35,239 nt of DNA, from assembly GCA_030647095.1 (NCBI GenBank), contig JAUSKH010000049.1, positions 1 through 35,239 of the forward strand, written 5' to 3'. This document shows, piece after piece, positions 1 to 35,239 of this stretch (positions are counted from its first letter, which is position 1; each line of letters starts with the position of its first letter). The DNA is from Nanobdellota archaeon (GTDB lineage Archaea; Nanobdellota; Nanobdellia; Pacearchaeales; GW2011-AR1). The position numbers and the translations under genes are program-made. Below the pieces are notes generated by a model. That model saw nothing but the letters and a program-made list of their open reading frames with translations. It did not search any database and had not been told where the DNA came from.

Positions 1-24
1 AATATTATGGAGAATAAAGAATGA
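1..24 (+). CDS. Possible 3' end of an upstream CDS (partial) overlapping the next start codon (ATGA)
   Basis: Open frame ending in TGA at 22-24, overlapping the ATG at 21; too short to identify. Confidence 0.3.
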   Translation, partial: NIMENKE

Positions 25-713
25 GCATCTTAAGAAATAAGAATAACGGCTGGGTAAAATACTGGCAAGACAGAGTTAGTACTGGAGGTAATTATTATGG
101 TAAAAAAACTTATAGTGCTGATAGGATAATAAAAATTCTAAATATACAAAAGAACGACACTGTCTTAGATATAGGCTGTGCAAAAGGCGCCCACTTAACT
201 GATATTAAAGATAAAACAAAAGCAAAATGCTACGGTATAGATATATCTTCTATAGCCATTAGTCTTAACACAGATAAAAGAATAGCTCTAAAAGTAGCAG
301 ATATGGAAAAAACAGGTTATAAAGAAAATAAATTCACAAAAGTTTTTTCCCTAGGTACTTTTGAACACACTCCACGCTCTCTTTCTGTGTTCAAGGAGTT
401 AAATAGAATAATGAAGAAAGATGGTGTCGCTCTAATAACTGTTCCAAACAAATACGCTTTCAATCATATAACTAAAAATATAAAGATGGTTATAGGCACT
501 TGGGATTTAGGATATGAAAGGAGCTTTACTAGAGGGGAACTAAGAAGAATCTTCGCACGTTCAGGTTTTAAGCTTGAAAAGTATTGGGTAGACCCACATA
601 TCCAAGTTGCAAACGTCTTTAACTACATGGATAATCGCTTAAATAAAATAAATAATAAACATTTTGGATTCTTTGTTTACACTGTTTTGAGAAAAGTAGA
701 AAATGTCCATTAG
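21..713 (+). CDS. SAM-dependent class I methyltransferase
   Basis: Motif I-like VLDIGCAKGAHL, then YGIDIS and FEHTPRSLSVFKELNRIMKKDGVALITVPN. Confidence 0.8.
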   Translation: MSILRNKNNGWVKYWQDRVSTGGNYYGKKTYSADRIIKILNIQKNDTVLDIGCAKGAHLTDIKDKTKAKCYGIDISSIAISLNTDKRIALKVADMEKTGYKENKFTKVFSLGTFEHTPRSLSVFKELNRIMKKDGVALITVPNKYAFNHITKNIKMVIGTWDLGYERSFTRGELRRIFARSGFKLEKYWVDPHIQVANVFNYMDNRLNKINNKHFGFFVYTVLRKVENVH

Positions 714-1449
714 AACTACTTATACTATTGATGTAGAACCTGACTTACACGATCATCAATATAAAGGAATAACTGAAGGTTTAAAAAAATTTGAGAAGAT
801 TTGTGATAAGCATAAAATAAAACCAATACTATTTGTCACAGCAGACTGTATTAAAAAATATCCAGAAATATTTAAAAGACTTGAGAAAAAAGGCTGGGAA
901 ATTTCTTTACATGGCTTTACACATAAAAGATTTGATGATATACCTTATAAAGAAAAAGAAGACGAAATAAAACAGTCCTTAACTTACTGGAAAAAATATC
1001 TCAACTCTAAGCCAAAAGGCTTTAGAGCACCCCAACACAGTATAGACGAGGATACTCTAGACTTATTAGAGAAATACGGCTTTGAATACGATTCCAGTCA
1101 AACACCACTAAACTTTCTACAACTTCTTTTTTTCCCACACAAATTCCCATTATGGATTAAAAGTTTTTTAACTCCTAGAAATCCATATAAAATAAGAAAA
1201 AATCTTTATGAATATCCTCCTTCCGCACTCAAAATTCCTTTTGTTTCCCTAACAGTTAGAGTTTTACCTAAACCTTTTCTTAGAGCATACATTGCACTCA
1301 TTAAAGCCTTCCATACTCATCCTATGTTCTATGCTCATTCATGGGATTTCATAAAGCTTCCAGAAAGCAGAATAGATAGGACTTTCCCATACACAAAGCT
1401 TTTAGATAAGCTAGATTACATAATATCTCTAGAAAATGAAAATCCTTGA
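703..1449 (+). CDS. Polysaccharide deacetylase (NodB-like) family protein
   Basis: TIDVEPD; ISLHGFTHKRFDD; GFRAPQHSIDEDTLDLLEKYGFEYDSS typical of the NodB homology domain. Confidence 0.8.
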   Translation: MSIRTTYTIDVEPDLHDHQYKGITEGLKKFEKICDKHKIKPILFVTADCIKKYPEIFKRLEKKGWEISLHGFTHKRFDDIPYKEKEDEIKQSLTYWKKYLNSKPKGFRAPQHSIDEDTLDLLEKYGFEYDSSQTPLNFLQLLFFPHKFPLWIKSFLTPRNPYKIRKNLYEYPPSALKIPFVSLTVRVLPKPFLRAYIALIKAFHTHPMFYAHSWDFIKLPESRIDRTFPYTKLLDKLDYIISLENENP

Positions 1450-2569
1450 ACTAACGAATTTCTCATCAGGCATCTGCGGAGTATGGTCTCGTGTAAAAGA
1501 GGAAGCTCTAAGACTCTCAAAAGAAGGACATCAAGTAGTTGTATTCACATCTAATCTTACTAAAGGTTCAAAAGAAATAGCAGCCTCACATGACAAAATC
1601 AATTTTATACTAATAAAAAGATTTCCTGCTAAAAAGTTAGGCGGAGAAAGTTATCTAAATTGGTATTCAGATACCACAGAAAATGAAATTTTCAAATTTA
1701 AACCAGATCTCATAATAGCGCACTCCTACCGTCACAGCCACACTCTTAGAGCTCTAAAAACAGCAAAAAAAATAGGCTCAAAAATCTTCCTTGTAACTCA
1801 TGCCCCATTTGTTGATAAGAATACAACCCGTTCTCTCCTAGCCAAATGGGCAGTTAAATATCATGATAGCGCATTTGGACCGAGTAGGAAATTAAATCAG
1901 TTTGATAAAATAATAGCAATAACTAAATGGGAATTTCCCTATCTAAGAGCGTTAGGCATCAAAAGAGAAAAAATAGCTTATATGCCTAATGGCATTCCAG
2001 AAGAATTTTTCTCACAAAAAAAATTAAAAGAGACTAATAAAATATTATTCTTAGGACGAGTCTCCCCAATCAAGGATCTAGAAACACTAATCAAAGCAAT
2101 AGCTCTAATAAGTAATAAGAGCATCAAGCTAGAAATACTAGGTCCAGCAGAAGAGCAATACATAGCTAAACTAAAACATCTAATAAAACATCTAAATCTC
2201 CAGCCAAGGATACTATTCTCTCCTCCAATTTTTGACATAAAAAAGAAAATTTCCAAAATTGATTCAGCAAAAATATTTGTTCTACCTTCAAAGCGTGAAG
2301 CAATGCCTCAATCACTTATAGAAGCCATGTCCCGTGAAAAAATAGTCATAGCCAGTAAAAACCCTGGCTCTAGTGATATCATCACAGAAGGCAAGAACGG
2401 CTATCTTTTTCCAGTCGGTGACGCAAAAGCGCTTGCTCAAAGAATAAATCTAGCTTTATCAAGCCCACATTCATCAATGAAAAAATCTGCCAGTGAATCA
2501 GTAAAACAGTTTTCCTGGGATAAAATTATTCAGAAACTAGACAAACTTATACTTACAGCTCATAATTAG
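1436..2569 (+). CDS. Glycosyltransferase family 4 (GT-B)
   Basis: PNGIPEEFF, FLGRVSPIKDLETLIKAI, PSKREAMPQSLIEAMSREKIVIAS, GYLFPVGDAKALAQRI. Confidence 0.85.
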   Translation: MKILELTNFSSGICGVWSRVKEEALRLSKEGHQVVVFTSNLTKGSKEIAASHDKINFILIKRFPAKKLGGESYLNWYSDTTENEIFKFKPDLIIAHSYRHSHTLRALKTAKKIGSKIFLVTHAPFVDKNTTRSLLAKWAVKYHDSAFGPSRKLNQFDKIIAITKWEFPYLRALGIKREKIAYMPNGIPEEFFSQKKLKETNKILFLGRVSPIKDLETLIKAIALISNKSIKLEILGPAEEQYIAKLKHLIKHLNLQPRILFSPPIFDIKKKISKIDSAKIFVLPSKREAMPQSLIEAMSREKIVIASKNPGSSDIITEGKNGYLFPVGDAKALAQRINLALSSPHSSMKKSASESVKQFSWDKIIQKLDKLILTAHN

Positions 2570-3245
2570 TAGGGTCTTCAATATTTGCCCAACAAAAACC
2601 TTTTTTCCTTAATCTACAAGCAAGACACTCACCACAATGCCTTCTTAATCCAACATAACAGCTAAATGTTTTATTAAAATCAACGCCTAATTTCAAACCA
2701 AGAATAATAATATCTTCCTTATCTTTCCTGATAAGCGGAGCATGAATTTTAAAATAATTAGAACACATTTCCTTACTAACAGAATTCATTTTATTTACAA
2801 ATTCCTGTGTCGCATCAGGAAAAGGTTCTTTACCTTCATTCTTAAAACCAACAAAAATATCACTTTTCTTCTTTTCTCTTACATAATTAGATTCAGCTAA
2901 AGCAAGAGCATACATCAAAAACACAGCATTTCTACAAGGAACATACCATTGTTCGCTTTCTTTGACAGTATTTCCAACACCTTTTTTATTCCTAATTTTA
3001 GAATTATCACCTTTGTTTATAAGAGAATCAGACAATTTAGCTAATTCATGAATCTTTATCTCTCTAAACTCTGCTTTAAGTTCCTTAGCACATCTTTTTG
3101 AAAATTCTCTTTCTTTCTTCAACGCCTTCTGATTATAATTAAAGAATAATACAACTATCTTATCATACCCTAATCTCTTCTTCACATAGTGAGCAGTTAC
3201 TATACTATCTAATCCTCCAGAACATAGTACAATTGCCTTTTTCAT
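2553..3245 (-). CDS. queC: 7-cyano-7-deazaguanine synthase (QueC)
   Basis: VLCSGGLDSIVTAH PP-loop; WYVPCRNAVFLMYALALAE; C-terminal CYVGLRRHCGECLACRLRKKGF zinc motif. Confidence 0.9.
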   Translation of the reverse strand: MKKAIVLCSGGLDSIVTAHYVKKRLGYDKIVVLFFNYNQKALKKEREFSKRCAKELKAEFREIKIHELAKLSDSLINKGDNSKIRNKKGVGNTVKESEQWYVPCRNAVFLMYALALAESNYVREKKKSDIFVGFKNEGKEPFPDATQEFVNKMNSVSKEMCSNYFKIHAPLIRKDKEDIIILGLKLGVDFNKTFSCYVGLRRHCGECLACRLRKKGFCWANIEDPTNYEL

Positions 3246-3295
3246 CAGATTTATGACTAAATAAACTTTATAAGTCTGTGTTTCTCTCTCGTTCT

Positions 3296-3490
3296 ATGAA
3301 GAAACTCGCAAAAGAACTAAAGAAAGGCGACAGCCTTCTAATAGGCGGAGAAAAACTATCCATAGAAATAATTGAGACTTCCGATATAGGTAAACAAGGC
3401 ACGCAAAAAGTCCGCCTAGAGGCAAAAAAGGCAAATGGTGAAAAAGTAGTTATCATAAGACCTGCAGATTACCCTTTTAATGTAGAATAA
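3296..3490 (+). CDS. Small stand-alone protein resembling the KOW-like N-domain of aIF5A/EF-P
   Basis: MKKLAKELKKGDSLLIGGEKLSIEIIETSDIGKQGTQKVRLEAKKANGEKVVIIRPADYPFNVE; start moved from 3278 to the internal ATG. Confidence 0.5.
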   Translation: MKKLAKELKKGDSLLIGGEKLSIEIIETSDIGKQGTQKVRLEAKKANGEKVVIIRPADYPFNVE

Positions 3491-3491
3491 A

Positions 3492-4397
3492 ATGATTGAT
3501 ATTATAATAACCTCCTATAAAGAACCAAAAGCCACAGTCAGGGCAGTTCAGGCATTTCTAAAACAAAAAATTCCAGGAGACTTTAGAATTTTTGTAGTTG
3601 ACCCATTTCCAGAAGTAGAAAAATTCATAAAAACAAATATAAAAAATAAGAATGTGCATTTCATCCTTGATCCTGGAGAAGGAAAAAGCTATGCTCTGAA
3701 TATGCTTTTTCAGGACTACGGCTCCCAAAATAAAGAAGATATATTCATCATGACTGATGGAGACGTATATGTTTCAGAAAATACAGTACAAGAAATTATT
3801 AAAACATTTAAAGACCCACAAATTGGTTGTATAACAGGCCATCCAATACCTATAGACTCAAGAAAAATAAAATATGGCTACTGGGCGCATCTTGCATTCG
3901 CAGGTATTCACAAAGTTCGCCAGCATCTTTCTAAAGAAAGAAAATTCTTTGAATGTTCAGGCTATCTATTTGCCATCAGAAAAGGAATCATCCTAGATTT
4001 TCCATTAGAAACTTCTGAAGATAGTATAATACCTTACTTATTCTGGAAAAAAGGGTATAAAATAGCCTATACAGAAAAAGCTGAAGTCTACGTTAAAAAT
4101 CCTGATAATTGGCACGATTGGCTAGCCCAAAAAATCAGAAATGTAAAAGCTCATGAAAACTTAAATAAAATATCTCCTGAAATGCCTAGAACAAAATCCT
4201 TTTTTAATGAAATTAAGCAAGGCTTCTTCTTTTCGCTTACCTTTTCCCAAAGCATCAAAGAATTCTTCTGGACCCTAGAGTTTTTCCCAGCCCGTCTTTA
4301 TATGTACCTTAAATCATTTAAAGAATTAAAGAAAGGTCACCCATATAATGACGGCTGGCGTGAAACAGAAATACACTCTACAAAACCTCTTGATTAA
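3492..4397 (+). CDS. Glycosyltransferase family 2
   Basis: IDIIITSYKEPKATVRAVQAF; IMTDGDVYVSENTVQEII; cation-binding DGD. Confidence 0.8.
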   Translation: MIDIIITSYKEPKATVRAVQAFLKQKIPGDFRIFVVDPFPEVEKFIKTNIKNKNVHFILDPGEGKSYALNMLFQDYGSQNKEDIFIMTDGDVYVSENTVQEIIKTFKDPQIGCITGHPIPIDSRKIKYGYWAHLAFAGIHKVRQHLSKERKFFECSGYLFAIRKGIILDFPLETSEDSIIPYLFWKKGYKIAYTEKAEVYVKNPDNWHDWLAQKIRNVKAHENLNKISPEMPRTKSFFNEIKQGFFFSLTFSQSIKEFFWTLEFFPARLYMYLKSFKELKKGHPYNDGWRETEIHSTKPLD

Positions 4398-4459
4398 GCT
4401 TCTTTAATAGAGAAAGATTCCTCAAGCACGACCCAGAATTCCTAATTGATACAGAAGAT

Positions 4460-4684
4460 TTATTTCTTAAGCGGCTCTCTAATAACTATTCTGTCTTTTT
4501 TAACTAAAGTCTCTATTTCTAATTCTGCATCTTCTAATTCTTTATAACCCTGTCTAATTAGTTCCGTACCTTCCTTAAATTTATTCATAGACTCTTTTAA
4601 GGGTATATTCCCAGATTCCAGACCATTAACAATTTTTTTGAGCCTTTCTAAATTTCCTTCAAATGAATCTTCCTTTTTTACCAT
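4460..4684 (-). CDS. xseB: Exodeoxyribonuclease VII small subunit
   Basis: SFEGNLERLKKIVNGLESGNIPLKESMNKFKEGTELIRQGYKELEDAELEIE; adjacent to xseA. Confidence 0.9.
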   Translation of the reverse strand: MVKKEDSFEGNLERLKKIVNGLESGNIPLKESMNKFKEGTELIRQGYKELEDAELEIETLVKKDRIVIREPLKK

Positions 4685-4685
4685 A

Positions 4686-5960
4686 TTATCTTTTTATTTT
4701 CTTAACTTCAGCTTCTAACTCTCCTTTATAGAATATTACATTTATATTATTATGTATTTTTACTTCGGTTGCACTTTTTATTATCCTATTTCCTTTCATT
4801 ACAATGCTATAACCTCTTTCAAGTATCGCATTAGGATTCAATGCAGATAATTTAGAGTCTAAAATTTCCAAACTTTTTCTTTTTAGACTCATACATTGAG
4901 ATATTTTTGTTTGAAGCATATATTCAAAACTGTCAATATTTTGATAATATGCGTGTATTGCTTCAAATGGATTTTTAAAAATAGGCCTGTTTGAAATTTC
5001 TTCTAGGCGAGATTTATTAATTTTTATTATATGACCTACAGCATTTAATATTCTTTCATTAAAATTATTTATTAATTTTTTCAGTTCGTTAATATCTGGC
5101 ACTGCTTTTTCAGCAGCAGCTGAGGGTGTTGGAGCCCTATAATCTGCAACAAAATCTGCTATTGTAAAATCTGTTTCATGACCTATTGCAGAAATTATTG
5201 GTATTTTAGATTGAAAAATTGCTCTTGCAACACTTTCTTCATTAAAGCACCATAAATCCTCTAATGAACCACCACCTCTTGCTAAAATAATTACATCCAC
5301 ATCATAATCCTCTTGATTTATTAATTCAATAGCGTTTACAATGGAGTTTGATGCTTCTTTTCCCTGAACAGGTGTAGGAACAATCAATAGTTTTACAAGA
5401 GGATATCTTCTTTTTAAAACATTTAAAACATCATGCATAACTGCCCCATTTAATGAAGTAATTAATCCAATTGTTTTTGGAAACTGGGGTAATTGTTTTT
5501 TATGCTCATTTAAGAATAATCCTTGTTTTTCTAATTTATTTTTTAATTGAATAAAAGCAAGATTTAATGACCCAATACCGTCTGGTTGTATTTCTTCAAT
5601 AATTAGGCTATATTTTCCATAAGGCTCATAAACATCTATGCCTCCTCTAACGATAACTTTCATTCCATGTTCTAACTTAAAATTTATATTTTCACAATTC
5701 TTTTTAAACAAAACGCAATTAATCTGACTTTGTTCATCTTTTAAAGTAAAATATATATGGCCTGAAGAATATAGTTTTGGAGAAGATATTTCTCCCCGCA
5801 AATAAAAATCTCCCAGTTTTTTATCCCCCTTTAATCTATTTTTTATATACCTAGTAATCTCAGAAACACTAAATATCCTTTTGTCTAGTAAATTTGAAGT
5901 TATAACCTGAGCATTAGATAAAAGATTTTTTTGTTTTTTACCAAATAGACCAAATGCCAT
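4686..5960 (-). CDS. xseA: Exodeoxyribonuclease VII large subunit
   Basis: FYLRGEISSPKLYSSGHIYFTLKDEQSQINCVLFK; ITSLNGAVMHDVLNVLKRRYP; ILARGGGSLEDLWCFNEE; AIGHETDFTIADFVADYRAPTPSAAAE. Confidence 0.95.
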   Translation of the reverse strand: MAFGLFGKKQKNLLSNAQVITSNLLDKRIFSVSEITRYIKNRLKGDKKLGDFYLRGEISSPKLYSSGHIYFTLKDEQSQINCVLFKKNCENINFKLEHGMKVIVRGGIDVYEPYGKYSLIIEEIQPDGIGSLNLAFIQLKNKLEKQGLFLNEHKKQLPQFPKTIGLITSLNGAVMHDVLNVLKRRYPLVKLLIVPTPVQGKEASNSIVNAIELINQEDYDVDVIILARGGGSLEDLWCFNEESVARAIFQSKIPIISAIGHETDFTIADFVADYRAPTPSAAAEKAVPDINELKKLINNFNERILNAVGHIIKINKSRLEEISNRPIFKNPFEAIHAYYQNIDSFEYMLQTKISQCMSLKRKSLEILDSKLSALNPNAILERGYSIVMKGNRIIKSATEVKIHNNINVIFYKGELEAEVKKIKR

Positions 5961-6053
5961 GATAATTAAAGAGGATGCAGTCTTTTATATCTTTTCTAGG
6001 AATATTTATCTAGCCGTCAAATATTAAAACTTCACCACTCTTACTTTTTTATC

Positions 6054-6164
6054 ATGAAAATACTTGATATCCCAAAACAAAACAGACCTAGAGAACGATT
6101 TTTAAAACTAGGCCCAGAAGCATTAAGTGATACAGAACTTTTTGCAATACTCCTAAGAACTTGA
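6054..6164 (+). pseudogene. radC: Truncated N-terminal fragment of a RadC/JAB-family DNA repair protein
   Basis: My translation: [36 protein letters not shown]; matches the RadC N-terminus up to LLRTG and then terminates. Confidence 0.75.
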
Positions 6165-6259
6165 AGCAGAGGTTAAGGATGGAGAGATTAGGCTAAAGAA
6201 AAAGCCAGAGAAGAAATAGAGGTTTAAATCATTGATTGGGCATCAAATAGTCTTTCTTG

Positions 6260-6314
6260 ACTATACGATACCATCGTATAGTAATGGCATAAACTATACT
6301 ATACCATCGTAAAG
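6260..6314. promoter_or_regulatory. Tandem operator-like sites upstream of the ATPase gene
   Basis: ACTATACGAT-ACC-ATCGTATAGT palindrome (6260-6282) and a near copy CTATACTATACCATCGTAAAG (6294-6314; 19/21 identical to site 1). Confidence 0.6.
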
Positions 6315-6343
6315 CTTAAAAGGGTAGAAATTATAGATATTCT

Positions 6344-7501
6344 ATGGAAATAGAAGCAGAGCTGTATAGGCAGAATCCTTGGTGGGAGAATAAATTCAAA
6401 GAAACGAGTTATCCTAGAGAGAAATATACTTCACAAATTTTAAAAAATTTAAAAACGAAGGAAATAATTCTCATAACTGGACTTAGAAGGATAGGCAAGA
6501 CAACTTTGATTATGCAGACTATTAAGCGTTTAATTGAAAATAAAATCAAGCCAGAAGATATTTTTTTTATCAGGATAGACTCTTTTAATCTCCTAGAGTT
6601 TAGCATCCATCAGCTTATAGAAGAGTATAGAAGAATCCACAAGAAAGCTTCTTCCGACTTCTTTTATTTATTTTTAGATGAAGTCTCGACAAGAGATAAT
6701 TTTGAACAGGAACTAAAAAGCATTTATGATAATGAAAATATCAAAGCCATTTGTTCCTCTTCTATTGCTACTTTGATGAGGGATAAGAAAGCCAGTTTGA
6801 CAGGAAGGACAAAAACTATTGAAGTGATGCCCTTGGACTTTCAGGAATTTTTAGAATTCAAAGAAGCAAAAATATCAAAGTCAGATTCTGCAAAACTGGA
6901 AAGCTATTTCAGAGATTATTTAAAAATTGGAGGTGTTCCATATTATGTTCTTACAGAAGATAAGTCTTACTTAAATGAACTGGTCGAAAGCATTATTTAC
7001 AAGGATATAATTGCATATCATAAAATAACTGCTGAAAAAACAATTAAGGAACTCTTTGTTCTTTTATGCCAAAGAGTTGGAAAACCTATGAGTTATAATA
7101 AAATTGCGGAAATCTTAAAGATTTCGGTAGATAGTGCAAAAAGATATGTTGGCTATTTTGAAAAAGCGTATTTATTTTATGTCGTTGACAGATACTCTAA
7201 ATCTCTCAATGAAAGAATAACTTCCCCCAAAAAGATTTATATTGGAGATGTGGGGATTAAAAATTGTATTACAGGATTTAAGGATTTAGGCGCAAGCTAT
7301 GAGAATTTAGTTTTTTTAAAAATCAAAGATAAAAATCCAGAATATTATCTTGAAAATTCGTCTGAAATAGACTTTATAACAAAAGATGAGCTAATTGAAG
7401 CGAAGTACAACAGTGGATTAGATGAGAAACAGAAAAAAGCATTTAAGTCTGTAAATATAAAAAATAAGATTATAGTTAATGGCTACTCTTTTTTTGTCTA
7501 A
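6344..7501 (+). CDS. AAA-family ATPase with DUF4143-like C-terminus
   Basis: LITGLRRIGKTTLIMQTIKRL Walker A; FYLFLDEVSTRDNFEQELKSIYDN Walker B; LTGRTKTIEVMPLDFQEFLEF; GGVPYYVLTED; C-terminal nuclease-like EIDFITKDELIEAKYN. Confidence 0.85.
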   Translation: MEIEAELYRQNPWWENKFKETSYPREKYTSQILKNLKTKEIILITGLRRIGKTTLIMQTIKRLIENKIKPEDIFFIRIDSFNLLEFSIHQLIEEYRRIHKKASSDFFYLFLDEVSTRDNFEQELKSIYDNENIKAICSSSIATLMRDKKASLTGRTKTIEVMPLDFQEFLEFKEAKISKSDSAKLESYFRDYLKIGGVPYYVLTEDKSYLNELVESIIYKDIIAYHKITAEKTIKELFVLLCQRVGKPMSYNKIAEILKISVDSAKRYVGYFEKAYLFYVVDRYSKSLNERITSPKKIYIGDVGIKNCITGFKDLGASYENLVFLKIKDKNPEYYLENSSEIDFITKDELIEAKYNSGLDEKQKKAFKSVNIKNKIIVNGYSFFV

Positions 7502-7599
7502 AGTGACTTTAGGTGGACGTTAGACAGAAATATGGTCTACAAAACCCATGGATTAAGTGCAAGGGTTATTGAATAAATAAGCCATCGATACAGCTAGAA

Positions 7600-8367
7600 C
7601 TATTTTAGAACGTATTTTCCTTTACCTTTAAACTGCAGGAGATTTTTATCTCTAAGAATCTGGAGCTGTTGCCTAATTTTATCCTTAACGTGGAAGTTAT
7701 TAGGATGTAACATTGCCAATGCTTTTTCATATTGGTAGATGTCTTGTAATGTAAAATCTTTTTTCTTGAGCTGATGGATAACGTTAAGGATATCAATTGT
7801 CCAGCTTCTTTCTATTAGAGGGGATTTTTTAATGAATTCTATCTTATGCCATTTTTCTTCTACAATTTTCCTTTGTAATATATTTCCATCTTGAATAATT
7901 GGGATTCTTCCTTCAGGAGGGATTTTTTCAAGTAGGACATTACAACCTATCCAACCAGCCCTCTTAGCTGATTCTGCAAGTGGTTTTCTCTTTTCTATAA
8001 CTTCAGGAGTGAAGAAGAAAGAGGGTACTAGGAAGAGGTTTTTCACGTAATAATCTACGGTATATTGTAAAAAGAAGAAGTTGGGTCTCATGTTTTGATG
8101 GATGGATTTTATCATTACTCCATAAGCACCATCGTTAATTTTCCTTCCAAAATTGGGTAGCTGGCTCTTTAACTGGAATTGTTCTTTACATTGAGAACAG
8201 GAAAAATCTGCGACAGGATTATTGTTTGCGAAAGGGGTTAGTTGTGAGTGGAGGCAATGTGGACAGAACATCTGTGAAGCCATCCATTGCTCAGTGAGAA
8301 CTCGTATTCTCTGGGAGTTGCTTTTGTACTTTACAAGCACGATAGGATTTGCTAGAGAGAGGTTCAT
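7600..8367 (-). CDS. DpnI-like methyl-directed (Gm6ATC) type IIM restriction endonuclease
   Basis: Close to DpnI from memory: YKSNSQRIRVLTEQW; FCPHC..NNNPVADFSCSQCKEQFQLKS; INDGAYGVMIKSIHQNMRPNFFFLQYT; RKPLAESAKRAGWIGCNVLL; DKIRQQLQILRDKNLLQFKGKGKY. Confidence 0.92.
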   Translation of the reverse strand: MNLSLANPIVLVKYKSNSQRIRVLTEQWMASQMFCPHCLHSQLTPFANNNPVADFSCSQCKEQFQLKSQLPNFGRKINDGAYGVMIKSIHQNMRPNFFFLQYTVDYYVKNLFLVPSFFFTPEVIEKRKPLAESAKRAGWIGCNVLLEKIPPEGRIPIIQDGNILQRKIVEEKWHKIEFIKKSPLIERSWTIDILNVIHQLKKKDFTLQDIYQYEKALAMLHPNNFHVKDKIRQQLQILRDKNLLQFKGKGKYVLK

Positions 8368-8427
8368 GGCAGAATATTATATTTAAATTACGGATCTATT
8401 TAAATACTGCCAAGATCAAATAAAAAT

Positions 8428-8706
8428 ATGAAGATTACTCAGACCACAATTCAGAAAACTTTCTACGTGCAAATTAAAGATAAGACTTATTATGTTGATT
8501 TTGTTAATTCAGATGACCACAATTTGAGTTTATTAAATAGAAATAACTGGGAAATATACGATGAGAGTCATGAAGAGTTAGACCTATATACGTATGATAA
8601 TACAAATAAGAAAAGAGCCAGAGAAATAAAAAAGAACTGGCAGCTTGCTAAAAAGCTGATAAACTTTTGTATAAAACATTTCAATGATTATGAACCCTTG
8701 AAGTAA
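8428..8706 (+). CDS. Hypothetical protein
   Basis: 92-aa ORF divergent from the DpnI homologue; no family recognised. Confidence 0.45.
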   Translation: MKITQTTIQKTFYVQIKDKTYYVDFVNSDDHNLSLLNRNNWEIYDESHEELDLYTYDNTNKKRAREIKKNWQLAKKLINFCIKHFNDYEPLK

Positions 8707-8839
8707 ATCCGAAAGAAAAACTGCCAGAATACTTGATTTAAATATGATCTTAATCATATAACCAATATAATGGTTAAATGATATTAAAACCTCACTAAAC
8801 CGAATAACTTTGCTTTATAAATACCGAAAAGCTTAAATC

Positions 8840-8940
8840 ACATGGATGGGTGGGTATATGAGACAGTAATGCGACTTGGCGTTTCGTCTCTTTTGATGAG
8901 ACAAAAAGTGTTACGGTTCTTAGAACCCTGGTTACTGTCT
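8840..8940. ncRNA. Candidate structured RNA or three-way-junction element
   Basis: Outer stem AGACAGTAA (8861-8869)/TTACTGTCT (8932-8940) encloses GTCTC-TTTTGAT-GAGAC (8886-8902) and GGTTC-TTA-GAACC (8915-8927); TATA-like CTTTATAAATA lies ~25-30 nt before the proposed start. Confidence 0.45.
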
Positions 8941-9462
8941 TCATTTTCTTATTAAATTTGTTAACTCTTCTATATTTAATTTTAAAATATTGTACTCTTT
9001 TGCTTCTTTATTGCGCTCCCTCAGGTTTCTTGCTGCAGTGTCTACCATAGAAGGCTTCTGAAATCTTGTTTGAATAATATCCTCTGGTCTAAAAGAGGAA
9101 ACTATCTTAGAGATATTTTTATATATCATATCTCTAATTTCATGAAAATGCCCATCGAAGTCGTTACAAATTTCAACATTTAAATCATCTAAATACCCTA
9201 AATCCTTTATCGCTTTTTGCATTAATAATATTATTATCGTTGTATGAAGCCTAATTCTAAGCCTCATCTTATCAGTCTTCTCGTTTTTTCCTAATTTCCA
9301 CAACTTTCCTTGTTTATATAGACTTGTAATCATATCCTTTACATCTTGAGGAACATTAATACCATAGATTTCTTTCTTGTTTAGAATCAAAGCAATAGAA
9401 TAATCTTTCTCGAAAATATCTCTACCCGATTTATCAATTTGAAATAAAGTTATCATTTTCAC
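8941..9462 (-). CDS. Hypothetical protein translationally coupled to a nucleoside deoxyribosyltransferase
   Basis: 173-aa ORF overlapping the upstream NDT gene by 4 bp (ATGA); no family recognised. Confidence 0.65.
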   Translation of the reverse strand: MKMITLFQIDKSGRDIFEKDYSIALILNKKEIYGINVPQDVKDMITSLYKQGKLWKLGKNEKTDKMRLRIRLHTTIIILLMQKAIKDLGYLDDLNVEICNDFDGHFHEIRDMIYKNISKIVSSFRPEDIIQTRFQKPSMVDTAARNLRERNKEAKEYNILKLNIEELTNLIRK

Positions 9463-9893
9463 AACCCTTCCTTAGCTTGCTCTTTAAACCCAATTAATTC
9501 CACTCTTAGTTCCTCGACCGAACTTACAATCTTCATGGAAGCAATAAGAATTGCACTCAAATATTCCAAAGCCTCTAAAACAGGCTCATCTGTTTTAATG
9601 CCTATTGCAGGAATGCCTTTAGCGTATGCATAACCTAATTCCCATGCAGTTCCTGCACCTACGTGCAAACCATCCAAAACAGCAACCACTAAATCAACCT
9701 CATTAAATCCTTGTCCAATATCTCCTTCAAATATTCTTTGAATATCATTAATTGATTCAGCAAGCCCAACATCCCTATGGGGAAGAAAAGTTTCAAATCC
9801 TAAGGAAGTGCATAGTCTCTCAATTTCTTCAAGCTGCTCTTGCTCAGATTCTGTTCTGATTTTACCTGCAATATAGACTTTCATACATATCAT
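9459..9893 (-). CDS. Nucleoside 2-deoxyribosyltransferase family protein
   Basis: MKVYIAGKIRTESEQEQLEEI; LVVAVLDGLHVGAGTAWELGYAYAKGIPAIGIKTD. Confidence 0.85.
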   Translation of the reverse strand: MICMKVYIAGKIRTESEQEQLEEIERLCTSLGFETFLPHRDVGLAESINDIQRIFEGDIGQGFNEVDLVVAVLDGLHVGAGTAWELGYAYAKGIPAIGIKTDEPVLEALEYLSAILIASMKIVSSVEELRVELIGFKEQAKEGL

Positions 9894-9938
9894 ACCCTAA
9901 GCATACTTATAACCTTTATCCGAATAAAAAGATTTAAA

Positions 9939-9953
9939 TAATACATCGTATTA
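9939..9953. promoter_or_regulatory. Palindromic operator candidate TAATAC-ATC-GTATTA abutting a TATA box (GATTTAAATA)
   Basis: Perfect 6+6 palindrome between the TATA-like box and the antitoxin start at 9966. Confidence 0.5.
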
Positions 9954-9965
9954 CAATTAACACAT

Positions 9966-10277
9966 ATGGCAAAGACAATAACAACCCGCTTACCTGACGA
10001 ATATGTAATCGGAATAGGAAAAATAGCAAAGATAGAGAAGTTAGATACATCAGGAGTAATTAGAAAGCTTTTAGCGAAAGCTATAGGGGAATGGAAAAAG
10101 GATTATGCTATTGATATGTATAAAAGAGGAGAATTCTCATTTGGGCAAGCCGCAAAGGCTGCAGAGATAAGTATGTGGGATTTTCCAAACTTATTAAAAG
10201 AAAAGAAAGTCGCGCTAAATCTCGATGTAGAAGAATTAGAATCCGAGTTAGAAACAATAAAATGGAAAAGGAAGTAG
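9966..10277 (+). CDS. UPF0175-like antitoxin
   Basis: RHH-like N-terminus plus WKKDYAIDMYKRGEFSFGQAAKAAEISMWDFPNLLKEKKVALNLDVEELESEL; precedes a DUF3368-like toxin. Confidence 0.8.
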   Translation: MAKTITTRLPDEYVIGIGKIAKIEKLDTSGVIRKLLAKAIGEWKKDYAIDMYKRGEFSFGQAAKAAEISMWDFPNLLKEKKVALNLDVEELESELETIKWKRK

Positions 10278-10747
10278 TATCTAACTCTAGCTCAATAATC
10301 TTTCTAGCAAAGTTAAATATTTTTGATTTAGCAAGAAACGTTTTTTCCAGAATAATTGTGCCAAAAGCAGTAACTAAAGAATTATTCGAAAAAGACTCAC
10401 CGGAAAATGAAATAGTTAAAAGAGAATTGAATAATTTTCTGAAGGAAAGCGAAGTAAAAAATATTAAAGACTTTCCACTCGACGAAGGAGAAAAAGCAGC
10501 TATTTCGCTATGCTTAGAAAAAAATGTAGGAATTTTCTTGTCTGATGATAAGAAAGCAAGAAGATATGCTAAATCCCTAGGAATAAAAGTAATAGGGATA
10601 CTAGGGATTTTACTAGATAACATACAAGAAAAAAAGATAGATAAAAAAGAATTTCTAAGGTTATTGAATAAATTGATAGAAAAGGGTTATTATATTTCCC
10701 CCGCATTATATGCAGAAGTAATGAAGAAGATAGAAGAGTTGCAGTAG
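10262..10747 (+). CDS. DUF3368 / PIN-like toxin
   Basis: VVSNSSSIIFLAKLNIFDL; DEGEKAAISLCLEKNVGIFLSDDKKARRYAKSLGIKVIGILGILL; ATG at 10262 overlapping the antitoxin end is preferred over 10175. Confidence 0.8.
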   Translation: MEKEVVSNSSSIIFLAKLNIFDLARNVFSRIIVPKAVTKELFEKDSPENEIVKRELNNFLKESEVKNIKDFPLDEGEKAAISLCLEKNVGIFLSDDKKARRYAKSLGIKVIGILGILLDNIQEKKIDKKEFLRLLNKLIEKGYYISPALYAEVMKKIEELQ

Positions 10748-10880
10748 GAGCATAACTTGCTTTATAGTGGCAAGCTCTTCATCAATAAGCGTCCTTAAAT
10801 CAGATATTACTACTTCTGTAGTTTACTCTTTGTCATACTTAAATCATCTAACTCTACTTCATAAAAAATAGTAAGGAAAA

Positions 10881-10914
10881 CTTTAAATAGTACTTATGAC
10901 CTTAAGTACTTATG
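10881..10914. promoter_or_regulatory. TATA box plus direct-repeat operator overlapping the antitoxin start codon
   Basis: CTTTAAATAG then AGTACTTATG at 10889-10898 and again at 10905-10914 (16-bp spacing); the second copy contains the ATG. Confidence 0.6.
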
Positions 10915-11175
10915 GGAGAAATGAAAATAAAGATTAATGATGGTTTGGAACAGGTTTTCAGAAAGGTTGCTATGCGTAGATTTGGATATCATCGGGGCTC
11001 AATGAGCAAAGCAGCTCAGGAAGCATTTGAACAATGGACTTCTATACAAGATGTACCCGATCATAAAGAAGACCCGGTAGAGATGATTTCTGGATTAATG
11101 AAACATGTGAAAAAGAATTCAGTAGAATTACAGCATGAGGCTTGGGAAAGGGTTGGTAGAAAGCATGCTCATTGA
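10912..11175 (+). CDS. RHH-type antitoxin (VapB-like)
   Basis: IKINDGLEQVFRKVAMRRFGYHRGSMSKAAQEAFEQW; overlaps a PIN-domain gene. Confidence 0.7.
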   Translation: MGEMKIKINDGLEQVFRKVAMRRFGYHRGSMSKAAQEAFEQWTSIQDVPDHKEDPVEMISGLMKHVKKNSVELQHEAWERVGRKHAH

Positions 11176-11560
11176 TGCAAATATCTTCCTAGAAGTTCTT
11201 CTAGAACAACAAAGCAGTGGTAGATGCAAGGCTTTTCTAAATTTGTTAAAAACGGGAGAACAAAAAGCAATTCTGACAACATTTTCTATTGACTCAATAA
11301 TATTATCTATGTATAGAGAAAGAGTAAAAGAAGAAAAAATAAAGATATTCTTACGTAGCTTATCACAGTATAAAGGTTTGAAAATATATTCTATAAGTTT
11401 ACGTGATAGATTTGAAGCTTTAGACCAAATTAAAAGATATAATTTAGATTATGAAGATGCAATAACATTACAGGCAGCAATTTCAACAAAATGCTCATCT
11501 ATTCTTAGTTTTGATAGGCATTTTGATAGGGTAAAAGAACTAAAAAGAGAAGAACCTTAA
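11165..11560 (+). CDS. PIN-domain toxin (VapC-like)
   Basis: MLIDANIFLEVLLEQ; YNLDYEDAITLQAAISTKCSSILSFDRHFDRV; ATG at 11165. Confidence 0.85.
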   Translation: MLIDANIFLEVLLEQQSSGRCKAFLNLLKTGEQKAILTTFSIDSIILSMYRERVKEEKIKIFLRSLSQYKGLKIYSISLRDRFEALDQIKRYNLDYEDAITLQAAISTKCSSILSFDRHFDRVKELKREEP

Positions 11561-11597
11561 ATCAATTTATAGTAAATGATATTAACATTCTTTATAG

Positions 11598-11687
11598 AGG
11601 ACTTTGAATAACCCCTGTTTTTTCCTTCTTTCAAAGTCCTTCTTAGAGAGTTTTGAAAGTTTTGTAAGGGTTTTTCAAAACTCTCTA
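11598..11687. repeat. Tandem stem-loops with complementary loops
   Basis: AGGACTTTGAA (11598-11608)/TTCAAAGTCCT (11630-11640); TAGAGAGTTTTGAAA (11644-11658)/TTTCAAAACTCTCTA (11673-11687); loop AACCC vs loop GGGTT. Confidence 0.7.
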
Positions 11688-11742
11688 TAGGTTATAAAAC
11701 TCCCACCATCGAACTTAAAAATACTATTTTGCTTCCTCTTCT

Positions 11743-13125
11743 ATGAAAATAGTAATAATAAAGCTTGGCGCAGCAGGAGATGTAATAAGAACTTTACCAA
11801 TAGCAAAAGCCATGAAAGAAAAATACAAAGATGCAGAAATCACTTGGATTACTAAAGACAACATCGCAGATATTCTAAAACCAAGCGAATTTATTGATAA
11901 TGTATACACTTTGCCTTACACTGGCCCACAACAATTTAACTTACTCTACAATTTCGATATTGAAGATGAAGCAACTCAACTAGCACTTATAATTAAAGCA
12001 GATAAGAAATATGGATTTTCCAAAGAAGGGAATTTTCCAGTAGCGTTTAATTTTGGCGCAGAAGAATATCTTAATACTTTTTTTGATGATGAAGTAAAAA
12101 AGGAAAATCAAAAAACCTATCAAGAGTTAATGTTTAATGCAGCAGAATTAACCTATAAAAGAGAACACGTTGGAATTATATTAACTAAAGAAGATCGTGA
12201 ATACGCACTAAAATTCTTTCAGGATAATAAAATTCTAAAATATAATGTTTTAGGTATTCATATGGGTGCTTCTTCCAGATGGCCTTCAAAAGTCTGGCAC
12301 GAATCTAAACTTATTGAGTTCATACAGCAAGCAAATAAAAAAAATTATGAAATAATTATCTTTGGTGGTCCAAATGAAGCATTTAAACATGAAGCTCTTC
12401 TAGAAAAACTAGAACAGAAAAATATTATAGCACACGCAAATAATCCTGACAATACTAATAGGCAATTTGCCTCTCTTATTGAACGCTGTACAGCAATAAT
12501 CTGTTCAGATAGTTTTGCTTTGCATGTGGCTCTAGCTCTCAAAAAACCCACAATAGGCTTATTCTTCTGCACAAGTCCTCATGAAGTTGAAAGCTACGGA
12601 CTATTAAAAAAAGTTGTCTCTCCACTGCTAAAAGATTTCTTTCCAGAACATATGAATGAATATAATGAAGAACTCGTAAAAAGCATTTCTCCACAAGAAG
12701 TTTTAGAAGCACTGGAAGACTCTCTAAAAATAGATACAGTTACAGCAATCATCAAACACCCAACAGAAGAAAAAGTGCTAATCATACAAAGAAGCATTAA
12801 AGATTCAGTTCACAATAATCTCTGGGCATTTCCTGGCGGAAGATGCGAGCAGGGAGAATCTGTCAAGCAAACACTCCAAAGAGAAGTAAAAGAAGAAGTA
12901 GGCTTAGATATAAAATCAATAGGCAAAAAAATTGCAGATTACACCTATCCTATAGAAAAAGGAATATTACTAAGAGGAGCCTCCTATTTTGTCTTCCCAA
13001 CAAGTACAGAAACCGAAGAAGGTCTAGATGTACAAGCACTTCAATGGGTAACTCCTGAAGAACTTAAAAACTATCCCCATATAGATGGAATGGAAGACGA
13101 AATATTAAAGGCGCTTTACAGCTAA
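11743..13125 (+). CDS. GT9 (heptosyltransferase-like) and Nudix hydrolase fusion
   Basis: N-term MKIVIIKLGAAGDVIRTLPIAKAMKEKY and LGIHMGASSRWPSKVWHESKLIEFI...CSDSFALHVALALKKPTIGLFF; C-term Nudix box GGRCEQGESVKQTLQREVKEEVGLDI. Confidence 0.88.
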   Translation: MKIVIIKLGAAGDVIRTLPIAKAMKEKYKDAEITWITKDNIADILKPSEFIDNVYTLPYTGPQQFNLLYNFDIEDEATQLALIIKADKKYGFSKEGNFPVAFNFGAEEYLNTFFDDEVKKENQKTYQELMFNAAELTYKREHVGIILTKEDREYALKFFQDNKILKYNVLGIHMGASSRWPSKVWHESKLIEFIQQANKKNYEIIIFGGPNEAFKHEALLEKLEQKNIIAHANNPDNTNRQFASLIERCTAIICSDSFALHVALALKKPTIGLFFCTSPHEVESYGLLKKVVSPLLKDFFPEHMNEYNEELVKSISPQEVLEALEDSLKIDTVTAIIKHPTEEKVLIIQRSIKDSVHNNLWAFPGGRCEQGESVKQTLQREVKEEVGLDIKSIGKKIADYTYPIEKGILLRGASYFVFPTSTETEEGLDVQALQWVTPEELKNYPHIDGMEDEILKALYS

Positions 13126-13176
13126 TTTAAATCACAAAGTAGAAAGAAATAAAAGCCTTCTAAAGTACCTAAATTC

Positions 13177-13737
13177 ATGATATCAGAAGATGCAGAAAAT
13201 CTCAATATTGCTCTAAAAAAAACTCTTGACCTGGAAAAAGATAATCTAGAAAAGATGATTTCTATAGGCCTAGAGTGCTTAAGCTCAGGAGGAAAAATTC
13301 TAGCATGCGGAAACGGAGGTTCTGCTTCACAAGCCCAGCATTTTGCAGCAGAATTAGTTGTAAGATTAAAGAAAAATAGAAAAGCTCTTCCTTCAATAGC
13401 CCTCACAACAGATACTTCTATACTAACAGCCTGTAGCAATGATTATTCTTTTGATAAAATCTTCTCCAGGCAAATTGAAGCTCTTGCCAATGAAAAAGAT
13501 ATACTTCTCTGTCTCAGCACCTCCGGCAATTCCGCTAATGTTGTACAAGCAGCACTAGCTGCAAAAGAAAAAGGTTGTAAAACAGTCTCTTTTACAGGAA
13601 AAAAAGAAAGCGAATTAGAAAAAATTTCAGATGTTACAATAAAAGTACAGGCAGAAGAAACTTCCAGAATACAGGAAATTCATCTTTTTCTTATTCATTT
13701 CTTGGCAGGAGAACTTGAAAAACCCTACAATGAATAA
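13177..13737 (+). CDS. gmhA: SIS-domain phosphosugar isomerase, GmhA-like (sedoheptulose-7-phosphate isomerase)
   Basis: ILACGNGGSASQAQHFAAELVVRLKKNRKALPSIALTTDTSILTACSNDYSFDKIFSRQIEAL; LLCLSTSGNSANVVQA. Confidence 0.88.
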   Translation: MISEDAENLNIALKKTLDLEKDNLEKMISIGLECLSSGGKILACGNGGSASQAQHFAAELVVRLKKNRKALPSIALTTDTSILTACSNDYSFDKIFSRQIEALANEKDILLCLSTSGNSANVVQAALAAKEKGCKTVSFTGKKESELEKISDVTIKVQAEETSRIQEIHLFLIHFLAGELEKPYNE

Positions 13738-15127
13738 TCTAGAGAATATTTTAATGAAATTTAAAGGGAAGAAGATAGTAATTATAGGAGATGTAATGTT
13801 GGACAAATATATTGAAGGCGAAGTCACACGCATAAGCCCAGAAGCCCCTGTTCCAATAGTTAAAGTAGAAAAAGAATTTTACGAAGTAGGTGGAGCAGGC
13901 AATGTAGCAACAAACATTGCTTCTTTAGGTGGTTCAGCATTTTTATTCTCTTTCTTAGGAAACGATGCAGCTGGACAAAAAGTTAAAGAAATACTAAAGT
14001 CAAAATCAGTTTCTTTTCTATTTGACGAATCACAAAGTACAATAGAAAAAACACGAGTTATAGGTAAATCACAACAGTTAATCAGGTTTGACAAAGAAGA
14101 TATTAAACCAAGAGTCTTTAGCAATCTTACTAAAAAAGCAATCTTAGAAAAAGTAAAAGAATCAGGCATAATAATTATTTCAGATTATGCAAAAGGCACA
14201 GTAACACAAGATGTTATGAATTTGCTAGAAGAATACAAATCTAAAATAATAATAGACCCAAGACCTCAAAATAAATCATTATACAAGGGAGTCTTTCTTA
14301 TAACTCCTAATGAAAAAGAATGCTTTGAAATGTCTTCATGTAAAGACGTATTCCAAGGAGGAGATTTACTCCAAAAAGAACTAAGTTCTCATATTCTCGT
14401 TACAAGAGGAGAAAAAGGAATGGCTATATTTGCAGAAAATATAGTTGAAATACCAACATATGCCAAAGAAGTCTACGACGTCACAGGAGCAGGAGATACA
14501 GTAATCGCAGCTCTTTCACTCTCTTTAGCCTCGGGCGCTTCCTTAGAAGAAGGCGCAATACTAGCAAATCACGCTGCAGGTATCGCAGTAGCTAAAAAAG
14601 GAACTTATAATGTTACATTCAAAGAATTAAAGGAAAAAATAACAATAGAAGGAAAAAAAGTCGTAGATCTTGAAGAATTAAAAAGAATAGTTGAAGAACA
14701 AAAAAGAAAAGGGAGAAAAATTGTTTGGACAAACGGTTGTTTTGATATTCTTCATATAGGCCATATAAAATATTTACAGGAAGCTAAAAAGCTCGGAGAT
14801 ATATTAATCGTAGGAATTAATTCAGATGAATCAGTTAAAAAATTAAAAGGTCCAGAAAGACCTCTTCAATCAGAAAAAGAAAGGGCAGAGATTCTCTCTG
14901 CTTTAGATTGTGTAGATTATATCACAATCTTCCCAGATATTACTTCTACTTCTCTACTTGGGGAACTTCAGCCAAATATCTATGTAAAAGGTGCAGATTA
15001 TACCAAAGAATCAATGAATCAAGATGAAAGAAAAGCAATAATGGATTACAATGGCAATATAATCTTCATCCCATTAGTTGAAGGAAAGTCTACATCCAAT
15101 ATAATACAAAAATTAAGATCCGATTGA
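13715..15127 (+). CDS. hldE: HldE/RfaE-like bifunctional heptose kinase / nucleotidyltransferase
   Basis: N-term ribokinase fold (GDVMLDKYIEGEVTRISPEAPVPIVKV, DVTGAGDTVIAALSLSLASG); C-term WTNGCFDILHIGHIKYLQEAKKLGDILIVGINSDESVKKLKG. Confidence 0.93.
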   Translation: MKNPTMNNLENILMKFKGKKIVIIGDVMLDKYIEGEVTRISPEAPVPIVKVEKEFYEVGGAGNVATNIASLGGSAFLFSFLGNDAAGQKVKEILKSKSVSFLFDESQSTIEKTRVIGKSQQLIRFDKEDIKPRVFSNLTKKAILEKVKESGIIIISDYAKGTVTQDVMNLLEEYKSKIIIDPRPQNKSLYKGVFLITPNEKECFEMSSCKDVFQGGDLLQKELSSHILVTRGEKGMAIFAENIVEIPTYAKEVYDVTGAGDTVIAALSLSLASGASLEEGAILANHAAGIAVAKKGTYNVTFKELKEKITIEGKKVVDLEELKRIVEEQKRKGRKIVWTNGCFDILHIGHIKYLQEAKKLGDILIVGINSDESVKKLKGPERPLQSEKERAEILSALDCVDYITIFPDITSTSLLGELQPNIYVKGADYTKESMNQDERKAIMDYNGNIIFIPLVEGKSTSNIIQKLRSD

Positions 15128-15266
15128 TAAAGAGATTGTCTAAATTTGCTATCTCTGCAGCAAGCTATGGAGTATTTCCGCAAATTTTGCTTCGCAACCG
15201 ACAATCTCTAATTGTCAAATTGACAACATAGCAAGCTGTGTGGTATTAACCCAATTTGACAATAAA
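15124..15266 (-). repeat. Two-module palindromic repeat, copy A (inverted relative to B)
   Basis: Reverse complement matches 16900-17042 with about 2 mismatches over 143 bp. Confidence 0.93.
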
Positions 15267-15280
15267 TGAATATACGTTTC

Positions 15281-16789
15281 TTAATATTTTATTTCATATA
15301 TTATAAGAATAGGGTTCTTTTTCTCTGCGTCTGAGAAATATGCTTGAACTGGAGTAACCCTGTTCTGATTATTTTGAACCCATTCTAGAGCTCCTGGAGG
15401 ATTATATTCTAAAGCTGATAGAATTACATATCTTGGAGTTGTATTTTGCAAGAATCCATCAAAACTAGCTTGTGTGGCATAATCTCCTGTTAGATGAGTT
15501 ACGTTAATTTCTGAGTAATATACAGTTTGGGTATAGCCTGCTGACAAGACCCTATCATTTTTATTTGCGTTCTCTTTTAGCCAAATACCAGATAATTTGG
15601 TTGGCATGTAACTATCTTTTTTCGTTTCTATTATGCTATCAAAATGCTTATACTGATAGTATCCACTTAGAGCAAGCAAGACGGCTATTATGAGTATTGC
15701 TAATGGTTTGCTATATTTCTTAGATTTATCGTAAATAAACATCAGGCCTTTTCCTGCTAGTAAGAAAATAAAAGGCATCCAAAGGAAAACCCAGCGATCG
15801 TCTGTATTTCTTATATAAAAGATATAAAATGCTGAGACAAAAGCTAAACTTAAAACACAAAATATGTCTGCGTTTAACCAATGCTTTTTTTCTTTTAATA
15901 GTAAATCAGAGTAGAAGAGGAACTTTAGAGCTAGAATGAGACCAATAAGGAACAATATGAAGACTACACCTTCTGTAAGGAAGTAGTAAAACCTAAAATT
16001 ATACCATCCTATTGCGAACTCCAATGCTGTTCTATCAGGTGTATACCCTCCCCTAAGTGCGAGCACGTCATGGAAAGTAAAGTACGACCAAATGAAGTAA
16101 GGAACCATAGATATTAAAAAAGAAATAGAGAATACATAATTAGCTTTGTTGAAAAAAGCGGAAAGTCTTTCTTTAAGAAATATAAAAACAATAAATATCA
16201 TTGGTACCAAAAGAGCTGAGACCTTAAAGTACACACCTAATGCGACACATAATCCTGAGAGTGCCGGCAAAATCATCTTCTTATTTTCTTCTTTCCAGTA
16301 TTTCCACATGAAGAATACTGCTAGCACTTGAAAGATCATGGAAAAAAAGTCTGGTTGTAGACGTAGAGACCAAAATACAAATGTCCAGCTTATTGAGCTA
16401 AGAAATGCTGCAATAAGTGCTATCTTTTTATCAAACATTTCTTTTCCGAGGAGATAAATTGTAAAACTAAGTATAACAGAAGGTATTATTACTAACAAAA
16501 TCCTCATGGCTGCTTCCTGTAAACCCAACTTAAATGCCAATGCAGCTAGTGCTTGGAAGAGTGGAGGTCTTTGTCCGTTTAAGTTGTAAATTACTCCAAA
16601 AGCCCAATGCTTTGCTGTTGCCATGTATTCTGCTTCGTCCCACCATAATGGCTGGCCCTTGATAGTTGGAAAATAATACATTCGGATTGCAAAAGCTAAA
16701 ATAAGAATTGCTATTAGTGTTGCGTTAGACGGTTCTTTAATCCAATCAAGAACTATTTTTTTTCTCTTTTCTATTTTTTCTTCTGACAT
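15281..16789 (-). CDS. GT39/PMT_2 (ArnT-like) multi-pass glycosyltransferase
   Basis: FAIRMYYFPTIKGQPLWWDEAEYMATAKHWAFGVIYNLNGQRPPLFQALAALAFKLG; many TM segments. Confidence 0.85.
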   Translation of the reverse strand: MSEEKIEKRKKIVLDWIKEPSNATLIAILILAFAIRMYYFPTIKGQPLWWDEAEYMATAKHWAFGVIYNLNGQRPPLFQALAALAFKLGLQEAAMRILLVIIPSVILSFTIYLLGKEMFDKKIALIAAFLSSISWTFVFWSLRLQPDFFSMIFQVLAVFFMWKYWKEENKKMILPALSGLCVALGVYFKVSALLVPMIFIVFIFLKERLSAFFNKANYVFSISFLISMVPYFIWSYFTFHDVLALRGGYTPDRTALEFAIGWYNFRFYYFLTEGVVFILFLIGLILALKFLFYSDLLLKEKKHWLNADIFCVLSLAFVSAFYIFYIRNTDDRWVFLWMPFIFLLAGKGLMFIYDKSKKYSKPLAILIIAVLLALSGYYQYKHFDSIIETKKDSYMPTKLSGIWLKENANKNDRVLSAGYTQTVYYSEINVTHLTGDYATQASFDGFLQNTTPRYVILSALEYNPPGALEWVQNNQNRVTPVQAYFSDAEKKNPILIIYEIKY

Positions 16790-16899
16790 TCATTCAGTGT
16801 AGAATAGAGGGTTTTTATTAGTTTCTAATTTGTGTTAAGTCAAGTTCATAAAGTAACAAATAGTTTAGCAGAATAGTCATTTATCTAAAAATTTCTTTT

Positions 16900-17042
16900 T
16901 TTATTGTCAAATTGGGTTAATACCACACAGCTTGCTATGTTGTCGATTTGACAATTAGAGATTGTCGGTTGCGAAGCAAATTTTGCGGAAATACTCCATA
17001 GCTTGCTGCAGAGATAGCAAATTTAGACAATCTCTTTATCAA
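16900..17042 (+). repeat. Two-module palindromic repeat, copy B
   Basis: TTTATTGTCAAATTGGGTTAATACC...GACAATCTCTTTATCAA; same ends and stem layout as copies A, C and D. Confidence 0.93.
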
Positions 17043-17075
17043 AAAGTTTATTAATCAAATTATTTTGCTCCTAAA

Positions 17076-17939
17076 ATGAAATGTCTTATTTGCAATAGTT
17101 CTAATGTCAAAAAAATTCTGCTAATTCATGAGGTTTCGCGTTATACAGGCACACCCCATCCTCTTTACAAATGCAAAAACTGCGGATTAATAAGACCTGA
17201 CCCATTACCTTACTCAGATGATACAAAACTTGATATCTATGATGTTTCGGAAAATATAAAATTCTACGATAAAAAAGAGGACAAAATAGACACAAAAAGT
17301 TATGAGTATATCTACTACTTTAAGCATTTTAAGCCTTTTATCTCGCTGGTTAAAAAATATAAAATAAAAGGAAAAGCTCTGGACATAGGATGCGGTGCAG
17401 GACATTTGTTAAAAATGCTTAACAAAGAAGGCCTAGTTGCAGAAGGGACTGAAATTTCTCCTCGCCTTGTTAAAGCTTTAAAAAAAGACAGTCTTAAAGT
17501 ATATTGCGCAGAACTAGGAAACAAGCAATTAAAGAAAAATAATTACAACTTAATTACATTTAATCAGGTTTTAGAGCACATAGTAGACCCTGAAAGTTTC
17601 CTAAAAGAAGTAAATTCACTGCTCCATTCAGAAGGTTATGTAATTCTAGCAGTACCCTATCTCTATGGGTTAGTACCACAAATACTAAGAACCAAATGGT
17701 ACGGTTTAGGTTACGGCCAACATGTTAACTTCTTCTCACAAGAAAGCATGCGAATACTGCTTGAGAGAAACGGTTTTAAACTACAGGAGTTTAAAATTCT
17801 AAGTGTGGACTATGCACATCCTAATTTTCCCTCATTCCTAAACGTCATAGCAAACTTAATAACCTCAGTTATAGTTTCCTTAGGGTTAGGGGATAATTTA
17901 TTTGTCGTAGCTAAAAAAGTAAAAGGAGCAAAAAGATGA
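17076..17939 (+). CDS. Zinc-ribbon SAM-dependent methyltransferase (class I)
   Basis: CLICNSSN...YKCKNCGLIRPDPLP; ALDIGCGAGHLLKMLNKEG; FNQVLEHIVDPESFLKEVNSLL. Confidence 0.85.
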   Translation: MKCLICNSSNVKKILLIHEVSRYTGTPHPLYKCKNCGLIRPDPLPYSDDTKLDIYDVSENIKFYDKKEDKIDTKSYEYIYYFKHFKPFISLVKKYKIKGKALDIGCGAGHLLKMLNKEGLVAEGTEISPRLVKALKKDSLKVYCAELGNKQLKKNNYNLITFNQVLEHIVDPESFLKEVNSLLHSEGYVILAVPYLYGLVPQILRTKWYGLGYGQHVNFFSQESMRILLERNGFKLQEFKILSVDYAHPNFPSFLNVIANLITSVIVSLGLGDNLFVVAKKVKGAKR

Positions 17940-18628
17940 ACCTTGGAGCATTACTAGCAAAAATATTTGAGAAAATACCAGAAAGACCAATAAAGAATGA
18001 TATCAGGTATTTTCTAGCTTTCAATCGTTTTATGCCTTCTCTTGTCACAAGCATTTCTCCTGTCAAAGGTTATGAATTATATTATAATCTTAAAGAAGGA
18101 GACGTTGTAGTCGACGCAGGTGCTTACCCAGGAGATTATGCTGTTTTTGCAGCAAGAAAAGTGGGACCTAAAGGGAAAGTTATTGCATTCGAGCCAGATG
18201 AAAAAAATAGAAAAATATTAGCAAGGAATTTAGCAAAAGATAAATTGAACAACATTATAATTGTGCCAAAAGGTTTGTGGAGTAAAAAAACAACCCTTAA
18301 ATTTAGTGATTCCGACGGTCTGCACACAACTATTTTCTCAGATATCGGTTCCCAAAAAATAGACGTAGTAAAACTAGATGATGAATTAAAAAAACTTAAA
18401 ATAAAAAAAGTAGACGTTATTAAAATGGATATTGAGGGAGCTGAAGTAGAAGCAATCAAAGGATGTAAAAAAACTCTTCAGGAAAATAAAGTGAAAGTCG
18501 CAATAGCCTCTTATCATATTGTAGACGGGAAAAGAACTTCTTACATCATGGAAGATTACCTCTCAAAACTTGGATATAATGTTAAGTCAGATTTTCCAAA
18601 GCATCTAACAACTTACGCCTGGAAATAA
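17936..18628 (+). CDS. FkbM-family methyltransferase
   Basis: GDVVVDAGAYPGDYAVFAARKVGPKGKVIAFEPDEKNRKILARNL; VDVIKMDIEGAEVEAIKG. Confidence 0.88.
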   Translation: MNLGALLAKIFEKIPERPIKNDIRYFLAFNRFMPSLVTSISPVKGYELYYNLKEGDVVVDAGAYPGDYAVFAARKVGPKGKVIAFEPDEKNRKILARNLAKDKLNNIIIVPKGLWSKKTTLKFSDSDGLHTTIFSDIGSQKIDVVKLDDELKKLKIKKVDVIKMDIEGAEVEAIKGCKKTLQENKVKVAIASYHIVDGKRTSYIMEDYLSKLGYNVKSDFPKHLTTYAWK

Positions 18629-18629
18629 T

Positions 18630-19613
18630 CTATCTAGTTTTTATATATGCAATCATATAAGCTACAGTTGTAGCAAAAGTCATTGGTCCATGAAGCAACC
18701 ACGCCTTTTCTCTATCTAAATAGAACATTCTAAGGGAAGCAAAAAAGGCGGAGAAGAATAATAAACTTCGGAGAACTTCGTAGCAGAATCTAATGCGACC
18801 AAATTTCCCAAACATTCCAGAAGCCCATTTGAACTCTCTTTCATTATTTCCAGCAGTAAAATAATATTTACCCCACTTAACTTTCTTTTTCAAGAAATTC
18901 CTAGTATCAGGAGTCATCAAATGATGAAGATGAGCATCTTTAGGTATAGCCACATTAGCCATATTCTTTTTAGCCAGCGTGTAAATTGTATCTACATCGC
19001 GACTATATCCCCCTATCTTTTTTAACGTCTCTTTTCTAAATGTAAGATAATACCCTCCGCAAATAAGAAAATCTTCCGCTTTTATATTATAAGTATAATA
19101 TTTTCCTTTATCAACAAGTTTAACATTTCTTAAAGAAATTTGAGGATCAAGAGAAGTATAAACCGCAAATGGGTCTGTTCCAACAAAACTCAAATATTGA
19201 TTTATAAGAGGATCACTATGGACAACAGCCATTCTACATATGCAAAAGTTAACATCTTTATCAACAAGCAAAGGATAAATCATCTTTCTAATCCAGTCTT
19301 TCTCTATAAGTTTATTATCAGAATCAATAGTGATTATAATATCCCCTGAAGCCTTGCTGCACCCCATTGATTTTGGCATTCCTTTACCTTCCATATATCC
19401 TTTTTTCTTTGTTATAATAACTCTTGCTCCAAGTTCTCTGGCAGCTTCAATAGTCCCGTCGTCAGAATCACTATCCACAACAACTATCTCAACTTTATCT
19501 TGTGGATAGTCTTGTGCACGAATACTTCCCAAGCACCTCTTAGTAAAGTCTACGCAATTGTAAGTACAAACAACAAAACTTACCTTGGGAAGATTTTCTT
19601 TTATTTTCACCAT
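18630..19613 (-). CDS. Glycosyltransferase family 2
   Basis: VSFVVCTYNCVDFTKRCLGSIRAQDYPQDKVEIVVVDSDSDDGT; IITIDSDNKLIEKDWI. Confidence 0.87.
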   Translation of the reverse strand: MVKIKENLPKVSFVVCTYNCVDFTKRCLGSIRAQDYPQDKVEIVVVDSDSDDGTIEAARELGARVIITKKKGYMEGKGMPKSMGCSKASGDIIITIDSDNKLIEKDWIRKMIYPLLVDKDVNFCICRMAVVHSDPLINQYLSFVGTDPFAVYTSLDPQISLRNVKLVDKGKYYTYNIKAEDFLICGGYYLTFRKETLKKIGGYSRDVDTIYTLAKKNMANVAIPKDAHLHHLMTPDTRNFLKKKVKWGKYYFTAGNNEREFKWASGMFGKFGRIRFCYEVLRSLLFFSAFFASLRMFYLDREKAWLLHGPMTFATTVAYMIAYIKTR

Positions 19614-19618
19614 TTTAG

Positions 19619-20665
19619 TTAAACCTTAAACCCTCTTCGTACAAGACCTATAAGCACCCCTGCACCATAAGTTACATGAATTATAAAGAATATAAATGGT
19701 AATAATACAAGAGCCAATAAAGATTTATGTTTAAAGCTTTCATAAGCAGAGAATACTACATCTAAGGCAAAGTAAGCCAACAAAGGCAACAAAAATAAAC
19801 GGCTAATAAGCAATAAAGTTGGAAGAAATACTAAATACAATAAGAAAAAAGAAGGTACCAGAAAGAAAGGCTTCTTAATTATCCTCCCAACAAAATCAGT
19901 TTGAGGTCTTACTTTACCATAGTCAAATACTTGTTTCGCAAGTCCTTTTAAATTCGCTCTCCTTCTATGATATACAACCATTTCAGGATTATAAGCAATC
20001 TTAAATCCTTTCTTTTTAGCCATATTAATAAAATGCACATCATCCGCAGGATAAAGAGATAAATCAAAATCCAGAACATCAAAAACTTTTTTTCTAACTG
20101 TAAAATTAGCTCCTGTAATATAAGTAGAATTAGCATTCAAATTTAGCACAGACTTACTATATCTTTTCCTAACGTCAAAAGTGCCAAATATATCCTCTAA
20201 AGCATATCCGCTTATTCTTGCAAACCAGGGTTCATCATCTGGACTTAATTGCGGACCGCCAACAATATCTATCTGAGGATGGCTATTAAAAAACTTTTCA
20301 AGATTTTTCAGGAAATCTTTTTCAATAACAGCATCATCATCTAGAAATACAACAATTTCTCCTTTTGACTTTTTTACACCTTGATTTCTATTATCAGGAA
20401 CATTCAAGCCTTTTATAACAATAACCTCAAATTTTCCACTAGGGTAGTCCATATTTTTTATGTGAGTCAGTATCTCTGCACTTCTCCAAGGAGCAAGCGC
20501 AATAACAATAGAAAATTTTTTCTTTATTGCCAAATTGGGTTTAATACCCCGCAGCTTTGCTACGTCGTCCGATTTGGCGATTAGAGATTTCCGTCTTGAA
20601 ACCGAGCGGAATACCCTCTCAGCTTGCTGTGGGGATAGAGAAGGTTTAGGAAATCTCTTTATCAT
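19619..20665 (-). CDS. Glycosyltransferase family 2; annotated N-terminus encoded by repeat copy C
   Basis: IALAPWRSAEILTHIKNMDYPSGKFEVIVIKG; EIVVFLDDDAVIEKDFL; the first ~47 codons (20523-20665) lie in the repeat. Confidence 0.85.
   Translation of the reverse strand: MIKRFPKPSLSPQQAERVFRSVSRRKSLIAKSDDVAKLRGIKPNLAIKKKFSIVIALAPWRSAEILTHIKNMDYPSGKFEVIVIKGLNVPDNRNQGVKKSKGEIVVFLDDDAVIEKDFLKNLEKFFNSHPQIDIVGGPQLSPDDEPWFARISGYALEDIFGTFDVRKRYSKSVLNLNANSTYITGANFTVRKKVFDVLDFDLSLYPADDVHFINMAKKKGFKIAYNPEMVVYHRRRANLKGLAKQVFDYGKVRPQTDFVGRIIKKPFFLVPSFFLLYLVFLPTLLLISRLFLLPLLAYFALDVVFSAYESFKHKSLLALVLLPFIFFIIHVTYGAGVLIGLVRRGFKV
20523..20664 (+). repeat. Two-module palindromic repeat, copy C
   Basis: TTTATTGCCAAATTGGGTTTAATACCCCGCAGC...GGAAATCTCTTTATCA; close to copy D. 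Confidence 0.92.
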
Positions 20666-21450
20666 CTGAATAATTTAACTCCCTGATCATAAACTCTTAT
20701 AAATCTTTTTAGGGGAGAGTGCAATATTCTAAGTCGTACAATAGCAAGGGCCATCCAGGGACCTGCTGTCATGAAATTTATAGTTGAATAAGCCTTATCG
20801 CTCCATTTAGTCGGTATTTCTTTTACTATAAATCCATCCTTTCTAATAGTATATATAAGTTCAACATCAAAAGCCCAGCGCGTCATTTTGATATGAGGGA
20901 TCGCCATCATAAGTACCTCACGCTTAAACAATTTTGCTCCGCATTGAGTATCTCTATAAGGCATAAAAAGAATAGCCCTTATACTAGCATTAAATATTCT
21001 AGAGACAAGAACGCGGGCAAAAGAAGGTTTTGGTTTTACCATAGATCCTTTAATGTACCTACTGGCAATAACTCCCCCACAACTGTTTATATTACTTACA
21101 AGATCATAAAAAGCATCAGGGGTAGTCGACATATCGGCATCAACAAAACCAATCAATTCATTTTTCCTTTTAAGCGCATCCTTAAATCCCTCAAGAACAG
21201 CATATCCCTTTCCACCCTTTACAAGATTAAGATATTTTATTTTTGTAAACTTTTTTTGTATTTTTCTAACTATTTCTTCTGTTCCGTCTTTAGTATTATT
21301 AATAACAACTAGTATTTCATAATCTAATCCTTCTCTCCTAGCAATCTCATCAAAATATTTAGAATATTCTTCCAAAGTATTTTCTATCCTTTTTTCTTCA
21401 TTATATGCAGGAATTATTATAGATAATTTCATTGTGTGGTTATTTTTCAA
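20662..21450 (-). CDS. Dolichyl-phosphate glucose/mannose synthase-like GT2 (ALG5/DPM-like)
   Basis: KLSIIIPAYNEEKRIENTLEEY; GFVDADMSTTPDAFYDLV; YRDTQCGAKLFKREV; RWAFDVELIYTIRKDGFIVKEIPTKWSD; start may be 21432. Confidence 0.85.
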   Translation of the reverse strand: MKNNHTMKLSIIIPAYNEEKRIENTLEEYSKYFDEIARREGLDYEILVVINNTKDGTEEIVRKIQKKFTKIKYLNLVKGGKGYAVLEGFKDALKRKNELIGFVDADMSTTPDAFYDLVSNINSCGGVIASRYIKGSMVKPKPSFARVLVSRIFNASIRAILFMPYRDTQCGAKLFKREVLMMAIPHIKMTRWAFDVELIYTIRKDGFIVKEIPTKWSDKAYSTINFMTAGPWMALAIVRLRILHSPLKRFIRVYDQGVKLFR

Positions 21451-22648
21451 GCAAGAATACTGCTCCCCATAAAAATATTGCGGAAGCAGTAACCAGTGCT
21501 ACTGAAAATTGGAATAAGTTTTTGGAAAAATAGAAAAGCAAAACTGCTTCAACTAATAAAAATATCAGAAAATAACTATGTCCTTTTTTCTTGCCAACAG
21601 AAAGCCTGTAAAATAAGAATATATTAGTTATAGAAAGTATGCCATTAGCAATTCCAAGTAAAAACAATATTCCTGCAGATTGTAAAATTTCTCTTCCGCT
21701 AAATATCTTAACAATCGTTTCTGGATAGAAATAGAATAAGAAAAGAGCAATTGCTATGAATGGAACTAACAAAGCGAGTGAATTATAAAATATTTTACTA
21801 TGTACTTTTTTCTTGTCAGAACTCTGTACAGTTAACGGAAACATTGCTTTACTAATCGGCTGTGTTACTAAGAATATTGACTTGGAAATAATAGAAGCCA
21901 CGGCATAATAACCAGCAATCTCTGAGCTGAACACCATCTTAGCTATTATTATATCTAAACTAAAGAAAGCCGTAACCGTAAAAATCATAATGAAAACCTG
22001 CGGCGTATAACTATAAATTCCTTTTATTTCCATTCTCATTTCTTTTGAAGAGAATATTTTTTTTAAAGTCACAAAAGACCAGCTAAAAGCAATTACAGAA
22101 CCTAGGACAGTTGCAAATATAGCTCCATAAACCCTCCACCCCATATATACTAAAAACATAGAAATAAATAATTTTACTAACGCTTCTAAAACCATATTTG
22201 CTCCCAGAGAATAAAATTTATTCTTACCTTGTAAAGCTCCTCTAGTTATAGGAACAAGGAAATAAGTTATTAGCATTACTCCATTTAACGCAAGTAAAGG
22301 ATAGCTAATTTTCAAAAAGATAGATAGAGGTATAGAAAGTATTAGATAAGCAACAAATAACAATACAGAAACTCTTCCTGATTTTGAAAGGGTCCTTTTC
22401 AAAAGATTTTTTATTTTTCCGTCGTTATTTTCATGCGCCACATATCTTGTAACAACTGTCTGTATAGAGTCACTAAAAATAGCAAGCAAATAAATAATAG
22501 AAAAAAGAGTAGCCAACACCCCATAATCAGCAATAGTCAGCATCCGCACCATAACAAAATGGAAAAGAAAATTCAGAACATTGAATATATTAAATAATAT
22601 TAAAAGGGCAAGGCTTCCCCCAAGCAAAACTTTAGGCATTTTATTCAT
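21440..22648 (-). CDS. Polysaccharide flippase (Wzx/oligosaccharide transporter family)
   Basis: Multi-TM; FHFVMVRMLTIADYGVLATLFSIIYLLAIFSDSIQTVVTRYVA; start moved to internal ATG MNKMPK, just after the upstream gene ends. Confidence 0.8.
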   Translation of the reverse strand: MNKMPKVLLGGSLALLILFNIFNVLNFLFHFVMVRMLTIADYGVLATLFSIIYLLAIFSDSIQTVVTRYVAHENNDGKIKNLLKRTLSKSGRVSVLLFVAYLILSIPLSIFLKISYPLLALNGVMLITYFLVPITRGALQGKNKFYSLGANMVLEALVKLFISMFLVYMGWRVYGAIFATVLGSVIAFSWSFVTLKKIFSSKEMRMEIKGIYSYTPQVFIMIFTVTAFFSLDIIIAKMVFSSEIAGYYAVASIISKSIFLVTQPISKAMFPLTVQSSDKKKVHSKIFYNSLALLVPFIAIALFLFYFYPETIVKIFSGREILQSAGILFLLGIANGILSITNIFLFYRLSVGKKKGHSYFLIFLLVEAVLLFYFSKNLFQFSVALVTASAIFLWGAVFLLEK

Positions 22649-22649
22649 T

Positions 22650-23669
22650 TTAATGTAAAAATATTCCTTGTTTAAATAATAAAAAACCAATTATTATAAT
22701 TACTATCTGGAAAGCCCAGATTAAACCAACCACTTTTCTTTCGGTAGGCTTTATATTAATTTTTTTGAAGAAGAATATCGCAGCATGTTCTATTCCATAA
22801 ATTTTATCATATTGTAAGTCTAAACTACCGTCTTTTGCTGGTCTCCCAAAAGAATGCTTTGTGAGACCTCCTCTCAATTTCAAGATTGTTTCTATTATAT
22901 AAGGAATGAAAAAGAATACTGCGATTTTCTCAAAATTTCCAAGTATAGCCATAATCGCAAGAAGACCGCCTATAGCATATGTGATAGAATCTCCAGGAAA
23001 GACTTGAGCAGGACAGAAATTATAGAATAAGAAAGCAATTAACGCAGCAACCATACATAACGCTATAATTGCTAGCCATGAAAATCCAGTAAAGTAAGCA
23101 ACTATTGCAAAAGCAGATAAAAGTATTATTCCTTGTCCAGCTTCAAGCCCGTTAAATCCAGCTAGAAAATTATATGTTGTTGTTGCACCAGCTATTCCTA
23201 TAGGTATTATTAACAAAGGATAAAAAATACCCAAGTCAACGAAACCAACAAATGGAACAGATATGCCACTCCTTCCTGCATTTATAACCATTAACGGAAC
23301 AGCAGCAACAGCAACTAAGATAAGTCTAGACCTTCTTGAAAGCCCCCCTTTTCTCCATCCAAATAAATCATCTATAAATCCAATACCTGACAGAAGAAGA
23401 ATCACACTCAATAGAGCCAGAACCTGTACTAATATAGAAGCATGATCTTTCAAATAGAAAACGCTATAAGCAACAAATAATAAAACCCCTATAACAAATC
23501 CTGCAACAACCATCAAACCTCCTGAACCAGCAACCTTTTCACTAGATAATTTATTCATATCTTCCCATAACAATCCAATTTCCTTGGCCTTTCTAATCCA
23601 GAAAGGCATAAGAGATAAAGTAATAAGAAAACTTGCTAGAATTGGTATAATAAGGAGTTTATCAGTCAT
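22650..23669 (-). CDS. GlcNAc-1-phosphate transferase (dolichyl/undecaprenyl-P, GPT/MraY family)
   Basis: PFWIRKAKEIGLLWEDMNK; GIGFIDDLFGWRKGGLSRRSRL; NFLAGFNGLEAGQGIILLSAFA; CPAQVFPGDSITYAIGG; KHSFGRP. Confidence 0.9.
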   Translation of the reverse strand: MTDKLLIIPILASFLITLSLMPFWIRKAKEIGLLWEDMNKLSSEKVAGSGGLMVVAGFVIGVLLFVAYSVFYLKDHASILVQVLALLSVILLLSGIGFIDDLFGWRKGGLSRRSRLILVAVAAVPLMVINAGRSGISVPFVGFVDLGIFYPLLIIPIGIAGATTTYNFLAGFNGLEAGQGIILLSAFAIVAYFTGFSWLAIIALCMVAALIAFLFYNFCPAQVFPGDSITYAIGGLLAIMAILGNFEKIAVFFFIPYIIETILKLRGGLTKHSFGRPAKDGSLDLQYDKIYGIEHAAIFFFKKINIKPTERKVVGLIWAFQIVIIIIGFLLFKQGIFLH

Positions 23670-26401
23670 CTTGCGATTGTAAGTGCACTATCAATGAAAT
23701 CTGTTTGTAGATATTCTTGTTTAACTTCCATGTCTCCTGGATAGTGAATTTCCCATATTCTAATTGGTCCTCTAAATCCTTGGTATTCTACAAAGTCACT
23801 CTTGAATCCTGGATTTTGCGCTTTGATACTTGCAACTACAAAGTCATCTTCTGTATGAACAAGAACAAAATAAGGATCATTTTCTTTATAAAGATAAAGC
23901 CTTGCAAGTTGTGATTTTACAGTTTTATTGCTAAGATACAATGCAGCACCCTCATTATCCAATTGATATCCAGAAGCCTGTTGATCTAATCTAGGATAAA
24001 TAAATACTCCTGCTTCAATTCCAGAACCAAAATCAATTAAGTTTGTACCATCGTAAATATACCTTAAAGGTAAGGCGTACTGATTATTTTGATATACATA
24101 GACTCCTTTAGGCTGGCTTACTATACTTCCATTTTTATCTCTTTCAACAGTTATTGCTCCTATTCCTGCTCTCTGACCTGGTAGGAATATGCGTGTTCCA
24201 TTATTATCATATAATATATCTTCATCAAGAACAGTCCCTCCAGTATATACCGAAATGGTAGTATTCTTTGTTTCTTGTGCCATTTTTGGATCTTTCGCAA
24301 ATGTCGATAGCCAGCTCGCTCTGTCGTAAGTTAAATCGCTTCCTATACTCGAGAATGCACTATACTTACCAATATCAGAAGAATCAATTAAGAAATGAGT
24401 AGTATTATGAGTATATAAAAATTCAAGAGCCTCTCTCTCATTCGGTCCTGTTAAAGCATATCTGCCCATCAAATAATTCCAATATGATATAGCGTTACCC
24501 CCGTCTAATACAGTTGCTCTCTCACCAATTGACTGTACCCAATATCCGTAATCCCACCAATGTCCAAATACAGCATTCTGAGGAGTATTCTCCCTTACCC
24601 AAAACATTGCCTTTTGCCATTGCTGCGTATACGAAGAAGGAACATTATACCTTGCAGAACCGTTTACCTCTTGATAGAATGCATAACCAGAGAATATAGT
24701 AGATATAGAAATCAGTATGGCTATAGCAAAGGCTATAAGTCTCTTTGCGCTATTCTTATTAGTTTTCATAGCTCTACTAAAAGATGCAACAGCAAAATAA
24801 GCAACTATAACGGAAGCAGGAGGAACCAACATCATAATAAGTCTTACCGCTCCTCTTGCAGAAATTATGCTCAAGAAGAAAAGTGCAAATAATATTACAG
24901 GACCGAAATCTATTTTTCTCAATCTTTCTTCTTCCTTTCTTTTATGATAATTATAATAATAAAATCCAAAACTTCCTACAAACACAATGAATCCTAAAAA
25001 GTAAAGTAAAATACTAATCATATTTGTTCCATTAAACGTACTATTCGAAGAGTATCTGCTGAAAATAGTAGCGAATAAGAAAAATACATAAGAAGCAGTT
25101 AGAATCAATCTTTCTTTCTTTTCAAAAGAGGCGGTAATTTGATAATACAAATATATAGAACCGACGAAGAAAAGCCAAAAGAATAGAGGTATTCCATTTA
25201 TTGCAGGACCAAAACTTCTAGCCCATTCTGTGAAATATGGCTGTTTATTTTCAGCAACAGTTAACCCAAGTCTATCTGTCTGAGGGTTAACAAGCGTATG
25301 ATAAGCATCTTTTAAATTATTAGGTACAAAACCAGGACCTATAAAAATAAAAGAAAGTACCAATCCTAATACGAGTGCTATCACAAGAGATAAAATAGGT
25401 TTAGGTATTTTTTCTAATCTCGGCGATTCAATATATTTTTTTAACTTCGTATTAAGAAGCAAAATATGTACAGACAATATTAAAAATAGAATATATGCCG
25501 GGGCTGTAGACGTTGAAGATAGAAGATTCTTAGGATCGTATCTCCCACCATAGAAATACATAATAACTGAAGCAGAGATAAGCCAGACAGAATAAGAATA
25601 ATATTTCTTAACGTCAACTTGACCAAAAATAAAAGATAAGAATACAGCAATCGAGATTGTAGCGAAAATATAAATATATCCTCCCCAAACAAGAGCCATT
25701 GTGGCAGTAAAAATTCCTGCTAAAAGAGCCAACGACATCTTCCATATATTTTTCTGTGCCTTCCATGCAGAAATGAATAGATAAAAAGATAAGAACAAAA
25801 ATACAAAACCAGAAGCTTCTTTTTCAGGAATCCCTGCAATAGTTCTTGGCAATATCGAAGGTATTACTGATAAGAAGAATGAAGCAATTACAGCAATTAT
25901 TAAAGCATTCTTTTTTCCTACACTCTCTTGAAAAATAACCTTAGTCATAAGGAAGAAAGCAATAACTGCAAGTCCAAACATAAATACAGGATAAACTACA
26001 GCCGAATATTCAACAGAAGATGACAAACCTAAAGCAGCCATCATTTTATGGAACCATGCAATAAGATAAGGTTGCCATATAACTTCCCTGCTTGTATCAA
26101 ACCCTCTAGGAACATAACGCATTGTATCAATAGTCATTATATTCCCATGAGCAACAATGTACTTAGCCCATCTTAAAAATAAGAATGGATCTAAATCAGG
26201 TCCAAGAGTCCAATTATTTGTAGTAATATCCCATAATCCCGGCTTTCCTGTAGCAGGATCAATAGCAGTTGGCAGCATTCTTATTTTAACAGCCAAGTAT
26301 ACAACTACTGCAAGTAATAAATAAGCAATCCAATGAAGGTTTATCTTGACAAAATCCGTTGCCTTCTTTTTCCTTTCTTCTATTATTTTTTCTTCATCCA
26401 T
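23666..26401 (-). CDS. aglB: STT3/AglB-type oligosaccharyltransferase
   Basis: 911 aa multi-TM; VFGHWWDYGYWVQSIGERATVLDGGNAISYWNYLMGRYALTG (WWDYG motif); N-terminal GPDLDPFLFLRWA. Confidence 0.93.
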   Translation of the reverse strand: MDEEKIIEERKKKATDFVKINLHWIAYLLLAVVVYLAVKIRMLPTAIDPATGKPGLWDITTNNWTLGPDLDPFLFLRWAKYIVAHGNIMTIDTMRYVPRGFDTSREVIWQPYLIAWFHKMMAALGLSSSVEYSAVVYPVFMFGLAVIAFFLMTKVIFQESVGKKNALIIAVIASFFLSVIPSILPRTIAGIPEKEASGFVFLFLSFYLFISAWKAQKNIWKMSLALLAGIFTATMALVWGGYIYIFATISIAVFLSFIFGQVDVKKYYSYSVWLISASVIMYFYGGRYDPKNLLSSTSTAPAYILFLILSVHILLLNTKLKKYIESPRLEKIPKPILSLVIALVLGLVLSFIFIGPGFVPNNLKDAYHTLVNPQTDRLGLTVAENKQPYFTEWARSFGPAINGIPLFFWLFFVGSIYLYYQITASFEKKERLILTASYVFFLFATIFSRYSSNSTFNGTNMISILLYFLGFIVFVGSFGFYYYNYHKRKEEERLRKIDFGPVILFALFFLSIISARGAVRLIMMLVPPASVIVAYFAVASFSRAMKTNKNSAKRLIAFAIAILISISTIFSGYAFYQEVNGSARYNVPSSYTQQWQKAMFWVRENTPQNAVFGHWWDYGYWVQSIGERATVLDGGNAISYWNYLMGRYALTGPNEREALEFLYTHNTTHFLIDSSDIGKYSAFSSIGSDLTYDRASWLSTFAKDPKMAQETKNTTISVYTGGTVLDEDILYDNNGTRIFLPGQRAGIGAITVERDKNGSIVSQPKGVYVYQNNQYALPLRYIYDGTNLIDFGSGIEAGVFIYPRLDQQASGYQLDNEGAALYLSNKTVKSQLARLYLYKENDPYFVLVHTEDDFVVASIKAQNPGFKSDFVEYQGFRGPIRIWEIHYPGDMEVKQEYLQTDFIDSALTIAR

Positions 26402-26468
26402 CCTACTCTTACCTTGAGAGACTAAAAAACCACATTATATAAAGATTTGGAAAAATTGTTCTCTATCC

Positions 26469-27326
26469 CTAGAAAAGTGCAGGAGTTACAAACACCTCAA
26501 TAAGTGCAGCTATGACTAGGATAACAATTGCAAGTATAATAAGGTTTAAAGAATCCTGAAGCACCTCCCAGAATTTATCAGTACCTGTTTCATGCTTGAT
26601 TACAGCAATAGATACAAGACCTCCGGCTAGAGCAACAATGAAATATGCAGCTATTTCAGGTATCCCATGTACTAAATATCTAAGCAATCCGAAAGGCAAC
26701 GCACTTAATTTTGATTGTGTGAAAATACCTATAGCAGAACCTATAACACTTGCATTCCACGCAAGGATAAAAATAACCCCTGCCCCAAACAAAAGCGAAA
26801 ATACTAATGTAAACAAAAGAACATACATATTATTAGTAAATATCAGGAATAACCTTTCTTTATTTGTAAGAAAAGGAGTGGTAAGTGTTGTATCTTTAAT
26901 ACCATATTGAACCACACATTCATTAAAATTTGTAGGTCTATTGATAGTACAATAAGTCTCAATTTGCTCTCTAAAACTCAAGGTCGTAGGTAAAACAATA
27001 TACCAAATAGCAAAAGCAACAGTAAATCCTAAAAACAACCACATGAATGCATATAAGGCTTTTCTATGCTCTTTTAATAATTCAATCATCTTTCTGCCTT
27101 TTCGTATTTTACTTTCCTCTAATTTTATTGTATAATATACAAAAGGCATAGAAAACATCACGGTAAATAACACAACCAGAATCCCAGATCTCTTAGACAA
27201 TACAACATCTTGGGAAAATATCCATCCCACAAGTAAAATAGAAATACTTGCGTACAGCGCTCCTACAAAAAACAGTTCCCACGGTCTTCTTTCAGCTTTC
27301 CTAGGATTAATAAGCATTTCTAACAT
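26469..27326 (-). CDS. SpoIIM-like (DUF95) membrane protein
   Basis: LINPRKAERRPWELFFVGALYASISILLVGWIF; LFGAGVIFILAWNASVIGSAIG; PFGLLRYLVHGIPEIAAYFIVALAGGLVS. Confidence 0.85.
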   Translation of the reverse strand: MLEMLINPRKAERRPWELFFVGALYASISILLVGWIFSQDVVLSKRSGILVVLFTVMFSMPFVYYTIKLEESKIRKGRKMIELLKEHRKALYAFMWLFLGFTVAFAIWYIVLPTTLSFREQIETYCTINRPTNFNECVVQYGIKDTTLTTPFLTNKERLFLIFTNNMYVLLFTLVFSLLFGAGVIFILAWNASVIGSAIGIFTQSKLSALPFGLLRYLVHGIPEIAAYFIVALAGGLVSIAVIKHETGTDKFWEVLQDSLNLIILAIVILVIAALIEVFVTPALF

Positions 27327-27425
27327 TTGTTCACCTCAAATCCAAGGTTTATATCACTCTTTACTTAAATAGTTTTGTGTTATTCATATCAAAACCATTA
27401 TAAATAATCATATCCTAAACTTTAT

Positions 27426-27893
27426 ATGCCATTTGAAAAGGAGTTGAAAGTATTTCTAGGCTCTGACCACGCAGGGTTTGAGACAAAAGAGAAAATAAAA
27501 AATCATCTTCAAAAACTTAAAGTAAATTATGAAGATTTAGGACCAAGTAAATACGCTCCAGGAGATGATTATCCAGATTATGCGTTTAAAGTTGCACAAA
27601 AAGTTTCTCAAAATAAAGATTATAGAGGCATCCTAATATGTGGTACAGGTCTAGGTATGCAAATAGCCGCAAATAAAGTTAAAGGAATTAGAGCAGCATC
27701 TCCTTACGATGCCTATTCAGCAAAAATGTCCCGCGCTCACAATAATACAAATATTCTTGGTCTAAGAGGAAGAAGTTTTCCATTTTCAAAAATAAAACAA
27801 ATAATAACTATCTGGTTAAAGACACCATTTAGTGAAGAAGAAAGACATAAGCATAGGATAGCCAAAATAAGCAATTATGAAAATAAAAAATGA
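27426..27893 (+). CDS. rpiB: Ribose-5-phosphate isomerase B
   Basis: VFLGSDHAGFETKEKIKNHL; DYPDYAFKVAQKV; GILICGTGLGMQIAANKVKGIRAA; ARAHNN-like RAHNNTNILGLRGR. Confidence 0.92.
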   Translation: MPFEKELKVFLGSDHAGFETKEKIKNHLQKLKVNYEDLGPSKYAPGDDYPDYAFKVAQKVSQNKDYRGILICGTGLGMQIAANKVKGIRAASPYDAYSAKMSRAHNNTNILGLRGRSFPFSKIKQIITIWLKTPFSEEERHKHRIAKISNYENKK

Positions 27894-28573
27894 ATTCTCA
27901 AATTATACCTACAATATTCTCCCAATCAAAAGAAGAATTTCTCAATCGGTTTAATCTTCTATCTAAATTCGCTCCATCTATTCAGATAGACGTTATGGAT
28001 GGCAAATTTGTAAACAACACGTCAATACCATTATCAGATATTCCAAATCTAAAAAAAATCAAAAATAAATTTGAAGTCCACCTCATGGTTTATCATCCTG
28101 AAAAGTATATAGAAAAATTAAGTTCAAAAGGATTCAAAAAAATAATTTTCCACATTGAATCATACACTGATCAAGAAGGTAAATCAGTTCAAAGGTTAAT
28201 AGAAAAAATAAAATCTCAAAATATTCAAGCTTTCATTGCAATAAATCCAGAAACCCCTCTAGAAAGAATTCTTCCATACGTTTCCTCAACAGACGGAATC
28301 TTATTCATGGGGGTACACCCAGGCAAAGAACACAAATCATTCATTCCAGAAGTCTACAAAAAAATAAAAAAGCTAAAAACATTCAACAAATCAATAATCG
28401 TCCAGGTAGATGGTGGAGTCTCTCCAAATAATATAGATCAATTAGCAAATATAGATGCAGACATTCTAAACACAGGTTCTTATGTCTCAGATTCAAAAAA
28501 TCCAATACAAGCTTTTAAAATATTGGATAACTTGTTTAAAAAAGCTAAGAGTAAAAAAAGAGGTAAACAATGA
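27890..28573 (+). CDS. rpe: Ribulose-phosphate 3-epimerase
   Basis: IQIDVMDGKFVNNTSI; FEVHLMVYHPEKYIEKL; AINPETPLERILPYVSSTDGILFMGVHPG; VQVDGGVSPNNIDQL. Confidence 0.9.
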   Translation: MNSQIIPTIFSQSKEEFLNRFNLLSKFAPSIQIDVMDGKFVNNTSIPLSDIPNLKKIKNKFEVHLMVYHPEKYIEKLSSKGFKKIIFHIESYTDQEGKSVQRLIEKIKSQNIQAFIAINPETPLERILPYVSSTDGILFMGVHPGKEHKSFIPEVYKKIKKLKTFNKSIIVQVDGGVSPNNIDQLANIDADILNTGSYVSDSKNPIQAFKILDNLFKKAKSKKRGKQ

Positions 28574-29439
28574 CGTTGTTAATATCCAGTTTTCAAGAAT
28601 CAAAAAAACTCGCAATAAATGTAGCCAAATCACTAAAGGCAGAATACACAGAAATAATATCAAAAAAATTCCCAGATAATGAAAGTAAAATAGAATTTTC
28701 CAAAAATCCTTCTAATAAAACAGTCATTATCCTAGTCTCTTTTGCTAAAGATCCTAATAAAAAAATAATTGAAACAATCCTGGCAGCAGGTATAGCAAAA
28801 GACTACAAAGCAAATAAAGTCATACTTGTAGCAACATATCTTCCATATATGCGCCAAGACAATCATTTTGAAAATTATGACGGCATGTCAGCAAAAAAGA
28901 TTCTAACAACATTAAGCAATAATTTTGATGAAATTATTGTAATCGACCCTCACCTTCATAGGATTAAACATCTCTCGCAAATTGCTCCAAACGCAAGTTC
29001 AATTACAGTAAATAAGTTAATTGAAGATTATGTTTCAAAAAAATTCTCAAACTTCAAAATAGTAGGTCCAGATGAAGAAAGCCAGCAATGGGATAAATCA
29101 ATTGCAAAAGACCTACATCAGCACGCCACTATTCTAAAGAAAACCCGTTTTTCTTCAACACATGTAAAAATAGCATCAAAAAACATCCACAGTCCTAATA
29201 TTTTAATGATTGATGATATAATAAGCACAGGCCAAACATTGTTAGAAGCAATAAAAATCGTAAAGAAGCAAGGCGCCAAGAAAGTTGTTTGCATAGGCAT
29301 CCACGGCGTTTTCGCAAACAATTCAGATAATCTTATTGCCAAGCAAGCCCAGCTTATCACTACAAACACCATCCCAAATAAGTATGCCAAAATAGATGTC
29401 TCCCCAGTTATTGTTGATGCTTTAAGAAAATATTCGTAG
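28570..29439 (+). CDS. prs: Ribose-phosphate diphosphokinase (PRPP synthetase)
   Basis: YLPYMRQDNHFENYDGMSAKKILTTL; VIDPHLHRI; IVGPDEES; ILMIDDIISTGQTLLEAI PRPP-binding loop. Confidence 0.92.
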   Translation: MTLLISSFQESKKLAINVAKSLKAEYTEIISKKFPDNESKIEFSKNPSNKTVIILVSFAKDPNKKIIETILAAGIAKDYKANKVILVATYLPYMRQDNHFENYDGMSAKKILTTLSNNFDEIIVIDPHLHRIKHLSQIAPNASSITVNKLIEDYVSKKFSNFKIVGPDEESQQWDKSIAKDLHQHATILKKTRFSSTHVKIASKNIHSPNILMIDDIISTGQTLLEAIKIVKKQGAKKVVCIGIHGVFANNSDNLIAKQAQLITTNTIPNKYAKIDVSPVIVDALRKYS

Positions 29440-29484
29440 TTCTAATATTAAGACTAAATACTCAACAAAAGATTTATATATAAA

Positions 29485-29500
29485 GTAAGGTATAACTTAC
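29485..29500. promoter_or_regulatory. Operator-like palindrome GTAAG-GTATAA-CTTAC next to the antitoxin start
   Basis: 5+5 bp palindrome downstream of TATA-like TTTATATATAAAG and 1 bp before ATG 29502. Confidence 0.45.
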
Positions 29501-29501
29501 C

Positions 29502-29771
29502 ATGGTAGAAATTGATACGGCAACTATAAGCTCAAAGGGACAGATAGTAATCCCTGCGAATATGAGAAAAGATATAAAAGAAGGAGATAGATTTTTGATT
29601 ATTAAAGATAAATCTAGTTTTCTATTAAAAAAGGCAGATGACTTAGATGAGAAATTTAAAGAGGACTTAGAATTTGCTAGAAGAACTGAAGAAGCTTACA
29701 AAAGGCATGAAAGAGGCGAATTCAAGAGAATGTCTGCTGATAAGTTCCTTGAAGAACTTGAGAAATGGTAA
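29502..29771 (+). CDS. AbrB/MazE-type antitoxin
   Basis: IDTATISSKGQIVIPANMRKDIKEGDRFLIIKDKSSFLLKKADD. Confidence 0.88.
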   Translation: MVEIDTATISSKGQIVIPANMRKDIKEGDRFLIIKDKSSFLLKKADDLDEKFKEDLEFARRTEEAYKRHERGEFKRMSADKFLEELEKW

Positions 29772-30019
29772 ATGTTAGATTTGATGATAATTTTCAGAGA
29801 GCCATTTCTAAAATAAAAGATCAAGAAATACAAAAAAGTATAAAAAACAAAATTAAAAAAATAATTGAAAATCCAGAAATAGGAAAACCGAGGCGTAATG
29901 TAAGAAAGGGAACTAGAGAAGTTTATGTTGGTGGCGAAAGTTTTAGGATTTCTTATAATTATTATAAAGAACAAGATCTGATTGAATTTTTGGATTTTTA
30001 TCACAAAGACGGGCAGTAA
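29765..30019 (+). CDS. RelE/ParE-family toxin
   Basis: VRFDDNFQRAISKIKDQEIQKSIKNKIKKIIENPEIGKPRRNVRKGTREVYVGGESFRISYNYYKEQDLIEFLDFYHKDGQ. Confidence 0.88.
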   Translation: MVNVRFDDNFQRAISKIKDQEIQKSIKNKIKKIIENPEIGKPRRNVRKGTREVYVGGESFRISYNYYKEQDLIEFLDFYHKDGQ

Positions 30020-30029
30020 TTATCAAAAT

Positions 30030-30147
30030 ACAGAGAATTTGAAACTAAAGGTAACTCAATTATCCTAATTCTCTGTCTGGAGACAGCAAGATTTATTGAG
30101 GACTTTAAATCTTGGGTGCTCAAGATGCAATGCCTCAAGCATCTTGA
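30030..30147. repeat. Three tandem stem-loops, the last two with complementary loops
   Basis: ACAGAGAATT (30030-30039)/AATTCTCTGT (30067-30076); CAAGATTTA (30087-30095)/TAAATCTTG (30106-30114); TCAAGATGC (30120-30128)/GCATCTTGA (30139-30147); loop TTGAGG vs loop CCTCAA. Confidence 0.7.
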
Positions 30148-30227
30148 CAATTCGAATGAACGGTAACAAATCAACCAAATTCTCCATACACAGAAAAGAA
30201 TAAAAAGAGGAAAAAAGACCTCTAAAC

Positions 30228-30785
30228 ATGGAAGATAGTGCAGTTTTAGAACTAGAAAAGCCGGAAACACAATTAAACGAGTCGCAAACACAAGTACTTC
30301 TTATTCCTCCAAAATCACAAATAAGACCTTCTTCTCAACAAACTATAGCTGGAAATAAGTATGATCTCGTTTTAGCATGTCACCCAGATGCACGAGATAA
30401 TTATGAATTATATGACAAAATAGTTAACTTAGTTGAAGAAAAAAAAGGATTAAGAATATACTCTCCCCACACAGATATAAAAAATGGAAACGACCTTGAA
30501 GATACTATAAATTTCACAGTAACAGAAGCAATCCCAAGAACAAAAGCAGTTATAGTTAGCTTAACCACTATAACTCCACAAATTCAAGAAATGTTTGATG
30601 CAACCTATCTTAACAACAGACCATTTCTACTATTCTATGCATCAGGAACAACACCCTTTAACGAAAGGAATGCTATAGCTATAAGATCACACCCTACATT
30701 TCGCGGAGAATTCATTTACAGATCAGATGAACACGCTCTAAGTTTATTAGAATCAAGAATGACTCGTCTTATTGGAACAGGATAA
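30228..30785 (+). CDS. Hypothetical protein, possible nucleoside-deoxyribosyltransferase/TIR-like Rossmann fold
   Basis: YDLVLACHPDARDNYELYDKIVNLVEEKKGLRIYSPHTD...AIPRTKAVIVSLTTITPQIQEMFDATYLNNRPFLLFY; fold call is weak. Confidence 0.4.
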   Translation: MEDSAVLELEKPETQLNESQTQVLLIPPKSQIRPSSQQTIAGNKYDLVLACHPDARDNYELYDKIVNLVEEKKGLRIYSPHTDIKNGNDLEDTINFTVTEAIPRTKAVIVSLTTITPQIQEMFDATYLNNRPFLLFYASGTTPFNERNAIAIRSHPTFRGEFIYRSDEHALSLLESRMTRLIGTG

Positions 30786-30864
30786 ATTCTAAGTTATAAA
30801 TACAGCAGTCAGTTCTTTTAACATCAATCCCAACATTTATAACCCTCTTCCATAATCTATTTTT

Positions 30865-31584
30865 ATGACAGCATTGATAGAATTGAAGGATGTAGCAAAA
30901 TATTATGAAATGGGAGAGAATCTTGTTAAAGCAGTAGACAATATCTCAATAAAGATAGAAAAAGAAGATTTTGTTGCTATTATGGGTCCCTCCGGAAGTG
31001 GAAAATCAACAACAATGAATCTAGTTGGCTCTCTTGATTTATCAACTAAAGGCAATATATACCTAGATGGAAGAGATATAGAAAATTTAGATGAATCGCA
31101 GCTAGCTCAAATAAGAGGAAGAAAAATAGGTTTCATCTTCCAAAGTTTTAATCTAATTCCAAATCTTACTGCAAAAGAAAATGTCATGCTCCCAATGCTT
31201 TTTCAGGATATTCCTAAACCAGAACGTGAAAAAAGAGCAGAAAAATTACTAGTCCAAGTAGACCTTTCAGACAGGGCAGATCACTATCCAAACCAGCTTT
31301 CAGGCGGCCAGCAACAGCGAGTCGCTATAGCCCGTGCACTTGCAAACGACCCAGAAGTAATATTAGCAGACGAACCAACAGGAAATCTAGATACAAAAAC
31401 AGGGGAAAAAGTTTTACATTTTCTCGAAGAATTACACAAGCAAGGAAAAACAATCATCATGGTTACACACGACCCTCATTTAGCAGAAGCCAATGCCAGA
31501 ACAATTTATTGGATGAAAGATGGAAAAATAGAAAAGGTAACTAAGAAAGTAGGCAAGGTGTGGAAAACAGTCGCTAAATCATAA
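30865..31584 (+). CDS. ABC transporter ATP-binding protein (LolD/MacB/FtsE type)
   Basis: [72 protein letters not shown]. Confidence 0.95.
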
Positions 31585-31597
31585 ATCTACTTCCTTT

Positions 31598-31738
31598 TTT
31601 ATTGTCAAATTGGGTTTAATACCCCGCAGCTTTGCTGCGTCGTCCGATTTGACAATTAGAGATTTCCGTCCTGAAGCCGAGCGTAATACCCCATCAGCTT
31701 GCTGTGGGGATAGGGAAGGCTTAGGAAATCTCTTTATA
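31598..31738 (+). repeat. Two-module palindromic repeat, copy D
   Basis: TTTATTGTCAAATTGGGTTTAATACCCCGCAGCTTTGCTGCG...GGAAATCTCTTTATA; close to copy C. Confidence 0.92.
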
Positions 31739-31770
31739 GAACTGTACAAAGCACCTTCAAACTTTTAACA

Positions 31771-31800
31771 ATGGAAATATTTATAAGTGATGGAAATATT
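31771..31800. promoter_or_regulatory. Direct-repeat operator flanking a TATA-like box upstream of AbrB-PIN
   Basis: ATGGAAATATT at 31771-31781 and 31790-31800 around TATTTATAAG. Confidence 0.5.
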
Positions 31801-31808
31801 AGTTATTT

Positions 31809-32069
31809 ATGGAAAAAATAGTATCTTTTGACAAACAAGGAAGATTATACATTCCTGAAGAAATAAGGAAAATCTTGCAGTTTAATAAGACTTTAGTATT
31901 GAGAGTCTATGATAAGTCGCTTGTTATTGAACCAATTGATGATGATCCAATTGAAGCCTTAAGCAAGCTTGGAAAAGAAAAACTAAAAAGAAAGTCAATT
32001 GAGACTCTAAAAAAGGAAGCTAGGGGAGAGATAGAAAAAAATGCATTCAAAAAAATACGCAGATTCTGA
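31809..32069 (+). CDS. AbrB/SpoVT-type antitoxin
   Basis: MEKIVSFDKQGRLYIPEEIRKILQFNKTLVLRVYDKSLVIEPIDD. Confidence 0.87.
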   Translation: MEKIVSFDKQGRLYIPEEIRKILQFNKTLVLRVYDKSLVIEPIDDDPIEALSKLGKEKLKRKSIETLKKEARGEIEKNAFKKIRRF

Positions 32070-32442
32070 TTTTTTCTTGGCTTTGTTAAAAGATTCTGAT
32101 TGGCTTAAAGAAAAAGCGAAGAAAATATATGAAGAAAATAAGAAATCTATTTATGTTTCCCCATTTACAGTAGTGGAGCTGATGGTTGTTTGCATCAGAG
32201 AAGAGATTCCACTAAAAGAAACCCTCTTGCAAATATCTAGAATCGCCGAATTAACGTTTATTAAGTGGGATTTATTTTTTAAGGCTGCTGAATATGTTGA
32301 AAATGGAGCAACTGTCTTTGATGCCTTGCTTATGGCGTTCGCTAAAGAAAGTGAAGTAGCTTTCTCCGAAGAAAGTGAGATAATTAGCTCCGATAAAATA
32401 TATGAAAAATTTGGGTTTAAAGTAATAGATTTAAAGAAATAA
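32041..32442 (+). CDS. PIN-domain toxin (VapC-like)
   Basis: KYADSDFFLALLKDSDWLKEKAKKIYEENKKSIYVSPFTVVELMVV; GATVFDALLMAFA; IISSDKIYEKFGFKVIDL. Confidence 0.83.
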   Translation: MHSKKYADSDFFLALLKDSDWLKEKAKKIYEENKKSIYVSPFTVVELMVVCIREEIPLKETLLQISRIAELTFIKWDLFFKAAEYVENGATVFDALLMAFAKESEVAFSEESEIISSDKIYEKFGFKVIDLKK

Positions 32443-32449
32443 ACAAAAC

Positions 32450-32481
32450 TAACTACTATTATAATAACTATAAAGTAGTTA
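32450..32481. repeat. Stem-loop immediately downstream of the PIN toxin
   Basis: TAACTACT-A-TTATA-ATAAC-TATAA-AGTAGTTA: 8+5 bp stem with one bulge. Confidence 0.65.
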
Positions 32482-32523
32482 CAAAATCAAAAGGTTTAAA
32501 AACAGTTTCTTCTAAAGAAAAAT

Positions 32524-33363
32524 ATGACTGAACAACAATATAAAATAATGAGGGCAAACCCATTGCCAACAAAAACATTAGCAGAAATTCCTTACAGAAA
32601 CAAAACTCTTACAGTAGCGTTTCCTGCCTTCGGACCTAATTATTTCTCAAAGAATATAAAAAATATGCAGGGCGTATATTTTCATCCTAAAACAAGGAAG
32701 AAAATATCGTTCAGAGAACCAACGACTGCTGAATCAATAGCAGTTGCTTCATTTGCCTTTAAAAACATGAAGAGAGCACCAGAATTTGTTTATGTAAAAA
32801 AAGAAATTTTTAATCCTAAATGGTTACAGATAGGCAGAATTTTAAAAACTTCAGAAGGCATTTATGTAAATCCTCCAAAAAGTGAGAAAGGCGAGGTTCT
32901 TACCGATGATAGAAAACTTAAAGAATACCTTACACAAAAAGCAAAGAAAAATAATATATATTTAATGGAGAATGACTTTGCGTTTGCTCCTTACGAGTCA
33001 TTTAAGCATGATGTTCAGGACTCTGGTGATTTTGTAGAAGGTGGTCTGGCACGCGCTTTAGAGTATACTAAAGAAAAAAAAGCCAAAATGTTAGAAGCAA
33101 TCGTAAATCCAAAAGTCTTTAATTTAGGAGTTAATGTATTTGGTTTCGAGCAAGTTAAAGAGCCAACAATAACGGTTGCTACTCTATCTTCTAACAAATG
33201 CTCTGATGATGAATGGTTGGATGAAGGGTTAGACGTAGGTGGCTACGGCTGGGACATCAACGAAGGCTGTGTTTTTGGAGTGTTGAGCCAAGCAGCATAT
33301 CTTTTTTTGAACATATACGTGACAAACATTTTTAAATCAAAATCACACTCGAATTTCAAATGA
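32524..33363 (+). CDS. Hypothetical protein, possibly with an eroded C-terminus
   Basis: 279-aa ORF; last ~20 codons run through a TATA-like TTTTTAAATC and overlap the next start. Confidence 0.6.
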   Translation: MTEQQYKIMRANPLPTKTLAEIPYRNKTLTVAFPAFGPNYFSKNIKNMQGVYFHPKTRKKISFREPTTAESIAVASFAFKNMKRAPEFVYVKKEIFNPKWLQIGRILKTSEGIYVNPPKSEKGEVLTDDRKLKEYLTQKAKKNNIYLMENDFAFAPYESFKHDVQDSGDFVEGGLARALEYTKEKKAKMLEAIVNPKVFNLGVNVFGFEQVKEPTITVATLSSNKCSDDEWLDEGLDVGGYGWDINEGCVFGVLSQAAYLFLNIYVTNIFKSKSHSNFK

Positions 33364-34226
33364 AAAGCAAACAAATAAACTTAGTAATACTCAGCACTTT
33401 AATCGTATTCTTAACTCTAAGCAACGTTTCAGCCATTTTAATATCCTCAATTACTGTTGATAAAATAACTCCTGGAAATAGCGGCAACGTACGCCTTGTA
33501 ATTGAAAACGATCTTAGTTCAGAAATCACAGACGTTTCTGTTACACTTGACCTGAAAGCTCTTCCTTTAACTTCCATAGGTAGCGCACAGGATTCAGTAG
33601 ATAAAATCAGAAAAAATGATGATGAAATCATGGGATTCAAATTAAAATCAGCACCAGACGCTAAAGCAGGAGATTACCAAGTTCCATATACAATTCAATA
33701 TACAGATGGCGATACTAAAAAAACAGAAACAGGGTCGTTAGGAGTAACAATTTCTGCAAGTCCAGAGTTAACATTTACAGTATCAACTGAAAACCCAGTT
33801 GTAGGACAAAAAGGAAAAGTCACTCTTAAAGTCGTAAATCAAGGATTAGCAGACGCAAAATTCGTTTCAGTAAGAATTGCTCCTGTAGGCTTTACTTTAC
33901 TTTCAGATGATGAAGTATACATCGGCTCTATTAGTTCAGACGATTTTGAAACAGCTAATTTTGATGTTATTTTCAACAACGAAAATGAAAGATTGAGTGC
34001 AATTATTCAATATACTGATTTTGATAATCAAAAAGTCGTAAAAAGTATAGATCTACCTATAACAGTTTACACAGAACAAAAAGCTTTAGAGTTGGGAATC
34101 ATAAAAAAGAGATATACTGTTTTTTATTTTATAGGTATAATACTAATTATAATCTTAATTATCGTATGGCGCATGATACGTAAACGTCAAAGACTAAAGA
34201 GAAGCATGAAAGAAAAGGAGGCATAA
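33360..34226 (+). CDS. CARDB/COG1361-like extracellular protein with signal peptide and C-terminal TM
   Basis: Signal-like LVILSTLIVFLTLSNVSAI; repeated Ig-like VGQKGKVTLKVVNQGLADAKFVSVRI; C-terminal FYFIGIILIIILIIVWRMIRKRQR. Confidence 0.75.
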   Translation: MKSKQINLVILSTLIVFLTLSNVSAILISSITVDKITPGNSGNVRLVIENDLSSEITDVSVTLDLKALPLTSIGSAQDSVDKIRKNDDEIMGFKLKSAPDAKAGDYQVPYTIQYTDGDTKKTETGSLGVTISASPELTFTVSTENPVVGQKGKVTLKVVNQGLADAKFVSVRIAPVGFTLLSDDEVYIGSISSDDFETANFDVIFNNENERLSAIIQYTDFDNQKVVKSIDLPITVYTEQKALELGIIKKRYTVFYFIGIILIIILIIVWRMIRKRQRLKRSMKEKEA

Positions 34227-34234
34227 ACATCTAC

Positions 34235-35239
34235 ATGAGAGCAGAATATTTCACTCTTGCTTTTAGAAATTTAAAGAAAAGGGGAATACGCTCCTGGCTT
34301 ACAATGCTTGGAATTTTTATCGGTATTGCAGCAGTTGTTTCTCTAATATCTCTTGGCAACGCTCTACAAACAGCAATTACAGGTCAATTTTCGTCTCTTT
34401 CTCCAGACCTTCTTCTAGTTACCGGAGCTGAAGTAGGATTTGGACCTCCTGGAAGTACAGCAGTGAAAAAACTAATAGACCATGACCTAAATATTATAGA
34501 AGCAGTTTCTAATGTAGACACAGCTATACCCAGGCTTATCAGAGTCGTAAAAGTTGAATTCAATAAAGCTTCCAACTTTTACTATATCGCAAGCATTCCT
34601 TCTGAACAAGAACAGATTACTGAAATATACTCTCTTTTTAGTATGAAAATACTTGAAGGAAGACTTCTAACCTCGACAGATAGGGGAAAGGTCGTTTTAG
34701 GAAATGATTTCATCTCAAATAATGAATTTGGGAAAAAAATAAGAGTTGGAACTATTTTAAAAATTCAAGGAAAGAATTTCGAAGTTATCGGCATACTAAA
34801 AAAAGCAAGCAGTTTTCAAATCAATTCAGCAATATTAATGCCAGAAGACAACTTAAAAGAAATTCTAAACATTGGAGACGAAATAGATGCTATCGCAGTT
34901 AAAGTAAATGATGAAAAGAATGTAGAATCAGTTGCAGAAGAAATAAAGCATAAATTAAGAAAAGACAGGAATGAAAAAGAAGGCGAAGAAGATTTTCAAG
35001 TTCAGACTCCTGTCCAAGCTTTACAAACAGTCAACACAATTCTTTCTGTAATAAAAATTGTAATTACAGGAATAGCTGCAATCTCTCTTTTAATAGGGGG
35101 AATAGGAATAGCAAACACAATGTTCACCTCTGTATTAGAAAGAACAAAAGAAATAGGAGTAATGAAAGCAATCGGCGCAAAAAATTCCGATATTCTTTAC
35201 ATCTTCCTTATAGAATCAGGTCTTCTCGGTCTCGTCGGC
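34235..35239 (+). CDS. MacB/FtsX-like ABC transporter permease (partial, runs off the window)
   Basis: My translation: MRAEYFTLAFRNLKKRGIRSWLTMLGIFIGIAAVVSLISLGNAL...GGIGIANTMFTSVLERTKEIGVMKAIGAKNSDIL; absent from the ORF track because there is no stop. Confidence 0.92.
   Translation, partial: MRAEYFTLAFRNLKKRGIRSWLTMLGIFIGIAAVVSLISLGNALQTAITGQFSSLSPDLLLVTGAEVGFGPPGSTAVKKLIDHDLNIIEAVSNVDTAIPRLIRVVKVEFNKASNFYYIASIPSEQEQITEIYSLFSMKILEGRLLTSTDRGKVVLGNDFISNNEFGKKIRVGTILKIQGKNFEVIGILKKASSFQINSAILMPEDNLKEILNIGDEIDAIAVKVNDEKNVESVAEEIKHKLRKDRNEKEGEEDFQVQTPVQALQTVNTILSVIKIVITGIAAISLLIGGIGIANTMFTSVLERTKEIGVMKAIGAKNSDILYIFLIESGLLGLVG

Follow-up and report, generated by a model that had tools for sequence, protein, structure and literature searches.

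A double-hairpin repeat probably inserted behind the start codon of a glycosyltransferase gene in a Pacearchaeota-type archaeon

The glycosyltransferase gene and its predicted empty site

How a glycosyltransferase gene comes to begin with a dispersed repeat is the question raised by one open reading frame (19619..20665, minus strand) of the 35,239-nt stretch of DNA analysed here (the window). The host is a tiny groundwater archaeon of a Pacearchaeota-type (DPANN) lineage, belonging to the same genus as genome G006, and its draft genome comprises 1.09 Mb in 83 contigs. The frame encodes 348 amino acids from an ATG start codon, with the N-terminus MIKRFPKPSLSPQQAERVFRSVSRRKSLIAKSDDVAKLRGIKPNLAIKKKFSIVIALAP; residues ~2-48 are encoded by the repeat and include the peptides FPKPSLSPQQAER and GIKPNLAIK. 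A preliminary description had recognized this beginning correctly, as 45 codons are repeat-coded and the repeat has 35 matches in the draft genome. It had also attributed the start codon to the repeat and proposed two origins: a mobile element that had become coding, or initiation at the boundary of the repeat from a codon other than ATG.

The attribution of the start codon is wrong. When the copies are laid out with their flanks, the common sequence extends from ATAAAG (once GTAAAG) to AATAAA and the flanks beyond are unrelated. The ATG (20663..20665) lies outside the repeat and is absent from the other copies, because the common sequence starts (ATAAAG/TAAAG) one base downstream of it and the preceding bases are unrelated between copies. 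It overlaps the stop codon TGA of an upstream, element-free family 2 glycosyltransferase (GT2) gene (20662..21450, minus strand, assigned from sequence and Pfam) in the arrangement ATGA, the upstream frame ending at 20662, as expected if the start codon predates the insertion. The layout thereafter is ATG ATAAA, 135 nt of element, GAAAAA. The target ATAAA (20658..20662), read as ATA-AA (Ile-Lys), is followed by the inserted element, copy C (20523..20657), which begins GAGATTTCC, ends AATAAA and amounts to 45 in-frame codons, and then by the old body of the GT2 gene (19619..20522, KKFSIVIALAP...), identified by Pfam PF13641/PF00535 and by orthologues. All of these features lie on the minus strand. 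The product is predicted to be a sugar-transferring enzyme carrying 45 extra amino acids near its N-terminus. Elsewhere in the window, at 11743-13125, one frame joins a glycosyltransferase family 9 domain to a NUDIX domain.

Removal of the 135 nt leaves ATG ATA AAG AAA AAA TTT TCT ATT GTT ATT, or MIKKKFSIVI (MIKKKFSIVIALAP). A first contig scan with the focal glycosyltransferase as query returned no relative; the orthologues in genomes G032 and G001 begin MKFSLVIPLAP and MKTKKITVVVPLG, at the K-F-S-I-V-I position foreseen in the preliminary description, and the gap in the alignment is exactly the element. The refuting observation named there, a repeat-less homologue sharing the repeat residues, was looked for in these orthologues and found in none. 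G032 provides a reciprocal control, since its orthologue of the focal gene is free of the element while the neighbouring GT2, a relative of the upstream gene (48% identical), has one at its own N-terminus. The same comparison holds for alanyl-tRNA synthetase (AlaRS), which in the host reads MKTE, element, IKTREELIKKY; its orthologues begin MEIKTRWELI, MVKIKTRWELI, MTKRIKTRKQLI and MRIKTREELV, so that the start M(x)IKTR in the genus is the predicted empty site. In three AlaRS of the genus (L176, L177 and L178; genomes G005, G008 and G007), the catalytic half has a separate insertion of ~100 residues, absent in other relatives, which reads like a HAD-type domain.

Architecture, reading frames and possible mobilization of the repeat

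The element is a short dispersed palindromic repeat of two tandem hairpins. In the focal copy, hairpin 1 (20584..20657) has the stem GAGATTTCC / GGAAATCTC and hairpin 2 (20526..20581) the stem GCCAAAT / ATTTGGC, both on the minus strand, and inner hairpin motifs of the AGCAAGCTG..GGGGTATT type are present. Among 17 diverse copies, compensatory double changes occur at 9 of the 24 predicted pairs; hairpin 2 is offset between subfamilies in the alignment. Folding energy differs in no clear way between coding and non-coding copies, a search of the window against Rfam gave no match, and a scan of IMG/VR with the element pattern found none. Composite forms (L022, L023, L024 and L026) contain extra hairpins nested between hairpins 1 and 2, which suggests a modular build.

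Many of the 35 matches are full-length, and those of the same subfamily are 91-96% identical over ~140 nt. Another full copy, outside genes at 31598..31737 (minus strand), lies in window 31595-31737, to which copy C is 92% identical. Two further copies in the window belong to an older subfamily (~75% identical): one (15127..15266, plus strand) lies directly behind the stop codon of the gene 13715-15127, and the other (16900..17039, minus strand) is inverted relative to it. Across 15124-17042, these two are 95% complementary over 156 nt and enclose one glycosyltransferase gene of the PMT_2 type (15281-16789), an arrangement like that of a composite element.

Two frames of the own-genome consensus are open, one of them reverse and the other the forward frame ATA AAG AGA TTT CCT. 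The frame xAT AAA GAG ATT TCC TAA (ATAAAGAGATTTCCTAA) reaches a stop within few codons, and xxA TAA stops at once, inside the target. As these two frames quickly stop, copies inside genes keep to a single frame, and the element otherwise lies at gene termini or in intergenic DNA; an in-frame host gene with the element in antisense orientation was not seen. The older subfamilies, represented by the window copies at 15127 and 16900 and by L135, have no open frame, and openness is therefore a property of particular subfamilies.

The dispersal of near-identical copies with different flanks argues for mobility of the element. At nearly all copies the left flank is (A/G)TAAA, although a 5-bp target duplication by another type of transposase has the same appearance. 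A Y1/HUH-type enzyme that works on hairpins in single-stranded DNA might move the element. In the host draft genome no intact Y1 gene was found, only one Y1 remnant, adjoined by a related hairpin. No autonomous element with the same ends was found, though the relatives have many Y1 genes, and the motif adjoined the Y1 gene at none of 15 other Y1 loci examined in them. Y1 transposase remnants adjoin a CCCCGCAGCAAGCTGCGG-type hairpin, similar to the inner one of the element, at L065 1501-1720 (G000:C57) and L072 1501-1527 (G008:C114).

In-frame insertions and the choice of start codon

A covariance-model search of the genus and of 112 genomes of the family located elements in several genera, and the carriers in a pattern scan of named genomes were MAGs of Candidatus Pacearchaeota and Nanoarchaeota, not Rickettsia. 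In four species, 14 in-frame fusions were recognized (10 N-terminal, 1 internal and 3 C-terminal), the element residing in unrelated conserved genes whose reading frames stay intact. The own genome contributes the focal GT2 (N-terminal), the CCA-adding enzyme (L012), AlaRS (L016, N-terminal), a 110-aa frame (L021), a DUF7847-like protein with a 204-nt composite form (L022), the C-terminal case L015 and a short transposase-like frame (L018, C-terminal), which is the weakest case. G006 has a T2SS-type ATPase (L139); G032 has GT2 (L121, N-terminal), a MutS-like protein with an internal element (L130), pyruvate phosphate dikinase (PPDK) with a short form of the element at its C-terminus (L127) and a further frame (L155); G001 has ScpA (L146) and a frame with a hydrophobic stretch (L077). 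The family profile matches of AlaRS, the CCA-adding enzyme, GT2 of G032 and PPDK abut the element, starting right after or ending right before it. Several cases are confined to gene ends, where the element alters the last codons only (...KEIS*, ...KEIA*; e.g., cysteine desulfurase, L014). Against the 14 fusions stands one probably broken gene: at L095 1501-1662 in G006, a copy with a length not divisible by 3 seemingly breaks a HEPN-like gene.

The interpretation that a mobile element has become coding, one of the two origins first proposed, is thus strongly supported, as precisely the residues coded by the repeat are missing from the orthologues, and 13 other genes carry related elements in frame. 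A non-autonomous double-hairpin element has very probably inserted 3' of ATAAA in the focal gene, with the old ATG still in use. The codons behind the glycosyltransferase start would have served as the target (ATG ATA AA/G), the short element of 135 nt would have landed directly 3' of it, and translation from the old ATG would continue through the element, adding 45 residues near the N-terminus. The gene is unbroken because the length of the element is a multiple of 3 and the ATA-AA frame contains no stop. The repeat-coded peptide is probably made. It might be argued that the open frame is accidental, the consensus being open anyway in two frames, or that reads of a high-copy repeat were wrongly joined to the glycosyltransferase gene, given that several contigs of the host draft end inside the repeat. 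Such an explanation is extremely improbable: removing the element yields the N-terminus of the orthologues both in the focal gene and in AlaRS, four genomes that were assembled separately show the fusion pattern, and the focal copy has substitutions of its own.

Another explanation accepts the insertion and places initiation at a TTG close to the element's right end (20531..20533, minus strand), the codon that the preliminary description had rightly noticed in 'PNLAI'. Translation would then begin at TTG GCA ATA AAG AAA AAA, giving a native-like MAIKKKFS..., the element would be untranslated and the frame that opens at the upstream ATG a by-product. The TTG is in frame in all N-terminal copies of the own genome and would yield native-looking N-termini, whereas the copies in G032, which belongs to another genus, have TTA instead, and neither GT2 (L121) nor L155 offers another start within 14 codons after the element. 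Read-through is required by the internal fusion (L130) and by the C-terminal ones L127 and L015. Shine-Dalgarno-like sequences of the AGGAGG type precede the old upstream ATG in L121, L139 and L077. Use of the TTG is, on balance, unlikely. As a general explanation, a non-ATG start at the repeat boundary fails on the copies without a start codon there and is not needed, while for the focal gene alone it could hold. Since the G032 copies have no start there, the internal and C-terminal fusions need read-through and AGGAGG-type sequences precede the upstream ATGs, the ATG is taken, with a high degree of likelihood, as the working start of the focal gene too.

The fusions are concentrated near gene starts: 10 of the 14 lie within ~15 codons of the predicted start, compared with 23 of 242 frame-0 ATAAA sites in 120 predicted genes (binomial P 4e-8, a guide only, as a single genome supplied the base rate and an open frame was what led to the choice of the cases). 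The excess is most simply explained by tolerance of N-terminal extensions, and an insertion bias is a possible cause. The same excess could indicate that the extension is kept as useful, e.g., for binding of a membrane or a partner, the element being a source of functional N-terminal segments. This is very doubtful, as the host proteins are unrelated, the insertions are young, simple tolerance already explains the bias and no sign of selection at the peptide level is seen, the coding copies having too few substitutions for a test. Most likely the extension is close to neutral. The insertions differ from their subfamily consensus at 2-6 positions, and being this young they do not demonstrate long-term tolerance. 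Tentatively, a wider pattern may be proposed, in which the Pacearchaeota element lineage has come to use a target that itself dictates the frame, ATA-AA being read through and the others running into a stop. It would settle just downstream of start codons, those of essential single-copy genes (e.g., AlaRS) included, and repeatedly create N-terminal extensions. If true, this would amount to a natural experiment, still under way, in lengthening proteins by added segments.

Relation to known palindromic elements

Most descriptions of in-frame palindromic insertions come from Rickettsia and Wolbachia, and some from one methanogen. The present elements add a young DPANN case in which the empty sites are clean, the carriers span several genera and the hosts include essential genes (AlaRS, the CCA-adding enzyme). 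They show how a new N-terminal segment can originate in one step, account for odd N-terminal extensions in automatic annotation and allow the cost of such a segment to be tested by setting an enzyme that has it against one that does not. In the literature, covered only in part so that the result is weak evidence, nothing on DPANN and MITE together was found, and Pacearchaeota and palindromic were co-mentioned only in passing, on other subjects.

Several features relate the element to REP/RAYT and IS200/IS605-type systems, namely a build from hairpin units, a short fixed sequence ahead of the insertion and the similar hairpin motif adjoining Y1 transposase remnants in G000 and G008. Unlike in those systems, no intact Y1 gene was found in the host draft, and REPs are mostly extragenic. 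Among the closest known counterparts are the Rickettsia palindromic elements (RPE; Ogata et al. 2000), which measure 105-146 bp with 19 reported in-frame cases (PMC2229807; also PMC10969869); an RPE-bearing guanylate kinase was shown to be enzymatically active (PMC2229807). Like RPE (~105-150 bp), the element is hairpin-forming, dispersed, ORF-bearing and fused in frame to unrelated conserved genes; unlike RPE, it has an archaeal host, a fixed ATAAA on the left and a strong N-terminal bias. RPE have a terminal inverted repeat (PMC2229807, Table 1), whereas the ends of the present element pair with its middle, forming two separate hairpins. The coding palindromic repeats of Methanocaldococcus jannaschii (MJRE; Suyama et al. 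2005) are an archaeal precedent as far as described where they are cited (PMC2229807, PMC2996958); by that description they too are archaeal palindromic repeats within protein genes, in a host of another phylum. In its mode of action the element appears to resemble RPE and the coding palindromes of M. jannaschii, from which it differs in build; it adds a new branch to a phenomenon that is rare but already known.
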